From: Acidobacteriota bacterium
GTDB taxonomy: Bacteria; Acidobacteriota; Terriglobia; Terriglobales; Acidobacteriaceae
Assembly (NCBI GenBank): GCA_016196065.1
Contig: JACPYL010000015.1
Coordinates: 1 to 64,000 of the forward strand
Length of the DNA stretch: 64,000 nucleotides
Reading direction: 5' to 3'
The notes below the pieces were generated by a model. That model was not told where the DNA came from, did no database searches, and worked only from the letters and a program-made list of their open reading frames with translations. The stretch's first letter is position 1. The number at the start of each line of letters is the position of its first letter. Shown here piece by piece: positions 1-64,000 of the stretch. The position numbers and the translations under genes are program-made.

Positions 1-1227
1 ACGAATCGTCTCTACTACACCAATCCTCAGCTGCATGAATTTGAATCGGTGGTCGAAGATGTCTTGCCTCCCTCGGGTGCCGAGAATCGTCATGGCGTAA
101 TTTTGCGGGAGACTGCTTTTTATCCCACGAGCGGCGGACAAGTGTTTGACACGGGCTGGTTGACGGCCGGCGCGCAGGATCGAGTGAGAGTCGCCGAAGT
201 GGCTGACATGGAAGACGGCAGGATTGTTCACTATCTGGAGGCGCCAGCGAAACTGGCTCCGGGCGAAGTCCTGCGCGGGAATATTGATGCCGAGCGGCGT
301 CGCGACCACATGCAGCAACATTCCGGCCAGCACGTTCTGTCGGCGGCGTTCATCGAGTTGTATCAGATTCCTACAGTTTCGTTTCATATGGGAGAAGACT
401 ATTGCTCGATTGATCTCACGACGCCGTCGTTGAGTGCGAAACAGATCGAGGGGGCAGAGCGGCGGGCAAACGAAATCATCTTCGAGAATCGCCCGGTGAC
501 GATTCGGTTTGTTTCGCGAGCGGAGGCAGAGAAACTCGGCTTGCGTAAATTGCCTCCCGCAGAGCGGGACGAATTGCGATTGATCGAAGTGGCGGACTTT
601 GATTTGTCAGCGTGCGGCGGAACACATGTCAGCGCCACGGGACAGATCGGATCCATCCTGTTGCGCAAGACGGAAACCGTGCGGCAGGGAATACGAGTGG
701 AGTTCGTCTGCGGCGGACGCGCGGTGCGGACGGCGCGTCGCGACTATGGTGCTCTGAGCGAATCCGCCAAGCTGTTTTCGACGCAGTTGTGGGACGTGCC
801 GGAACAGATTCGCAAAACATTTGACGAGACGAAGTCGGTTCGTAAGCAGCGGGAAGAGGCATTGGAGGAACTCGCCGCCGCTATGGCATCGTCGGCACTG
901 AGCTATCAGCAGGAGAAGAATGGCTGCAAGGTCGTGGTACGGCAGTTCGACGACCGGGATACCAGCTTTGCAAAGTTATTTGCACAGAAGGTAGCCCGTG
1001 CAGGAGTGCCAGCCGTGGCGCTGGTCGCCAGTACGATCGAGCCGGCGGGAGTCATCTTCGCGCAGGCTGCTGGCGGGGCCGGGGATATGGGAGCTCTCCT
1101 GAAGCAGATGCTTGCAACCGTCGGTGGGCGTGGCGGAGGAACACGGGACTTCGCGCAGGGAGGACTTCCCGTCGGCACTGATGTAAAGCGGTTGCTTGAA
1201 GAAGCGATGGGTACAATCGAAGCGTAG
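1..1227 (+). CDS. Alanyl-tRNA editing protein (AlaX-like with DHHA1 domain), 5' partial
   Basis: The reading frame is open from base 1, so the start lies just outside the window; the GTG at 49 is internal, because the upstream codons read like the usual family start (TNRLYYTNPQLHEF). The protein resembles the editing half of alanyl-tRNA synthetase: an HxxxH zinc site (HMQQHSGQH), the second zinc pair in CGGTHV, then a C-terminal DHHA1-like region ending in the Gly-rich stretch GGRGGGTRDFAQGG. There is no class II catalytic core. Members of this family act in trans in the cytoplasm to hydrolyse mis-charged Ser- or Gly-tRNA(Ala). The zinc ligands are all present, so it should be active. It may share a transcript with the kinase gene downstream, but the 138-base gap makes this uncertain. 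Confidence 0.88.
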   Translation, partial: TNRLYYTNPQLHEFESVVEDVLPPSGAENRHGVILRETAFYPTSGGQVFDTGWLTAGAQDRVRVAEVADMEDGRIVHYLEAPAKLAPGEVLRGNIDAERRRDHMQQHSGQHVLSAAFIELYQIPTVSFHMGEDYCSIDLTTPSLSAKQIEGAERRANEIIFENRPVTIRFVSRAEAEKLGLRKLPPAERDELRLIEVADFDLSACGGTHVSATGQIGSILLRKTETVRQGIRVEFVCGGRAVRTARRDYGALSESAKLFSTQLWDVPEQIRKTFDETKSVRKQREEALEELAAAMASSALSYQQEKNGCKVVVRQFDDRDTSFAKLFAQKVARAGVPAVALVASTIEPAGVIFAQAAGGAGDMGALLKQMLATVGGRGGGTRDFAQGGLPVGTDVKRLLEEAMGTIEA

Positions 1228-1365
1228 AGCGGGTTCGTTCTGGCAACGTGCTTGCGAGCTGCGAACGAGAGCAATCGTAACTGCCAGGCGGTGAATTCGC
1301 ATGTGGGAGCGAGACCAACCCCACGACTGCCGGCAGGTCGCCGGCGCAACGGTCAAATCGATCTC

Positions 1366-2733
1366 ATGGAACAAAGGCTGATTCTCGTCAATCTTTTGAT
1401 CAAGCTGGGCGTGGCTGCGGCCGTGTCGAGCGCGCTGGTGCGGTCGAAAGAATTTAAGAAACTGCTTTTTGCCGAGAAGAGAGAGACCCGCCAAAAAATC
1501 TACCTGACTCTGTGGATGGCGATTCCGATTGCGCTGGGCGTGTGGATTCGCTTTACGAACCGCAGCTTTATTGCGGGCGATGTGGCGCTGGAAACCACGG
1601 TGCTGCTCGGTGTTCTTTGCGGCCGATTGGCGGGTGGTGTGGGGGGCGCGTTGATTGCGCTTCCGGCAACTCTGCATGGCGAATGGGCGGCGCTGCCTTT
1701 CGATATCTTCTGCGGGTTGGTCGCGGGGCAATTGCGGCACGTGGCTCCGGATGAAGAAGATATCTGGTCGTTCTCTCCCTTCATCGATCTGAGTATCTAT
1801 AACTGGATTCGCCGCAACCTGCCAGTCCCGCGGTTGTTCGACTGGCAGATTACATTTCTTCTTACCATCGTTGGATTGCGATTTCTGCAGACGGAATTAT
1901 GGCGATTCTGGCCGCGATCGATCTTCAGCCTCGAACATCCGAATTTCTGGGTGGAAGGCGCGATTTACTTGTCTGCCATCATGGTAGTGGGTACGGAGCT
2001 GAAGATTTACAACAGCGTACGAATTCAGATCAAGCTGGAGGAGCAGGAACGCCTGCTGCTTCAGGCGCGCATGGTCGCGCTGCAGAATCAGATTAATCCC
2101 CATTTTCTGTTCAACACGCTGAACTCGATTTCATCGCTCGTCCGATTCGATCCTGACACGGCGCGCGAAATGATTATCAAGCTGGCGACGATCCTGCGCC
2201 GCCTGCTGAACAGCACCGAGTCGTTTGTCCCGCTGCGAGAGGAACTGGAGTTCATCGACAACTATCTCGACATTGAAGTGGTGCGCTTCGGACGGGATAA
2301 GCTGCGCGTGGTCAAGGAACTGGAACCCGCCTCGCTGGAAGTGATGGTGCCTGCCATGCTCCTACAGCCGCTGGTGGAAAACTGCTTGAAGCACGGGCTG
2401 TCTCCCAAGGTGGAGGGGGGCAGCATTACGCTGCGCAGCCGCGTGATCAAGTCGAGATTGATTATCGAAGTGGAAGACGACGGAGTGGGCATGGGTGCCG
2501 CACAAGTGCTCTCAACGTCGGATGGGGTGACAGGAACCGGGATCGGCATGGCGAACGTGGCCGAACGCCTGAAAGTCCTGTACGGCGATGCGGCCAAGAT
2601 GATGATCGAGAGCCGCGAAGGAGTGGGCACGCAAATCCGGCTCCGGTTACCGGTTGTGCCGCACTCCGCGGAGTTAATGACTACCGCGATTGCTCCAGCA
2701 CCCGCCGGTAGAAGTCTTCATAAAGCGGAATAA
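1366..2733 (+). CDS. LytS/YehU-type sensor histidine kinase, orphan
   Basis: A membrane histidine kinase of about 455 residues. I chose ATG 1366 because the sequence between 1252 and 1366 reads as non-protein-like and residue 1 then begins directly before the first membrane segment. The N-terminal ~210 residues carry several hydrophobic segments (about 5-25, 45-62, 75-105, 160-175, 195-210), like the 5TM-LYT sensor. A short coiled linker follows, then the His-kinase motif QINPHFLFNTLN with phospho-accepting His246, and a GHKL ATPase with the N box VENCLKHG and the glycine box GTGIGMANV. LytS kinases normally pair with a LytTR regulator, but none is adjacent, so its partner must be elsewhere. 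Its 3' end overlaps the convergent bshA by 53 bases. Confidence 0.85.
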   Translation: MEQRLILVNLLIKLGVAAAVSSALVRSKEFKKLLFAEKRETRQKIYLTLWMAIPIALGVWIRFTNRSFIAGDVALETTVLLGVLCGRLAGGVGGALIALPATLHGEWAALPFDIFCGLVAGQLRHVAPDEEDIWSFSPFIDLSIYNWIRRNLPVPRLFDWQITFLLTIVGLRFLQTELWRFWPRSIFSLEHPNFWVEGAIYLSAIMVVGTELKIYNSVRIQIKLEEQERLLLQARMVALQNQINPHFLFNTLNSISSLVRFDPDTAREMIIKLATILRRLLNSTESFVPLREELEFIDNYLDIEVVRFGRDKLRVVKELEPASLEVMVPAMLLQPLVENCLKHGLSPKVEGGSITLRSRVIKSRLIIEVEDDGVGMGAAQVLSTSDGVTGTGIGMANVAERLKVLYGDAAKMMIESREGVGTQIRLRLPVVPHSAELMTTAIAPAPAGRSLHKAE

Positions 2734-3823
2734 TCTTGCTGGTGCAGAAACGCGCGCGGGCTCCGTCTCGGGCTCGCTTTCCCATCGCGCGCAGAGCCGA
2801 TTCATCTCCTAACAGCTCAATCGCATAACGCGCCATGGTCTCGACATCGCCGACATCGGCGAGGTAGCCGTTCATGCCATGTTCGATGACTTCGGGCACG
2901 CCGCCAGCACGAGTCGCGATGGGAACAACTTCGCAAGCCATCGCTTCCAGCGCGGCCAGACCGAAGGATTCGAGTTCGCTGGGCAGGAGCATGATGTCCG
3001 AGATGGCCAGTTTTTCCTGCACGCGATCCTGTTTGCCGAGGAAGAGTACGTGTTCGTGAATGCCTTTCTGCACGGCCAGCCACTCGGCCTGGGAACGGTC
3101 CGGGCCGTCGCCGATCAACAATAATTTCGATGGAATTTTCTTGCGGACGCGGTCGAAGATTTCAATCACATCCAGCAATCGCTTGACTGGGCGAAAATTC
3201 GAAAGGTGGACGAGGATGCGTTCGTCGTCCGCTGCATACTCCCGCCGCTGCTCCGGACTTCCGGCGGCGCGATGATACTCGTCGCAGTTCACAAAGTTAG
3301 GGATGACTTCGATATGTTTCTTGATGTCAAAAATGCTGATGGTCCGTCCCCGCAGATATTGGGAGACCGCGGTGACTCCGTCGCTCTGCTCGATGGAAAA
3401 GCGCGTGATCGGCAGGTACGAGCGGTCGAGACCCACCAGCGTGATATCAGTGCCGTGAAGTGTGGTCACGAAGGGAAGATGGCGGCGCGGTGGAGTGGCC
3501 GCCAACATCTGCCGGGCGAGCATCGCACTGACCGAATGCGGAATCGCGTAGTGAACGTGCAGCAGGTCGAGTTCATAGAGCTGCGAAACTTCCGCCATGC
3601 GCGTGGCGAGGGCCAAGTCGTAGGGCGGATATTCAAACAGTGGGTACCGGGAGACCTCCACCTCGTGATAGTGGATGTTGGAGGCGGTGTCGATCAGGCG
3701 AATGGGCTGGGAATACGAGATGAAGTGGATATCGTGGTCGCGCCGCGCCAGTTCCAGCCCCAATTCGGTGGCGACCACTCCACTTCCGCCGTACGTGGGA
3801 TAACAGGTGATGCCAATCTTCAT
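2681..3823 (-). CDS. bshA: N-acetyl-alpha-D-glucosaminyl L-malate synthase BshA
   Basis: A GT-B fold glycosyltransferase of about 380 residues, the usual BshA length. BshA joins UDP-GlcNAc and L-malate in the first step of bacillithiol synthesis. The N-terminus MKIGITCYPTYGGSGVVA with the GGSG loop is typical of BshA, as is the following HDIHFISYSQPIRL. The C-terminal donor-site motif is ESFGLAALEAMACEVVP. I prefer ATG 3823 over TTG 3835 because the family start is MKIG. No bshB or bshC is nearby. The gene ends inside the 3' end of the convergent kinase gene (53-base overlap), so the two transcripts are antisense at their ends. Confidence 0.9.
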   Translation of the reverse strand: MKIGITCYPTYGGSGVVATELGLELARRDHDIHFISYSQPIRLIDTASNIHYHEVEVSRYPLFEYPPYDLALATRMAEVSQLYELDLLHVHYAIPHSVSAMLARQMLAATPPRRHLPFVTTLHGTDITLVGLDRSYLPITRFSIEQSDGVTAVSQYLRGRTISIFDIKKHIEVIPNFVNCDEYHRAAGSPEQRREYAADDERILVHLSNFRPVKRLLDVIEIFDRVRKKIPSKLLLIGDGPDRSQAEWLAVQKGIHEHVLFLGKQDRVQEKLAISDIMLLPSELESFGLAALEAMACEVVPIATRAGGVPEVIEHGMNGYLADVGDVETMARYAIELLGDESALRAMGKRARDGARARFCTSKIIPLYEDFYRRVLEQSR

Positions 3824-3914
3824 GCCAACTCCCAAGACTGTTCCATTGGATTCCCGGATGATCGTCGCGGATGCAGGCCACAGGCGTCAAGGGCGGGCAA
3901 AATACTGACATAAC

Positions 3915-3954
3915 AAAAAAGGCCGAATCCTGCGGGGAAGTGCAGGATTCGGCC
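3915..3954 (-). terminator. Rho-independent terminator of katG
   Basis: A perfect 13-bp stem (GGCCGAATCCTGC at 3921-3933 and its complement at 3942-3954) has an 8-base loop and is followed on the minus strand by a run of T (plus-strand A at 3915-3920). It lies 125 bases past the katG stop. The remaining sequence from 3955 to 4078 shows no other clear feature. Confidence 0.85.
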
Positions 3955-4078
3955 GCTCGCGGCGGAACCGGACGAAAACGCAGTCTAGTCGCCAGCCGTG
4001 GCCAGTTTGCCGTTCATCATTACCCTCGGCTTTTAGTCCGCGAACGCGACGATACCCCGATACAAACGATAAAACAAG

Positions 4079-6319
<2,241 letters not shown>

Positions 6320-6430
6320 TCAGTTTACAGGATGCTCGGTTTTGTTTCTGTGAGGCAGCGACAGAGACTCAAGACGTTCGGTCAGCGGCCGAAAGTCGTC
6401 CGGCTGTTGCCGCGATTCCACTTTACATCG

Positions 6431-6527
6431 ATGAACCATTGCGAGCGTGAGTAAAGTCTAAAGAAAATAAATCATAGGTAAAAGACCAATGTGTCGATAT
6501 GTGAAATAGAATAAACCTATGGTTCAT
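6431..6527. promoter_or_regulatory. katG-oxyR control region with OxyR-like operator
   Basis: The divergent gap (6272-6553) is AT-rich near oxyR. An ATAG-N7-CTAT element at 6506-6520 matches the half-site form of the known OxyR box (ATAG-N7-CTAT). A second ATAG lies at 6474. Two further inverted repeats overlap it: CATAGGT (6473-6479) with ACCTATG (6515-6521), and ATGAACCAT (6431-6439) with ATGGTTCAT (6519-6527). TAGAAT at 6507-6512 could be the oxyR -10. Inference: OxyR binds here to activate katG and control itself. The second half-site at the canonical 22-base spacing is not well conserved. Confidence 0.55.
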
Positions 6528-6553
6528 GTCGAGAGCTTACGAGTCGCCTAGCC

Positions 6554-7447
6554 ATGGATATCCGCCAGTTGCGTTATTTTTCTGCCATCGTCCGGACCGG
6601 TAGCTTTACCCGCGCCGCCGCTGAACTAGGCATCAGCCAGCCTTCGCTCTCGCAGCAAATTCGTATCCTTGAGCAAAAAATCGGTAACCCGCTCTTCGAA
6701 CGACTGGGGCGATCCGTCCGCTTGACCGCCCACGGCGAAGCGCTCCGTAAGCCCGCCGCCGACATTCTGCAACAGGTCGCGGAAACGGAGTGTTCTCTCG
6801 ATCAGCTTCAGCGAGGAGTGCGCGGAAAGCTTCGCGTCGGAGTGATTCCCACCATCATGCCGTATTTGATCGCGCCCCGCGTCGGCGCTTTTGCCGCCCG
6901 CTTCCCGGATGTGGATCTGCAATTCACCGAAGACACTACACCCCATCTCATCGAACAGTTGCAGTCCGGGGATCTCGATCTGGCCGTATCGGGTCTCCCT
7001 GTTCGAAACCCCGACATCGTGTGCAGCGAACTGACTCGCGAGCCGCTTTTTCTGGCCGTGTCAGAGAAGCATCCATTGGCGGATGAAACGGCCATCGACC
7101 TGGAGGATTTGCAGGGGGAACGATTTCTTCTCCTCAAAGAAGGCCACTGCCTGCGCGACGATGTGCTCCGAACCTGCTTACGGGGCCGCAAGGAACTTCA
7201 TCGCGTCTTTGAGACCGATCAACTCGCCAGCATCTTTCAGTTCGTGCGCTCCGGCTTCGGATTGACCGTTGTCCCTGCGATGACTGCGTCGCATGCAACG
7301 GGATGCCAGCTTATCCCGCTTCGTGGCGGCAGCTTTCGTCGTATCGGATACCTGCGAGCTCGCCGCCATCTCGTCAGCCGTCCCATGCGTGAATTTGCGG
7401 CGTGGCTGCGGACGATTGTGGAGACCAAAACGCTTCCAAAGGGATAG
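6554..7447 (+). CDS. oxyR: Peroxide-sensing LysR-type regulator OxyR
   Basis: A LysR-family regulator of 297 residues: an N-terminal winged helix-turn-helix (about 1-60, SFTRAAAELGISQPSLSQQI) and a substrate-binding-like domain from about residue 90. The redox motif EGHCLRDDVLRTC places cysteines at exactly residues 199 and 208, the two that form the H2O2-sensing disulfide in E. coli OxyR. This, with divergent katG, makes OxyR much more likely than a generic LysR protein. Translation starts at ATG 6554, in the usual position for MDIRQLRYF. It most likely activates katG and binds the shared intergenic region. Confidence 0.93.
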   Translation: MDIRQLRYFSAIVRTGSFTRAAAELGISQPSLSQQIRILEQKIGNPLFERLGRSVRLTAHGEALRKPAADILQQVAETECSLDQLQRGVRGKLRVGVIPTIMPYLIAPRVGAFAARFPDVDLQFTEDTTPHLIEQLQSGDLDLAVSGLPVRNPDIVCSELTREPLFLAVSEKHPLADETAIDLEDLQGERFLLLKEGHCLRDDVLRTCLRGRKELHRVFETDQLASIFQFVRSGFGLTVVPAMTASHATGCQLIPLRGGSFRRIGYLRARRHLVSRPMREFAAWLRTIVETKTLPKG

Positions 7448-7472
7448 TGGGTCACGTCGCAAAAGTCTTAAC

Positions 7473-7558
7473 CACGAAGGTCACGAAGGGAACACGAAGG
7501 TTCACGAAGGGAAGCTTGGTCTTGTTAGACCGTCGCCTGAGGCTTCGTGTTCTTCGTG
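7473..7558. repeat. CACGAAGG short tandem repeat cluster with inverted copies
   Basis: Four CACGAAGG units start at 7473, 7482, 7493 and 7503 (spacings 9, 11 and 10), followed by two inverted CTTCGTG copies at 7543 and 7552, allowing a long imperfect hairpin. It fills the gap between the convergent oxyR and the next gene. This looks like a dispersed intergenic repeat of the REP type; it could also act as a bidirectional terminator. Confidence 0.6.
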
Positions 7559-7595
7559 GTCGTGATTCCTGCCAGCAGCCGCAAGCTGACCTGTT

Positions 7596-9650
7596 TCACT
7601 CCGGCAGATAGGCCAGGTTGTCGAATAGCACGCCTCCTCCATTTTTTAGTTCGAAGGTCACGCGGCTGCTGGGATCGCGCCACTCGGTGCGCAGGCGTTT
7701 CAACTGGCCGGGCTTGAGCGTAAATGATATTTCGCGTTGCTCGGGGGATCGCATGGTGACGGTGGCCTCGCCAGGCCCGTCGTTGTAGGCATCGATGCCG
7801 ACAAATATGCGCGGCCAGTAGAACTGGAACTGCGTGGACGTTGCTTTGGTGTCGGCGAGGGCGAGATTGAACGTTCCGAACCCACCTTGTGGAACATTCA
7901 TGCGCCACTGGTCTGCACCCCAATCGATGACGCCGGAAGGATATTGCCCCTTCAAGATCGTTCCCGCTGGAAGGTGCGGATCGTCGGAAGTCACGTAGTG
8001 GGCCGGTGCGTTGCCGTCTTTTCCTTGAATATCAATGTCGCGAGCATCGGCGTGGCGAATGCGAAGGACATGGGTGGATTCATCGAACGTGTATCCCGGT
8101 TGGTCGAGATCTTTGCGAAGCGTGAGCGGCTTGCCGTTGGCCGTGATGAATTCAGGGGCAAAGTCGAGGCGGAGAACGTCCGACGATTCAGGATCGAAGG
8201 TCGAATAGGTGACGGACCCTTTGCCGTAGTTGATCCGAGTGACGACGGAACTTGATCCCAGCAAATGTGATTCGTCGGCGGGCGCCCATTCGGGCACCGC
8301 CCAGAAGGCGTCCATCAATCGCCGAGGACCGTCCGAATACTCGTCCGTGAACCACCACTGCATGGCGAATGGAGAGTGGGCGGCGAAGGATAGTCCCTGA
8401 AAATAGGTCACCCAATTATAGGAGCGGAAAGCGGCGTCGCGGTACGACACGTCACCCGTCTTTGCAAAATAGAGCGCTTCGACGGCAGCCAGCCTGGATG
8501 TGTGACTGTCACAGCATTGATTTGGTTCGTTGCAGCAAAAGTTGATACCGTTCCCCTGTTCGGTGGTAACGGTTGCGCCGTGCACAATGTACTTGGGCCA
8601 CTTCGGAGTGGTCTTCACCCACTCGATAACGCCTCGCGCATGCTCGCGCCACTGCGGGTCTTTATCAGGATGGAGCAGGACGTAGCGGGCAAACTCCAGT
8701 GGGATCACCTGATTCATGTTGCCCATGCTGGCGATGGTGTCTTCGAAATATCCGACCCAGACATTCTTCGCGAGCGGGTACTTCTGAAACCAATCCCATG
8801 CGCCCGCGCGGACCCGTGTATAGCTGGCGACATCGCCTTGTCCAAGGCGAATGAGTTCGTCGAACAGCATGATCGGCTCGATCACATTGGCGGAATACGG
8901 GCCCATCGCCCTGCCTTCGGCTTTTCCGTCACGAGCCAGCAATCGAACGGGCCACGGAGAGTTGTTTTCGTCTCCTGCCTTGTAGTTCTTTGCCAAAGCG
9001 TCTGCACAGTGGATCGCGGCGCGTAAATATTTTGTATTGCCGGTCATCTCGTAAAGTTTCAAATAGCCGTAGCCGTCTTCACCGACCACGTGCGGCTCGA
9101 TATAGTCTTCGCCGAGCGGGCTCCAGCCGGTGTAGCGCTTCGCACCTGGATTCGCGGATGCGTACGGCACTTGCGGCCAAGCGTAACCTTCCGGGGTCAA
9201 TCCATTTTCAAGTTCGTAGTCCACGAAGCTCTGCAGGAATGTAAGTGTGCGAGGATCTCCCGTGTAGGGATAGAGACGTTCGATGAATCCCTGCATCATG
9301 GCGCGCAGGTAACCGGTGGAATTGGCCCAATGCTGGTCAGGGATGAGTTCGAAGGTGGTGCGATCAAAATCAAAGCAGCAGTAGGAATAATGAAGGCGCT
9401 GCCGATTGTACTGATCCCACAGGATGGTCCATTGCGTCAGGACGTGCGATGAGTAGGAGTAACCGATATTGTCGGGCATCGGCCAAGGGAGGAGCTTGCC
9501 TTGGGCGTCCAGTTGTACCGGATGTCCGGCAATGGTGGGGGCATCGACGGTTGAAGTGACAGGAAAGGGCTTCTGCTGTTGTGCGGCAAGAATCGTCGCG
9601 CAGAGGAATACGGTCAAAATAATTGTCGGAAACTTCGTAATCGGAGTCAT
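7596..9650 (-). CDS. Secreted six-hairpin glycosidase-like protein of unknown substrate
   Basis: A 684-residue exported protein with a clear signal peptide (TIILTVFLCATILAAQQ). The body reads as an alpha/alpha-barrel protein with repeated helical hairpins and aromatic-rich loops (GYSYSSHVLTQWTILWDQ; YAWPQVPYASANPGAKRY; TGDVSYRDAAFRSYNW), which resembles six-hairpin glycosidases and lyases. It has unusual cysteine pairs (HYSYCCFDFD; NFCCNEPNQCCDSH) that may form disulfides or bind metal. The C-terminal ~180 residues look like a beta-sandwich. I do not recognise a specific family or catalytic residues, so the substrate is unknown. It stands alone between convergent oxyR and the tRNA-Leu gene. 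Transport of sugars by the TonB systems further along may be related, but that is only inference. Confidence 0.6.
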   Translation of the reverse strand: MTPITKFPTIILTVFLCATILAAQQQKPFPVTSTVDAPTIAGHPVQLDAQGKLLPWPMPDNIGYSYSSHVLTQWTILWDQYNRQRLHYSYCCFDFDRTTFELIPDQHWANSTGYLRAMMQGFIERLYPYTGDPRTLTFLQSFVDYELENGLTPEGYAWPQVPYASANPGAKRYTGWSPLGEDYIEPHVVGEDGYGYLKLYEMTGNTKYLRAAIHCADALAKNYKAGDENNSPWPVRLLARDGKAEGRAMGPYSANVIEPIMLFDELIRLGQGDVASYTRVRAGAWDWFQKYPLAKNVWVGYFEDTIASMGNMNQVIPLEFARYVLLHPDKDPQWREHARGVIEWVKTTPKWPKYIVHGATVTTEQGNGINFCCNEPNQCCDSHTSRLAAVEALYFAKTGDVSYRDAAFRSYNWVTYFQGLSFAAHSPFAMQWWFTDEYSDGPRRLMDAFWAVPEWAPADESHLLGSSSVVTRINYGKGSVTYSTFDPESSDVLRLDFAPEFITANGKPLTLRKDLDQPGYTFDESTHVLRIRHADARDIDIQGKDGNAPAHYVTSDDPHLPAGTILKGQYPSGVIDWGADQWRMNVPQGGFGTFNLALADTKATSTQFQFYWPRIFVGIDAYNDGPGEATVTMRSPEQREISFTLKPGQLKRLRTEWRDPSSRVTFELKNGGGVLFDNLAYLPE

Positions 9651-9793
9651 TCGAGTCGGCTTGAACCCTCAATATTTCTGGTGAACTGCGACGACCAAGA
9701 AATATACAACCCGGACACCGCTTTCGGGCGTGAGTTCGAACATTAGTTCCGACGGATTGAACTGATAAACTCTCTTCAGTCGCCTGTTTGCGT

Positions 9794-9882
9794 GCCCGGA
9801 TGGCGAAACTGGCAGACGCACGGGACTTAAAATCCCGGGTCCTTAACAGGACGTGACGGTTCAATTCCGTCTCCGGGCACCA
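9794..9882 (+). tRNA. tRNA-Leu (anticodon UAA)
   Basis: A full cloverleaf: acceptor stem GCCCGGA/TCCGGGC, anticodon stem CGGGA/TCCCG with loop CTTAAAA (anticodon TAA at 9828-9830), a long variable arm as in class II tRNAs, T loop TTCAATT, and an encoded CCA at 9880-9882. It decodes UUA. The flanking gaps (9651-9793 and 9883-9994) show nothing else clear. Confidence 0.97.
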
Positions 9883-9994
9883 GATATCTGAATGTTGTGA
9901 AGCACTCGCCTGATCGCTCCTTTTTCGGTGCCGCGTCGCGATATTGAGCGGTGTACGATTCAAATCATCCGGGGTTTCCGGCGCGGAGTCGTAA

Positions 9995-10858
9995 TTGCCC
10001 TCTTGGTTCTTTGTAACCGACCTCCACGGAGCGAGCAGTCGGTATGAAACACTCCTGTCGCGAGTCATATCGGAGCATCCGGCCGCGGTCTTCATCGGCG
10101 GAGATCTGCTGCCGCGAGCTTTTTCCCTGGGCGGATCTCTCGCTGCACAACATGGGGATTTTATTGGGGAATATCTCGTGCCTGAATTCTCACGGGCCCG
10201 CGAGAAACTCGGTAGTCTGTACCCTTCGGTGTTCCTCATCCTTGGCAACGATGATCCCCGTATCGAAGAGGGTGTCATTGAACAGGCCGCCCAACGGGGC
10301 TTATGGCAGCACATCCACGATCGAAAATCCGTTCAAGACCGATTCGACATCTATGGCTACGCGATGGTGCCGCCTACGCCCTTTCTACTCAAGGACTGGG
10401 AAAGATACGATGTCTCACGTTACGTCCCACCGGGCTGCGTTTCACCAGAGGAAGGGCTCCGCAGTCTGCCTTGTTCCGAGAGCGCGGTGAAATGGGGAAC
10501 AATTCAGAAAGACCTGGCAAATCTGACGGGCGAGGTTTCTCTCGATCGCGCGATATTTCTCTTTCACACACCTCCATACGAGACGCCGCTCGATCGGGCG
10601 GCGCTGGACGGCCGCATGTTCGAGCACGTCCCCATCGACGTGCACGTCGGCAGCATTGCCGTGCAGCGCTTCATCGGAGAGCGACAGCCATTGCTCACTC
10701 TGCACGGCCACGTACATGAGTCGACTCGTCTGACCGGCAAGTGGAAGATCAAGATGGGCCGCACCGTGTGCATCAATGGAGCGCACGACGGGCCAGAACT
10801 TGCCTTGGTCCGTTTCGACCCGGAATCTCCAGAGGATGCGACCCGCGAACTCCTCTAG
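9995..10858 (+). CDS. Calcineurin-like metallophosphoesterase
   Basis: A cytoplasmic metallophosphoesterase of 287 residues. The metal-binding blocks appear in order: DLHG (residues 9-12), GGD (about 35-37), GNDD, a histidine block LFHTPP, and GHVHES near the C-terminus. The family hydrolyses phosphomono- or diesters using two metals; the substrate here cannot be read. The start is TTG at 9995, directly after an in-frame TAA, and it is the only start that keeps the first metal motif. Its stop codon shares the palindrome CTAG with the stop of the convergent gene. Confidence 0.82.
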   Translation: MPSWFFVTDLHGASSRYETLLSRVISEHPAAVFIGGDLLPRAFSLGGSLAAQHGDFIGEYLVPEFSRAREKLGSLYPSVFLILGNDDPRIEEGVIEQAAQRGLWQHIHDRKSVQDRFDIYGYAMVPPTPFLLKDWERYDVSRYVPPGCVSPEEGLRSLPCSESAVKWGTIQKDLANLTGEVSLDRAIFLFHTPPYETPLDRAALDGRMFEHVPIDVHVGSIAVQRFIGERQPLLTLHGHVHESTRLTGKWKIKMGRTVCINGAHDGPELALVRFDPESPEDATRELL

Positions 10859-13800
10859 ACGCCCAGATCTGCTTTCAGGGGAAACTTCCGGGCGGGATCG
10901 GTGATGGCGTCAATCTTCACGGCAAAACTGCTTCGCTCGGCAATGTCCTTGTCCGTAACCAGGTGAACGTCGAGGAGTCCGTCGGAACGGTACCCCGTTC
11001 GCAAGAAGTTTATTTCCCCCAGGCAGCGGCTCCAGCCCTCAAGCCAGAGTTGGAGTTCTCCTTCTTGTCCTTCTGTACCTTGAAAGTGCAGTAGGAGATC
11101 AATATCACTGGCTGGACCTGCAGTCGCGTTTTTCGTGCTGCCGATCAGGTAGAACGCCTTCACCCCAAACTTCGTACCGTCAAGTTGTGCCGCGATGCGT
11201 TGCGCCATGCGGAAACGCCAGCGCCAGTGCTCTTCACCGCTCCGGTCGAGAGACTCTACGCGGGGTGCGATCGATCCATCTCTCTGCTGGGCCGGTGCAA
11301 GAAATGCCACTGCCTGGTCCAGATCGGCATTCATGACCACTCGCAGAACCATTCCGTGCGTGTCCCTGGGCACGTCGATGACGTGGAGAACGTCGGCAAG
11401 GTGCGCGAAATCCGGCATCATCTCGGCCAGAACATTGTCCGACCTTCGGAAAAAAGGTTCGTTGAATACTGCGCTCGGATCGTCCGGGTAAAGGGGCAAG
11501 TAGCGGATCGAAGCCTCGACCAGATCCTGAAAGAAATGAGTTCCGAAGGAGAGATCGGGTAAGTAGTTGCCTTTCTGCCGGGCAACTTCCACCAGCATCG
11601 CGGCATTGTTAATGTCGGAGTAGGTAACGGGAACGCCGAGTCGGATATCACCTCGGCTTCCCCAACGACCTGGCCCGATCAAAATGAACTGTCGTTTGGG
11701 CAAGAGTTTGTTCAGACGCCCCACGGCGCGGCCAATCTCCCGCATCGTGGTCTCGTCCGACAGTTGGCTATAGCCTTCCAGATCCACATAGACGATGTGA
11801 GTGATCTCCGGCACTTTGCCGTTCGATACGTAGCGGTTCGCAGTGAAGATGACCTTATCCGATGGCAGGTTTTGCGGGATCGGCACGGGCACCATACCTG
11901 CCCCGTAGCTCTGCGGACGGCATTGGAGAAGATAGAAGTCTGCGCCATCGTAAGCGAATTCCAGATCGACCGCGCCCCCCAGCTTCGACTGCAGCAGGTT
12001 CAGCATCTCTCGAATACAAGCCACGAAAGGCGTGTTCCGTATCAACCCTTCAAAGGTGAAAACAACGTCGCGTTTTTGGAAATCGGGGACGGGACCAACC
12101 GGCTGCTCGATCCGATCATGGTCCACCAGGGAAACCAGTTGGCGGACCTGAGGATACTGCGCTCCGCACTGGCGAAGTAGCTCGATCGCATCGACCGTTT
12201 CAAAAGAGTTGGTCTCGAGATTGACTACGTCCACCCGCTTTGGGGAGTACTTGAGCACCTCGTCCAGCGTGATGTTGATTCGCAAGTTGGGCTGCCCCGG
12301 TGCGATGAGTACCGGATAATCATCGGCCATGCGATCTACGGCGCGCGTACCGAGTCCCGGCACCATGCGAATCAGGCCGTCGGTACGCTTGATGCGAGCG
12401 GACCAACGGAATTCATTGTTACTGAAAGCCACCCCGGAACAAGCCGGCAAAAAGTACTTGCCCACCTGCTGACCCACAACTTCCTGGATCATGATCCCCA
12501 TCTCTTCGTGCATGTCGAGCAGTCCGCGTTCGGCGCGATACTCGGTCGGGTCCGGTCCGAAGATGGAGGCATAGACCTCGGCAACCGCATCCATGAGGGC
12601 CGAAAGCCTCTCTTCCTTGGAGCCACAGTTCCCTAAGAAGAGGCTCTTATATTTTCCCGAGAAGGCAGAGCCAGGCCGGTCTTCGAGCAGGCTGGAACTG
12701 CGCACGATGAGAGGCCGATCGCCCAGATCCTCCAGTGCCAGCGCCATCCCTTTCGACAACTCCGAGGGAAAGGAAGATCGTTTGAAGAGGGCCACCACAT
12801 GGGGGTACTCCTGCCGCACCTGGTCGATCTCCATGTACTTGCGGTTCAGCACATCTTCCAGATCGTTGTGATGGACAAAGCTGAGGATGCAGTCTGAAGT
12901 CATGTACCAGGTCTTCGGCACCTTCACCTCGCCCAGCAACTTCGAGGACTCCGGCGACTTTTCGATAATCTTCTTGGCCAGAAACAGTCCCGCGCTCTTG
13001 CCTCCCAGTTTGCCGTGACAGCGCGGCGGGAAAATGATCTTGCTCAGCAGATCGTAAAAATCTTCGATCCGAACAAATTGCTTGGCGACGTTGATGAAAT
13101 CAAGACTCTCGGAGAAAAAGCGCCGGATCAGCGACACCCGTAGCCCCTTCTGCGTCGAGCGGGAGAGTTCACTCTCTTTTACCGAAGTGTGTCGATAACG
13201 CTCGAGGGCCTCAATAATTTCGCCGAGCGGGGTGTCCTGGTGTTCAAGGGCGCTGACAAGGAAGCTGCTTTTCTCTTCTTTGATCCAGGTAGTGACGAGA
13301 TCCAGTATCTCGTCTTCGCTGAGATGCTGGTCTGCAATCTGGAACGCTTCGTTCGTAAGATCGGGGAATTTGTGGTGGGCGTCCCTCACCTGTGGCCGGT
13401 TGTCCTGCCACGCCACCCGCGCGCCGCTCAGTGCTCCTCCATGTTGGAGCAGTTCGCGGGCTTCCGGGAATCCGCTCCAGTTGAGATGGTTAATGAGTTT
13501 TCGCGAGATGCGCTGCAGCAGGACGGGATCGGTGTCGCGCAGAAATTCGACTACCACTCGCCACTCGCCCTTGTCCGTGGCCTCGCCATCTTCCGCGGCT
13601 GCCCACGATTCGAACGCGGTGCGCAAATGCCGCTGTGTGATTGCGCTGCCGATCCGTTCGGCGATGGTCCGAATAAGTTGGCCCTCTTCCTTGAGAAATT
13701 GGCTGCCTTCGACTGGCGGCACTGCGTCCCGGTAGTAAACCTCTACGACTCCGGCGGCTTGATCCTGGACAACGATTTCCGCGCGCTGTACCCACTCGGT

Positions 13801-14034
13801 TGCTTTGAAGTCCGCGCACTCGAAGACTTCGCCATCGAAGATGATTCGAGCCTGGCAAATTTCGGGATATTGCCAGCCCGTGGGCAGGATCTCGATGATT
13901 TGCCTGAGAATGTCCTCGAGCGGCAACCCGCTCTGGTTGAGCGCTTCTCCAACCCTATACAGGCAGTTCAGTTCCTTGGCACGCTCCTGCAGGGCGTGAA
14001 GAACCGTACCGAGGTGAGTCTCATCCTTCTTCAT
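10855..14034 (-). CDS. PEP-synthase/PPDK-like ATP-grasp protein with N-terminal sensor-like region and C-terminal nucleotidyltransferase
   Basis: A 1059-residue multidomain protein. Residues 1-140 resemble a GAF/sensor module (ELNCLYRVGEALNQSG onwards); 150-330 is a helical region. Residues 340-710 match the pyruvate-phosphate-dikinase ATP-binding domain: GKLGGKSAGLFLA (341-353), IVRSSSLLEDRPGSAFSG (443-460), MIQEVVG (515-521), YLLQCRP (701-707). The swivelling phosphohistidine domain and PEP barrel of true PEP synthase are missing. Instead, 780-855 holds ILIGPGRWGSRGDIRLG and GTHFFQDLVEA, which are shared with the upstream gene product. Residues 960-1059 form a minimal nucleotidyltransferase: GS at 965-966, Asp977-Ile-Asp979 and Asp1022. 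Its ATG overlaps the upstream stop as ATGA, so translation is coupled; ATG 14034 is therefore preferred over the longer frame. Function unknown; see the findings. Confidence 0.8.
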   Translation of the reverse strand: MKKDETHLGTVLHALQERAKELNCLYRVGEALNQSGLPLEDILRQIIEILPTGWQYPEICQARIIFDGEVFECADFKATEWVQRAEIVVQDQAAGVVEVYYRDAVPPVEGSQFLKEEGQLIRTIAERIGSAITQRHLRTAFESWAAAEDGEATDKGEWRVVVEFLRDTDPVLLQRISRKLINHLNWSGFPEARELLQHGGALSGARVAWQDNRPQVRDAHHKFPDLTNEAFQIADQHLSEDEILDLVTTWIKEEKSSFLVSALEHQDTPLGEIIEALERYRHTSVKESELSRSTQKGLRVSLIRRFFSESLDFINVAKQFVRIEDFYDLLSKIIFPPRCHGKLGGKSAGLFLAKKIIEKSPESSKLLGEVKVPKTWYMTSDCILSFVHHNDLEDVLNRKYMEIDQVRQEYPHVVALFKRSSFPSELSKGMALALEDLGDRPLIVRSSSLLEDRPGSAFSGKYKSLFLGNCGSKEERLSALMDAVAEVYASIFGPDPTEYRAERGLLDMHEEMGIMIQEVVGQQVGKYFLPACSGVAFSNNEFRWSARIKRTDGLIRMVPGLGTRAVDRMADDYPVLIAPGQPNLRINITLDEVLKYSPKRVDVVNLETNSFETVDAIELLRQCGAQYPQVRQLVSLVDHDRIEQPVGPVPDFQKRDVVFTFEGLIRNTPFVACIREMLNLLQSKLGGAVDLEFAYDGADFYLLQCRPQSYGAGMVPVPIPQNLPSDKVIFTANRYVSNGKVPEITHIVYVDLEGYSQLSDETTMREIGRAVGRLNKLLPKRQFILIGPGRWGSRGDIRLGVPVTYSDINNAAMLVEVARQKGNYLPDLSFGTHFFQDLVEASIRYLPLYPDDPSAVFNEPFFRRSDNVLAEMMPDFAHLADVLHVIDVPRDTHGMVLRVVMNADLDQAVAFLAPAQQRDGSIAPRVESLDRSGEEHWRWRFRMAQRIAAQLDGTKFGVKAFYLIGSTKNATAGPASDIDLLLHFQGTEGQEGELQLWLEGWSRCLGEINFLRTGYRSDGLLDVHLVTDKDIAERSSFAVKIDAITDPARKFPLKADLGV

Positions 14035-15815
14035 TGTTTCCCACGAGCTGTTTCCTCGTTTCCTTTCAGTACCACTCCCCGCGAGTTGCGGCCATCGACT
14101 CGAACGATGAGTGGCCGAGTCGGTCTCACATGGCGAACCAGGTCGGTCTCGTGAATCACCGGCTGATGGTTCAGCCAGTCCCAATCAATACCGAGGGCCG
14201 CGTCGTGCCGCACCGTGAAATAGCTGGCGTGAAAACTGGCCAGATTGTGAAAGAAATGCGATCCCTGGCTCGGTTCCACATCCATCTCCGGCAGCGTAGA
14301 TTCAACCAGAACACGGGCGCCGGAAATCTGGCTCCAATCTGATGGTATCCCCAGCGAGGCATGGGAACTTCCAATGCGTCCGAAGCCAATCAGCACGTAC
14401 GGTCGCCCCTGGTCCACTAGTTCCCGATTTATCTTTCCCAGCTCTTCTGCGATGGCCTGCGTGTGCAGGGAAGAAAAGTGCTCCGGCCGCGCGTAGACAA
14501 TATCCTGGACGTCGGTGGCCACGCCATTACCCAGGGCCATATCGGAGGAGATCACGGCATCAGGGCTATGAAGATCCTCGACGCTGACTTCGATGAGTTG
14601 GTCCGAAACAGCGATGGGTCGCACCTGCAGGTACCCGAATCGAACGCGCGGCTGCTCCCCTCTGCGTTGATGAATCGTGACCGCAAATTCGATTTCCACC
14701 TTGGCGCCGGTGACTCGCTCAGCCGAAGAAATCATGGCTTGAATCAGGGCATTCAGGGGCAGGCGTTCCCCCACGAGCAACGGAGCGAAGTTGAGAATTC
14801 TCGGTCCACTCGTGCCGATCCCGGGAACCACACGGTCACGACTTGTGTCATACGTGGAAGCGAGATACTCGAGAACCTCGTCTCCTTCGGCATCAGTCAG
14901 GTTGGCGCGGACCAGATATTCAACTTCGTTGACCGGATCATAGGCCGGGGGCTTGCCCATGTTTACTGCCCAGAATTGAGTCTGGCTATTTCGCAGGAGC
15001 TGTCGTATCGAGCTGAAGGGTGGCCCCTTCTTTGGATAGGCCGGCGAATAGGTCCAAGCGAGGTCGCCGTCAACAATGGTCTTTCCCAGGCCGAGAGCCA
15101 GGCTGACGACACCATCTTCGGGTCGAGCCGGGGAGTTTGCGTAGAAGTTGTAGGAACGTGCGACACCAGAAATATCCGGGTAGTAGCGATCACCGTGTCG
15201 GTGCCCTACCACCTCCTGGATGATTACCGCCATCTTCTCACTGCTCGGGGATTGGCCTGTTGCACGAATGTAGCTCCGCGCTTCTCGGAAATATGTCGAA
15301 GCGTAGACGAACTTGATGGCCTCGACCAAGCGGCGGAACCGGCTATCTGCGTCGAACTGGTTATTCGGGATCATCTTCGTCCCGTAAACACCGGCGAACG
15401 GCTGGTCCCGGGCGTCTTCCAGTAAACTCGATGACCGGATCGCCAGAGGAGACTTCACCTGCTCGATGAGTGCGCGAAGATCTCCCAGCAGCTCAACGGG
15501 CAGGTCGCCCTGCTGGAAGGCATGGCCGATCCGATCGTCCGACATCTGTTCGATGGGGAGATCTGCGAGATGATTCTGGGGAATAAAGGCGTCAAAGAAA
15601 TCGGTAGCGATCACCGCCATGGTGGGTACGTCGACATCGAAATCAGGAAAATGTCCAAAGTCAAAATCTCTTGTCAGGGCGTCCTTGATGATGGCAAGTC
15701 CGGTCGCCTTTCCGCCCAACGATCCCGTACCAATGCGAGTGAAACGAAAGGCGCCATCCAGGAAAATCCGGTCAAATGGCGGTAGATCGGCAGCCAATAC
15801 TTCCGCAGGAATCAT
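14031..15815 (-). CDS. PEP-synthase/PPDK-like ATP-grasp protein lacking the phosphohistidine domain
   Basis: A 594-residue cytoplasmic protein. Residues 30-400 match the ATP-binding domain of PEP synthase/PPDK: GSLGGKATGLAIIKD (31-45), LAIRSSSLLEDARDQPFAG (124-142), VIIQEVVG (197-204) and FGYLQVRPI (393-401). As in its neighbour, the mobile phosphohistidine domain and PEP/pyruvate barrel are absent. The last ~200 residues carry the block YVLIGFGRIGSSHASLG (473-489) and GSHFFHNLASFHASYF (518-533), shared with the next protein, so the two are paralogues. GGAGGT precedes ATG 15815. It lies 63 bases after gdhA on the same strand and overlaps the next gene by four bases, giving a likely three-gene operon. 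Confidence 0.8.
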   Translation of the reverse strand: MIPAEVLAADLPPFDRIFLDGAFRFTRIGTGSLGGKATGLAIIKDALTRDFDFGHFPDFDVDVPTMAVIATDFFDAFIPQNHLADLPIEQMSDDRIGHAFQQGDLPVELLGDLRALIEQVKSPLAIRSSSLLEDARDQPFAGVYGTKMIPNNQFDADSRFRRLVEAIKFVYASTYFREARSYIRATGQSPSSEKMAVIIQEVVGHRHGDRYYPDISGVARSYNFYANSPARPEDGVVSLALGLGKTIVDGDLAWTYSPAYPKKGPPFSSIRQLLRNSQTQFWAVNMGKPPAYDPVNEVEYLVRANLTDAEGDEVLEYLASTYDTSRDRVVPGIGTSGPRILNFAPLLVGERLPLNALIQAMISSAERVTGAKVEIEFAVTIHQRRGEQPRVRFGYLQVRPIAVSDQLIEVSVEDLHSPDAVISSDMALGNGVATDVQDIVYARPEHFSSLHTQAIAEELGKINRELVDQGRPYVLIGFGRIGSSHASLGIPSDWSQISGARVLVESTLPEMDVEPSQGSHFFHNLASFHASYFTVRHDAALGIDWDWLNHQPVIHETDLVRHVRPTRPLIVRVDGRNSRGVVLKGNEETARGKQ

Positions 15816-15878
15816 CGGTGACCTCCGGCCCCGCGATGAAGCAAACAAGTTCCTGGTCCGCGGTCAGCAACTACTGCA

Positions 15879-17246
15879 CTAAAGCCAGCCGCGATCGTGG
15901 CAGGCGCGGGCCACACGGCCAATTGCGATCGCATAGGCTGCATCGCGCATGTGAAGCTTCTCGCGTCGAGCAAGTTCCGAGACGGCGAAGTACGCGGACG
16001 TCATCTTCAGGTCGAGTTTGCCCAGGACCTCGTCCTTCTCCCAGAAGTAGTTCATATTGCTCTGCACCTGTTCGAAGTAGCTGCAGGTGACTCCGCCGGC
16101 GTTTGCCAGGAAATCGGGGATGACCAGAATGCCGCGTTCCTTGATCCGCGCATCCGCCTCAGGTGTAGTCGGTCCATTCGCACCCTCAGCGATAATTCGC
16201 ACGCTCGGACTGATTCGGTCGACATTGTCACCGGTGATCTGGTTTTCCATGGCAGCGGGAATAAGGACTTCCACATCTTGTTCGATCCACGCCTCGCCGG
16301 GCAACAGTTCATATCCAAGTTCCTGCGCTTTTCCTTTGTCAATGCCCCCAAAGCGATCGGCTATCGATACCAACTGGTCGAGGTTAATACCATCACGCTT
16401 GCGATATGTGTAGGAACATTGGTCGGCTTGGTCCCAACATGAAACCGTAACCACACGGCCGCCCAGGCGCTGATACAACTCGATGGCATAGTGGGCCACG
16501 TTGCCGAAGCCCTGCACACTGGCGCGCGTATTTTCGGGCCGGATGCTCAAGTCCTTCAGGGCCTCACGCAGGGTGAAGATCACTCCATAGCCAGTCGCTT
16601 CGGTGCGTCCCAGGGAGCCCCCGAGTCCCACTGGTTTGCCAGTGATGAAACCCGGGAATCGACCGCCATGGATTTGTTCGAACTCATCCAGCATCCACAG
16701 CATGTGTTGCGAGTTCGTCATGATGTCAGGCGCCGGGACGTCGACAACCGGCCCCACGTTCCGGGCCACCTGGCGAACCCATCCGCGACAGATCTGCTCC
16801 TGCTCGCGCATGCTGAGATTGTGGGGATCGCAAATGACTCCCCCCTTGGCTCCGCCCAGTGGAATGTCGACAACGGCACACTTCCATGTCATCCACATGG
16901 CAAGGGCGCGGACGGTGTCAATGGTTTCCTGGGGGTGGAAGCGAATCCCCCCTTTTCCCGGCCCACGAGCATCATTGTGCTGCACGCGGAAGCCGCGAAA
17001 TACTTTCACTTGCCCGTCATCCATTCGCACGGGAATCGCGAACTGATATTCGCGCAGGGGATAGCGGAGGAGGTCCCGCGTCGGAGGATCCAGGCCCAAG
17101 TACTCGGCCACTTTGTCGAACTGGGCTTGTGCTATCTGAAATGAATTGAAGGTCTTCACGGATCTTTTCCCAGGTAGAGCGCCGCGGGTATCTTCTTTAG
17201 AATCAGTAACCATCTGCTTTGAATCAAGCAGCACGTTTCCCGACAT
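15879..17246 (-). CDS. gdhA: Glutamate dehydrogenase (Glu/Leu/Phe/Val family)
   Basis: A 455-residue dehydrogenase interconverting glutamate and 2-oxoglutarate plus ammonium. Substrate-site and catalytic residues are visible: GGIRFHP (99-105), Lys122 (WKCAVVD), Lys134 (PLGGAKGG) and Asp174 (PAPDIM). The Rossmann domain has GFGNVA (246-251). The true start is ATG 17246, preceded by GGAGGA at good spacing; the open frame upstream to 17801 is a chance extension across the divergent promoter and prx gene. It is first in the run with the two ATP-grasp genes, suggesting that they act on nitrogen or carbon flux, possibly on GDH itself (inference). Confidence 0.93.
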   Translation of the reverse strand: MSGNVLLDSKQMVTDSKEDTRGALPGKRSVKTFNSFQIAQAQFDKVAEYLGLDPPTRDLLRYPLREYQFAIPVRMDDGQVKVFRGFRVQHNDARGPGKGGIRFHPQETIDTVRALAMWMTWKCAVVDIPLGGAKGGVICDPHNLSMREQEQICRGWVRQVARNVGPVVDVPAPDIMTNSQHMLWMLDEFEQIHGGRFPGFITGKPVGLGGSLGRTEATGYGVIFTLREALKDLSIRPENTRASVQGFGNVAHYAIELYQRLGGRVVTVSCWDQADQCSYTYRKRDGINLDQLVSIADRFGGIDKGKAQELGYELLPGEAWIEQDVEVLIPAAMENQITGDNVDRISPSVRIIAEGANGPTTPEADARIKERGILVIPDFLANAGGVTCSYFEQVQSNMNYFWEKDEVLGKLDLKMTSAYFAVSELARREKLHMRDAAYAIAIGRVARACHDRGWL

Positions 17247-17495
17247 GGTTGTCCTCCGCAGATGCCATCTCCAGTCTGTCATCAACCGACCGCGATACGA
17301 AGTGACCGGGCGCACGACGTGTGGTGATGATCGAACGTTGGATCTGAGGAACTGCGCTTTCCGGTGGCTGGGGTCAGTTCTCCTTGCCATTCGCGCCCCG
17401 ATGCGAATGGACGTCGATGCTTTCGTTAGAATAATGTGGATGTACGTGGGTGTGAATAAATCCAAAGATTGAGCCGTTATCGGCATGAGGTTTTT

Positions 17496-18029
17496 ATGAT
17501 CCGTTGGCTTATTGCTGGTGTTGTTCTTCTCGTGGCGGTGATGGTTACGTCGATGGTGGTGTTCGCTGGGTCTCCTCCTGTGGTGGGCAGTTTGGCACCT
17601 GAGTTCACGCTGAACTCGCAAGAAGGCAAAGCCGTTAGCCTCAAGGATTTCCATGGCTCGTGGGTGGTGTTGTACTTCTATCCCAAGGACTTCACCAGCG
17701 GCTGCACGGTCGAGGCCCACAATTTCCAGCGCGATCAGGCGCAATATCAACAGAAGAGTGCGGTCGTACTGGGCGTAAGCGTGGACAGCGCCGATTCTCA
17801 CAAGCAGTTTTGCACGAAGGAAGGCTTGAACTTCAAACTGCTTGCGGATACCGAATATAAAGTGTCGAACGCGTACGGATCATTGACCAACATGGGTGTG
17901 GTGAAGTTCGCTGCGCGGCATACCTTCATCATCAACCCTGATGGCAAGATTGCGCGGGCTTTTACTGAAGTGAATCCCAACAAACATAGCGAAGAGGTCC
18001 TGGCCGCCCTCACGGAACTGCAAAAGTAG
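17496..18029 (+). CDS. Exported or membrane-anchored PrxQ/Bcp-type peroxiredoxin
   Basis: A thiol peroxidase of 177 residues with an N-terminal hydrophobic segment (IAGVVLLVAVMVTSMVVFAG), so it acts outside the cytoplasmic membrane or is anchored to it. Peroxidatic Cys70 lies in FTSGCTVEAHNF. The residue five positions on, where many PrxQ proteins have the resolving cysteine, is His75. Another cysteine at 104 (KQFCTKEG, spacing 34) fits the alternative alpha3-type resolving position. ATG 17496 is chosen over TTG 17469 because it starts the signal segment. hemH follows 30 bases later, so they are likely cotranscribed. The divergent gap to gdhA (17247-17495) holds the promoters but I could not place boxes confidently. 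Confidence 0.85.
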   Translation: MIRWLIAGVVLLVAVMVTSMVVFAGSPPVVGSLAPEFTLNSQEGKAVSLKDFHGSWVVLYFYPKDFTSGCTVEAHNFQRDQAQYQQKSAVVLGVSVDSADSHKQFCTKEGLNFKLLADTEYKVSNAYGSLTNMGVVKFAARHTFIINPDGKIARAFTEVNPNKHSEEVLAALTELQK

Positions 18030-18059
18030 CGGCACTCTTCTGGCCGAACCAGGGACGGA

Positions 18060-19073
18060 ATGAACTACGACGCGATTCTTGTCACTTCGTTCGGTGGGCC
18101 GGAAGGTCCCGATGAAGTGATGCCATTTCTGGAGAACGTGCTGCGCGGCAAGAATGTTCCTCGCGAGCGCATGTTGGAAGTGGCGCAACACTACTATCAC
18201 TTCGGCGGGAAGAGCCCGATCAACGGGCAGAACCGGCAGTTGATCGCGGCGCTGGAAATCGAACTCGCGCAACACGGACCACGACTTCCCATCTACTGGG
18301 GAAACCGAAACTGGCGTCCCATGCTTGCCGACACGCTGGCAAAGATGAAGGCGGATGGCGTTCGCCGCGCGTTGGCCTTCGTGACCTCGGCTTACAGTTC
18401 GTATTCAAGTTGCCGGCAATATCGGGAAGATATCGCACGCGCACAGGACGCTGTCGGAGAAGGCGCTCCGGTCGTGGACAAGATCCGCATCTTCCACAAC
18501 CACCCAGGGTTCGTGGAAGCCGTGACGGACCGCGCGCAGGCAGCATTCGCGCGGATTCCAGCAGAGCGGCGTAAGTCTGCTCACCTCGTGTATACGGCGC
18601 ACAGTATTCCGACGATGATGGCGCAGGGTTGCGATTACGAGAAGCAGTTGCGGGAGACGGGCCGGTTGGTAGCTGAAGCGCTCAGACACGACAATTGGCA
18701 ATTGGTTTACCAGAGTCGAAGCGGCCCGGCGTCGCAGCCCTGGCTAGAGCCGGATGTTCTAGACTGCCTGCGTGAAATCAAAGTCCCGGGCGGAAGTTCT
18801 GACGTGGTCATCGCGCCCATCGGGTTTGTCTCCGATCACATGGAAATTCTTTTCGATCTGGATACCCAAGCGCGCGAACTCTGTGGGGAGTTGGGCCTGA
18901 ACATGGTGCGTGCTCGAACGGTGGGCACGCATCCCAGATTCATCCGTATGATTCGGGAACTGGTTCTGGAACGGACGGAAGAGAGTCTCGCCCGGCCAGC
19001 GTTAGGCGTACTGGGTGTGCGGCCGGATTTCTGCTCGGCGGAATGCTGTCCTTCAGGCCGGCCAAACCGCTAA
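18060..19073 (+). CDS. hemH: Ferrochelatase HemH
   Basis: A 337-residue ferrochelatase that inserts Fe2+ into the porphyrin in the last stages of haem synthesis. Family signatures: LVTSFGGPEGPDEVMPFL at the N-terminus, the catalytic His in YTAHSIP, and the second metal-side motif GFVSDHMEILFDLD with its acidic residue. Two C-terminal cysteines (DFCSAECCPSG) could contribute to an iron-sulfur site, but that needs proof. It follows the peroxiredoxin gene by 30 bases. Whether the substrate is protoporphyrin or coproporphyrin cannot be told from the sequence. Confidence 0.93.
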   Translation: MNYDAILVTSFGGPEGPDEVMPFLENVLRGKNVPRERMLEVAQHYYHFGGKSPINGQNRQLIAALEIELAQHGPRLPIYWGNRNWRPMLADTLAKMKADGVRRALAFVTSAYSSYSSCRQYREDIARAQDAVGEGAPVVDKIRIFHNHPGFVEAVTDRAQAAFARIPAERRKSAHLVYTAHSIPTMMAQGCDYEKQLRETGRLVAEALRHDNWQLVYQSRSGPASQPWLEPDVLDCLREIKVPGGSSDVVIAPIGFVSDHMEILFDLDTQARELCGELGLNMVRARTVGTHPRFIRMIRELVLERTEESLARPALGVLGVRPDFCSAECCPSGRPNR

Positions 19074-19200
19074 CTGGCTGCAAATCGTGACTCCAATTCA
19101 AGATTCAGGCGCGGCAGGTACTTTCAGCAAGCGATTTGGACTTCACAGCCTTCCCGTCTGTAACCTTCCCACTATCTTCTGTAAGAAAATAAAAACTGCC

Positions 19201-19239
19201 TGTCGAGTTCGTGGTCCGATGTTCGTCGTCTAAATAGAG
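19201..19239 (+). promoter_or_regulatory. ECF42-type promoter of first DGPF gene
   Basis: TGTCGA at 19201-19206, a 17-base spacer, CGTC at 19224-19227, then 7 bases and TAGAG at 19235. The same layout stands before the second DGPF gene. It matches the promoter form known for ECF42 sigma factors (TGTCGA at -35, CGWC at -10). It lies 72 bases ahead of the start codon. The rest of the gap from 19074 shows nothing clear. Confidence 0.75.
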
Positions 19240-19299
19240 CGCAAACAGGGATTGAGAACCCGAAGATTCCAGCTCTACATAACTTAAGGAGACTTAAAG

Positions 19300-19728
19300 A
19301 TGCGATTCATGGTCATAGTCAAAGCTACGAAAGAGACGGAGGCGGGAGCCCTCCCCGATCAGAAGATTCTTGCCGAGATGGGCAAATTCAACGAGGAACT
19401 AGTCAAAGCCGGCGTGATGCTGGCAGGAGAAGGTTTGCAGTCAAGCGCCAAAGGGGCGCGCGTGCGTTTCTCGGGCAGCAAACGAACCGTGATCGACGGC
19501 CCCTTCACCGAGACGAAGGAATTGATTGCCGGCTTCTGTCTATGGCAAGTGAAGTCACTGGCAGAGGCGATTGAGTGGGTGAAGCGCTGCCCCAATCCGC
19601 ATAACGAGGAAAGCGATATCGAAATTCGGCAGGTTTTCGAAGCCGCGGATTTCGGCGCCGAGTTCACTCCTGAGTTGCGGGAGCAAGAAGAGCGGTTGCG
19701 CGCTGAGATCTCGAAAAAGAAAGATTGA
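19300..19728 (+). CDS. DGPF/YCII-family protein 1
   Basis: A small cytoplasmic protein (142 residues) with the YCII ferredoxin-like fold: MRFMVIVKATKETEAG at the start and the DGPF signature in VIDGPFTETKELIAGF. The C-terminal 30 residues are a charged helix (REQEERLRAEISKKKD). DGPF proteins are typical partners and targets of ECF42 sigma factors, and one is encoded at 20283. Its role is unknown. An AAGGAGA ribosome site precedes the ATG, and an ECF42-type promoter lies at 19201. Confidence 0.87.
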   Translation: MRFMVIVKATKETEAGALPDQKILAEMGKFNEELVKAGVMLAGEGLQSSAKGARVRFSGSKRTVIDGPFTETKELIAGFCLWQVKSLAEAIEWVKRCPNPHNEESDIEIRQVFEAADFGAEFTPELREQEERLRAEISKKKD

Positions 19729-19751
19729 TCGCTCAAATAACTTCATCTTCG

Positions 19752-19790
19752 TGTCGATTTAACGGCGGCACGTTCGACGCATAGATAGAG
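19752..19790 (+). promoter_or_regulatory. ECF42-type promoter of second DGPF gene
   Basis: TGTCGA at 19752-19757, a 17-base spacer, CGAC at 19775-19778, 7 bases, then TAGAG at 19786. This is the same spacing as at 19201. It lies 79 bases ahead of the ATG, and the leader has no other obvious element. Confidence 0.75.
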
Positions 19791-19857
19791 ACCGGGAATG
19801 GCAGTCGTCGCTGCCGGAGAACTCGGCTCACAACCAAAACTATTAGGAGAATGAACC

Positions 19858-20232
19858 ATGAAATTCATGATGATCGTGAAGGCCGCTGAGAATCAGGGTC
19901 CACCGCCTAAGGCGCTGATGGACGCAATTGACAAGCTCGCCGAACAGGAGTCAAAAGCTGGAGTGATGCTCGGCGCCGGCGGGCTCGGACCGACTAACAT
20001 GGGCGCGCGCGTCCGCCTTGCGGACGGGAAGTTGACGGTCACCGACGGGCCGTTTACGGAAGCGAAAGAAGTGATCGGCGGGTACGCGCAGTTTGAGTTG
20101 AAATCGAAAGAAGAGGCAGTGAAGTCGGCAGTCCACTTCATGGAGCTTCACAGGCAACACTGGCCGGGCTGGCAAGGGGAAACCGAAATTCGCCAGATGT
20201 TTGGTCCTGAGGATTTCGCTCAAAAGAAATAA
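19858..20232 (+). CDS. DGPF/YCII-family protein 2
   Basis: A 124-residue paralogue of the preceding gene product: MKFMMIVKAAENQG and VTDGPFTEAKEVIGGY, with the same fold and no signal peptide. It has its own TGTCGA promoter, so the two DGPF genes are separate transcription units under the same control. The sigma factor starts 50 bases downstream with no promoter of this type of its own, so the second DGPF gene and the sigma gene are probably cotranscribed, giving positive feedback. Confidence 0.88.
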   Translation: MKFMMIVKAAENQGPPPKALMDAIDKLAEQESKAGVMLGAGGLGPTNMGARVRLADGKLTVTDGPFTEAKEVIGGYAQFELKSKEEAVKSAVHFMELHRQHWPGWQGETEIRQMFGPEDFAQKK

Positions 20233-20282
20233 GGCGCCGTGGGCTTGCGTTGCCCTGCCGAAAGATGATGTGATCGGTAGCT

Positions 20283-21557
20283 GTGACGGCTACCGATACG
20301 CATCGTGCGATTGACGCAGTGTGGCGGATTGAGTCTCCCCGGCTCATCGCTGGACTTGCGCGGATGGTGCGCGATGTCGGCTTGGCCGAAGATCTCGCGC
20401 AGGATGCCCTGGTCATCGCACTGGAACAATGGCCGCAGTCGGGCGTTCCGGACAATCCGGGCGCCTGGCTCATGGCCGCTGCCAAGAATCGTGCCATTGA
20501 TCGCCTGCGCCGCAACCAGATGCTCGACCGAAAGCACGAAGAACTCGGTCGCCAGCTGGAGAACCGGCGTGAGGAGATCACCGAGGCGAATATGGCGGAC
20601 CTCGACCGAGCGCTCGACGATGAAGTGGGTGACGACCTACTGCGGCTCGTTTTTGTTTCCTGCCATCCCGTGCTTTCGACGGAGGCACGTGTCGCTCTCA
20701 CCCTTCGGTTGCTCGGTGGACTTACCACGGATGAGATCGCGCGCGCCTTCCTCGTTCCCGAGCCAACCATCGCACAGCGTATTGTTCGAGCGAAGCGCAC
20801 GCTGGCGGACAAGCGTGTGCCGTTTGAGGTGCCACGCCGAACAGAACTTGCGGAGCGCCTCGCATCGGTGCTGGAAGTTGTTTATCTCATCTTTAATGAA
20901 GGCTACTCGGCGACGGCAGGCGATGACTGGATGCGCCCCGGTCTTTGCGAGGACGCGCTTCGTCTCGGGCGCATCCTCGCCGAATTGGCGCCGAAAGAAC
21001 CTGAAGTGCATGGGTTGGTAGCGCTGATGGAAATTCAGGCGTCGCGGGCAAGGGCGCGAGTGGGGCCAAACGGCGAGCCGATCTTGTTGTTGGAGCAAAA
21101 TCGGGCGCAATGGGATTGGATGCTGATCAGCCGCGGACTGGCGGCTCTTGGTCGCGCGGAGGAACTTGGCGGGCTACGTGGACCCTACGCACTACAGGCT
21201 GCGATTGCTGCTTGTCATGCGAGGGCGCGGACTGCGGACGAAACCGATTGGTCTCAAATCGTGGCTCTTTACGATGAACTCGGGCGGAGAACGCCGTCCC
21301 CGATCATCGAGTTGAACCGCGCGGTTGCGGTGGGGATGGCGAGCGGTCCACAAGCCAGCCTGGATCTCGTGGATGCTCTCGTAGCTGAACCTGCGCTGGC
21401 GAATTATTACCTGTTGCCCAGCGTGCGCGGGGACTTGCTCAAGAAACTGGGACGTTTTGATGAAGCCCGTTCGGAGTTTGCGCGGGCGGCTTCGCTGACA
21501 AAAAACGCACGCGAGCGGGCATTGCTATTGGAGCGGGCGTCGAGCCTTGGCGGCTAA
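20283..21557 (+). CDS. ECF42-group RNA polymerase sigma factor with C-terminal TPR-like extension
   Basis: A 424-residue sigma factor, about twice the size of simple ECFs. Region 2 is at about 20-90 (DLAQDALVIALEQW; AKNRAIDRLRRN) and region 4 at about 130-185 (LGGLTTDEIARAFLVPEPTI). The long C-terminal part has the group signature YLIFNEGYSATAGDDW and ELNRAVAVGMASG, typical of the ECF42 extension, which replaces an anti-sigma factor as the control element. It starts at GTG 20283. The neighbouring DGPF genes with matching promoters show its target set. The inducing signal is unknown. Confidence 0.88.
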   Translation: MTATDTHRAIDAVWRIESPRLIAGLARMVRDVGLAEDLAQDALVIALEQWPQSGVPDNPGAWLMAAAKNRAIDRLRRNQMLDRKHEELGRQLENRREEITEANMADLDRALDDEVGDDLLRLVFVSCHPVLSTEARVALTLRLLGGLTTDEIARAFLVPEPTIAQRIVRAKRTLADKRVPFEVPRRTELAERLASVLEVVYLIFNEGYSATAGDDWMRPGLCEDALRLGRILAELAPKEPEVHGLVALMEIQASRARARVGPNGEPILLLEQNRAQWDWMLISRGLAALGRAEELGGLRGPYALQAAIAACHARARTADETDWSQIVALYDELGRRTPSPIIELNRAVAVGMASGPQASLDLVDALVAEPALANYYLLPSVRGDLLKKLGRFDEARSEFARAASLTKNARERALLLERASSLGG

Positions 21558-21602
21558 AGCCGCGTCCAGAAATATCCGCTGATCGCAGCGGTAAACCGCT
21601 GC
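21550..21602. repeat. Two short hairpins between convergent genes
   Basis: GCGGCT-AA-AGCCGC (21550-21563) overlaps the end of the sigma gene, and GCAGCGGT-AA-ACCGCTGC (21585-21602) follows. Both have AA loops, like the GC-rich REP-type palindromes between convergent genes elsewhere in this window. They lack T tracts. They may stop transcription from both sides. Confidence 0.5.
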
Positions 21603-21674
21603 GCCACCCAAAAGCAAGATACAGGGAAGCATGAAAGGAAAACTTCGCCCTGAAATGCCCGGCACTTAGGCGAA

Positions 21675-22460
21675 CTATTCGCCAACGCCAACGATCACTG
21701 GCGTTCCACGCGGAGCTTCGTGGGAGCCGCTCTCGGGTTCCAGAGTCACAACGAAAGTTTTGGCTTCCACTCCTTCCGGAAGTGGAGGATTGACGATGGT
21801 AGCGCTGCCGCGAGCGTCCGGCTTGAAGAGTCCCGCTGCAATGGGAGCGCCGCCGTTGGCAGGGAACAGCCACAGCTCGTAAACCTTCTCCGGCGGCAGC
21901 TGGGGCAGATTGCTGGCGAGGAAGATCAAGTTCCGATTGCGATGCTGGTAGATCGCCTTGCCGCGCGGCTGGGGCTTGCTGCGGGCACTGGCGAGCTCAA
22001 TCTTCTGCGACGCTGGATCCAATAGAGTCTTTACGATCTCTTTGGTCTCTTGCAGTTCCGTCTGCTGGCCGACGATTTGTGAATGTAGGCCTGCAATCTC
22101 CGAGCTAAGGGAGGAGTTCTGGCGCAATAATCCGAGGCAGAGCAGAGCCATCGCTGCAGCTGCAGACCAACCGAGCACTGCCCACCACGAACGCGAACGG
22201 GGAGCAGGGGCCGCTACTGGTTTTGGGAAACGAGGTTCGGCGGCGATTGCTGCCATCAGCCGTTGGCGGGAACGGGCGGGCGGCTTTGGGCCGGCGGTCG
22301 TCAGCGAGAGCAGGCTCAGATCGCCGCGCAGGGACTCCAACTCGCGACGGCAAGAAGCACAGCCATCGAGATGCTTCTCGAGGGCGATGCGTTCGTCACC
22401 TTCCAGAGAGCCGAGCGCGTGCAGCGCCAGATCGTCCGCGAATTGTTCGTGTGCGCTCAT
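21675..22460 (-). CDS. Anti-sigma factor, RskA/zinc-finger type
   Basis: A 261-residue membrane anti-sigma factor. The N-terminal zinc-binding anti-sigma helix bundle holds the H-x3-C-x2-C motif (KHLDGCASCRREL), one transmembrane helix is near 94-112 (VLGWSAAAAMALLCLGLL), then a coiled coil (SSEIAGLHSQIVGQQTELQET) and an exported RskA-like beta domain (YELWLFPANGGAPIAAGLF). It binds and holds the ECF sigma factor encoded just upstream, whose stop codon overlaps its ATG as ATGA. Release probably involves regulated proteolysis, as in other RskA systems (inference). Confidence 0.88.
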   Translation of the reverse strand: MSAHEQFADDLALHALGSLEGDERIALEKHLDGCASCRRELESLRGDLSLLSLTTAGPKPPARSRQRLMAAIAAEPRFPKPVAAPAPRSRSWWAVLGWSAAAAMALLCLGLLRQNSSLSSEIAGLHSQIVGQQTELQETKEIVKTLLDPASQKIELASARSKPQPRGKAIYQHRNRNLIFLASNLPQLPPEKVYELWLFPANGGAPIAAGLFKPDARGSATIVNPPLPEGVEAKTFVVTLEPESGSHEAPRGTPVIVGVGE

Positions 22461-23005
22461 GCGATCAATATTTTTCTCAGCGACAAAAGTCCCGTTCGTA
22501 TTCTTGTTTTTACCGTGCCCAGCGGCTCGCCGGTCTTCTCAGCGATTTCCGTGTGGGTTAATCCTTCAAAATACGCCATCTCAAGAGCAGATCGTTGCGG
22601 CGACGGCATACCCTGCAACGCGTCTCGAACTTTTACCATGGCGCGCGAACGGTCCGTCTCGGATGCGAGATCCGTATCGACCGAGACGATCACGTCTTCG
22701 ATATCGTCTTGCGGACGCCGCTTGCGAAGCGCGTCGATGGCGCGGTTGCGAGCGATCACCGCGAGCCACGCGGCCATGTTGCCGCGGCTGGAATCGAACG
22801 CTCCCGGGTTGCGCCAGAGTTGCATGAAGATGTCCTGCAAGACGTCCTCAGCTGCGCCGGTGTCTTGCAGGACACGCAGCGCGACCGCGTACACAATGGA
22901 CGAAAAACGATCATAGAGAGCCGCCATGGCGCCCTGATCGCCCGACCGGATCGCCGTTACCAGCGCCAGGTCAGGGGGAATCGCGTTGGTCTCAGCGCTC
23001 GCCAC
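22457..23005 (-). CDS. ECF sigma factor (SigK/RpoE-like)
   Basis: A simple ECF sigma factor of about 182 residues: region 2 (GAAEDVLQDIFMQLWRNPG; ARNRAIDALRKRR) and region 4 (YFEGLTHTEIAEKTGEPLG). It guides RNA polymerase to stress genes and is paired with the anti-sigma factor that overlaps its 3' end by four bases. The start is uncertain: GTG 23005 follows a GGAGGA with a rather long spacer, while TTG 23038 would add 11 residues that include that ribosome site, so I prefer 23005. Confidence 0.85.
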   Translation of the reverse strand: MASAETNAIPPDLALVTAIRSGDQGAMAALYDRFSSIVYAVALRVLQDTGAAEDVLQDIFMQLWRNPGAFDSSRGNMAAWLAVIARNRAIDALRKRRPQDDIEDVIVSVDTDLASETDRSRAMVKVRDALQGMPSPQRSALEMAYFEGLTHTEIAEKTGEPLGTVKTRIRTGLLSLRKILIA

Positions 23006-23174
23006 GCGGATTCTTCGTCCTCCTGAAGTACGTCTCAAAGTGATCGTTGGATTGCAGCAAGCTCGACTCGCCTGATCATGCCGTTGCGGCCTTCAAAAAA
23101 TAGCAGTCTTGGCGCTGGCGGGCAAGCTGAGGGTACAATTGCGCCTGCTTTACCGTGATTTCGAGGAGAATTGC

Positions 23175-23630
23175 ATGAAATTGCCGGTGCGTTGCATAGT
23201 TCTTTCCATTTTGATGCTGGGAATGCCGTTTCTTATCCGTGCACAATCTGCGACTGGAAACTCTGCCGATCGCGAACAAATCCTGCAACTGGAGCGGGAC
23301 TGGACGCAGTCCTTTGTCGCGATGGATGTTGCCGCCAACCAACGAATTGTGGCCGATGATTTTCTGGGCACGGAGACGGATGGAAAGCGAGTGAAGAAAG
23401 CTGACATCATCGCAGAAGTGAAAACGGGAGAGGCGCTGGTTTCCAATCGTTTGAACGAAGACGATGTGACGATTCGCTTTTATGGCCAGACGGCCGTGGT
23501 CAATGGCAGTGAGAGCTGGAAACGCAAGGACGGTAAGACGGGGCGCTGGGTCTGGACAGATGTCTTTGTGAAACGCAGTGGCAAATGGCAGGTGGTGGCG
23601 TCGCAGGATTTCGAAGTAATGGATAAGTAA
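23175..23630 (+). CDS. Secreted SnoaL/DUF4440-like protein (NTF2 fold)
   Basis: A 151-residue exported protein: signal peptide CIVLSILMLGMPFLIRAQ, then an NTF2-like domain (ILQLERDWTQSFVAMDVAAN; VADDFLGTETDGKRVKK; RWVWTDVFVKRSGKWQVVASQD). Such domains are catalytic or ligand-binding; the substrate cannot be predicted. GGAGAATT precedes ATG 23175, and the open frame upstream is not protein-like. It is divergent from the ECF sigma gene and may belong to its regulon, though no promoter motif was recognised. Confidence 0.75.
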   Translation: MKLPVRCIVLSILMLGMPFLIRAQSATGNSADREQILQLERDWTQSFVAMDVAANQRIVADDFLGTETDGKRVKKADIIAEVKTGEALVSNRLNEDDVTIRFYGQTAVVNGSESWKRKDGKTGRWVWTDVFVKRSGKWQVVASQDFEVMDK

Positions 23631-23653
23631 TCGTTCACAATATGTTGAGATGA

Positions 23654-24664
23654 TTACGCTTCGCGCTTGGCAGCGCGCGTCATCAAGTCTTCGATCGCTC
23701 GTTGTGGAGATTTCCCGTCTTCGAGGATCGCATACATCTGTTCGGTGATCGGCATCTCGACGTTTTTCTTCCTCGCCAGTCCGACCGCGGCTTTCGTCGT
23801 GAAAACGCCTTCCGCTACGGTGCCATGCATACCGGCGATGATGTCGGCGAGTCTTTGTCCCTTGCCGAGTTCGACGCCCACACTGCGATTACGAGACAGA
23901 TCGCCGGTGCAGGTAAGGACCAGGTCGCCCAGGCCAGCGAGTCCGGCCATCGTGTCGAGGCGGCCGCCGCAGGCTACGGTCAGGCGTGCGATTTCGGCGA
24001 GTCCACGGGTGATCAACGCAGCTACCGAATTATGTCCCAGGCCGAGCCCGGCGCAAACTCCAGCCGCAATCGCGATGATGTTCTTGAGCGCTCCGCCCAG
24101 TTCGACTCCGATTACATCGTCATTGGTGTAGACGCGGAAACGGGAGTCGTTAAACGCCTCTTGCACGATGCGCGCTAGTTCTGTATCGACGGACGCCACC
24201 GTAACCGCAGTCGGATCGCCGCGCGCAACTTCCTTGGCAAATGATGGCCCACTCAAAGCGCCGATACGCGGAGTGAAGGGAACGCTGCGGAGAGTATCCG
24301 TGATGACTTCCGAGATCCGCAGAAGAGTTCCATCTTCCAATCCCTTGGTGCAGCTGACGAAGAGCATTTGTGGCTTAAGGCTGGGTGCCATGCGCGCAAA
24401 CAATGATCGGCAATGTTGCGATGGCATGACACTGACCACGATCTCGGCGCCTTCCACGGCATGGGACAAATCTCCAGTGGCATGAATGGAGTCGGGGAGC
24501 GTAAAGCCGGGCAGAAACCGCTCGTTGACGTGACGCTGCTCCATGCTCTGGCAAACATCTGGCTCATTTGCCCAGAGACGGACTGTATGCGCGCCCTTTC
24601 TGCCGAGAACCATGGCTAGAGCCGTTCCCCAGGCGCCTGCTCCGATAATTGCGACGCGGCTCAT
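23654..24664 (-). CDS. gpsA: NAD(P)H-dependent glycerol-3-phosphate dehydrogenase GpsA
   Basis: A 336-residue enzyme that reduces dihydroxyacetone phosphate to sn-glycerol 3-phosphate for phospholipid synthesis. It has the nucleotide-binding loop GAGAWGTALA at the N-terminus, the catalytic Lys in GGALKNIIAIAAG, and the C-terminal substrate-binding domain (GLGDLVLTCTGDLSRNRSVG). Its ATG overlaps the plsY stop (ATGA), so the enzyme that makes G3P and the one that acylates it are translationally coupled. It is last of a four-gene minus-strand operon. Confidence 0.96.
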   Translation of the reverse strand: MSRVAIIGAGAWGTALAMVLGRKGAHTVRLWANEPDVCQSMEQRHVNERFLPGFTLPDSIHATGDLSHAVEGAEIVVSVMPSQHCRSLFARMAPSLKPQMLFVSCTKGLEDGTLLRISEVITDTLRSVPFTPRIGALSGPSFAKEVARGDPTAVTVASVDTELARIVQEAFNDSRFRVYTNDDVIGVELGGALKNIIAIAAGVCAGLGLGHNSVAALITRGLAEIARLTVACGGRLDTMAGLAGLGDLVLTCTGDLSRNRSVGVELGKGQRLADIIAGMHGTVAEGVFTTKAAVGLARKKNVEMPITEQMYAILEDGKSPQRAIEDLMTRAAKREA

Positions 24665-25269
24665 CGTGCTCGCGCCCCTAACTTTGGTTCGGTGCCAGCG
24701 GCTATTCGTGCGATATTCTGGCGATGTTTCCAGATGATCAGGGAAGATGCAGCCAACATGAGAAGAATCGCGCCGGGTTCGACCGCCTCACGTAGTCCCC
24801 ATGCAAGAAGCGGAAGAGGCGCAGTCGCCACGACCGATCCCAGAGAGACGTAACGGAAGATGGCGACGACCACGACAAAAATCCCGAGCATACAGAGGAT
24901 CGACTTGGGAGCGATCATGACAAACGAGCCGAAGCCGGTCGCCACGCCCTTGCCTCCGCGAAACTTCAGCCACACGGGGAACATGTGTCCGACTACGGCA
25001 AAGAAGGCGGCCGTGGTCAGGACGAGTGTCTGGTGAGGATGCGCGATGAGAATCCTGGTCAGCACCACTGCTGCAATTCCTTTACCCGCGTCAAGTAGAA
25101 GGGTCGCGACGCCCAACGCCGGCGATTTGCGCGCGACGTTGGTGGCGCCAATGTTCCCACTTCCGCTGGAGCGCACGTCTTCGCCTCGAAAAATGCGCAC
25201 CAGCAGGTATCCGAAGGGAATGGATCCCAGCAGATAACTGAGTGCCGCGGTGATGACGAAAGCATTCAT
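24661..25269 (-). CDS. plsY: Acyl-phosphate:glycerol-3-phosphate acyltransferase PlsY
   Basis: A 202-residue integral membrane enzyme making 1-acyl-G3P from acyl phosphate and G3P, the first membrane step of phospholipid synthesis. The three PlsY motifs are present: GSGNIGATNVAR, GHMFPVWLKFRGGKGVATG, and a C-terminal segment after AWGLREAVEPGAILLML. Five to six hydrophobic helices are visible. It lies 15 bases after thpR and overlaps gpsA by four bases. Confidence 0.95.
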   Translation of the reverse strand: MNAFVITAALSYLLGSIPFGYLLVRIFRGEDVRSSGSGNIGATNVARKSPALGVATLLLDAGKGIAAVVLTRILIAHPHQTLVLTTAAFFAVVGHMFPVWLKFRGGKGVATGFGSFVMIAPKSILCMLGIFVVVVAIFRYVSLGSVVATAPLPLLAWGLREAVEPGAILLMLAASSLIIWKHRQNIARIAAGTEPKLGARAR

Positions 25270-25284
25270 GTGAGCGTAGTAGTT

Positions 25285-25872
25285 TCAGTGCAGCGGAAAG
25301 CTTTGCAGTTTCGTGTATTTCGATCCGCTCGGCGAGAGTTGACTCTGATAAAGAAAAAACTCGCGAGCGGTCATTGTACCGAAGTCGATCTCGCGGAGGG
25401 CTGCGAGCCGTTTCTGCAACAGGGAAAAAGTAGAGTTTGCCCGATCCCCTTTGCGCCACCTGGGTGCGCCGGAACCGCCGGCGGCTCGAGCCAGTGTCAA
25501 ATGCGGGCTGAAAGGGCGTTCTTCGCGAGGAATCTTCAGCGCCCCGAGTGCTATGTCGACGTTGTGCGCCAGGACCTCGAGTGCTTCGCCGGCCTGAATG
25601 CCGATCCAAAATACGCGGGGCGCCGTGGCTGTGGGGAAGAATCCGTAGCCACGGAATCGAATTTCCATGCTGTCGCAGGAAACGCCGCGCAGAGTCTCCT
25701 TGATTGCTGCAACTTGTTCTTCTCTTTGCTCGCCGATGAATTTCAGCGTGACGTGAAGCGACTCCGGCCGAACCCAGCGTGCTTCGGGAACGAACTCGCG
25801 AACTCCGTCGAGAAAGCGGACAATCTTCTCGCGAATGCTGTCTTCAAGATCGATGGCCACAAATATTCTCAT
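25285..25872 (-). CDS. thpR: RNA 2',3'-cyclic phosphodiesterase ThpR
   Basis: A 195-residue member of the 2H phosphoesterase (2'-5' RNA ligase/LigT) family. Both catalytic H-x-T-x motifs are present: HVTLKFIG and HLTLARA. The N-terminus MRIFVAIDLEDSIREKI is typical. The usual activity is opening of 2',3'-cyclic phosphate ends of RNA, but the biological role is unclear. It sits 36 bases after the deacetylase-like gene and 15 bases before plsY, hence in the same operon. Confidence 0.92.
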   Translation of the reverse strand: MRIFVAIDLEDSIREKIVRFLDGVREFVPEARWVRPESLHVTLKFIGEQREEQVAAIKETLRGVSCDSMEIRFRGYGFFPTATAPRVFWIGIQAGEALEVLAHNVDIALGALKIPREERPFSPHLTLARAAGGSGAPRWRKGDRANSTFSLLQKRLAALREIDFGTMTAREFFLYQSQLSPSGSKYTKLQSFPLH

Positions 25873-25908
25873 GGATATTCAGGTGGTTCCTCGATTGTGC
25901 TTCTCGCG

Positions 25909-26793
25909 TCAGCGTCCTGCAAATTCACGATAGCCGATCAGCCGAATCGATTGTTGATCCAGGAATTCCCGCAGTTCCGGCGACGTCAACAGTTCGCGCT
26001 CCCGCTCGCGTGACGCAAGCAGCCGAGTGTGTGCCGACCGCAAGTCCGCATCGTCGTAACCGGGATGGCAAACCAGTTCCCATGTACCGTCCGGCAAGTC
26101 GGTCAGTGCCTGGCGAAGCAGGGTAGCGTCGAACGAACCGGTTTCGACCACGCCAAGTGCGCCATCCGGAGTTGCGAGGCCTGCTCGTTTCATTTTTTCT
26201 TTGAAGCGCAACGAGAAGGTATTCAAGAGGCGAACCTGTCCATAGCGTTTCCACAGTCCGGGATGCCGTGAAAACAAGCGCGGCCGCAGGGAACTAGCAG
26301 GGACGAACGGGTTCCGAACCGCAGGCACGCCGGTGATCCGGGCGGCCTGAACGAGTGCATGGAGGATCGGCGGAAAGATGTGGGTATGTTTGTGGGTGTC
26401 CAGGTGAGTGACTTGCAGGCCTGCCGCATGAAGCTGCTTCACTTGCGCCACGATCTCATGTACCAGTTGATCGGGGTCGAAATGATGCAGCATCGCCCTG
26501 GCGGCCACAGACGAAATGCTCGAATGAAAACGGCTGGACGGCCCGCCGCGATGCGAAAGCAGAGTGGGTATCTCTTCCTGCCTGGAAAGCGGCGCGCCAT
26601 CCACCAAGACAACGTGACATCCCACCGAGAGCCGAGGTGAGGAGCGAGCCAGTTCGACGCCGTCGCGAAACGCGGCTCCACTCGCCATCAACGTCGCTGA
26701 AGTAACGATCCCGCTCGTATGCGTTTCACGAATGGCACGGTTGATGCCTGCCGTCATGCCCAGGTCGTCCGCATTCACAATCAGCCGTCGCAC
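25909..26793 (-). CDS. ChbG/HpnK-family carbohydrate deacetylase (YdjC fold)
   Basis: A 294-residue cytoplasmic hydrolase of the YdjC family. Metal and catalytic blocks: VNADDLGMTAGIN at the N-terminus, the histidine of GCHVVLVDGAPLS, and the pair in THLDTHKHTHIFP. The text from HVVLVDG to FHPDQL closely resembles HpnK, the hopanoid-biosynthesis-associated deacetylase, rather than the chitooligosaccharide enzyme ChbG. No hopanoid genes are visible here, so the substrate stays open. It opens the operon with thpR, plsY and gpsA. Confidence 0.82.
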   Translation of the reverse strand: MRRLIVNADDLGMTAGINRAIRETHTSGIVTSATLMASGAAFRDGVELARSSPRLSVGCHVVLVDGAPLSRQEEIPTLLSHRGGPSSRFHSSISSVAARAMLHHFDPDQLVHEIVAQVKQLHAAGLQVTHLDTHKHTHIFPPILHALVQAARITGVPAVRNPFVPASSLRPRLFSRHPGLWKRYGQVRLLNTFSLRFKEKMKRAGLATPDGALGVVETGSFDATLLRQALTDLPDGTWELVCHPGYDDADLRSAHTRLLASRERERELLTSPELREFLDQQSIRLIGYREFAGR

Positions 26794-26930
26794 GGAGAGA
26801 GTGTAGCAGCCGACTTTACTTTGGCGGTTGCGTTTGCAGGCTGCACGATTTGACCCTGCTAGAGGCGTCCAGTATTCTCAATTTGGGCGCCATTCACGTT
26901 GTGTCGATGAGTCCGCCCACCCCGCGACGC

Positions 26931-27007
26931 GGGCGGTTAGCTCAGTTGGTTAGAGCGCCTGCCTTACAAGCAGGAGGTCGCAGGTTCGAGCCCTGCACTG
27001 CCCACCA
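26931..27007 (+). tRNA. tRNA-Val (anticodon UAC)
   Basis: A complete cloverleaf: acceptor stem GGGCGGT/ACTGCCC (one G-T pair), D arm with GTTGGTT, anticodon stem CCTGC/GCAGG with loop CTTACAA (anticodon TAC at 26965-26967), T arm GCAGGTTCGAGCCCTGC, and encoded CCA at 27005-27007. It decodes GUA. The repeat-punctuated small-gene stretch begins directly downstream. Confidence 0.97.
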
Positions 27008-27090
27008 GTCATTCTCAAGCTCCCGATGTGGCTAGTCATCAATCTCAAAAAATGGGAGTACGGGGCTGAATTGTGTTCGAGTCTCGCGAC

Positions 27091-27130
27091 GATAGGTGGC
27101 GATAAAGGGCCGTGTAAAAGCTATTGACGC
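27091..27130 (+). repeat. Array repeat K (degenerate)
   Basis: GATAGGTGGCGATAAA at 27091 is nearly identical to GATAGTTGGCGATAAA at repeat G (31952), and both end in a (T)ATTGAC/GTTGACC block. It lies between tRNA-Val and the FG-GAP gene and is the first member of the series described in the findings. The remaining bases 27008-27239 show only a GGAGG ribosome site before ATG 27240. Confidence 0.4.
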
Positions 27131-27239
27131 GCGCCCGGCGCGAAGTTATGCTCCCGTGATTTCCGGGACTGATTCAATCGGTCCAAGCGACTCCCCCGCG
27201 ATTCCACGGACTCAAGGTTCTTGCCTTCCGGAGGCTTCT

Positions 27240-29309
27240 ATGAACAGCGAACACGATGTGCCTCTTGGCGGGGCTTTCTCACGGAGCGTTCTTGCGGCCT
27301 TCATCGTCCTTGCTCCGCTGTCAATGCTCGGACAGGTAGCACCTTCAACCCGCGTGGCAGGGAGCCTGCCTGTGGCACAAGCAGTGGACGCGAACACTGA
27401 CCTGTTCTTGCCCGCGGTTGCGTATGACTCTGGCGGGCCGCGATCATCGTCCGTCGCGGTCGTGGACCTGAATGGCGACGGTAAACCAGATTTGGTTGTC
27501 GTCAACAATAACCCGGAGCAGGGCGTGGATAGCACGGTTGGCGTCATGCTCGGCCGTGGCGATGGGACGTTCAAGCCGGTGGTTCTCTACGACCTGGGAC
27601 TAGGCGGTGCGAACACAGTTGCAGTCGGCGATTTGAATCACGATGGTAAGCCCGATCTTATTGTGGCCAGTTCCGGCAATGTCAGTGTGTTGCTGGGCAA
27701 CGGCGATGGTTCCGTCAAAGCGGCGGTGGTCTACGGTTCGGACGGCAGGCTGTACAGCGACGGATCAGTTCCCCCGCTGATTGCAGATCTCAACGGAGAC
27801 GGCAAGCAGGACGTAATCGTCGTGAACCAAACCGATCAAAACAATCAGAATGGATCCGCGGCCGTTTTTCTGGGAAATGGTGACGGCACGTTGCAAGCCG
27901 TGAAGGTCTACGACTCCGGCGGTTTTCTTGTCAGTTCGATCGCTCTTGCCGATCTCAATGCGGACGGCATTCAAGATATTGTTGTACTGAATTGCAGCCT
28001 GGCCGGATCAACTGCGTGTCCCGGCGATGTCGCGACCGTGGGTATCCTGTTGGGCAAGGGCGACGGTACCTTCCGGGCGGTCACAAGCTATCCCCGGGCC
28101 GGATTGGGAGCAGATTCATCTCCCGTGGTGGTCGCGGACGTGAACCGTGATGGCATCCCAGATCTACTCGTCGGAAACTCTTGTAAGTTCGTGAAATCCC
28201 ATTGCGCTTCTGATGCCTTGGTGAGTGTATTCATCGGCAAAGGTGACGGAGCTTTCCGGAGCGCGGTGAATTATGACTCGGGCGGCGGCAATGTCTTTTC
28301 GATCGCGGTTGCCGACGTTTACGGTGATCAGAAGCTTGATCTGGTCGTGTCGGATCGCGATGCAGTTGTGTTGCGGGGAAATGGAGATGGGACTTTCCTT
28401 TTTCCGGACACTTATGGAAATCTGGGCTACACATCCGGCGTTGTAGTGAAGGACCTGAATGGCGACGGAAAGCCTGATTTGATCTCGGTTGGAGTCACTT
28501 CGGTCAGTTTTGTTTCCGTATTGCTTGGAAATGGCAGTGGTTTTTCGGCGCCGCTGTTTTTTCAAACAGCCGGTTTTGGAATTGTTCTACCCGCTATCGA
28601 GGATGTGAATTCGGACGCGAGGCCTGACCTGATCGCCGTGAATTTCTGCAACGACAGTTTCTGCAGGGGGCCTGACGGCAGCCTCGGCGTTCTCCTCAAT
28701 AACCCAGGTGTTGTATTCAACAGCACCACGACTACGGTGACTTCCGACATTGATCCGGCTCCTCTGAACCAACCGGTTACCTATACCGTCAGGGTCACCA
28801 GCGCGACTGGGAATCCACTGCCAGGGCAGGTTGTGTGCTTCGCCCATCCGAAGAATTATCTAAGTCCCTTTTTCAGCGGGACACTGGTGAACAACCAGGC
28901 AATTTTCAGCATTCAATACAAGACGCTCGGTACCCACCGGGTCCAGTGCGAATACATGGGCGATTCTGTGAATTCCGGGAGCATATCCCTCAATCTTTCG
29001 GAGTACATTCGACAGCTTCCGGTCGGATCGAAGACCATACTTACCACCTCCGGTTCTCCGTCGCACGTGGGCGAGTCCGTGACCTTTACCGCGTCGGTGA
29101 CGTCGAATTTTGGAAAAATCCCGGATGGCGAACTGATCGCGTTCTATGACGGGGCAAAAGCGCTCGGCTCGGCGCCCGTATCCGGTGGAACAGCAGCATT
29201 CACCACGTCGTCGCTATCCGCGAAAAAGCACACGATGAAAGCGGTGTATGCCGGGGATTCAACGTTCCAGATGAGTCATGGAACCGTCATCCAAATCGTG
29301 GAACCGTAA
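27240..29309 (+). CDS. Secreted FG-GAP/VCBS repeat protein with Ig-like domains
   Basis: A 689-residue exported protein. GGAGG before ATG 27240 fixes the start. A signal peptide (SVLAAFIVLAPLSMLGQ) is followed by about eight FG-GAP-like repeats built around DLNGDGKPDLVVV, with the calcium-binding pattern D-x-D/N-x-D-G-x-x-D, forming a probable beta-propeller. The last ~220 residues hold two bacterial Ig-like domains (TTVTSDIDPAPLNQPVTYTV; PSHVGESVTFTASVTS). The likely role is surface binding or adhesion outside the cell. Such proteins are frequent in Acidobacteria. The start lies 232 bases past tRNA-Val. Confidence 0.85.
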   Translation: MNSEHDVPLGGAFSRSVLAAFIVLAPLSMLGQVAPSTRVAGSLPVAQAVDANTDLFLPAVAYDSGGPRSSSVAVVDLNGDGKPDLVVVNNNPEQGVDSTVGVMLGRGDGTFKPVVLYDLGLGGANTVAVGDLNHDGKPDLIVASSGNVSVLLGNGDGSVKAAVVYGSDGRLYSDGSVPPLIADLNGDGKQDVIVVNQTDQNNQNGSAAVFLGNGDGTLQAVKVYDSGGFLVSSIALADLNADGIQDIVVLNCSLAGSTACPGDVATVGILLGKGDGTFRAVTSYPRAGLGADSSPVVVADVNRDGIPDLLVGNSCKFVKSHCASDALVSVFIGKGDGAFRSAVNYDSGGGNVFSIAVADVYGDQKLDLVVSDRDAVVLRGNGDGTFLFPDTYGNLGYTSGVVVKDLNGDGKPDLISVGVTSVSFVSVLLGNGSGFSAPLFFQTAGFGIVLPAIEDVNSDARPDLIAVNFCNDSFCRGPDGSLGVLLNNPGVVFNSTTTTVTSDIDPAPLNQPVTYTVRVTSATGNPLPGQVVCFAHPKNYLSPFFSGTLVNNQAIFSIQYKTLGTHRVQCEYMGDSVNSGSISLNLSEYIRQLPVGSKTILTTSGSPSHVGESVTFTASVTSNFGKIPDGELIAFYDGAKALGSAPVSGGTAAFTTSSLSAKKHTMKAVYAGDSTFQMSHGTVIQIVEP

Positions 29310-29389
29310 GAGCAAAACCACGCACGGCAGATGCTTGATCTGTCGAGATCCATCGCGCTTCTGCCAGCGCAGTAGTCATCATTGCGGTA

Positions 29390-29481
29390 GTGGTTGATAG
29401 ATCGCCATGCCACCCGCAACTGACCTTGGCAGGCTGGGCCGGAATCAGAGTTGGTGTAATTGCTTGTTAACGTTACCCACT
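29390..29481 (+). repeat. Array repeats I and A
   Basis: Repeat I (29390-29420) contains GATCGCCATGCCACC and ends in CGCAAC, resembling repeat F. Repeat A (29449-29481) contains GTTGGTGTAA and TTAACGTTACCCAC, a loose inverted repeat. Both lie in the 640-base gap 29310-29949 after the FG-GAP gene; apart from the doubtful ORF at 29669, that gap shows only TAGAAT at 29597, a possible -10. Confidence 0.4.
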
Positions 29482-29668
29482 ATGGCGATAGAGATGGCAT
29501 GAACGTGCAGTCTAAAATTGCTCTTGTAGGAGATTCCAACTCTGTTTGAGACAACGGACGATTCAACCCTAATCCGCAGGATCATAGTAGGCCTTATAGA
29601 ATTCGGCACTGTGGCATTGCGCCCTTTTAGGTCGCAAAGCAACATGGCGACATCTTCTAAGCGGCTTC

Positions 29669-29839
29669 GTGGCCTTCTACGTTGTCTTCTTCCTTTGGGG
29701 CCACTTCCTCGGTTATCGAAGATGGCACCCGGAGTTCCATATAGTCCGCGAAACGTTCAGGAGTTCAGCAATTTCGGCCATTCCACTAGCTCTTGGAGCA
29801 ACTGTCTCTTCCTATTTGTTTGTTATTGCGGGAAAGTAA
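29669..29839 (+). CDS. Small membrane protein or remnant (doubtful)
   Basis: The frame ending at TAA 29837-29839 reads as a two-helix membrane protein: FYVVFFLWGHFLGYRRW, a charged turn (HPEFHIVRETFRS), then AISAIPLALGATVSSYLFV. The frame is open back to a stop at 29597, but the only usual start is GTG 29669 inside the first helix, and no good ribosome site is seen. A frame with ATG 29644 could join it only through a frameshift. It may therefore be a decayed gene. It is flanked by array repeats A and B. Confidence 0.3.
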   Translation: MAFYVVFFLWGHFLGYRRWHPEFHIVRETFRSSAISAIPLALGATVSSYLFVIAGK

Positions 29840-29885
29840 TGGCTCTGCGTAGATGTCAACTCGACCCCGCACGCTGAGGGCAGTT

Positions 29886-29915
29886 AGTTGGTGCTAAGGC
29901 CTGTTTACAATAGTT
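29886..29915 (+). repeat. Array repeat B
   Basis: AGTTGGTGCTAAGGCCTG followed by TTTACAATAGTT. It shares the ten-base core GCCTGTTTAC with repeats C and D. It ends 34 bases before ATG 29950. Confidence 0.5.
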
Positions 29916-29949
29916 ACGCTCTGGTAAATTGGAGACTAAGGAGATAGCT

Positions 29950-30591
29950 ATGAAGAAAATTGCGTTGTATTTGTGCCTGTTAACTCTCTGCAGCGTGACA
30001 CTGCTGGCTCAAACCCGAGGCACTCGCATAGTGCATACAAAGGAGAAGTCAGGGATCCACGTGCCGGCGCAGGAAGCCCCAGTTGGTCTAACGAAGATTT
30101 ACAACAATCTCGGCAAGAAGACGGATGCCTACTACGACCAAAGCGGTTGGTTCATTGGTGGGTCGTACAGAGTTTCTATTGCGATACCTTTCACGCCCAA
30201 ACTGGACTCCCATGTGTCGCAGGTGCAAGCAGCGATTCAATACGCGGGCTTCGGAGCTAACCAGGTCGATCTGAGTGTCTGGAGCGACAATAATGGCGTT
30301 CCCTCCGGGCGACTGGCCGGACCGGTGACGGTAACCAACCTGCCTGTCACTGGTACTTGTTGTACTCTGGCCGTGGCTAATTTCCCACCTTTTGCGGTGA
30401 CCGCAGGAACCAAATACTGGCTGGTCGCGGGTGTGCCTCTGAACGGCCCGGGTAGCGACTTCCAGGGGCTATGGGCATTTGTTCCCAAAATCGTCCCTTT
30501 TGCAGAGTCGCTTCAGGCGCTTAACGATTCGTGGACTGCAATGTCGGCCAATGATTTGCCTGCTGGTGCAGTGTTGGGGACGATCCCATAG
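29950..30591 (+). CDS. Secreted protein with choice-of-anchor-R-like domain
   Basis: A 213-residue exported protein: signal peptide KKIALYLCLLTLCSVTLLAQ, then a beta-sandwich with the pattern FTPKLDSHVSQVQAAIQYAG, VDLSVWSDNNGVPSGRL and FAVTAGTKYWLVAGV. This pattern is seen in extracellular proteins that carry small anchor or appendage domains. AAGGAG precedes ATG 29950. No catalytic residues are recognised. Repeat B stands just upstream, and two repeats (F, H) follow. Confidence 0.7.
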   Translation: MKKIALYLCLLTLCSVTLLAQTRGTRIVHTKEKSGIHVPAQEAPVGLTKIYNNLGKKTDAYYDQSGWFIGGSYRVSIAIPFTPKLDSHVSQVQAAIQYAGFGANQVDLSVWSDNNGVPSGRLAGPVTVTNLPVTGTCCTLAVANFPPFAVTAGTKYWLVAGVPLNGPGSDFQGLWAFVPKIVPFAESLQALNDSWTAMSANDLPAGAVLGTIP

Positions 30592-30663
30592 CAAAGTATT
30601 CGCAGCGCATTCTGCCTCGACAGTCCGCAGAAAGAATGGTCAATTCTGCACTGTGAACGCATG

Positions 30664-30750
30664 GTTGTTGTTAAATCGCCATATCACCAACAACTCGACT
30701 TGGCAGAATGTTCAGGCAGTTGTTCGTGAAATCGCCTGGTTACATCAACA
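30664..30750 (+). repeat. Array repeats F and H
   Basis: F (30664-30694) has perfect outer arms GTTGTTG/CAACAAC around AAATCGCCATATCACC. H (30721-30750) reads GTGAAATCGCCTGG then TTACATCAACAA, and aligns with repeats E and F over the ATCGCC core and CAACAA end. TAGAAT at 30757-30762, just past H, may be a -10 for the gene at 30772. Confidence 0.5.
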
Positions 30751-30771
30751 ATGCTTTAGAATCGCATCGCC

Positions 30772-31050
30772 GTGAGTCTTCTCATCGTTGTCGCCGAGAC
30801 GTTCGAGTTCCAGGACGGAACGCTACACCTCGCTCCAGCGGTGCCTTTCGCGATCGTTGAGAACTTGAAACAAGGCGACCAACTCGAATTACTACGCCCC
30901 GATGGGACCTCGGTCAAGACTAGGCTCCACTGCTTTGATTTTCTCGTGCCTAGCCGCGAGAAAATCGGACTCTGTCTAAACAAGCCCCTGACCAAGGCGG
31001 ACATTCCGGCAGGTACCGAAGTCTGGACAGTCGCGAGCAGCGAACCGTAG
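30772..31050 (+). CDS. Small EF-Tu-domain-2-like beta-barrel protein, hypothetical
   Basis: A 92-residue cytoplasmic protein from GTG 30772. The text VAETFEFQDGTLHLAPAVPF, GDQLELLRPDGTSVKTRL and PLTKADIPAGTEVW has the rhythm of a translation-factor domain-2 barrel (as in small standalone EF-Tu-like domains). No nucleotide-binding motif is present. I cannot assign a function. The stop codon TAG overlaps the first bases of repeat C. Confidence 0.6.
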   Translation: MSLLIVVAETFEFQDGTLHLAPAVPFAIVENLKQGDQLELLRPDGTSVKTRLHCFDFLVPSREKIGLCLNKPLTKADIPAGTEVWTVASSEP

Positions 31051-31077
31051 TTGGTGTAAACGCCTGTTTACAACAGT
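31049..31077 (+). repeat. Array repeat C
   Basis: AGTTGGTGTAAACGCC then TGTTTACAACAGT. The centre GTAAAC-GCCT-GTTTAC is a perfect 6-bp inverted repeat. It starts on the stop codon of the preceding gene and ends 23 bases before the microORF at 31101. Confidence 0.55.
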
Positions 31078-31100
31078 CAAGCTTCAGGCACAATGTTCTC

Positions 31101-31172
31101 GTGAGAAACGATAAGAAATTCGGGTTAATCCTTTTCGCCTTGGGCATCGTGTTGATCCTTCTTGCAGCTTGA
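31101..31172 (+). CDS. Putative 23-residue single-helix membrane microprotein
   Basis: GTG 31101 to TGA 31170-31172 encodes a 23-residue peptide: a short basic head (RNDKKFG) followed by the hydrophobic helix LILFALGIVLILLAA. This is the shape of bacterial single-span microproteins and of type I toxin peptides. It lies between repeats C and D like the other genes of the row. A ribosome site is not obvious. Chance cannot be excluded at this length. Confidence 0.35.
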   Translation: MRNDKKFGLILFALGIVLILLAA

Positions 31173-31210
31173 GCGATGCGGGGTAGCGGGTGAGGGTCTG
31201 GCGGGCTCTG

Positions 31211-31236
31211 AGTGTTAACGCCTGTTTACGCCAACT
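31211..31236 (+). repeat. Array repeat D, with possible promoter
   Basis: AGTGTTAACGCCTG then TTTACGCCAACT; it shares the ten-base core GCCTGTTTAC with B and C. TAGAAT at 31242-31247 follows, 17 bases after CGCCTG, so the repeat would cover the -35 region of the gene at 31257. Confidence 0.5.
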
Positions 31237-31256
31237 GGCCGTAGAATAGCGCCACT

Positions 31257-31859
31257 ATGAGTATTCTTCGCTGTGTTGCTTTCCTGTGTTTGATCCAACT
31301 GTTCGGTTATGCTCAAGCTCCGCAGGAGCATGGCCTTGGTTTGTCGAGGCAAGCCGGAGTTACTGTTCGAAGGTTCTACGAGCAACTAGTATCTGATCCC
31401 GTCGAGGGCATTCCGACGCCGAAGAGGATGAAGGTACTATCCCCTTATCTAAGCAGCGCATTGATCCATAGAATCAACCAGGCACGTGCCTGTCGTGATG
31501 ATTGGTTTCGCCTGCACCCGAAGAATGACGAAAAGGCACCGTCAACGTGGTTTGAATTCGGACTTTTCTCGGGTTTCGACGATCGAGGTCATCCATATGC
31601 TTTCCAGATTGACAAAACGGAATCGGAGGCCGATGGCTCTTTTCGCGTTTACGTGAGGCTAACAGAAGGTCCGGCGAAAAGACCGTGGAATTGGCAGGTT
31701 GCAGCCGTCGTAATGTCGAGAAATGGGCAGTTTGCAATCGACGATGTGATTTTTCTCGGAGATGAGAATATCGGCACTGAGAGTCGTTTGTCAGAAGTCC
31801 TTACGACCGGATGCGATGGCCCCCATTGGGTCGCGAATGGCAAGAACGCAAAGCCTTGA
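31257..31859 (+). CDS. Secreted hypothetical protein (DUF3828-like)
   Basis: A 200-residue exported protein with signal peptide CVAFLCLIQLFGYAQA. The mature part starts with a helix (AGVTVRRFYEQLVSDPVEG) and then LSPYLSSALIHRINQARAC, with later beta strands (GSFRVYVRLTEGP; NWQVAAVVMSRNGQFAIDDV). The pattern resembles DUF3828-type proteins of unknown role. There are two cysteines in the mature chain. It stands alone, preceded by repeat D. Confidence 0.7.
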   Translation: MSILRCVAFLCLIQLFGYAQAPQEHGLGLSRQAGVTVRRFYEQLVSDPVEGIPTPKRMKVLSPYLSSALIHRINQARACRDDWFRLHPKNDEKAPSTWFEFGLFSGFDDRGHPYAFQIDKTESEADGSFRVYVRLTEGPAKRPWNWQVAAVVMSRNGQFAIDDVIFLGDENIGTESRLSEVLTTGCDGPHWVANGKNAKP

Positions 31860-31951
31860 GTTTGCGATCCAAGGAAATGTCCTGACCTTACAAACATTGA
31901 GGCTCAGTAGGGCTGCGCGGCGGTGTCAGTCCCAGACAATCAGACTTGTGT

Positions 31952-31988
31952 GATAGTTGGCGATAAATCGCGATTTCACTCGTTGACC
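31952..31988. repeat. Array repeat G
   Basis: GATAGTTGGCGATAAATCGC then GATTTCACTCGTTGACC. It includes the palindrome AAATCGCGATTT and matches repeat K over its first 16 bases (one difference). It lies between two convergent genes. No other element was seen in 31860-32002. Confidence 0.45.
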
Positions 31989-32002
31989 CGAACCGGCCAA
32001 CT

Positions 32003-32236
32003 TCACCGCTTGTCTCGAACGGATTGCTTGATGAGGTACCAGCCGTACCAAAGGAAAGCTGTTGTCATTGCCCCGGCGAAGATTAGTACCAGCAAATCCG
32101 CAACCCCAAGCTGCGATCCCTGGAGTTTATGAAGCACAGCCACAAATATCGCAAGGCCACTGACTACAAGGCCGATGCCTAGCAAACGGTACCCTACGAC
32201 TTGGACTGCCGGAATTTCGCGTCGGGAACGCACCAC
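32003..32236 (-). CDS. Small two-helix membrane protein, hypothetical
   Basis: A 77-residue protein with a basic head (RSRREIP), two hydrophobic helices (GIGLVVSGLAIFVAVLH and LLVLIFAGAMTTAFLWYGW) and a basic tail (KQSVRDKR). GTG 32236 is the likely start; a second GTG follows directly. TAGAAT at 32248-32243 on this strand may be the -10, with repeat E just upstream. No family is recognised. Confidence 0.6.
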   Translation of the reverse strand: MVRSRREIPAVQVVGYRLLGIGLVVSGLAIFVAVLHKLQGSQLGVADLLVLIFAGAMTTAFLWYGWYLIKQSVRDKR

Positions 32237-32261
32237 GCCATCATTCTATAAGCGGATCATC

Positions 32262-32291
32262 AATTGGCGTAATATCGCCGTTACACCAACA
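32262..32291 (-). repeat. Array repeat E
   Basis: TTGGCGTAA (32264-32272) and TTACACCAA (32281-32289) form 9-bp arms with one mismatch around TATCGCCG. On the plus strand the end CACCAACAAC equals that of repeat F. It is the last member of the row; nothing similar was seen beyond 32300. Confidence 0.5.
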
Positions 32292-32346
32292 ACCGACCCC
32301 CCAGTCAGTCTTCAGTCATTGAGTAACAGCACGGCGGCAGTGCCGC

Positions 32347-32979
32347 CTAGTCCATCGAAATAATGCCACGCTGCATGGCTACGGTTGCGGCTTCCGTGCG
32401 GTCCTTCACGTTTAGTTTTTCCAAAACATGGCTCACGTGGAGTTTGACCGTGATTTCCGCAATGCTGAGTGAGGCCGCGATTTCCTTGTTGCCCCATCCT
32501 TTTGCCACCATGCGAAGTACTTCCAGTTCGCGAGTTGTGAGCGAGCGATGTTGAGTTCGGGCAGCCAACAACTGAGCGACGGCTGGGTCGAGATAACGTC
32601 CGCCGGCAGACACTTCCCGTATGGCCCGCAGGAGTTCCTCGCGCATCGCACTTTTCAAGGTGTAGCCTCGCGCTCCAGCTTGCAGGGATCGAAAAATCTC
32701 TTCTTCTCCCGAGTGCGTGGAGAGCATCAGAATCAGCGCGTCGGGGAATTCTTCGATGATCGCAGCTGTGGCCTCCGCGCCGCTGGTACCGGGCAGGCGG
32801 ACATCCATGATGACCAGAGTGGGCTGATGCCGGCGATAAGCGGACAGAGCCGCGTCGCCGTTGGCGGCTTCCGCAATCACCTCCATGTCAGGTTCGACAT
32901 TCAGGGAAGCGGACAGCCCCATGCGCACCATGAAATGATCATCCACCACCAGAATACGTATGGGTTTTGGGTTCGACAT
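32347..32979 (-). CDS. NarL/LuxR-family response regulator
   Basis: A 210-residue regulator: receiver domain 1-125 with the acid pair VVDDH, phospho-acceptor Asp59 (LVIMDVRLPG) and Lys109 (YTLKSA), then a LuxR helix-turn-helix at about 145-205 (LTTRELEVLRMVAKGWGNKE; IAEITVKLHVSHVLEKL). It overlaps the 3' end of the kinase gene by 41 bases, so the two form one unit. Its targets are unknown. Confidence 0.92.
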   Translation of the reverse strand: MSNPKPIRILVVDDHFMVRMGLSASLNVEPDMEVIAEAANGDAALSAYRRHQPTLVIMDVRLPGTSGAEATAAIIEEFPDALILMLSTHSGEEEIFRSLQAGARGYTLKSAMREELLRAIREVSAGGRYLDPAVAQLLAARTQHRSLTTRELEVLRMVAKGWGNKEIAASLSIAEITVKLHVSHVLEKLNVKDRTEAATVAMQRGIISMD

Positions 32980-35041
32980 CGGATATCGGTTGATCCTGGG
33001 AACTTACTTCAACAGTAACCTGCGTGCCGCGTCCGGGTTCGCTTTGAACCTGCAATCGGGTACCCAGTGACTCGGCGCGCTCGCGCATGTCCAGCATTCC
33101 AAAATGCCCCACCGCATTGGACTGGTCGGGCACAAAGCCACAGCCGTTGTCGCTGATCTTCAGAGTTACGCTTTCCAGCCCGTAGCGCAGATCGATCTGC
33201 ATGTGAGAAGCATGGCCGTGCTTGACGGCGTTGGCAACGGCTTCCTGGCCGATGCGTAACAGGTTCATTTCGATCTTGCCGGCAAGGCGGACTGGCGTTC
33301 CACTCACGTTGACCTCGATGCCCGCCGCATTGCCCGCGATCAGGGGGCGCACAATCTGGCCGAGTGCATAGGGCAGATCGCCTTGTTCCAACAAATCGCA
33401 CCGCAGATCCCACACCGAGCGGCGTGCCTCCACCATGCTGTGGCGGCTCATACTCCGTGCCGCGTCGAGAGCTTGAAAGGCGACGGGCGGTGCTTGCCGG
33501 AAACAATCTACGGCTAAGTCCAGCTGCATCGTGATGCCGGCCAACTCCTGCTCCAACGTGTCGTGCAGCTCGCGGGCGATGCGGTTCCGTTCTTCCAGTA
33601 CTGCGCCATGCTGCAACTTCTGGCGGATGACGATCATCTGTCCGCGTACTTTGCGGCTTAGCACGAACATACCGGCCAGCACGACGACCAGGATTCCGCT
33701 CATGATGCCGACCAGCCAGAGCGCGTGCCGCAGGTTCCACCAGGGAGGAGATTGCAGGATCGTGATGTCCTGTGTTGAGCGCAACAGGATACGAAAAGAT
33801 TGTGGGACTGACCAAAGGCCGCCGTTGCTGACCAGGCAAATACCCACAAGGCGCAGCTTGCTGTTCACCGGAATGTCGCGAGAAGGATCGAGTGGTCCGG
33901 AAGGGTCGATCAGGGCGTCAAAAATAATGTCGTCTTGCTGTAAGCGCAGGTGCCGGCCGTCCGACTCGTCATCGAGTCGAAGCAGAGTAGCGTCGGCTGT
34001 AACCAAAGCCCCGTCAAACTGTTCCCAGGGGATCGTGACGTCTAGCTTGATTGGTTGCGGAGGCGATGCCGAGCCCATGCGGTGAAACACTGCGTCCTCG
34101 AGCACAGGCGCGGAGGATCCCACCGCCGGAAACCCAATCACGTCGACGAGATCGCCAATGTTGAGTTTGGCGGACTGCTGGGTCAGCACGCGCAATCCCT
34201 GGCCATGGTTCTGGATGAAGAGTGTTCGGCCCGGTTGCTGGTAGGTCACCGTACCCTGCACGCGGACACGGTGCTGCGGTCCGCCGCCAGGAGAGAAACG
34301 CATGAGAGAGGAGAAGGGAACTTCTTTCGCCTGCATTTCGACTTTGATCAGGCGCAGGTCAGGAACGTAGAACAGCACGCCGATCAGTTGCCGCTGCGTA
34401 TTGAACAGGCTGCCGCAGACTCCCTCGATCAGGACTTCACTGTCAATCCAGGATGAAAAATCCTGCTCCTGACTGATCGGGACACGAACCGCAAAACGGC
34501 CGCCTCCGGCAGCAATCGTCATAGCGAGCACGGTTTCCGGCCAGGAATTGCGATCGATGGAAACAGCCCGCACGATTCCGCGAACGCCTACCCATTGACT
34601 GTCTTGCTGTCCGCCCGCCAGTTCGCCGAAGGGGTAAATTGTGGTTGCAGGCAAATTTCCTTTGCCGATCACTCGTATTTTCAGCTCGCGGATCACAGGT
34701 GCGTATTTACCGGGGCCCGTGACTCCTTCCAGTTCGATCGAGTCTCCAAAATGATGATCGAATTTTGGAGACTGACTTCCCTCAACGTAGATGCCAGCGG
34801 AGGCGTCCTGTACAAAAAAGTCGGGAGAAGGAACATCGTCGGTGATCACTCCACGGATCTGGACGGGATATCCCTGGGCTGCTTGCTCCGGACTGAGTTG
34901 CCGTATCTGACTTGCCTGGGTCAGCAGCGGGAGGGGATGTGCATTCTGCTGTGACCACACCGTCCCGCTCAGCGCGAGCAAGGCGATTGGAAACAGAGCC
35001 CAACTCTTAGGAGAGCGTCGGATTGGAGACGGTCGTGACAA
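32939..35041 (-). CDS. NarX-type histidine kinase with OB-fold-like extracytoplasmic sensor
   Basis: A 700-residue membrane kinase. After a signal-anchor (ALFPIALLALSGTVWSQ) comes a ~400-residue exported part with three or four repeated beta domains that read like OB folds (VQIRGVITDDVPSPDFFVQD; GVRGIVRAVSIDR; VRVQGTVTYQQPGRTLFIQN). One transmembrane helix is at about 442-462 (LWLVGIMSGILVVVLAGMFV). The cytoplasmic part has the HisKA_3 motif RNRIARELHDTLEQELAGI and a GHKL ATPase (ANAVKHGHASH; ISDNGCGF). TTG 35041 is the only usable start because a stop lies five codons upstream. The signal sensed is unknown. Confidence 0.88.
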   Translation of the reverse strand: MSRPSPIRRSPKSWALFPIALLALSGTVWSQQNAHPLPLLTQASQIRQLSPEQAAQGYPVQIRGVITDDVPSPDFFVQDASAGIYVEGSQSPKFDHHFGDSIELEGVTGPGKYAPVIRELKIRVIGKGNLPATTIYPFGELAGGQQDSQWVGVRGIVRAVSIDRNSWPETVLAMTIAAGGGRFAVRVPISQEQDFSSWIDSEVLIEGVCGSLFNTQRQLIGVLFYVPDLRLIKVEMQAKEVPFSSLMRFSPGGGPQHRVRVQGTVTYQQPGRTLFIQNHGQGLRVLTQQSAKLNIGDLVDVIGFPAVGSSAPVLEDAVFHRMGSASPPQPIKLDVTIPWEQFDGALVTADATLLRLDDESDGRHLRLQQDDIIFDALIDPSGPLDPSRDIPVNSKLRLVGICLVSNGGLWSVPQSFRILLRSTQDITILQSPPWWNLRHALWLVGIMSGILVVVLAGMFVLSRKVRGQMIVIRQKLQHGAVLEERNRIARELHDTLEQELAGITMQLDLAVDCFRQAPPVAFQALDAARSMSRHSMVEARRSVWDLRCDLLEQGDLPYALGQIVRPLIAGNAAGIEVNVSGTPVRLAGKIEMNLLRIGQEAVANAVKHGHASHMQIDLRYGLESVTLKISDNGCGFVPDQSNAVGHFGMLDMRERAESLGTRLQVQSEPGRGTQVTVEVSSQDQPISDVEPKTHTYSGGG

Positions 35042-35195
35042 AGAGACTTTCTTCTAGTGCCGCATGTACGTCGAAGACCGCGCTTTTGAACCATTTCCTG
35101 CCGGTCACGAACAGTCATCTTACTCCCTGTTCACGATACAGAGGAAAGCAAGAGCTTGTTGCAGCCCGCCGAATCAATGTTCCTGCCGTTGCAAT

Positions 35196-35224
35196 AAAAA
35201 AGCCCGCGGGTGGCCCCGCGGGCT
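35196..35224 (-). terminator. Rho-independent terminator of the TonB-dependent receptor gene
   Basis: A perfect 9-bp GC stem, GCCCGCGGG (35202-35210) with CCCGCGGGC (35215-35223), has a 4-base loop and a T run on the minus strand (plus-strand A at 35196-35201). It lies just past the receptor stop at 35238. Confidence 0.85.
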
Positions 35225-35237
35225 GAGTGCAAAGACG

Positions 35238-38200
35238 CTAGAAGTAGAACTTGGCGCCCAATTGCAGAACGCGTGGACTGCCAACGCCGGGGTTGTAGGT
35301 GTTGGTGTACTGTCCCCAGTTCGAGGCTTTGGAAATTGCGATAGAGTCGCCCGTTTGCCATTGGAAGGGGAAGTGATCCACGTTCACGTTGAAATTCTTG
35401 GAGTTGAAGTTTGGATGGTTGAATGCATTGAACGCTTCCAGCCGAAGCTGGATGGAATAGCGTTCGCCGAACGGAATGTTCTTGAACAACGACATATCCC
35501 AGTTCTGCAATCCACCGCTTCGGAGAAAGTCGCGGGATCCACGGATCGGAGGGCCGACCGTGGGGGTGATTGGATTTCCGCTGCCATCAATCGCGTAGTA
35601 GTACTGGATGGCGCCCCACATGTTGGAGCCATCCACAGCGCCTGACTCGAACGCCCAACCGTTCCCAGTATCGGCCGGTGTGCCTGACATGAAGTTGGTC
35701 ACGCCACTCAGTTGGTAGTTGTCGGTTAGATAGGACAGCCATTTCGGTCCGCCGAAATGCTTGCTGACGCCGGGAATGTCATACACATAGTTCGCGGCGA
35801 ATACGTGCGTGCGATCCCAGCCCGCCGCACGGTAGTCGAGCAGGGCATTGAATGGGTTTTGCGTGTCCTGATCCGAGGTTGCCGTGGTCAAAGACTTCGA
35901 CCATGTATAGACAGCGCCGAAAGTCAGGCCCTTACTGAAGCGGCGCTGCAACGAGACTTGCAGCGAGTTGTAGTTGGATGTGCCGTCGAATTGCAGATAC
36001 GCAATTTGATCGTATCCCTTGTAAGGCACGAGCGGGGCGTTCGTATAACTCGGCCTGCCATAGGCAAGGCTGCCGCTGTAGTTGAGTCCCGCCGCTGTAT
36101 AGATTGGATTCAAGCCGGGCTCGACGTCTGGAACCACGCCGCCTTCGAAGTTGGCGGGGTCCTGTGCTGCCCGGGTGAAAGCGTAGCCGTAGGGAATCGC
36201 GTTGATGTCCCGTGACGTTACCAGGTGGCGGGAGAGTGTGCCCACGTAAGCAACGTCGAGGGTAGTGCCGCGAGCAAGTTCATGCTGGATGCCGAAGCTG
36301 AAGCTGTACACCGTTGGAACCTTACCGTCTCGTGCCGCACCAACGATTCCACCCAGAACGCCGTTTCCGAAATCACCCTGCAAGGTCGGAAGGTTGGCGA
36401 TATTGTTGGCCGCTACTTGTGCTTTTCGTACCAGGGCCGGGTTATTGAAAACAGGGTTGAAGATCAGGTTGCCCTGTACGCGATCGTGCATCATGCCAGC
36501 GCCGCCGCGAAGGATTGTCCTGTGGTTGTTGAACAGGTCGTAGGCAAATCCCAGGCGGGGTTCCGGCATGATTCCGCGGCTGTTCCATCCGCCGGTCGGG
36601 ATTTGATTGCCGGCGGTAAACCGAATGCCGTTCAGAGGATCACCACCCGCTTCAGGATCGATGGTCCCGCCGGAAGTGATGGTTACCGCATTGTTCGAGT
36701 CATAAGCGTTAGGATCGAAGATCGCGATCTGATTCTTGGCATCATATTGCGGAGGAATCCAGGCAAACCTCATTCCGTAGTCGAGAGTGAGGCGGGGCGT
36801 GATCTTCCATGTGTCCTGGAGATAGAACTCAAGTTGGTTATAGCGGAAATATCCAGTGGGACGCGCGGTTGACTGATCAAAGCCGTTGAACTCGCCGATT
36901 AGCGCGCTGGCAAGAGGATCGCCTTTTGTGCAAGGGCCGTCGGGGCAAGTATCGGGCGCGGTCGGCCCGACATCGAAGTTTATTTCACCATTGATATTGC
37001 CCCACGCGATTTGATCCTTGCGGTTTCGCTGGTAGAACATCCCCCCCTTTAACGTGTGGTTTTTCAGGACCCAACTGAGGTTGTCGTTCACGTTGATGGT
37101 CGTGTTCGCTTGTTTCCACGGAGTCGCACCGAGGTAAGGTCCGGGGAAATTCGTTCCCGATAGTCCGCCGAAGTGCATGTCGGGAATGGAATCTGCCTGG
37201 GTGAGGGGGTACAGCAGCGGCATGTCGATTCCATTCTTGCCAACTGAGATGTTTCCACCCACGCTCTCAGCCAGTGAGAGTGTGTGGCTAGGGCCGATCG
37301 AGAATTCATTCAGGATGTTCGGCCGGATGGTGCTGACCAGGTTGGCGGAGAAGTTCCAGCCGGGGTGTTTCTGGGTGCAGCCGCCGGCGAACTGAATCGA
37401 TGTCGAACAGGCAAAAATACCGAACGGTCCGGGGAATGGAGTGAAAGGAGACGCATCATTTTCGCTGTTGTGAATCCAGCGGCCATACAAGCGCTCATTC
37501 GGGGTGAGTTGGTAATCGACCCTGAGGATGTCTTCGCGACGTGGAGCATGGGCTGAGTATGTGGTCGAGAAATTGAAATCTTGTCCCGTTCCATATCCAT
37601 CCACGTTGGGCAATGGATACAGGTTGAGTATTTTTTGAACGTTCTGGAATACCTTGAGCTGCGCGTCAGTCATCCCATCGGTGACGATCTTGTTGTTGAC
37701 GATATTCGGACCCGCGATGGCGATCTGTTTGCCCTCACCGTCGGTGGACTGCGAAAAATCACCCTGCCGTTCCAGGGCCGTGGGCGTATAGAAAGTTGTA
37801 GTTGCGCCCGGCACCAATTGCCGGAAGAACTCCTGGCTCCAGAAGAAAAATAACTTGTCTTTCTTGATGGGACCACCCAACTGGTAGCCAACGTAGTTGT
37901 AGCGATATAAGCCTGGGTCGTTGTGTGGCGGATTTGCGATCGGATCCTTTGGATGTAATTGGTTGTACTTATTGAATGGTTCGTTCGAGTTCAATCCTTC
38001 ATTGCGATGGAAGAAGCGTCCGTTACCGTGCCACTGGTTGCTGCCGCTCTTGGTAGTGATGGCGACCTGGCCGCCCGCGGCTTTGCCAAACTCCGCCTGG
38101 TAGTTTGAAGTCAGGATCTTCACTTCTTCGATCGCGTCCGGATTGATGGTGACGTGGGTCCCGCCATTGTTTCCTGTGTCGACGTTGGAAGCGCCGTCGA

Positions 38201-38810
38201 TCGTGAATTCATGTTGGTTGGCGCGCGTGCCGTTGATGTTGTAAGAATCGATGCCGCCCGTGCCCGACTGATGCCCGTCGAACGTCCCGGACATGCCGGG
38301 AACCAGTTTCAAATAGTCGAGTACGTTGCGGCCATTCATCGCGACATCGTTCAATTGCTTGCTGTTGATCAAATCCGATCGCTCGCCCGAGTTCGACTGC
38401 AACTGGACCTGACCGGCGTCGGCACTGACCGTCACAGACTCAGCGGCCGCGCCCATCGTCAGCACAAATTCGCCCGCGTTCAGTTTGTCGGCAGCGCTCA
38501 AGGCGAAGCCTGAAGTTGCCAGCTTCTTGAAGCCGGAAGCCTCCACGGTGACTGTATAAGTTCCGGGATACAAACCTGGAGCGACGAAGTCGCCGGTTTC
38601 CGACGTCATGACCGTGCGCGTGAATCCATTGGCGGGGTTCGTGATCGTGACCGATGCGCCTTTCACCATGGCACCGCTAGGGTCTTTCACACTTCCGGAA
38701 ATCGTGCCGGATGTGACCTGGGCAAATGAAGTGGAGCAGAGGACACTCCCAATCGCGAGTACTGCGATACAGAGTATGAGGACGGTCTTGATGCAGGGCG
38801 GACGGTTCAT
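35238..38810 (-). CDS. Oar-type TonB-dependent receptor with carboxypeptidase-regulatory-like domain
   Basis: A 1190-residue outer-membrane receptor of the type greatly expanded in Acidobacteria. GGAG before ATG 38810 sets the start. Order: signal peptide (TVLILCIAVLAIGSVLC), carboxypeptidase-regulatory-like domain (~35-125, GTISGSVKDPSGAMVKGASV), plug (~140-250, QLNDVAMNGRNVLDYLKLVPG), and a long beta-barrel ending in the typical aromatic C-terminus GAKFYF. It probably imports or binds large substrates such as oligosaccharides, energised by TonB. It is divergent from a GH30 glycosidase, suggesting a linked glycan substrate (inference). Confidence 0.93.
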   Translation of the reverse strand: MNRPPCIKTVLILCIAVLAIGSVLCSTSFAQVTSGTISGSVKDPSGAMVKGASVTITNPANGFTRTVMTSETGDFVAPGLYPGTYTVTVEASGFKKLATSGFALSAADKLNAGEFVLTMGAAAESVTVSADAGQVQLQSNSGERSDLINSKQLNDVAMNGRNVLDYLKLVPGMSGTFDGHQSGTGGIDSYNINGTRANQHEFTIDGASNVDTGNNGGTHVTINPDAIEEVKILTSNYQAEFGKAAGGQVAITTKSGSNQWHGNGRFFHRNEGLNSNEPFNKYNQLHPKDPIANPPHNDPGLYRYNYVGYQLGGPIKKDKLFFFWSQEFFRQLVPGATTTFYTPTALERQGDFSQSTDGEGKQIAIAGPNIVNNKIVTDGMTDAQLKVFQNVQKILNLYPLPNVDGYGTGQDFNFSTTYSAHAPRREDILRVDYQLTPNERLYGRWIHNSENDASPFTPFPGPFGIFACSTSIQFAGGCTQKHPGWNFSANLVSTIRPNILNEFSIGPSHTLSLAESVGGNISVGKNGIDMPLLYPLTQADSIPDMHFGGLSGTNFPGPYLGATPWKQANTTINVNDNLSWVLKNHTLKGGMFYQRNRKDQIAWGNINGEINFDVGPTAPDTCPDGPCTKGDPLASALIGEFNGFDQSTARPTGYFRYNQLEFYLQDTWKITPRLTLDYGMRFAWIPPQYDAKNQIAIFDPNAYDSNNAVTITSGGTIDPEAGGDPLNGIRFTAGNQIPTGGWNSRGIMPEPRLGFAYDLFNNHRTILRGGAGMMHDRVQGNLIFNPVFNNPALVRKAQVAANNIANLPTLQGDFGNGVLGGIVGAARDGKVPTVYSFSFGIQHELARGTTLDVAYVGTLSRHLVTSRDINAIPYGYAFTRAAQDPANFEGGVVPDVEPGLNPIYTAAGLNYSGSLAYGRPSYTNAPLVPYKGYDQIAYLQFDGTSNYNSLQVSLQRRFSKGLTFGAVYTWSKSLTTATSDQDTQNPFNALLDYRAAGWDRTHVFAANYVYDIPGVSKHFGGPKWLSYLTDNYQLSGVTNFMSGTPADTGNGWAFESGAVDGSNMWGAIQYYYAIDGSGNPITPTVGPPIRGSRDFLRSGGLQNWDMSLFKNIPFGERYSIQLRLEAFNAFNHPNFNSKNFNVNVDHFPFQWQTGDSIAISKASNWGQYTNTYNPGVGSPRVLQLGAKFYF

Positions 38811-38997
38811 GATGTTATCTCCTTCAACGGACATGGTGCGCTCTCATTAAGTTCTGACACGATTCGCACCGGAATTCAGTGATGACAATCACACGATTGT
38901 GGAGGCAATACGACTGGAAAGCAGAGCACTCGCAGACGCGACCAAAGTCTATGAAACGAGGAGCAGCCTGTCTACCATACGATCGAATGGTGAGCGC

Positions 38998-39015
38998 ACT
39001 ATACGTTTGTATAGT
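38998..39015. promoter_or_regulatory. Operator-like palindrome between receptor and GH30 genes
   Basis: ACTATAC-GTTT-GTATAGT is a perfect 7-bp inverted repeat in the 321-base divergent gap 38811-39131. Its size suits a dimeric regulator. A looser CAATC-ACAC-GATTG hairpin occurs at about 38886. No regulator gene is adjacent. Confidence 0.45.
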
Positions 39016-39131
39016 TACTGAATCGGGTGCGGAGACGCGATCATGACATGACTGCTGTGTTTCGAATCCAGCGAGTCGGGCAGTATCTGATTTTTTCGCA
39101 GAACAAAATCGATTATGTACGCGAGGGAAAA

Positions 39132-40565
39132 ATGCCACGCCAATCTACTCGAAGAAACTTTCTGAAGTTTTCGGCCGTTGGCCTGACCGCAACCGCTGCG
39201 GCCGCCCGAAATCCGTTTAAAGGAGGCGCAGCCACGAGCGCACCTCCAACCGGCGAGTTGTCGATGTGGGTAACCAATCAAAATCTGCGTTGCACGCGTG
39301 CGCCGGACATTTCGTGGAAGACATCTTCCGGCGGTTTCGCGGAGAACGTGATCACGATTGATCCGAAGAAACAGTTTCAGACCGTGCTCGGCTTTGGCGC
39401 GGCGTTCACGGACGCCGCCTGTTACATGTTCAACCAGCTCTCCACTCGTGTGCGCGCGCTGTTGTTCCACGAAATGTTCCACCCTTCCGAGTTGGGACTG
39501 AATGTCTGCCGCACCTGTATGGGAGCGAGCGACTACTCCACCAGCGTGTATAGCTACGACGAAGGAGAGGCCGATCCGACGCTGGAGCGCTTTTCGATCG
39601 CACACGATCGCGAATATATTCTGCCGATTTTGCGGGAGGCGCGAAGCGCCAACCCGGAATTGTTCCTGTTCTCGTCCCCGTGGAGTCCGCCGGGATGGAT
39701 GAAATCAGGCGGCTCGATGTTGGGCGGTTCGATGCGGCGGCGTTACCTGCCGGCGTACGCGCAATACTTCGTCAAGTTTCTGCAAGCGTATGCGGCTGAG
39801 GGCGTCCCGGTGCAAGCAGTCACTCCGCAGAATGAAGTCGACACCGACCAGGACGGTCGAATGCCCGCGTGCATCTGGCCGCAGGAATATGAAATCGAAT
39901 TTGTTCAGCATCTGGGACCGCTGCTCGAACAGAACCAACTGAACACAAAGATCTGGATGCTCGACCACAACTACAACCTATGGGGCCGGGCCATCTGTGA
40001 ACTCGACAACCCGGCAGTACGCAAGTATTCGAACGCGATTGCATGGCACGGCTATGTTGGCGGCGCCGAGATGATGAGCAAGGTCCAGACGGCGTATCCG
40101 GATGCGGCAATGCATTGGACCGAGGGTGGCCCTGACTACACTAGTCCCAACTATCTGACGGACTGGGCGTCATGGGGCAAGACATTTGCTGCAGTACTTC
40201 GCAATGGCTGCCGGTCGATTACCGCCTGGAACCTTGCGCTCGACGAGAAAGGCCGTCCGAATCTGGGACCGTTTCCGTGCGGTGGAGTCGTAACCATTGA
40301 TTCGCAAAGCAAGGAAATTACGCGCAGCGGACAATATTGGGCGTTCGCACATTTTTCACGGTTTATTCGCCGCGACGCGAAGCGATTCGATTCGCAAAGC
40401 ACTGGCCGAGATGTAAGTCATATTGGAGTAGAGAATCCCGGCGGCCGGCGTGTCTTGGTTCTTTCGAATACTGGGGCCGACCAGACAGTGACGGTGCAGA
40501 TGGATACCATGCAGGCGGCGATCAGCGTTGCCAGGGATTCCGTGACCACGCTGGTGTGGGATTGA
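39132..40565 (+). CDS. GH30-family glycoside hydrolase, Tat-exported
   Basis: A 477-residue enzyme similar to glucosylceramidases of family GH30. The N-terminus carries a twin-arginine signal (STRRNFLKFSAVGLTATAAAA), so it is exported folded. The barrel has FGAAFTDAACYMF, the acid/base Glu235 in TPQNEVD and the nucleophile Glu331 in MHWTEGGPD, with SPWSPPGWM also typical. The last ~80 residues are the GH30 beta-sandwich. ATG 39132 begins the Tat signal. GH30 enzymes cleave beta-glucosyl, xylosyl or fucosyl links, and specificity is not readable. Its neighbour is the divergent Oar-type receptor. Confidence 0.9.
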   Translation: MPRQSTRRNFLKFSAVGLTATAAAARNPFKGGAATSAPPTGELSMWVTNQNLRCTRAPDISWKTSSGGFAENVITIDPKKQFQTVLGFGAAFTDAACYMFNQLSTRVRALLFHEMFHPSELGLNVCRTCMGASDYSTSVYSYDEGEADPTLERFSIAHDREYILPILREARSANPELFLFSSPWSPPGWMKSGGSMLGGSMRRRYLPAYAQYFVKFLQAYAAEGVPVQAVTPQNEVDTDQDGRMPACIWPQEYEIEFVQHLGPLLEQNQLNTKIWMLDHNYNLWGRAICELDNPAVRKYSNAIAWHGYVGGAEMMSKVQTAYPDAAMHWTEGGPDYTSPNYLTDWASWGKTFAAVLRNGCRSITAWNLALDEKGRPNLGPFPCGGVVTIDSQSKEITRSGQYWAFAHFSRFIRRDAKRFDSQSTGRDVSHIGVENPGGRRVLVLSNTGADQTVTVQMDTMQAAISVARDSVTTLVWD

Positions 40566-40603
40566 TCGAGGAAGGGGCGCCTGGGCCTTGATCAACTGAG
40601 CTC

Positions 40604-42403
40604 CTAAACTTCCGCCAGTTCTTCTTCCAGCAACTGTTTGTTGTAGAGGTCCGTGTAATACCCGTTGAGAGCAATCAGTTCGTCATGGGTGCCAAGTTCA
40701 ACGATGCTGCCTTCGTGGAGGACGGCGATCCGATCGGCATTGCGAACGGTGGAGACGCGATGAGAAATAAAAATGGTCGTGCGTCCGCGCATAATCTCGC
40801 GCAAATGATTGAGGATCTTGTCTTCAGTGTGGGTGTCAACACTGGAAAGAGCATCGTCCAGTACCAGAATGCGTGGGCCGCGTAGTAGAGCCCGGGCGAT
40901 GGCAGTGCGCTGCTTCTGACCGCCGGAAAGTGTAATCCCGCGCTCGCCGACGGTAGTGTTGTAACTTTCGGGAAAGCTCTCAATATCCTGTGCGATGTTC
41001 GCGGCTTCGGCGGCGGATTTGATTTCATCCAGGCTAGCCTCGCCCCGGCCGAGCGCGATGTTCTCGCGAATGGTCAGGCTGAACAGGAACGTTTCCTGGG
41101 GAACAAATCCGATATTGCGCCGTAAAGTTTCGAGAGGGAACTCACGAATGGGGCGGCCATCGATCAGCACTGCACCAGATTCCGCGTCGTAGATGCGCGC
41201 GATCAGGCTGACCAGAGTCGTCTTGCCGCTTCCAGTCGGTCCTACAATCGCAAGACTTGAGCCAGCGGGAATGCGGAGGTTCACGTTCCGCAGAACGGAA
41301 ACTCCGTTGTATCCGAAATTCAGATTGCAGAATTCAACTTCGCCGCGCAGCTCTTCGTGGGGCTGACCGTTCCCAGAACTCTCCGTGGCCTTGGTGAGTT
41401 GCGATTCGGGAGCGACGGGAGACAACTCAGAATTGTCAGCGATCTCCGGCTTCTCCAGAAATATTTCGTTGATGCGAACGAGTGAGGCGGTACCACGCTG
41501 GAAAATATTAATGACCCAGCCGAGCGCGATTACGGGCCACGTCAGTTGCGCCATGTAGGTCGTGAAGGCGACGAAGTCTCCGACGTTCATGCGACCCTGG
41601 ATGACTAGGCGTCCGCCCATCCAGAGAACAGTGACGGCTGCAATCCCGAGCATGAGTTCGAGCGTCGGCCAGAGCATCCCCATCAATCTGGCCAGTCCCA
41701 GGCTGCGGCGGATGTATTCCTGGTTGGCAGCCTCGAAGTTGGCTATCTCAGCGTCTTCCTGCACGTACGCACGGATCACGCGGGCGCCAGAAAAATTCTC
41801 CTGCGCTCGGGCCGAAATGTCCGAAAACATTGCTTGAATTCGTTCGAACCGCTCGTGGATGCGGCGTCCAAAATATTGGATGACGATGCTGGCAACGGGC
41901 AGGGGCAGAAATGCGTAGAGCGTCAGCTTCGGGCTGATCGCCAGCATGAAGGCCAGTGCTCCGGCGGTAAAGACAATGGTATTGGCCGAATACATGATCG
42001 CCGGACCAAGCAGGTTGCGGACGGCGTTCAGATCGTTCGTCGCCTTGGCCATGATGTCGCCCGTGCGATTGCGCTGGTAGTAGGAGTACGAGAGGCGCTC
42101 GAGGTGCGCGAAGAGGTCATTGCGTAGATCAAATTCAATGTCGCGCGAGATGCCGATGACCACCCAGCGAGTCAGAAATTGGAAGATACCCTTTACGAGC
42201 GCGACGCCGATCACCATTAAGGCGTAGGTTGCTAGCTTCTTGGGTGTGACTCCGGCGTTCAGGCCATTCACGGCCCTGCGCAGCACTTGTGGAAAGAGAA
42301 TCCAGACGCCGTTATTGAAGAGGACGCAAATTCCGCCCAGCATCAGGCCGCGACGGTAGCGCGTTAGATAGGGGACGAGCGGGCGTAAACTCTTTGGCAC
42401 CAT
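40604..42403 (-). CDS. ABC exporter half-transporter (MsbA/multidrug type)
   Basis: A 599-residue fused permease-ATPase. The six-helix permease spans about 1-320; the ATPase has Walker A GPTGSGKTT, signature LSGGQKQR, Walker B ILVLDDALSS and the H loop ISHRVST. The linker before the ATPase is unusually acidic and polar (SELSPVAPESQLTKATESSG). It works as a dimer, exporting a lipid or drug; the substrate is unknown. Its 5' end overlaps a short upstream frame. Confidence 0.92.
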   Translation of the reverse strand: MVPKSLRPLVPYLTRYRRGLMLGGICVLFNNGVWILFPQVLRRAVNGLNAGVTPKKLATYALMVIGVALVKGIFQFLTRWVVIGISRDIEFDLRNDLFAHLERLSYSYYQRNRTGDIMAKATNDLNAVRNLLGPAIMYSANTIVFTAGALAFMLAISPKLTLYAFLPLPVASIVIQYFGRRIHERFERIQAMFSDISARAQENFSGARVIRAYVQEDAEIANFEAANQEYIRRSLGLARLMGMLWPTLELMLGIAAVTVLWMGGRLVIQGRMNVGDFVAFTTYMAQLTWPVIALGWVINIFQRGTASLVRINEIFLEKPEIADNSELSPVAPESQLTKATESSGNGQPHEELRGEVEFCNLNFGYNGVSVLRNVNLRIPAGSSLAIVGPTGSGKTTLVSLIARIYDAESGAVLIDGRPIREFPLETLRRNIGFVPQETFLFSLTIRENIALGRGEASLDEIKSAAEAANIAQDIESFPESYNTTVGERGITLSGGQKQRTAIARALLRGPRILVLDDALSSVDTHTEDKILNHLREIMRGRTTIFISHRVSTVRNADRIAVLHEGSIVELGTHDELIALNGYYTDLYNKQLLEEELAEV

Positions 42404-42563
42404 GCAGTGTAGTAGATGAGATTGTAGCAGCGGCGGGTGCGCTTTTTGACAGGGTGGGCCATAGCACTACGTAAGCGGAGGCTAGCAGCAGTGCCGTCCA
42501 GAGCCACAGCATGCCTTCCGCGAAGAATGTCATGCCTGCGGAGAGGATCTCAGCGAGATGCAT
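42312..42563 (-). CDS. Possible small single-span membrane protein overlapping the ABC gene
   Basis: An 83-residue frame with GGAG six bases before ATG 42563. The first half looks protein-like (AEILSAGMTFFAEGMLWLWTA, split over a hydrophobic helix to VVLWP), the second half does not. It overlaps the ABC gene start by 92 bases, so it could couple translation or be spurious. The rest of the gap 42404-42722 shows nothing further. Confidence 0.25.
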   Translation of the reverse strand: MHLAEILSAGMTFFAEGMLWLWTALLLASAYVVLWPTLSKSAPAAATISSTTLHGAKEFTPARPLSNALPSRPDAGRNLRPLQ

Positions 42564-42722
42564 GGTCAGCTCCGAGCTACGAACTCCAGGCTGTGAAAGA
42601 TCATCGCAAATTCGTATGAATCGCTCACAGCTTGAGTCCCGGCAAAAGTGCCCGGTCGAGACGGATTGCCTCCCGCTCGGCCGGGGTGTTAGGAGAGAAG
42701 TCGCTTGCTTTGCGTCAAACTC

Positions 42723-43205
42723 TTACTCTTGGTCGTGATTCTGCATATGTTCGCTCATGCGCGATTGATGTTTCGCCTTGAGCTGGGCCAGCTTTGTTTT
42801 CTGCTCGGGCGTTAGGATCTGCATGAGTTCCGCGTGGGTGCGAGCCTTCTGGACGAACAGTTCCGTCAATATCGGAGTGTTCTGCGCCGCGAGTGCGCGG
42901 ACTTTGGCTTCGTCAAACGTGCCGCTGTCTTCCAGGGCGCTCATGTCCTTGTGGGCTTGCATGAGCTGCTTCATGAGCGGCTGGACCGTGGCCTTATCCT
43001 TTTCCCTGATGGCCTTGGCCTGGTCTTGTTGAGCCTGGGTCAGGTCGAGGGCGTCGGAAAGATAGTTGAACATGTGGTCGCCAAATCCGAAATCACCCAT
43101 CGATCCACCGTGGTGATGCATGCCCTGCGCCAGCGCGGCGGCTACTGCCAGTACGACTACCAAGGCGGTTCCGGCTGCGAAAAACCGAGTACGATTTACT
43201 TTCAT
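42723..43205 (-). CDS. Spy/CpxP-family periplasmic chaperone-like protein
   Basis: A 160-residue exported helical protein. The signal peptide (FFAAGTALVVVLAVAAALAQG) is followed by a His/Met-rich segment (GMHHHGGSMGDFGFGDHMF) and the two LTxxQ-type motifs of the family: LDLTQAQQDQAKAI and LTPEQKTKLAQL. AGGAGG before ATG 43205 sets the start. Spy/CpxP proteins hold unfolded proteins or report envelope stress. It is divergent from the CpxRA-like pair and is probably their target; the His-rich part may bind metal. Confidence 0.88.
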   Translation of the reverse strand: MKVNRTRFFAAGTALVVVLAVAAALAQGMHHHGGSMGDFGFGDHMFNYLSDALDLTQAQQDQAKAIREKDKATVQPLMKQLMQAHKDMSALEDSGTFDEAKVRALAAQNTPILTELFVQKARTHAELMQILTPEQKTKLAQLKAKHQSRMSEHMQNHDQE

Positions 43206-43377
43206 GTTTCCTCCTGAGTCCGGGGCAGACCGGATTGTCATGTTGATAGGAACACGTCTTCGCAATGGACGCGGTAAAGAGTCGGTCAAGCGCGGTAAAG
43301 TTTTGTAAAGCGAATCCTGGAAGATAACGGAATACAATCACAAATCTTTACCGAGCGGTGCCCTGGCGCGGTGTTTA

Positions 43378-44124
43378 ATGAAGAAGAATGAGCGGCGCGG
43401 AATGACGAACCGGAATATGGATTGTGTACTCGTGGTAGACGATGACATCGAGCTGTGTGGCTTGGTGCAGGAATACCTGACCTCGGAAGGATTCACGTCG
43501 GAGGCTGTCCACGACGGGGAACAGGGCTTGCAGCGAGGGCTCTCGGGAGAATATGCCCTTGTCGTGCTCGATGTGATGTTGCCGGGGATCAATGGCTTTG
43601 AAGTGCTGCGCCGCCTGCGCAGCGTGTCGAAGATTCCCGTCCTGCTGCTCACCGCGCGGGGAGAAGACGTCGACCGCATCGTCGGCTTGGAGATCGGAGC
43701 CGATGACTACCTTCCTAAACCGTTCAATCCGCGCGAACTGGTGGCACGCATTCGAGCGATTCTAAGGCGAGCCAAACCGAGCAAGGCTGCTGACGCCGCT
43801 CCTGAGATTCTCGCCGTCGGCGATGTGGAATTGGATCCTGCAACGCGCAACGTCTACCGCGCCGGTGCTCCGGTGGACCTGACTTCCGTCGAATTCAATT
43901 TGCTCGAAGTCCTGTTGCGGGAGGCGGGACGAGTCGTGACTCGCGAGCGGCTGGTTAACGCTGTTCTGAGCCGGAAGTTCATGCCATTCGATCGCAGCAT
44001 CGATATGCACGTCAGCAAAGTGCGGCGGAAACTCGGCGACTCGGAGGAGAACGGCGACCATATCAAGACGATCCGCGGCGTCGGGTATATGTTCGCGAGG
44101 CCGGGAGCGAGGGCGCAGAAGTGA
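43378..44124 (+). CDS. OmpR/CpxR-type response regulator
   Basis: A 248-residue regulator: receiver with DDD, the phospho-acceptor Asp in LVVLDVMLPG and Lys in DDYLPKPF, followed by a winged helix (LTSVEFNLLEVLLREAGRVV; DRSIDMHVSKVRRKLGD). ATG 43378 or 43402 could be the start. The last codons overlap the kinase start as GTGA. Divergent spy and the kinase type point to an envelope-stress role like CpxR. Confidence 0.93.
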   Translation: MKKNERRGMTNRNMDCVLVVDDDIELCGLVQEYLTSEGFTSEAVHDGEQGLQRGLSGEYALVVLDVMLPGINGFEVLRRLRSVSKIPVLLLTARGEDVDRIVGLEIGADDYLPKPFNPRELVARIRAILRRAKPSKAADAAPEILAVGDVELDPATRNVYRAGAPVDLTSVEFNLLEVLLREAGRVVTRERLVNAVLSRKFMPFDRSIDMHVSKVRRKLGDSEENGDHIKTIRGVGYMFARPGARAQK

Positions 44125-45494
44125 GAAGCCTGTTCCTGCGAATATTTCTTTCGTTCTGGGCGGCGGTCGTGCTGTTCCTTCTGCTGGCATTGATCGTGAT
44201 TCGCGCCACAACCCCCGCGCGTGAACCGGGCGTCGAGCTGGCCAAGGCGCTCGCGGAAGCGGTCAACGCTTTTCGCAGTGGCGGGGAGCACGCGGCGGGC
44301 CAATACCTCGAAGACTTACAGCATGCGCAACACATCCGGGCCTATGTCTACGATCCATCCGGTCGTGAGATCACCGGCCGCCTGGCGCCGCCCTGGATAG
44401 AAGAGATGCGGCGCACCGGGCAGCACCGTCATCATTCCTGGATGGAGGCCATGATGGCGCCGCGGCTGTCCCGCCAGTCCCTGACCATCGACGGCCAGCC
44501 CTACATGATCGTTGTGGAAGTGTTTACCGGGTCCACTGTTTTTTTTGGGCCCCATGAAATCCCTGGCCTCGGCCTCACCATCCTTGTGATCTCTTCGGGC
44601 CTGGTGTGTTTTCTACTGGCCCGGTCGCTCACCAATCCGGTGACGCGATTGCGCAGTGCGGCGCAGCGGCTGGCGGCGGGTGACCTGACGGCTCGCACGG
44701 GAGCTCCCAAGGGCGGACGGCGCGACGAACTCGCACAACTCATGCGCGATTTCGACCGCATGGCGGAACGGATTGAAGCTTTGATGGACGCGCAGTCGCG
44801 GCTCCTCAAAGATGTCTCTCACGAGCTGCGGTCTCCGCTGGCGAGGCTCAGTGTCGCGCTCGGGCTGGCGCGCCAGAAGGCGGCTCCGGAAGCCGAGACT
44901 GCGCTGAATCGTATCGAGCTGGAAGCCGATCGCCTCAACCAGTTAATCCAACGGCTGTTGACAATTTCGCGGCTGGAAACCGGCTCCAACGGAATCCTGA
45001 AGAAGCGCCTCTCGTTGCGAGAACTGTGCGAGGCGATTGCCCACGATGCGGAATACGAAGGACAGGGACGCAGGTGTTGCGTCGTCGCGGAACCGACCGA
45101 CGAATATTGGGTCGAAGCGGCTCCGGATTTGTTGCGCAGCGCGATCGAAAATGTGGTGCGCAATGCAGTCCGCTATACGGCGGCAGGTACCACCGTCGAA
45201 GTCCACTTGGAGCGGCGAATTGGGGATCAGGGCGAAGAAATTGCGATTCGCGTCCTCGATTCCGGTCCGGGCGTACCCGAGGAGTCTCTGCAACAGATAT
45301 TTCAGCCTTTTTACCGCATCGACGATGCCCGCAATCGCCAAACAGGCGGCGCTGGATTAGGATTATCCATAGCCGACAGGGCAATTCGGTTACACGGCGG
45401 CCGGGTGCGTGCATCCAACCGTGTTGAGGGTGGTTTAGAGGTCGAAATCCGGATTCCAGCGGCTCCGGCGTTTGCTCTTCCCGCCCATTCCTGA
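44121..45494 (+). CDS. CpxA-like sensor histidine kinase
   Basis: A 457-residue kinase starting at GTG 44121 inside the regulator stop. An N-terminal helix (IFLSFWAAVVLFLLLALIVI), a periplasmic sensor of ~130 residues, a second helix (GLTILVISSGLVCFLLA), HAMP (NPVTRLRSAAQRLAAGDLTA), HisKA with SHELRSPLARL and an ATPase with GGAGLGLSIADRAI. It pairs with the preceding regulator and probably senses envelope or metal stress. Confidence 0.93.
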   Translation: MRSLFLRIFLSFWAAVVLFLLLALIVIRATTPAREPGVELAKALAEAVNAFRSGGEHAAGQYLEDLQHAQHIRAYVYDPSGREITGRLAPPWIEEMRRTGQHRHHSWMEAMMAPRLSRQSLTIDGQPYMIVVEVFTGSTVFFGPHEIPGLGLTILVISSGLVCFLLARSLTNPVTRLRSAAQRLAAGDLTARTGAPKGGRRDELAQLMRDFDRMAERIEALMDAQSRLLKDVSHELRSPLARLSVALGLARQKAAPEAETALNRIELEADRLNQLIQRLLTISRLETGSNGILKKRLSLRELCEAIAHDAEYEGQGRRCCVVAEPTDEYWVEAAPDLLRSAIENVVRNAVRYTAAGTTVEVHLERRIGDQGEEIAIRVLDSGPGVPEESLQQIFQPFYRIDDARNRQTGGAGLGLSIADRAIRLHGGRVRASNRVEGGLEVEIRIPAAPAFALPAHS

Positions 45495-45581
45495 TACACA
45501 AATATGTTTCAGCTCAATGCTTCAATCGCCGTGATGGCAGGCGGGCGAACGCCTGCGGACGGGAAGCGGCTGGGAGAACAG

Positions 45582-46838
45582 ATGTCGAAGAAAATATCCG
45601 GATGTCTTACGTTGTTGGCCTTCCTTGGCCTCACCATATTTCTTGTGAACTGCGGCAGTTCGTCCTCGCGGCCGGCAGGCCTGCTATACGTGCTCAGCCA
45701 GGGCGAGAATAACGTTGAGTCCTACGCGATCGACCTGGGCAACGGTAAGTTATCGCTCACGAACAAGAAGGCTGAATCCGACACCGCCCCATCCAGCATC
45801 CTTCTCGATCCGAGCGGCAAGGCTGCGTTTGTACTCAATGCCGGAGACAAATCAAACCCGAGCTCTCTCACGAGCTATACGCTTAACGACGATGGTAGCC
45901 TAAGCGCGCCGACCCCCACTGCGCTTACGGTTCAGCATGCGGTGGCCATGGCGCGCGACGCAGCCGGGACATTCTTGGTGGTGGTGAGCCAGGGAGCGAT
46001 ACCCTTACCGCCGGGCAGTTCGCCTTGCCCACACCCCGAACCAAACACCGAATGTCCCGCGTTAACAGTATTTTCAATACAATCCGGCTCCGCAACTTTG
46101 AGCCAGGTCGGCGATCCGTTTTCACTCGATTTCGTCCCAACGTCAGTAACGACTTCAGTCGCTGGAACCTACAACAATCCGAAGGGCGGCACAGTTGCGG
46201 GAACGCTGGTCCACGTTACCGGGAACCAAGATCTGGTGGGCACGAGCGACAACACGATTTCGGAATTTGCGGTACAAAGTTCCGGTGCGGTGGTTGGTCC
46301 GCTGTTCGGATCGCCCTACACGACCGCATCGGCTCCTACTTCGGTGCTTGCCGTGAAGACCACACCCACCGGCGGGGCGGGCGGCCTTTTCGTTTATGTC
46401 ACCAATGTCACGACCAACAACGTGACCGTATATCAAGTTTGTACGGTGGCGGATGGAACGAATTGCACCACGGACGATATTCAGAATGGCAAGATGATCT
46501 CGGGAGGAGCGGGAATTTCGGTGGGTCTGGATCCGATTGCGATGACCGCCGATCCGACCAATCAGTTTCTCTACGTGGTGAACCACACTTCGAGTTCGGT
46601 CTCGGGGTTTCGGATTAATCCGACGACCGGCGCACTCAGCGCTTTGAATCCGTCGACCGTGTCGACGGGATCAGGTCCGGTTGGGATCGCGATGCACTCC
46701 AGCGGGAAGTTTCTCTTTGTATCGAATAACTCCTCGAGCAATGTGTCCGCTTTTAACGCTGACATTACCAGCGGGGCCTTAAGCAATGCGGTCACCGTAA
46801 CGAGTTCCGCGCAGCCGGCCGGATTGGTGACCAAGTAA
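45582..46838 (+). CDS. Lactonase-family beta-propeller lipoprotein
   Basis: A 418-residue exported protein. ATG 45582 starts a lipoprotein-like signal (TLLAFLGLTIFLVNCGSSSS) with the Cys in an imperfect lipobox. The body has repeated blades of the 6-phosphogluconolactonase type (LYVLSQGENNVESYAIDLGN; FLYVVNHTSSSVSGFRINPT; FLFVSNNSSSNVSAFNADI). Catalytic residues of true lactonase are not evident, so binding or structural roles are equally possible. It follows the CpxA-like gene by 87 bases. Confidence 0.8.
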   Translation: MSKKISGCLTLLAFLGLTIFLVNCGSSSSRPAGLLYVLSQGENNVESYAIDLGNGKLSLTNKKAESDTAPSSILLDPSGKAAFVLNAGDKSNPSSLTSYTLNDDGSLSAPTPTALTVQHAVAMARDAAGTFLVVVSQGAIPLPPGSSPCPHPEPNTECPALTVFSIQSGSATLSQVGDPFSLDFVPTSVTTSVAGTYNNPKGGTVAGTLVHVTGNQDLVGTSDNTISEFAVQSSGAVVGPLFGSPYTTASAPTSVLAVKTTPTGGAGGLFVYVTNVTTNNVTVYQVCTVADGTNCTTDDIQNGKMISGGAGISVGLDPIAMTADPTNQFLYVVNHTSSSVSGFRINPTTGALSALNPSTVSTGSGPVGIAMHSSGKFLFVSNNSSSNVSAFNADITSGALSNAVTVTSSAQPAGLVTK

Positions 46839-46890
46839 ATCGACCGCAGAGACGGGGCTCGCAGGCTCCCCGTACCTTGATGTTTCGGAG

Positions 46891-47009
46891 GGCACGGCTT
46901 TCAGCCGTGCCGTTACTCGTCTACATTGAGTGGCGCATTAGCGCCGGCTTTCCCACGCAACGGGCTGAAGTTTCTTCGGGGTCCACTACGGCATGGCTGA
47001 AGCCATGCC
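46891..47009. repeat. Paired REP-type hairpins between convergent genes
   Basis: GGCACGGCT-TTC-AGCCGTGCC (46891-46911) and GGCATGGCT-GA-AGCCATGCC (46990-47009) have 9-bp perfect arms that differ at one paired position. This suggests two copies of a dispersed palindrome with compensatory change. They lie between the lactonase gene and lptFG and may end both transcripts. Confidence 0.6.
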
Positions 47010-47034
47010 CTCCCGATTTAAGTTGGAATCTGAT

Positions 47035-49368
47035 TTAAGTGGGAATTCGGAGGATCAAATAGCCTCCGACAAAGGCGAAGACCAGGTCCGGTGACCATGC
47101 CGCAACTCCCGGTGGAAGCTGGCTCAGATTACCCATCGCTTCGAACAGGCCTGACACCGTCCAGTAGACGACTCCGATGCCAATCGCCGTGGCGACACCG
47201 GCAAGGGCGCCTCGCTTTCCCGCATTGAGCGCGAAGGGAATGGCGATCACGGCCATCACCAGTGTGATCAGAGGGTAGGCAAGTTTCTTCTGCAACTGTA
47301 CGCGCAGGCGCACGACGTCAAAGCCGCTCTGTTCCAGGTCGTGGATGTAACGGCGCAATTCGTCATAACTCATTTCCGACGACTGCTTGATTTCCTTCTT
47401 GAAGTATCCCGGCGTTTCGGCAAACACCGGGAACGTCGCCACATCGAACTTGCGGTAGTCCTGAATACTCGACCCGTTGAGTGCGCGTTCCCATCCCTGT
47501 TCGTAGAGCCAGCGGGACATGCTCTCGGACCAGTGTGCCCGTTCTGCCGTCACGCGATGGGTGATCTGGAAAGTGTGCGGATCGAATTGAAAAACCGACA
47601 AACTGCCAAAGACGTCCCGATCAGGATCGAAGAACTGGTAGTAGTAAATCGTCGAGTTCTCGCCAAAGATCCACTTGCGATCGGGCCGCAAGTAAGTCTG
47701 GGCTGGTTTGCCTTTAATCAGGTTGCGAAGGGCGTCCTGGCGTTTGTTGGTGTAGGGAAGATAAATCTGATCGGAAAGAAAAAGAATTCCTGAGACCAGC
47801 GTGGCCGCAATCAGGACCGGAACAATGATTCGATACAGGCTGATGCCGGTGGCCTTGATCGCGGTGATCTCGTTCGAGCGCTGCAGCAGTCCGAAGGTGA
47901 CCAGCACGGCGAGCAGCATGCACAACGGCGTCGTGTTGTAGAGGAAGTACGGCACGACATTCAGCAGGTACTCACCGACCGTCAAAGGAGAAACCTGGTT
48001 GCGGAGGATGTCTCCCAAAAGTTCAAACAGGGTGAACACGAGCAACAACATCATGAACGAAGAGACAATCAGTCCCAGATAGACTGCGAAATCCCGGAGC
48101 ACGTAGTCGTCGAGGATCGTCGGAAAGTGCAGGTTGAACAATCGCCAGCGGCGTGACAGGCGATCGGCGGTACTTTCGTTCTGGATGGAGAGTGCAGGTC
48201 CCGCGCTCTGCCCGGAAGGTTTTCGCTTCCACATTTTGAACCAGGACCGGAAGACCGAAAGATCAATCGGGCGGCGCTCGGATCGCCAGAGCAGAAAGAG
48301 TCCAGTGACAAGGAAGACAATATCGGCCATCCATGCGCCGACGCCGGGAGGAACCCGCCCCTGCCGCGCCAGCGAAACTCCGATCAGCGAAATCGAATAG
48401 TAGGCAAATACCAGCAGGATCGTCAGAACAAAGCCGGTAGATTTTCCGCCGCGCTTGGATGAGAGTCCAAGTGGAATCCCAACCAGCGCCAGTACCAGGC
48501 ACGCGGTGGGCAGTGAAAGCCGGCGATGATATTCGAGCAATGCCCAGCGTTGTGCCATCGGATCGGGACTGTGAGACTTCTCGAGCAATTCCGCGACTCC
48601 CATTTCGCCGAGCGTCGGCGGTTCGGGTGCTTGTCCATTCTGCGCGGCTGGAATCTGAATCGGGATGTCCGTGGTCGCGAACGTTGAGATCTGGTATTGG
48701 TCCGGATTTTTGGGATCAGTCTCGTGGGTCGAGCCGTCAACGAGATGCAGGTCGAGCGTGTCTGGCCCCTGGCTGGACAGAATCCCCTCACGCGCAAGCG
48801 TGATACGGGGCGCAGAGGGCTGACTTAAATCGGCAAGAAACACGCCCTTCCAGATGGCGGCACCCGAAGCGGCTTTGACATCCTGGACGTAGAGAACGTG
48901 CTTAGCGAATCCCTCATAGAAAACGCGTGGCTGAATTTCAAATGATGCTTGCGAGGTTTTGAGCTTGGCTTGCAAATCTCCCAACGCAGCGAGAGATCGA
49001 GGTGCCAGATAAACGCTGTTGCCAAGGGCCAGCATCCACGCGCCGATGACGAAGATCAGGATCACGCGCAGGAATGTCCACACGCCGATGCCGCTGGCGC
49101 GCATCGCGGTGATTTCGCTGTCTGCTGCCAGGCGGCTGAGTCCAATCAAGATGCCGACCAGCACTCCCATCGGAATGGTGTAGGTAAGGGCTACGGGAAC
49201 GGTGAAGAAGAATACTTGGGCAACGCTGGGCAGCGGAGCACTGTTGCGGACTACGAGTTCGAGAATGCGTCCAAGGTCGCGCGTGAAAAGCACGAACGTA
49301 AAAACTGCCGCGCCGATCAGCGCGTGGGAGACGACTTCGCCCAGGATGTAGCGGGTAAGGATGCGCAT
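47035..49368 (-). CDS. LptF-LptG fusion, permease of the LPS export system
   Basis: A 777-residue protein that joins two YjgP/YjgQ permeases. The first half (~1-370) reads as LptF (LTRYILGEVVSHALIGAAVF; TAMRASGIGVW; ACLVLALVGIPLGL); a basic linker (~370-410) follows; the second half (~410-777) is LptG-like (LDDYVLRDFAVYLGLIVSSF; ITAIKATGISLYRI; LVMAVIAIPFALNAG). In most bacteria these are two proteins that, with LptB, pull LPS from the inner membrane. The fusion keeps all twelve membrane segments and both beta-jellyroll domains. Confidence 0.92.
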   Translation of the reverse strand: MRILTRYILGEVVSHALIGAAVFTFVLFTRDLGRILELVVRNSAPLPSVAQVFFFTVPVALTYTIPMGVLVGILIGLSRLAADSEITAMRASGIGVWTFLRVILIFVIGAWMLALGNSVYLAPRSLAALGDLQAKLKTSQASFEIQPRVFYEGFAKHVLYVQDVKAASGAAIWKGVFLADLSQPSAPRITLAREGILSSQGPDTLDLHLVDGSTHETDPKNPDQYQISTFATTDIPIQIPAAQNGQAPEPPTLGEMGVAELLEKSHSPDPMAQRWALLEYHRRLSLPTACLVLALVGIPLGLSSKRGGKSTGFVLTILLVFAYYSISLIGVSLARQGRVPPGVGAWMADIVFLVTGLFLLWRSERRPIDLSVFRSWFKMWKRKPSGQSAGPALSIQNESTADRLSRRWRLFNLHFPTILDDYVLRDFAVYLGLIVSSFMMLLLVFTLFELLGDILRNQVSPLTVGEYLLNVVPYFLYNTTPLCMLLAVLVTFGLLQRSNEITAIKATGISLYRIIVPVLIAATLVSGILFLSDQIYLPYTNKRQDALRNLIKGKPAQTYLRPDRKWIFGENSTIYYYQFFDPDRDVFGSLSVFQFDPHTFQITHRVTAERAHWSESMSRWLYEQGWERALNGSSIQDYRKFDVATFPVFAETPGYFKKEIKQSSEMSYDELRRYIHDLEQSGFDVVRLRVQLQKKLAYPLITLVMAVIAIPFALNAGKRGALAGVATAIGIGVVYWTVSGLFEAMGNLSQLPPGVAAWSPDLVFAFVGGYLILRIPT

Positions 49369-49514
49369 CCGCAGTGTTGTGAACTCATTGCGAGTCTAGC
49401 ATGCGGGAATGAAGGAGAAAGTGCCGTTTGCATTCCACGTGGGGTTCATCAGACAATGCCCGGTTGCGGTATGTGGCGAGGTTTGGCAGATTCGAGTTCA
49501 GGAGATGGGAATTG

Positions 49515-50963
49515 ATGATTCGTCGCACAGTCGTATTAATTGCTAGCGGTTGCCTGGGGATGCTTTCGTGGGGACAATCCCCGTCCGACATGAAGCCGGT
49601 CACGGACAAGCTGGCGGCGTCGGTCTATACCGGTCCGTCCATGGCCACGCTGCGTGAGCTAACCGACACCTACGGAGGACGGCTGACCGGCTCCCCTGCC
49701 TATCAACGTTCCGCCGACTGGGCGGCTGCCAAGTTCCGCAGTTATGGGATCCAGAATGTTCAGCTCGAGCCATTCACCATACCGGCTGGATGGCAGCGCG
49801 GGACAGCCAGCGGCGCAATGATTTCCCCGATGTCGCGGCCGCTCTCGATTGCATCCCTAGGCTGGTCGCCCTCGACTCCCGCAGGCGGCGTGAAAGGAAA
49901 CATCCTGGTCGTTTCTGATGTTTCTGCCGAGAAGCTTAAAGAAACCGAGCAATATCGTGGAAAGATACTGCTGATCGACACCAGTAAGATTTTCGCCGAG
50001 GGATACGCAAAAGCTCTGCCCAAACTCGACGCGGCATGGCCGATATTTCAAAAAGCTGGCGCGCTCGCGGTAATCACTACCGATCGCGAAAAGAACAACG
50101 TCCTGAATGCGCATGACATGACGTGGGGCGCAAAACTGCTTCCATTGCCAGGAGCGGAAATTGGAATGGAAGATGGAAAGTTGATCGAGAGGGAACTCGA
50201 CCATGGCCCGGTCGTGCTTCAGTTCTCCCTCCAAAATGAAACTGCAGGCGAGACCAAAGTAAACAACGTCATTGCTGAGATTCGCGGGAGTGAGCGTCCC
50301 GATGAGTGGATCCTGATCGGCGCGCACCTCGACTCATGGGACTTCGGTACCGGCGCGCAAGACAACGGCGCCGGAACGGTCAGCGTCCTCGAAGTGGCTC
50401 GCGCGATGACGACCCTGGGCAAGGCTCCACGCCGCACTATTCGTTTCGCCCTATGGGGCGGTGAAGAACAAGGTCTGCTCGGCTCCTACGCGTATTCGAT
50501 TGCCCACCAAAATGAGATGAGTCACTGCGTCGCACTGCTGAACACGGACAACGGTTCGGGACATCCCAAGGGCTGGAAGGTAGAAGGCCGGAAGGACTTG
50601 AAAGAAGCCATGCAGCCGTGGAGTGACGGACTGCTCAAGGACCTGAGTGGTGGGGAGCTCTCTCTGGAGACGACCTACGACACAGATCACGGTCCGTTCG
50701 TGCTGCAAGGGGTTCCGGCGCTTGATTTGTGGGTTGATATGGCTGGATATTTCCCGGTCCACCACAAATCCAGTGACACAATCGACAAAGTCGACGCGCT
50801 GGATTTCAAAGCGGGAGAAGCAATCGTCGCCGTGACGGCCTACGCGGTCGCGCAAAGTGACAAGCCGATCGCAGCCCACATCGACCATAAGGCGGTCGGC
50901 GACATTCTGAAAGATGCGAAGCTGGATGACCTTCTGACCTACGTGGGAATTTGGAAACCGTAG
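49515..50963 (+). CDS. Secreted M28-family metallopeptidase with PA domain
   Basis: A 482-residue exported aminopeptidase or carboxypeptidase-like enzyme. The signal peptide (VVLIASGCLGMLSWGQ) is followed by an inserted protease-associated region (about 100-240) and the M28 core. Dinuclear zinc ligands are visible: HLDSWD, GAQDNGAG, the catalytic Glu pair in GGEEQG, the Asp in NTDNGSG and the His in VHHKSSD. ATG 49515 is preceded by GGGAATTG and begins the signal peptide. Likely substrate: peptides outside the cell. Confidence 0.92.
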   Translation: MIRRTVVLIASGCLGMLSWGQSPSDMKPVTDKLAASVYTGPSMATLRELTDTYGGRLTGSPAYQRSADWAAAKFRSYGIQNVQLEPFTIPAGWQRGTASGAMISPMSRPLSIASLGWSPSTPAGGVKGNILVVSDVSAEKLKETEQYRGKILLIDTSKIFAEGYAKALPKLDAAWPIFQKAGALAVITTDREKNNVLNAHDMTWGAKLLPLPGAEIGMEDGKLIERELDHGPVVLQFSLQNETAGETKVNNVIAEIRGSERPDEWILIGAHLDSWDFGTGAQDNGAGTVSVLEVARAMTTLGKAPRRTIRFALWGGEEQGLLGSYAYSIAHQNEMSHCVALLNTDNGSGHPKGWKVEGRKDLKEAMQPWSDGLLKDLSGGELSLETTYDTDHGPFVLQGVPALDLWVDMAGYFPVHHKSSDTIDKVDALDFKAGEAIVAVTAYAVAQSDKPIAAHIDHKAVGDILKDAKLDDLLTYVGIWKP

Positions 50964-50971
50964 CCACTTGC

Positions 50972-50994
50972 AGCGCCGGCACGCTGCCGGCGCT
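50972..50994. terminator. Hairpin between convergent genes
   Basis: AGCGCCGGC (50972-50980) and GCCGGCGCT (50986-50994) form a perfect 9-bp stem around ACGCT in the 36-base gap between the peptidase and glgB. No T tract is present, so termination may be weak or bidirectional. Confidence 0.5.
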
Positions 50995-50999
50995 ACCAC

Positions 51000-52937
51000 C
51001 TAGGACTTCTTCAGGAACAGCGCTCCCAGCGGCGGCAAAGTCAGGCGCAAAGAGTGTGGGCGACCGTGCGCGCTTTCGTTGAGCGCTTCGGTGCCTCCCA
51101 TGTTTCCAATCCCGCTGCCACCGTATTCGCGGGCGTCGCTATTTAGGATTTCTTTCCAGTAGCCGCCCGACGGCACTCCGACTTTGTAGCCTACTCGTGG
51201 CACGGGTGTGAAGTTGCACGTGATCAACATGGCGTCGTCTTCAGACTTGCCCTTGCGCAGCAGGGAGATCACGCTGGCGGGCGCGTCATTGCAGTCCACC
51301 CATTCGAATCCCTGCGGATCGTTGTCGAAGTAGTGCAGGGCTCCTTCACTGCGGTAGGCGCGGTTCAGTTGCTCCATCCATGACTGCAGTCCGCGATGCA
51401 GCGGGCCTTCCAGCAGGTTCCAATCGAGGCTGCGATCATGCGACCACTCGCGATACTGGCCGAACTCACAGCCCATGAACATCAGTTTCTTGCCGGGCTG
51501 CGCGAACATGTATGCGAACAAGAGGCGGAGGTTGGCGAACTTTTGCCAGTCGTCGCCCGGCATTTTGTTGATCAATGAGCCTTTGCCGTGGACGACTTCG
51601 TCGTGACTCAGCGGAAGCACGAAGTTTTCGTGGAAGGAATACAGCATACGGAACGTGAGCGAGTTGTGATGGTACTGGCGGAAGATCGGATCATGCTGAA
51701 AGTAGTCGAGGGTGTCGTGCATCCAGCCCATATCCCACTTCAGGCCAAATCCCAGACCGCCCAGGTGAGTGGGGCGCGAGACCATCGGATACGACGTGGA
51801 TTCTTCGGCGATGGTTTGAATTCCGGGCTGCTCTTTGTAGCTCTCGGAGTTGAATCGACGCAGGAAGTCGATCGCTTCCAGATTCTCACGTCCACCGTAC
51901 TGGTTGGGAATCCACTCGCCTTCTTTGCGCGAGTAGTCCAGATACAACATGGACGCGACGGCATCAACGCGCAGGCCATCGATGTGGTATCGCTCCAGCC
52001 AGAACATCGCGCTCGACATGAGAAAGCTGCGGACTTCGGCGCGACCGTAGTTGAAGATCAGCGTTTTCCAGTCTGGATGAAAGCCCTGGCGCGAATCCGC
52101 ATGCTCGTAGAGATGCGTGCCGTCAAAGTATGCGAGTCCGTGCGCGTCGGTGGGGAAGTGCGAGGGCACCCAGTCGAGGATGACGCCGATGTTGTGCTGG
52201 TGCAGGTAGTCCACCAGGTACATGAAATCCTGCGGTGTGCCGTAGCGCGCGGTGGGCGCGAAGTAGCCGGTGGTCTGGTATCCCCAGGACCCGTAGAACG
52301 GATGCTCCATGATGGGGAGAAATTCCACGTGCGTGAAGCCCAGGCGCCCGACGTATTCGGCGAGGCGGGGAGCGGCCTCGCGATAACTCAACGGGCGATC
52401 ATGCTCTTCGGGCACGCGCATCCACGAACCCATGTGGATTTCATAAATGGACATCGGGCTGTGCAGCGAATTACGTTCCGCACGCTTGCCAAGCCAAGCC
52501 GAGTCGTTCCATCCATACTCGATATCCCACACCACCGACGCGGTGCGCGGCGGCTTTTCCATGAACAGCCCGAAGGGGTCGGCCTTGTCCACGCGGTGGC
52601 CATGTTGGTTCGACACAATGTGGAACTTGTAGCCCTCTCCCTTGCCGATGCCGGGCACGAAGCCTTCCCAGATGCCCGAGTTTTCACGGGGATGGAGCGG
52701 ATGAGACGTGTGGTTCCAGCCATTGAAGCTGCCAATCACATTCACGCTGCGGGCATTCGGCGCCCAGACGCTGAACACTGTGCCCGACACGCCCTTCGAC
52801 TCAACCACGTGAGCGCCCATTTTTTCATGCAGGCGATAGTGACTGCCTTCGTTGAAAAGATATAGGTCCTCGGCAGTCAACAGGGATACGTCGTAACGGA
52901 CGGGATTGGCATCGGGGGGTGCGAGTTTCGGGCTCAT
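51000..52937 (-). CDS. glgB: 1,4-alpha-glucan branching enzyme GlgB
   Basis: A 645-residue GH13 branching enzyme making alpha-1,6 links in glycogen. The N-terminal CBM48 ([20 protein letters not shown]) is followed by the catalytic barrel with the nucleophile Asp in [17 protein letters not shown], the acid Glu in IAEESTSYP and the third acid in [12 protein letters not shown]. The C-terminal beta domain ends at the KKS tail. It is divergent from a GH57 gene (99-base gap), linking both to glycogen metabolism. Confidence 0.97.
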
Positions 52938-53035
52938 GGTTGTCGAGGCGTCTAGTGTATTCGAATACTCATCAGGATATCGCGGACGGCTATGCCATAC
53001 TGGAAAATTGCCGATAAGGTAGACAGACCCACGGT

Positions 53036-55285
53036 ATGGCTCAAATTCGAGTTGTCGTTCTTTGGCACCAGCATCAGCCGTTCTATAAAGACCTGGTTAC
53101 AGGGGAGTACCGCCTGCCCTGGACGCGCCTCCATGCCCTGAAAGACTACTACGGCATGGTCAAACTGCTGGACGAATTCCCGAACGTCCACCAGACGTTC
53201 AACCTCGTGCCTTCGCTGGTCACGCAAATACAAGACTACGCTTCGGGCAACGCGCAGGATCCTTTTTTGCAAGTGGCCTCCAAGCCGGCCAAGGATCTGT
53301 CCGCCGAAGAGCGGCGCTTCGCCCTGCAATACCTGTTTCAGGCGCATCCCGTGAATGTGATCGGGCGCTATCCGCGCTACCGCGAACTGTGGGAGAGGTT
53401 TCATAGCTCTGGAGATTCTCCGGAACGCGCAGAGAAGCATTTTCAGAACCAGGACTATACGGATCTCCAGGTTCTTTCGCAGATCGGCTGGTTCGACGAG
53501 TACTTTCTGCAGGAAAAAAACATCGCGGAACTGGTTCGCAAGGGACAGAACTACTCGCTGGAAGACCAGCGATTTGTCATCGAGACGGAACGGGAGCTGG
53601 TGAGGCGGGTGATCCCAGCCCACGCCGATGCAGCGAAGAAGGGCTCAATCGAGATTTCAACTTCGCCGTTCTACCATCCGATCTTGCCACTCGTGTGCGA
53701 CACCCAAGCGGGCGCAGCGTCGTCGCCGGGGCTGCCGCTTCCGCAGAGTCGCTATCGACGTCCCGAAGACGCTCGCGAACAACTGCTGCGCGGCTTGGAC
53801 TTTCAGGAAAAAGTCTTTGGCATGCGTCCGACCGGAGTGTGGCCGTCGGAGGGCAGTGTTTCCGAGGAAGTGCTCGCGATTGCTCATCGCCTGGGCATTC
53901 AGTGGATGGCGACTGACGAAGGCGTGCTGGGTCGCACTTTGGGATTTCACTTTTCGCGCGACGGCTACGGGCATCTGCATTCCGACCAGGCCCATCGCCT
54001 CTACACGATTCATCGTTACGAGAACGCCGACGCTCGCATGAACATGATCTTCCGGGACCACACCCTGTCGGATCTGGTTGGGTTCGTGTATTCCGGAATG
54101 CCGCCGCAAGAGGCCGCCAATAATCTCATCCAAAAGATTAGGGAATGTGCGCAACCGCTTCTCTCGCATGGTCAAGACGCCATGATTCCGATCATCCTGG
54201 ATGGCGAGAACGCATGGGAATATTACCCGCAGTCCGGGCGCGAATTCTTACGCCGCTTTTATGACGGTCTGGCGAAAGATCCGGGGATTGAAGCGGTGAC
54301 GGTGACTGAGGCGATTGCTCGTCATCAGAGCTTTGGTTATCTGAATTCGCTGGTGCCGGGATCGTGGATCAACGCCAACTTCAACGTCTGGATTGGTGCG
54401 CCGGAGGACAACAAGGCTTGGGACTACCTCCATCGCGCACGAGAGTTTTATGCGGAGAGAGCGGCGAGCGCGAGCGAAGAACAGCGGAAGCTGGCCTTCG
54501 AAGAAATCCTGATTGCCGAGGGCAGTGATTGGAATTGGTGGTACGGCCCCGAACATCACTCTGCCAACGATCGCGATTTCGACGAGCTTTATCGCAAGCA
54601 TTTGTCCAACGTTTACCAGGCGCTTGGAGGCACTCCGCCGGATTACCTGGCGCAACCGATCGCGGGCGCGGTGGCTCGCCCTTCATTCACTCCACAAAGC
54701 GCCTATATCCATCCGCGCGTCACGGGCGACATGGTTCGCTACTTTGAGTGGATGGGAGCTGCTCGCTACACGGCCGACCGGCGATCAGGCTCCATGCATG
54801 GCAAACAGTTCCTTCTGGACGCGGTACACGCTGGCATTGACGAAAAGTTCGTCTATGGCCGGTTGGATTTTGTTGGAAAGGTCCCGGAAGATGATTTTCA
54901 GGTCGTCGTCAACCTCGAGTCATGGGTGAACCACGGATCACCAGCTCGCCGTGAACTGCGCCTCGAAGCAGAAGTTCAGAAAGGCCGCATGATCTCGTGG
55001 AAGGTTACCGGCCAGGAGACGGACAAAGTATTGGCATCGTCCAGCGAACCCGGAGAGGTACGCGTCGCGCTGGCGCGCAATTTTGAATTTGGCCTGCCTC
55101 TCGCAGCGTTGCAGGCGGCGCCGCTGGAATTGCACCAGATACGAAATCCGTACAACTCGGAACTCGCGCTTCGCGTGCGCATGCGATTCAGTCTCTGGTC
55201 CAACCGTTTGCCGGTGGACGCATTGCCTGTAGAAGGATGGATCGATCTGGAATTACTGCGAGAAGAGGACCTGGTGGGGCAGTGA
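53036..55285 (+). CDS. GH57-family glycoside hydrolase (alpha-glucan acting)
   Basis: A 749-residue enzyme. The N-terminal GH57 barrel starts with [13 protein letters not shown] and contains [15 protein letters not shown], the nucleophile-region motif [14 protein letters not shown] and the acid-region motif [15 protein letters not shown]. About 250 C-terminal residues form additional helical and beta domains. GH57 members include alpha-amylases, amylopullulanases and branching enzymes; the exact reaction is not readable. Divergence from glgB suggests glycogen turnover. No signal peptide is seen, so it is cytoplasmic. Confidence 0.9.
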
Positions 55286-55297
55286 AAGAAAGTGATT

Positions 55298-55358
55298 AGT
55301 GGATAGTGATTGGTGGTTAGTAAAATTCCTGAGAACTATTCACTAACCACTATCCACT
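55298..55358. repeat. Imperfect long inverted repeat between convergent genes
   Basis: AGTGGATAGTG (55298-55308) pairs with CACTATCCACT (55348-55358), and GTGGTTAGT (55313-55321) with ACTAACCAC (55342-55350). The arms share the units TGGATAGTG and TGGTTAGT. It probably forms a hairpin that ends both the GH57 transcript and the convergent transcript. Confidence 0.6.
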
Positions 55359-55363
55359 GGTTT

Positions 55364-57476
<2,113 letters not shown>

Positions 57477-57496
57477 AAGTTATTGAGGAGGATTCT

Positions 57497-58069
57497 ATGA
57501 GGCGTTCTCTCGTGATCGCGTGTTTACTCGCGCTATCGACGTGTTCGTTGTGGAGCCAGCAATCTGCAACTGCTGCCAATCAACCACCCTCAAGCGAGCA
57601 GGTCATGAAGTTCTTTGACATCATGCACCTTCGAGAGCAAATGCAGACCATGCTGCAAACCGAGCAAAAGCAAGTCAACATCATGGTCGGGGACATGTTC
57701 AGCAAGCGGATGCCGGACGCCACTCCCGAACAGCGGAAGCAATTCGAGAGCCTGATGAGTGATATGGCGAATGATCTTTTTAAGAACTATCCAATCGACG
57801 ACTTGCTCCGTGACATGGTCCCCGTGTACCAGAATCATCTGAGTGAGGCGGATTTGGCGGCCATCGTCGATTTCTATTCGTCCCCGGTCGGCAAAAAGGT
57901 ATTGAAGGAGATGCCTGCGATGACGGCGGAGGCGATGCGAATTTCCTATGCCCGCATGCAGCCGAAGATTGAGGATGCGCTGAAAAAGATGGAGTCGCGT
58001 GTGGATGCGATGGCGAACGACGAGAAAAAGAGCGGCACAGACTCGAAGCCTGCGGACCCCAAGAAATAG
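57497..58069 (+). CDS. Exported DUF2059-family protein
   Basis: A 190-residue protein with a signal peptide (LVIACLLALSTCSLWSQ) and a helical DUF2059 domain (DLAAIVDFYSSPVGKKVLKE is the family core). The C-terminal tail is charged and Lys/Asp-rich (KKSGTDSKPADPKK). The function of the family is unknown. GGAGGA precedes the ATG, and it starts 20 bases past eno, so they are probably cotranscribed. Confidence 0.85.
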   Translation: MRRSLVIACLLALSTCSLWSQQSATAANQPPSSEQVMKFFDIMHLREQMQTMLQTEQKQVNIMVGDMFSKRMPDATPEQRKQFESLMSDMANDLFKNYPIDDLLRDMVPVYQNHLSEADLAAIVDFYSSPVGKKVLKEMPAMTAEAMRISYARMQPKIEDALKKMESRVDAMANDEKKSGTDSKPADPKK

Positions 58070-58234
58070 GGAACCCGGCGGTACTTGGCTGAAACGGCGA
58101 ACCGATCTGATCTCACATTTTTTCCGCAAACGTACTTTCCTTATTTCTGTTGCCTGACTTAATCGGCGCACCGATGTGGCGCCGTCCGGAATGGCTGGTG
58201 GTCGAAGCCAGAAGCGAATAGCTAGGAGCTGATA

Positions 58235-59842
58235 TTGCCTCATCCGAAACCTCTCGTTCTTATCATCCTCGATGGCTGGGGATACCGCGCTGAAACCAAG
58301 GCCAATGCGATCGCGCTTGCGCGCAAGCCGGTTTACGACCGGATGCTGCGTGAGTATCCGAACACGCTCATTCACACCAGTGGTCCGTTTGTCGGTCTGC
58401 CCGAAGGACAGATGGGCAATAGCGAAGTCGGGCATCTCAATATTGGCGCTGGGCGCATCGTGCACATGGATATCACGCGCATCGAGGTGATGATCCAGAA
58501 TGGCGACTTCTTCTCGCATCCGGTGCTGCTCGACGCGATGAAGCATGCGCGCACGGGCGGCCGAAAGCTGCACTTGTTCGGACTCCTATCCGACGGTGGC
58601 GTCCATTCCCAGCAGACGCACCTCTACGCGCTCCTCAAGATGGCGAAACAGAATGGAGTGGATCGCGTCTTCGTGCATGCCTTTATGGACGGACGCGATA
58701 CTCTGCCGACGAATGGCGCGGGCTATATCCAGCAATTGCAGCAGAAGATGCGCGAGTACAACTCCGGCAAGATTGCCACCGTGAATGGACGCTACTACGC
58801 GATGGACCGCGACCGGCGCTGGGAGCGCATTGCGAAGGCTTATAACGCGATGGTTTTCGGTCAGGGCGAGGGCGGCACCTACGTCGATCCTGTGCAGGGC
58901 GTGAAAGACTTCTACGGGAAAGGTGTGACGGACGAATTCATCGTGCCGTTCGTGTGCGTGGACAATCGCGGCGAGCCCCTGGCGAAGATCGCCGACGATG
59001 ACGCCTGCATCTGTTTCAACTACCGCGCCGACCGCGTTCGCGAAATTACCCGCGCCCTTTGCCGCACCAGTGGATTGAATTCGCAGGCGGGCGGTGATCT
59101 GCCCGGCGCGGCTGATCTCAATACTGAACTTCCTGCCGAGCGTGGGCCAAAGAATCTGAAATACGTCTGCATGACGCAGTACGACCAGCACTTCAGCCTG
59201 CCGATGGTGATAACCCCCGAGTCGATGGCCAACATCCTGGCCAACGTGATGGGCGGACTCAATATGCGCAACCTGCGCGTCGCCGAGACGGAGAAGTATG
59301 CGCATGTCACATACTTCTTCAACGGTGGCGTGGAGCAACCGTTTCCTGGGGAAGAGCGCATCGTGGTGCCATCTCAAAAAGTGGCGACCTATGACTTGAA
59401 GCCGGAAATGAGCGCGGCAGGAATTGCCGACACTGTGGTGAAAGCCGCCAATGACGGCACGTTTGACGTCATGATCGTGAATTTTGCCAATGCCGATATG
59501 GTCGGTCACTCAGGAAAGATCGAACCGACCGTAAAGGCCGTGGAGACGGTCGATGCCTGCCTCGGCCAAATTGAAAAAGCGGTCCGCGCACGAGGCGGCG
59601 CGATGCTGATCACCGCCGACCATGGCAACGCCGAGATGATGATCGATCCGGCAACCGGCGGTCCGCATACGGCGCACACGACGAATCCCGTGCCGTTTAT
59701 CGTGGCAGCCGCCGATGCATCGCGGTACACCCTGAAACCGAACGGATCATTGCGCGATATTTCGCCGACAATCCTTGGGATGCTCGGCGTCGACGAGCCG
59801 AAAGAGATGACTGGAGCCGACTTGCGTGTCCTACGAAAATAA
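58235..59842 (+). CDS. gpmI: 2,3-bisphosphoglycerate-independent phosphoglycerate mutase
   Basis: A 535-residue alkaline-phosphatase-fold enzyme interconverting 3- and 2-phosphoglycerate. The metal Asp13 is in LIILDGWG, the phospho-serine 63 in [14 protein letters not shown], and the second metal cluster in NADMVGHSG and [10 protein letters not shown]. The start is TTG 58235, preceded by GGAGCTG; ATG alternatives lie beyond the metal motif. It stands 165 bases after the DUF2059 gene, with no clear feature in that gap. Confidence 0.96.
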
Positions 59843-59974
59843 TGGACCGCCGAGACGCAGAGTGCGCCGAGGCAGGACGGCGTTGAAAAAATTGCCATCC
59901 TGAGCGAAGCGAAGGACCTGCTGTTTGTAGCTCCACAACTCTTTGGCGTCTCTGCCTGGTAAGCTGTTGTGCGC

Positions 59975-60958
59975 ATGAAGCTGCTGATCTTCGTCCATCA
60001 TCCATTTAACCTGTGGAATGCTCCTGGCTGGTTCGCGGAGAGACTGCGAACTGACTTTCCTTCGCTTGATATTGTCCACCTTTCCGACTACAAGCGCGTG
60101 GATGCCGAGATCGTGGACGCCGAGATTACCGTCACATGGTCTGTCCGGCCGGAGCAGATCAAGTCCGCGAAGAAGCTGCGCTGGATTCACTCTCCCGCTG
60201 CAGCGGTTCATCAACTTATCTTCCCGGAGTTGGTGGAGAGTGACATCGTCCTCACCAATGCACGGGAGGTGCACGGGCCAGTCGTTGCGGAGCATGTGAT
60301 CGCGCAAATCTTTGCGTTGGCGAAGAAAATTCCCGACGCAGTGCGACTGCAGGCAAAGGGTGAGTGGGGTCAGCAACGCATGTGGGAGGAACTTCCACGC
60401 GTACGCGAAGTTGCGGGCGCGACCGTTGGATTGGTGGGCTTGGGTAGTATCGGCCGCGCGGTTGCCAAAAGTGCGAAGGCGTTGGGAATGCGCGTGATTG
60501 CCGTGCGGGAACATCCCGAGAAGGGAAGCGAGGGCGCGGATGCGGTCTTCGGACCGGACCAAATTGATGAGATTTTCCGTCAGGGAGACTACGTCGTGCT
60601 GGCGGCCCCGGTGACTGGTCAAACGAAGAGCCTGGCAAACGCAGAACGCCTCGCGTTGATGAAGACTGACGCGTGCCTGATCAATGTTGCTCGCGGTCAG
60701 TTGATTGACGAATCTGCACTCGCCTCGGCGTTGAGTGAGAAGAGAATCGGGGGCGCGGCCTTGGATGTTTTTCCAAAAGAGCCATTGACGGCCGACTCGC
60801 CTCTTTGGGATATCCCAACCCTCCTGATCACACCGCACACGGCAGCGCTAACCGACAAGCTGTGGGAGAGGCACTATGCGTTGTTCGCGGAAAACCTGAG
60901 GCGCTATGTCGGTGGCAAGGAATTGCGTGGGGTAGTAGATAAGAAGCGCGGTTACTAA
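59975..60958 (+). CDS. D-2-hydroxyacid dehydrogenase, NAD-dependent
   Basis: A 327-residue dehydrogenase of the D-isomer-specific family. It has the nucleotide loop GLVGLGSIGRAVA, the substrate Arg in INVARGQLIDE and the catalytic His in ITPHTAALT; the acidic partner precedes it (DVFPKEPL). The family reduces 2-oxoacids such as glyoxylate or hydroxypyruvate; the particular substrate is not evident. ATG 59975 is chosen over GTG 59969. A 132-base gap separates it from gpmI. Confidence 0.9.
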   Translation: MKLLIFVHHPFNLWNAPGWFAERLRTDFPSLDIVHLSDYKRVDAEIVDAEITVTWSVRPEQIKSAKKLRWIHSPAAAVHQLIFPELVESDIVLTNAREVHGPVVAEHVIAQIFALAKKIPDAVRLQAKGEWGQQRMWEELPRVREVAGATVGLVGLGSIGRAVAKSAKALGMRVIAVREHPEKGSEGADAVFGPDQIDEIFRQGDYVVLAAPVTGQTKSLANAERLALMKTDACLINVARGQLIDESALASALSEKRIGGAALDVFPKEPLTADSPLWDIPTLLITPHTAALTDKLWERHYALFAENLRRYVGGKELRGVVDKKRGY

Positions 60959-60994
60959 TGTAGCGATAGTTGCACGACACCCGGCGGATCTGCC

Positions 60995-63127
60995 CTAGCG
61001 CGTATCGATCCCGAATCCCAAAATAGCCGTTACCTCGACGGGCTCATTTCCCCGAAATGCGGGACGAAATTTCCAGTTCGGTAGCGTTGCCAGAATCTTC
61101 GAAGTTGTTTCCGCCGCACCCGGTTCGAGTACTTTCATATCCTTCAGAACACCGGAACGGTCGAGGACACACGCAATCACGACGCGCGTCGGTCGCAGGC
61201 CGGCAGGGAGATCCTTGCGGATGGGTTCTGGTTCGGTGAGAGGAACTCCTGCGGGATGCGATCCAGAGCTTGCGTCGGCATATTGCATGACCGCCATGCC
61301 GAGAGAGGTCTCGATATAGATCGAATAGTTGTCACCTTTCAGCAAGCCGTAGTAGTTAAACACGCCACCGGATCGTGACGTGGCCTGGATCGTATATCCC
61401 GAGCGCTTGTGATCGTTGGCCGACGACCGTCCCGGCCCAGAGCCAGCAGTTCCACCGGCGGGTCCGAAGCTGGGAAGAGTGATGCTGTTGCCGCCTTGCA
61501 CGGACACGCCGGGCATCGCAGGTGCACCGTTGGTACCTTGTCCCGTGCCGCCGGTGCCTGGATAAGGGGAAATTCCCGAGCGCGCGTTGGGGTCGGAACC
61601 TGGGCCCGTCCCCTCTTTGCCGGCGCCAGAGTTCTCTCCTTGCAGGCCGCTTCCGGGCCCTGTGCCTTTTCCGAGGCCCGCTCCTCCGCCATTGCCACCG
61701 AGCCCTGTCTTTGCCGCGCCGCTTGGAGACATTGCGATCGCGCCGCTACTGGCATTCGGCAGTCCGACTTTGGATCCCGGTTGGTTGGACACCACAACAC
61801 CTGAGCCTGCCGCACTGCCGTTAGCTCCGGGTGGAGTTACAGCTGTGCCAGGATCGAGGGGACTGCCGGTACCTGCTCCTTTGTTGCCGCGTCCACTTCC
61901 GGAAAGGGCATTGCCTCCTCCCAGGCTGGGTGGAGGCGGCACGACTTCGGTTGATCCGAGTAAGGATCCTCCGGAACGGCTGCCAGCCGTGCCTTTCAAG
62001 CCTCCGCCATCAGGGCTCACAGGAGGTGGGACAACTTGTGTCGTGATGCTGCCCGCTCCGGTACGCGACAGCGATCCTCCACCTGACATGCTGGGTGGTG
62101 GAGGCACCGGAGAGGGATGCACGTCTCCCGTCAATGAACCGCCCCAACTATTGAAATCACGACTGACCTGCGATGGCGGTGGAGCGACCACCACCGGTGC
62201 CGGGAGCGCAAGTTTTGGAGTGTCGGAACGGTCGCGCTGGGGCGATGCGACGGGCGGTGCAATCACGTTGGCGGTTTGCGTCAGAGACGAACGCGAGCTC
62301 GCCAGATCACGCTGCGCGTCGTTGGTGTTGGGTGTGGGCGCGATGACCGAGGGCGTGATCGACGTTGCTCCGCGCATTCGGTCGCGCTTTACGTCCGGCG
62401 CAGGAGCGATCACCGGTGCGTTCACCGTGGGTAAGGAGCGCGTGTTCGTGTGCGAAACTTCCGGCGCGGGCGCGATTACGTTAGCCATCAGGCTGTCCGG
62501 CTTGCGCGTCAAAGTGGAGTTTAGTTCCGGCGTGGGAGGCACCACACTCGGTGTCGGCAACGCCGGTGCGGCGAACGACGAGCGCAGGCCTTCGGTCGGA
62601 GGTGGTCCTGGTACGGGCTTGATCGCGAGCAGGTTGGCCACAGATGCGTCCGAGCGCGGCAGGTTCAGCTTCGGAGCATCGACCACTTTTTCAGTGGGTG
62701 TGCTGCCACGAGCGACCCGGATGGTTTGCGTGCGATGGTGAGATTCCCGGCCTCCCGCGCGTCCTGATTTGCCGGCTTGCGCCCCGCCGGCGTCTTCGGT
62801 CTTGGGAAGTTCGTCGCCCGTGTAATAGATGATGTCCCATTTTTGAACGGGTGGAGGCGTGTAGGGCTGCAGACTTGCAATTCGGGCGGGAATTACGATC
62901 AATAGAAATACCAGCAATACTTCGAGCGACCACGTGAGCAGCATCCCTCGGTACGGAAACATGCCGATGGGAGCTTCTCCGGCAAGGTGCTTGGGGGACT
63001 TGCTGAGAGCGGGACCGAGAGCAGTCTTGAATTCCTGCCAGGGCGAGGACCATTCCACCAGCAATTTGGGCGGTTCAGGCCATGGCTGCTGGTCAACATT
63101 CTGCGGGATGGTTTCGACTGTACTCAT
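60995..63127 (-). CDS. TonB-like energy transducer with long Pro/Gly-rich linker
   Basis: A 710-residue protein. A cytoplasmic head precedes one membrane helix (MLLTWSLEVLLVFLLIVIPA). A very long periplasmic stretch (~110-610) follows, rich in Pro, Gly and Ser, with repeated VIAPAP-like units (ANVIAPAPEVS; APVIAPAPDVK; PSVIAPTPNTN) and later PPPPS-GGG blocks. The C-terminal ~90 residues resemble a TonB domain (RPTRVVIACVLDRSGVLKDM; GNEPVEVTAILGFGIDTR). ATG 63127 overlaps the stop of the DUF192 gene as ATGA. It may energise receptors such as that at 35238, but this is inference. Confidence 0.72.
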   Translation of the reverse strand: MSTVETIPQNVDQQPWPEPPKLLVEWSSPWQEFKTALGPALSKSPKHLAGEAPIGMFPYRGMLLTWSLEVLLVFLLIVIPARIASLQPYTPPPVQKWDIIYYTGDELPKTEDAGGAQAGKSGRAGGRESHHRTQTIRVARGSTPTEKVVDAPKLNLPRSDASVANLLAIKPVPGPPPTEGLRSSFAAPALPTPSVVPPTPELNSTLTRKPDSLMANVIAPAPEVSHTNTRSLPTVNAPVIAPAPDVKRDRMRGATSITPSVIAPTPNTNDAQRDLASSRSSLTQTANVIAPPVASPQRDRSDTPKLALPAPVVVAPPPSQVSRDFNSWGGSLTGDVHPSPVPPPPSMSGGGSLSRTGAGSITTQVVPPPVSPDGGGLKGTAGSRSGGSLLGSTEVVPPPPSLGGGNALSGSGRGNKGAGTGSPLDPGTAVTPPGANGSAAGSGVVVSNQPGSKVGLPNASSGAIAMSPSGAAKTGLGGNGGGAGLGKGTGPGSGLQGENSGAGKEGTGPGSDPNARSGISPYPGTGGTGQGTNGAPAMPGVSVQGGNSITLPSFGPAGGTAGSGPGRSSANDHKRSGYTIQATSRSGGVFNYYGLLKGDNYSIYIETSLGMAVMQYADASSGSHPAGVPLTEPEPIRKDLPAGLRPTRVVIACVLDRSGVLKDMKVLEPGAAETTSKILATLPNWKFRPAFRGNEPVEVTAILGFGIDTR

Positions 63128-63522
63128 GCAGCTTCGGTATCGAGCGGACGCTCCATCAGGATATCGACTTGGTCGCCCAAAAGGGTGCCAGAATTGCGAA
63201 TTGTGCCAGTCGGAAGTTCCAGCACTGACGCCGCCAGGACGCGAATTGCCGCCATCCGCCATGGCTTGAGCGACTCTTCCATGTGGATGACGATCCTTTC
63301 GTGGTCCAGATAGAGCACATCAATGGGGAAGCGCATGGCAAATGTGTGGACGCCATGGCACGGCGTAATCCACAAGCCCTGGCCGGGGCGGAAACGTGAG
63401 GCGTCAGTTGCCATCAGGCCGCGAAAACGGGTCCAGTGGGTTCGCGCGACCAGTAATTCGGTCGCGAGATAAGTACTGCGTGTACGGTTGAAAGCGTATC
63501 CCGAAGGCCCGTGGGCGGGCAT
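63124..63522 (-). CDS. DUF192-family protein
   Basis: A 132-residue protein of the DUF192 family: RFRGLMATDA, a CHGVHTFAMRFPIDVLYLDH core and the turn LELPTGTIRNSGTLLGDQV. The family is cytoplasmic or exported and of unknown role; no signal peptide is seen here. ATG 63522 follows AGGAG. The gene lies between the tadC-like gene and the tonB-like gene, with four-base overlap to the latter. Confidence 0.85.
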   Translation of the reverse strand: MPAHGPSGYAFNRTRSTYLATELLVARTHWTRFRGLMATDASRFRPGQGLWITPCHGVHTFAMRFPIDVLYLDHERIVIHMEESLKPWRMAAIRVLAASVLELPTGTIRNSGTLLGDQVDILMERPLDTEAA

Positions 63523-63551
63523 GACCACTCCTCAACTTCGAACCGGATTCA

Positions 63552-64000
63552 CTACTTCCCGCCGGAAATGGGACCGAGTAAGTGTATCAACTGAATAACA
63601 GCCGGCCCCACGGTGACGAAAATCAGGGAGGGCAGCACAAACAGGACCAGGGGAATGATCATTTTAACAGTGGTCTTGGCAGCCTGTTCTTCGGCTCGCT
63701 GACGGCGCTCGGTCCGCAGCGAATCGGAATGGACCCGCAGCGCCTGGGCGACGCTGGTTCCGAATCGATCCGTCTGAATCAAGGTACCCACCAAACCGCG
63801 GACATCGTCCACTCCCGTGCGAGCGGCGAGGTTTCTGAGCGCTTCGGCACGTGGCTTACCAGCACGGGTCTCTAGGTTGAAGAGATGAAATTCGGAGCTG
63901 AGTTCGGGGTGCGCGTGCTGCAGGTCATCGCCAACGCGCAACATGGCCTGGTCGAGGGCGAGTCCAGCCTCCACGCAGATCACGGTCAAGTCGAGCGCAT
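63552..64000 (-). CDS. TadC-like type II/IV secretion inner-membrane protein, 5' partial
   Basis: The frame continues past base 64000, so the gene is cut; the TTG at 63989 is internal. The visible part is the T2SS-F domain of a TadC-type protein (TVICVEAGLALDQAMLRVGD; ETRAGKPRAEALRNLAARTG), a coiled segment and one or two C-terminal helices (MIIPLVLFVLPSLIFVTVG). TadC works in the assembly of Flp/Tad pili. The rest of the tad cluster should lie beyond the window. Confidence 0.88.
   Translation of the reverse strand, partial: ALDLTVICVEAGLALDQAMLRVGDDLQHAHPELSSEFHLFNLETRAGKPRAEALRNLAARTGVDDVRGLVGTLIQTDRFGTSVAQALRVHSDSLRTERRQRAEEQAAKTTVKMIIPLVLFVLPSLIFVTVGPAVIQLIHLLGPISGGK

Follow-up and report, generated by a model that had tools for sequence, protein, structure and literature searches.

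ATP-grasp proteins encoded beside gdhA, often with a phosphoesterase, probably switch glutamate dehydrogenase on or off

Introduction

Glutamate dehydrogenase (GDH) is the enzyme that builds ammonia into glutamate. To our knowledge, no dedicated protein regulator of GDH is known for most bacteria. In actinobacteria, PknG and GarA constitute a signal-switched protein control of GDH; the FHA protein GarA, like the PII proteins, exerts its control by binding, without covalent change. GlnE and GlnD, which have nucleotidyltransferase folds, modify glutamine synthetase and PII covalently, reversibly, and under the control of signals. Furthermore, trans-acting gene(s) reportedly affect GDH in Bacteroides thetaiotaomicron, as the title of a 1996 paper by Baggio and Morrison has it.

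The module described here would resemble PknG-GarA in being a signal-switched protein regulator of GDH. Its likeness to GlnE/GlnD lies in the proposed working mode and in a nucleotidyltransferase fold; however, the enzyme targeted would be a different one, and the ATP-grasp/His core has no counterpart there. Pfam found no GlnE/GlnD-specific domain in the largest protein of the module, and among the six proteins of the window that were scanned it matched neither a Ser/Thr kinase nor an FHA protein. These six do not include a HEPN toxin either, the neighbors of that protein being GDH, its own paralogue and a phosphoesterase. No description of a gdhA-linked module was found among the papers listed from the open-licence PMC literature, a set that most subscription journals lie outside.

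Results

Layout of the locus

The window, a stretch of 64,000 nucleotides from an Acidobacteriota bacterium, carries on its minus strand gdhA (15879..17246, 455 aa, PF00208/PF02812), the gene for protein B (14031..15815, 594 aa) and the gene for protein C (10855..14034, 1059 aa). The sequence-only reading had placed the three genes on one strand with 63-base and -4-base spacing, and the coordinates bear this out: 63 bases separate gdhA from B, and the B stop and C start overlap in the four bases ATGA (14031..14034, minus strand). A metallophosphoesterase-like gene (9995..10858, plus strand, 287 aa) converges on C and abuts its 3′ end, the two genes having in common the palindromic stop CTAG at 10855-10858. 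A promoter and terminator scan counted 7 terminator-like sites against a shuffle mean of 6.3, and 6 promoter-like sites against 2.7. Anti-phage defense was rejected as a function, the PADLOC matches being weak and partial.

C is composed, in order, of a GAF-like domain, a helical region, a PPDK_N ATP-grasp domain, a His domain shared with B, and a nucleotidyltransferase domain; its AlphaFold2 model has a pLDDT of 83.4 and a pTM of 0.67. B aligns to the PPDK_N and the next domain of C at ~28% identity. The nucleotidyltransferase, the GAF-like N terminus, the shared His domain and the convergent phosphoesterase-like gene had not been noticed in the earlier reading. Of these four, the three other than the GAF-like N terminus weigh most for the mechanism.

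The ATP-grasp core

PF01326 matches both B (14589..15722, minus strand, 120.1-121.4 bits) and C (11908..13011, minus strand, 185.1-188.4 bits) well above its cut-off of 27, in agreement with the earlier view that the two are paralogues related to the ATP-binding domain of PEP synthase/PPDK. Apart from B and C, the only PPDK_N protein in the genome of the window is a 943-aa frame (G000:C10). The ATP-grasp of PEP synthase, PPDK and rifampin phosphotransferase has the GGK, RSS, E, and Q.R residues common to B and C, and these ATP-site residues are invariant in the relatives of B and C and the longer B paralogues aligned; the structure alignment of C left out 21 of 80 named loci as frameshifted, cut, stop-bearing or not chosen. 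By structure, the PPDK_N domain of C matches rifampin phosphotransferase 5hv3 (Foldseek E 1.1e-14), with C and B scoring 33.5 and 12.9 bits on the rifampin phosphotransferase family model against a cut-off of 999. HpeI of Rhodococcus (9goj), a PPDK_N-type chain, also matches C (Foldseek E 8.1e-9), but its 330 residues leave no space for the additional domains of C. HpeI belongs to an enzyme that phosphorylates alkylphenols and is not known to act on GDH.

In contrast to PEP synthase and PPDK, B and C have the His domain instead of the phosphohistidine domain PF00391 and the PEP-binding barrel PF02896, for which Pfam gave no match in B, C or the relatives scanned, and C adds the GAF-like front and the nucleotidyltransferase. 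Thus, judged by their domains, neither B nor C is a PEP synthase, just as the sequence-only reading had argued. The same reading had left a choice between control of GDH and of PEP/pyruvate flux; with the swivelling and barrel domains absent, a role in PEP/pyruvate metabolism was rejected.

A different metabolic role has to be weighed at this point, namely that B and C are enzymes sharing glutamate/2-oxoglutarate with GDH, the ATP-grasp phosphorylating a small molecule and gdhA being a mere pathway neighbor. PPDK_N relatives of known function do use small molecules, and the ATP-site residues are kept. However, the swivelling and barrel domains of such enzymes are missing and sensor-type domains are present instead, and a pathway would not require two paralogues to go with two different GDHs, as described below. 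Furthermore, besides GDH and PPDK_N proteins, the most frequent neighbor family at the 80 named loci is the phosphoesterase (34 loci), every other family occurring at 11 loci at most. We therefore regard such a pathway role as unlikely.

A shared His domain

The PPDK_N domain is followed by a domain that spans residues 712-916 in C (11287..11901, minus strand), with the motifs GPGRWGS and SFGTHFFQDL, and 14034..14633 (minus strand) in B, where GFGRIGS replaces GPGRWGS and SQGSHFFHN stands for the second motif. GPGRWGS and G[ST]HFF are present in C at all 120 loci. Residues N775, G789, R790, G792, G800, E816, S829, G831, H833, F834, and F835 are invariant in 93 aligned rows, an alignment that leaves out three B proteins whose G[ST]HFF is inexact (L089, L135, L136) and five other proteins; these three B proteins all keep His-Phe-Phe, one of them with Ala at G831. 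The conserved His833 of C (codon 11536..11538, minus strand) is a candidate phospho-acceptor.

The domain, modelled alone, reached a pLDDT of 94.7 and a pTM of 0.92. Foldseek found no match to it in the PDB at E<=0.001, and the best 50 matches included no resemblance to the known phosphocarrier (swivelling) domain. Searched alone, the domain had no Pfam match, PF00391 being absent even at E<=10, and a profile search of PDB sequences returned only four matches at chance level. On the Foldseek and PDB sequence profile searches a known fold was rejected, and the domain stays unassigned by Pfam as well as by the fold search of the PDB.

Sensor-type domains in C and long B

The N terminus of C (~residues 1-140; 13615..14034, minus strand) has no Pfam match. 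Foldseek likens it weakly to GAF-type structures, including the NifA GAF domain 8jrc (E about 0.07-0.22). The B of the window has no receiver domain by Pfam; a longer paralogue of B, here called long B (gene ~2.95 kb), adds receiver domains. The first of them is without the phospho-Asp and is thus a pseudo-receiver. In the phosphorylatable one, E177, D247, S281, and K300 are found in 54 of 54 rows and D178 in 53, so that the acidic pair, phospho-Asp, Ser/Thr, and Lys of a response-regulator receiver are all in place. Long B shows a response-regulator receiver fused to a dikinase-type ATP-grasp output. The presence of GAF-like and receiver domains fits a regulator acting on GDH, which favors the first half of the choice left by the sequence-only reading; its flux half is unsupported. 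That reading had suggested that the pair may sense ATP and nitrogen state and act on GdhA as a putative target.

Linkage with GDH

At 70 of the 80 named loci, which span many phyla, C is preceded by a gdhA gene on its own strand; the count is 68 of 73 when only loci with 1,500 bases of room or more are taken, and 31 of 40 in a sample from the phylum of the window. In the ten named loci without gdh there, the contig reaches no further than 2.7 kb upstream. No gdh precedes C at the other nine loci of the phylum sample; L045, L065, and L071, with 14.2, 8.7, and 3.2 kb of room upstream of C, gave no GDH match. In 199 genomes of the phylum, 42 have both C and its GDH subfamily, 2 have C only, 3 have that GDH only and 152 have neither (two genomes, G113 and G062, whose proteins showed 33% identity at about 300 bits, were excluded from the C count). 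Both genomes with C only carry GDH pieces at contig ends. More divergent C proteins (36-43% identity) are loosely tied to GDH: the two genes are ~1.7 Mb apart in G124 and on different contigs in G003 and G013.

The GDH that goes with long B is another one, E. coli-like; the two are paired at 44 of 57 places listed in the phylum, 40 of these being tandems with GDH 5′; this list leaves out B-type rows and three shorter frames (G012:C166:6765, G164:C502, and G064:C120). There are 24 genomes, including that of the window, with an E. coli-like GDH and no listed long B. In Bacteroidales, where long-B-type proteins of either paralogue occur in 130 of 149 sampled genomes, at least 30 of 106 long B genes lie within 5 kb of GDH in several orientations, among the matches listed (a list without G297:C46, a 574-aa frame ~1.4 kb from a GDH). 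The second long-B paralogue of this order lies within 600 bases of a listed GDH at 0 of 42 places and within 5 kb at 7. Long B is also paired with GDH in Parabacteroides and Phocaeicola, and at L234 and L235 it is directly 3′ of a gdh.

Chance adjacency of gdhA with B/C was rejected on the linkage and co-occurrence counts. The earlier expectation that the pair stays with gdhA beyond this genome holds across many phyla for C, and for B where it is present. That homologues might lie mostly far from gdh, which would have spoken against such a tie, is not the case for C; Bacteroidales long B stands on the other side, with no GDH within 5 kb at 76 of 106 places among the GDH matches listed. A mirror-distance comparison of GDH and C over 64 loci gave r = 0.61, a value that none of 2000 permutations reached; a common species history could by itself produce such a correlation. 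The tie of the B/C proteins to GDH is very likely. Such linkage indicates partnership and is not proof of regulation.

The window's GdhA scores 455.6 bits on the NCBIfam model GdhA_Arch, under its cut-off of 750, and belongs to the subfamily that goes with C. Thirty-nine positions are conserved in this GdhA and 93 other GDHs of the C-linked subfamily and differ in 20 other GDHs; they cluster at 149-159, 176-190, and 393-399. These clusters are compatible with a docking surface, and so bear on the idea that GDH is controlled by binding, through an ATP- and signal-dependent complex and with no covalent modification, the ATP-grasp being an ATP sensor. The GAF-like and receiver domains would suit such a complex as well. 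However, the subfamily-specific positions may reflect ancestry alone, and catalytic-type residues and the second-domain His are kept across phyla, beyond the needs of a sensor site. Control by binding alone appears quite improbable to us.

Nucleotidyltransferase and phosphoesterase

The nucleotidyltransferase domain of C (10858..11232, minus strand; GSTKNATAGPASDID, third Asp D1022) matches PF01909 at 22.2 bits, just above the cut-off of 21; Pfam matches in this region are only to PF01909, PF18765, and PF22600. The MntA family model gives 17.7 bits (cut-off 60). D1022, presumably the third metal ligand of the fold, is invariant in 60 rows. The phosphoesterase adjoins C in 47 of 120 loci. Its residues D9, H11, D37, N85, D86, H191, H237, and H239 are invariant in 36 rows, and the family has the metal-ligand motifs of calcineurin-like phosphoesterases; PF00149 matched four of five members tested, the window copy being the one without a match.

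Could the main act on GDH be nucleotidylylation by this domain, erased by the metallophosphoesterase, with the ATP-grasp half only regulating it? The motif is complete and Foldseek finds weak MNT-type matches (E 0.06-0.2). Where the motif is present, 45 of 80 loci have the phosphoesterase, and where it is missing, 0 of 25 do, under a motif pattern that was corrected and loosened after a look at the counts from a stricter one. With the stricter pattern, which wrongly required a Leu at the end, 29 of 105 domains are degenerate or partial, 15 of these with a phosphoesterase, and the comparison becomes 30 of 55 versus 15 of 50 (p 0.017, p-values here ignoring shared ancestry). Against this, the domain is absent from B and from C at 21 of 105 loci and lacks the motif at 4 more, and therefore cannot be the core activity; linkage to gdh persists at these loci. 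Nucleotidylylation as the main act is thus very doubtful. Since nucleotidyltransferase and phosphoesterase go together, they look like a second writer/eraser pair.

Discussion

We propose, with a probability of roughly 0.6, a regulatory role for B and C as enzymes that modify the neighboring GDH reversibly under signal control, through an ATP-grasp/His phosphotransfer core. Signals would enter through the GAF-like sensor of C, or the pseudo-receiver and phosphorylatable receiver of long B. The PPDK_N domain would bind ATP and hand a phosphoryl group to the conserved His, as its dikinase relatives do, the acceptor His833 sitting in a new C-terminal domain that replaces the usual swivelling domain. 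The phosphoryl group may then pass to GDH, or the phosphorylated state may act on GDH directly, with a reversible change of activity. In many lineages, the nucleotidyltransferase of C and the metallophosphoesterase, which at the loci examined adjoins C only where C has the nucleotidyltransferase, would form a second writer/eraser layer. The gene content, linkage and co-occurrence, the domain architecture, the conserved residues and the predicted folds come from the analysis itself; we infer the target (GDH), the covalent modification, the acceptor role of His833, the signal, and the direction of the effect, activation or inhibition.

The Baggio and Morrison title would point to a gdhA neighbor with a trans effect on GDH activity, and long B is a gdh neighbor in part of the Bacteroidales. 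From this adjacency elsewhere in the order, and as far as that title goes, we propose long B as a candidate for the trans-acting gene of B. thetaiotaomicron. Taken together, and more tentatively, these proteins might represent a new class of regulator, in which an ATP-grasp half-dikinase supplies a phosphohistidine within a domain whose fold is new, takes GAF or two-component receiver inputs, and covalently and reversibly switches GDH across many phyla, a nucleotidyltransferase and phosphoesterase forming a second layer coupled to it, and which would include the trans-acting GDH gene of Bacteroidetes.

GDH is one of the main routes by which ammonia enters metabolism, and the module stands beside gdhA across many bacterial phyla. 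The gdhA-linked ATP-grasp proteins, often together with a phosphoesterase, probably switch this enzyme on or off, and long B offers a candidate gene for what is, by its title, an old report of trans-acting GDH control in Bacteroides.

Gene organization and domain content

The genes gdhA (455-aa glutamate dehydrogenase, GDH; 17246..15879), B (594 aa; 15815..14031), and C (1059 aa; 14034..10855) all lie on the minus strand of the window, with a 63-base gap between gdhA and B and a 4-base overlap (ATGA) between B and C. The re-derived coordinates thus uphold the three-gene arrangement described in the sequence-only reading. A phosphoesterase-like gene (287 aa; 9995..10858, plus strand) shares its terminal CTAG with C. 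Both B and C match PPDK_N (PF01326), which confirms their claimed relationship to the ATP-binding domain of PEP synthase/PPDK, and C additionally carries a C-terminal nucleotidyltransferase (PF01909; 22.2 bits in the Pfam scan, where the cut-off is 21). As also claimed, the scan found neither a phosphohistidine domain (PF00391) nor a PEP barrel in B or C; therefore, the suggested role in PEP/pyruvate flux is dropped. Besides, a peroxiredoxin-like gene (AhpC-TSA; 17469-18029, plus strand) is divergent from gdhA, ~220 bases start to start. Judged by eye from translations, 4079-6271 (minus strand) appears to encode a KatG-like catalase-peroxidase, with a putative LysR/OxyR-like regulator (6554-7447, plus strand) as its divergent partner.

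The AlphaFold2 model of C, built on an alignment of 60 C proteins (59 from among 80 loci on named genome contigs, plus the window's own), had a mean pLDDT of 83.4. In Foldseek searches against the PDB, the middle of C resembled the ATP-binding region of rifampin phosphotransferase (5hv3, E 1.1e-14), with further matches to PEP synthase (2ols), HpeI (9goj), and PPDK. MNT nucleotidyltransferases and GAF-type structures, including the NifA GAF domain, ranked lower (E about 0.06-0.22); guided by the Pfam match, element order, and lengths, we infer that the MNT part would form the C-terminus and the GAF-like part the N-terminus. The ATP-site residues G344, G345, K346, R445, E692, Q704, and R706 were invariant in both the 24-row and the 60-row alignments of C.

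A stretch of ~200 residues common to B and C, here called the His domain, follows the ATP-grasp domain and, in C, precedes the nucleotidyltransferase; it has no Pfam match. Its separate model, built on 93 rows (60 C, 33 B), reached a pLDDT of 94.7 and a pTM of 0.92, and Foldseek returned no PDB match at E ≤ 0.001 (best E 0.064, TM-score 0.24 by query length). Residues N775, G789, R790, G792, G800, E816, S829, G831, H833, F834, and F835 (C numbering) were invariant across these rows. Three B proteins lacking an exact G[ST]HFF were kept out of the alignment; all three retain His-Phe-Phe, with Ala replacing G831 in one. The C proteins of 120/120 loci carry GPGRWGS and G[ST]HFF. In the model, H833 starts a helix. 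The swivelling domain of dikinases holds a phosphohistidine, which H833 at its helix start recalls; by this resemblance, H833 is the likely phosphoryl acceptor.

Linkage of C to gdhA

We searched 199 genomes of the window's phylum, Acidobacteriota, with C and with the window's GDH. By our reading, C is present in 44 of them, from 19 families, leaving out two genomes with a C-like match at 33% identity. C and a GDH at least 50% identical to the window's occurred together in 42 genomes, C only in 2, GDH only in 3, and neither in 152; in both C-only genomes, fragments of a GDH sit at the ends of contigs. Of 40 loci fetched from this sample, 31 have gdhA on the same strand as C and upstream of it; counting only the 34 where at least 1,500 bases were available, the figure is 28. 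The nine exceptions include three (L073, L074, and L075) with gdhA as the convergent neighbor of C. Three other loci, L045, L065, and L071, showed no GDH match in the 14.2, 8.7, and 3.2 kb upstream of C, and for divergent C proteins the GDH was ~1.7 Mb away (genome G124) or on other contigs (G003 and G013). These cases argue against a strict rule of linkage.

Scanning named genome contigs with the alignment of C proteins, we confirmed at least 575 loci and used the best 80. Their titles name Acidobacteria, Ignavibacteria, Calditrichaeota, Zixiibacteriota, Planctomycetota, Spirochaetes, Myxococcota, Deltaproteobacteria, Clostridiaceae, Bacteroidales, Cloacimonetes, Gemmatimonadota, Delongbacteria, Oligosphaera, and others. 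Nearly all of these entries are flagged as metagenome bins, so some of the labels may be wrong; an exception is Oligosphaera ethanolica (L151), a named strain. Of these best 80, 70 have a co-directional gdhA upstream of C, or 68 of 73 when at least 1,500 bases of room are required. In the remaining ten, the contig extends at most 2.7 kb on that side. B intervenes between gdhA and C in 48 of the 80. On a contig labeled Spartobacteria (L107, 5263-6891, minus strand), another PPDK_N and His-domain protein, 34-37% identical to C, is convergent with C.

Phosphoesterase and nucleotidyltransferase

The ~287-aa family was a conserved neighbor in 34 of the best 80 named loci. A direct search of 120 loci (the 80 named ones and the 40 of the phylum sample) placed it beside the 3′ end of C in 47, convergent with C in 35 and on the same strand in 12. 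Metallophosphoesterase motifs are invariant in its aligned members; PF00149 matched four of five tested members, the window copy giving no match. Where at least 900 bases were available (105 loci), the phosphoesterase stood next to C in 45/80 with the nucleotidyltransferase motif versus 0/25 others (p = 6e-8, a value inflated by shared ancestry). With an earlier motif pattern that was faulty, the contrast had been weaker (30/55 versus 15/50 loci). The restriction of the phosphoesterase to C proteins with the motif suggests a writer/eraser pair.

In L046, L047, L109, and L127, the nucleotidyltransferase of C lacks the catalytic motif, and none has the phosphoesterase neighbor. Genome G030, whose C lacks this domain, encodes a stand-alone protein 53% identical to the nucleotidyltransferase of the window's C (L226, 6800-7225, minus strand); matches at 51-54% occur in genomes G068 and G043. 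Genome G120 has a further stand-alone nucleotidyltransferase-like protein (30% identity; L227, 6133-6615, minus strand), with two gdh genes ~4 kb away.

Long B and a second GDH subfamily

The closest relative type of B, long B (~1,000 aa), has two receiver-type stretches ahead of PPDK_N. In 54 aligned rows, the first lacks the acceptor Asp, and the second keeps E177, D247, S281, and K300 in 54/54 and D178 in 53/54; the ATP-site residues and the His of the His domain are kept in 54/54. Among the matches listed for the window's phylum, an E. coli-like GDH lies within 4 kb of long B at 44 of 57 places; at 40 of these, the two genes are in tandem and GDH is the 5′ one. The window's own genome (G000) has no long B, its PPDK_N being found in B, C, and one 943-aa frame only. 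It has two further GDHs (contig C10, 75433-76788; contig C27, 265676-266899), one E. coli-like and one 46% identical to the window's.

A long-B-type match at E ≤ 1e-60 occurs in 130 of 149 Bacteroidales genomes, two paralogues counted together. Among the matches listed, the first paralogue has a listed GDH within 600 bases at 24/106 places and within 5 kb at 30/106, in tandem, divergent, or convergent order; for the second, the corresponding values are 0/42 and 7/42. The second paralogue (~1,160 aa, 38-40% identity; G310:C26, G259:C91, and others) is frequent and may act on another target. In Parabacteroides distasonis and Phocaeicola massiliensis, long B is divergent from gdhA, and a second GDH follows 3.5-4.1 kb beyond. 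Because the adjacency recurs in more than one arrangement and with both GDH subfamilies, it would be hard to explain without a shared function with GDH.

Discussion

The regulatory part of the sequence-only reading, that the pair acts on GDH, is in part borne out and much strengthened by the gdhA linkage. In the open-licence PMC literature, no account of these proteins as regulators of GDH was found. The examined passages of PMC12000641 contain nothing on this GDH regulation. PMC4539542 cites Baggio and Morrison 1996, whose title ties the GDH activity of B. thetaiotaomicron to trans-acting gene(s).

In each case, the gdhA-linked proteins lack some of the testable features that define PEP synthase, rifampin phosphotransferase, GlnE/GlnD, HEPN-MNT, and PknG-GarA, although the ATP-grasp half is plainly a member of the dikinase superfamily. 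Therefore, we find that no known kind fits the system as a whole; its mechanism is a proposal. A sensor-type front, an ATP-grasp domain that retains the ATP-site residues, a conserved-His domain, and a strong genetic tie to GDH, together with the absence of known small-molecule substrate domains, make a signal-controlled GDH modifier the simplest reading. We put the probability that GDH is controlled by modification, its sign left aside, at roughly 0.6. The front domains would take in the signal, and C or long B would modify GDH. By analogy with dikinases, phosphoryl transfer through H833 is most likely the core chemistry. Both the nucleotidyltransferase and the phosphoesterase appear to be accessory, given that some of the family lack them yet still show the GDH linkage.

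Reportedly, B. fragilis GDH was found in 1987 to be inactivated reversibly. Baggio and Morrison are said to have restored GDH activity in E. coli in 1996 with a 3-kb downstream segment supplied in trans. In two Bacteroidales loci (L234 and L235), long B, ~2.95 kb in length, is the gene immediately 3′ of a gdh. We propose that long B is the missing trans-acting gene of that 1996 work.
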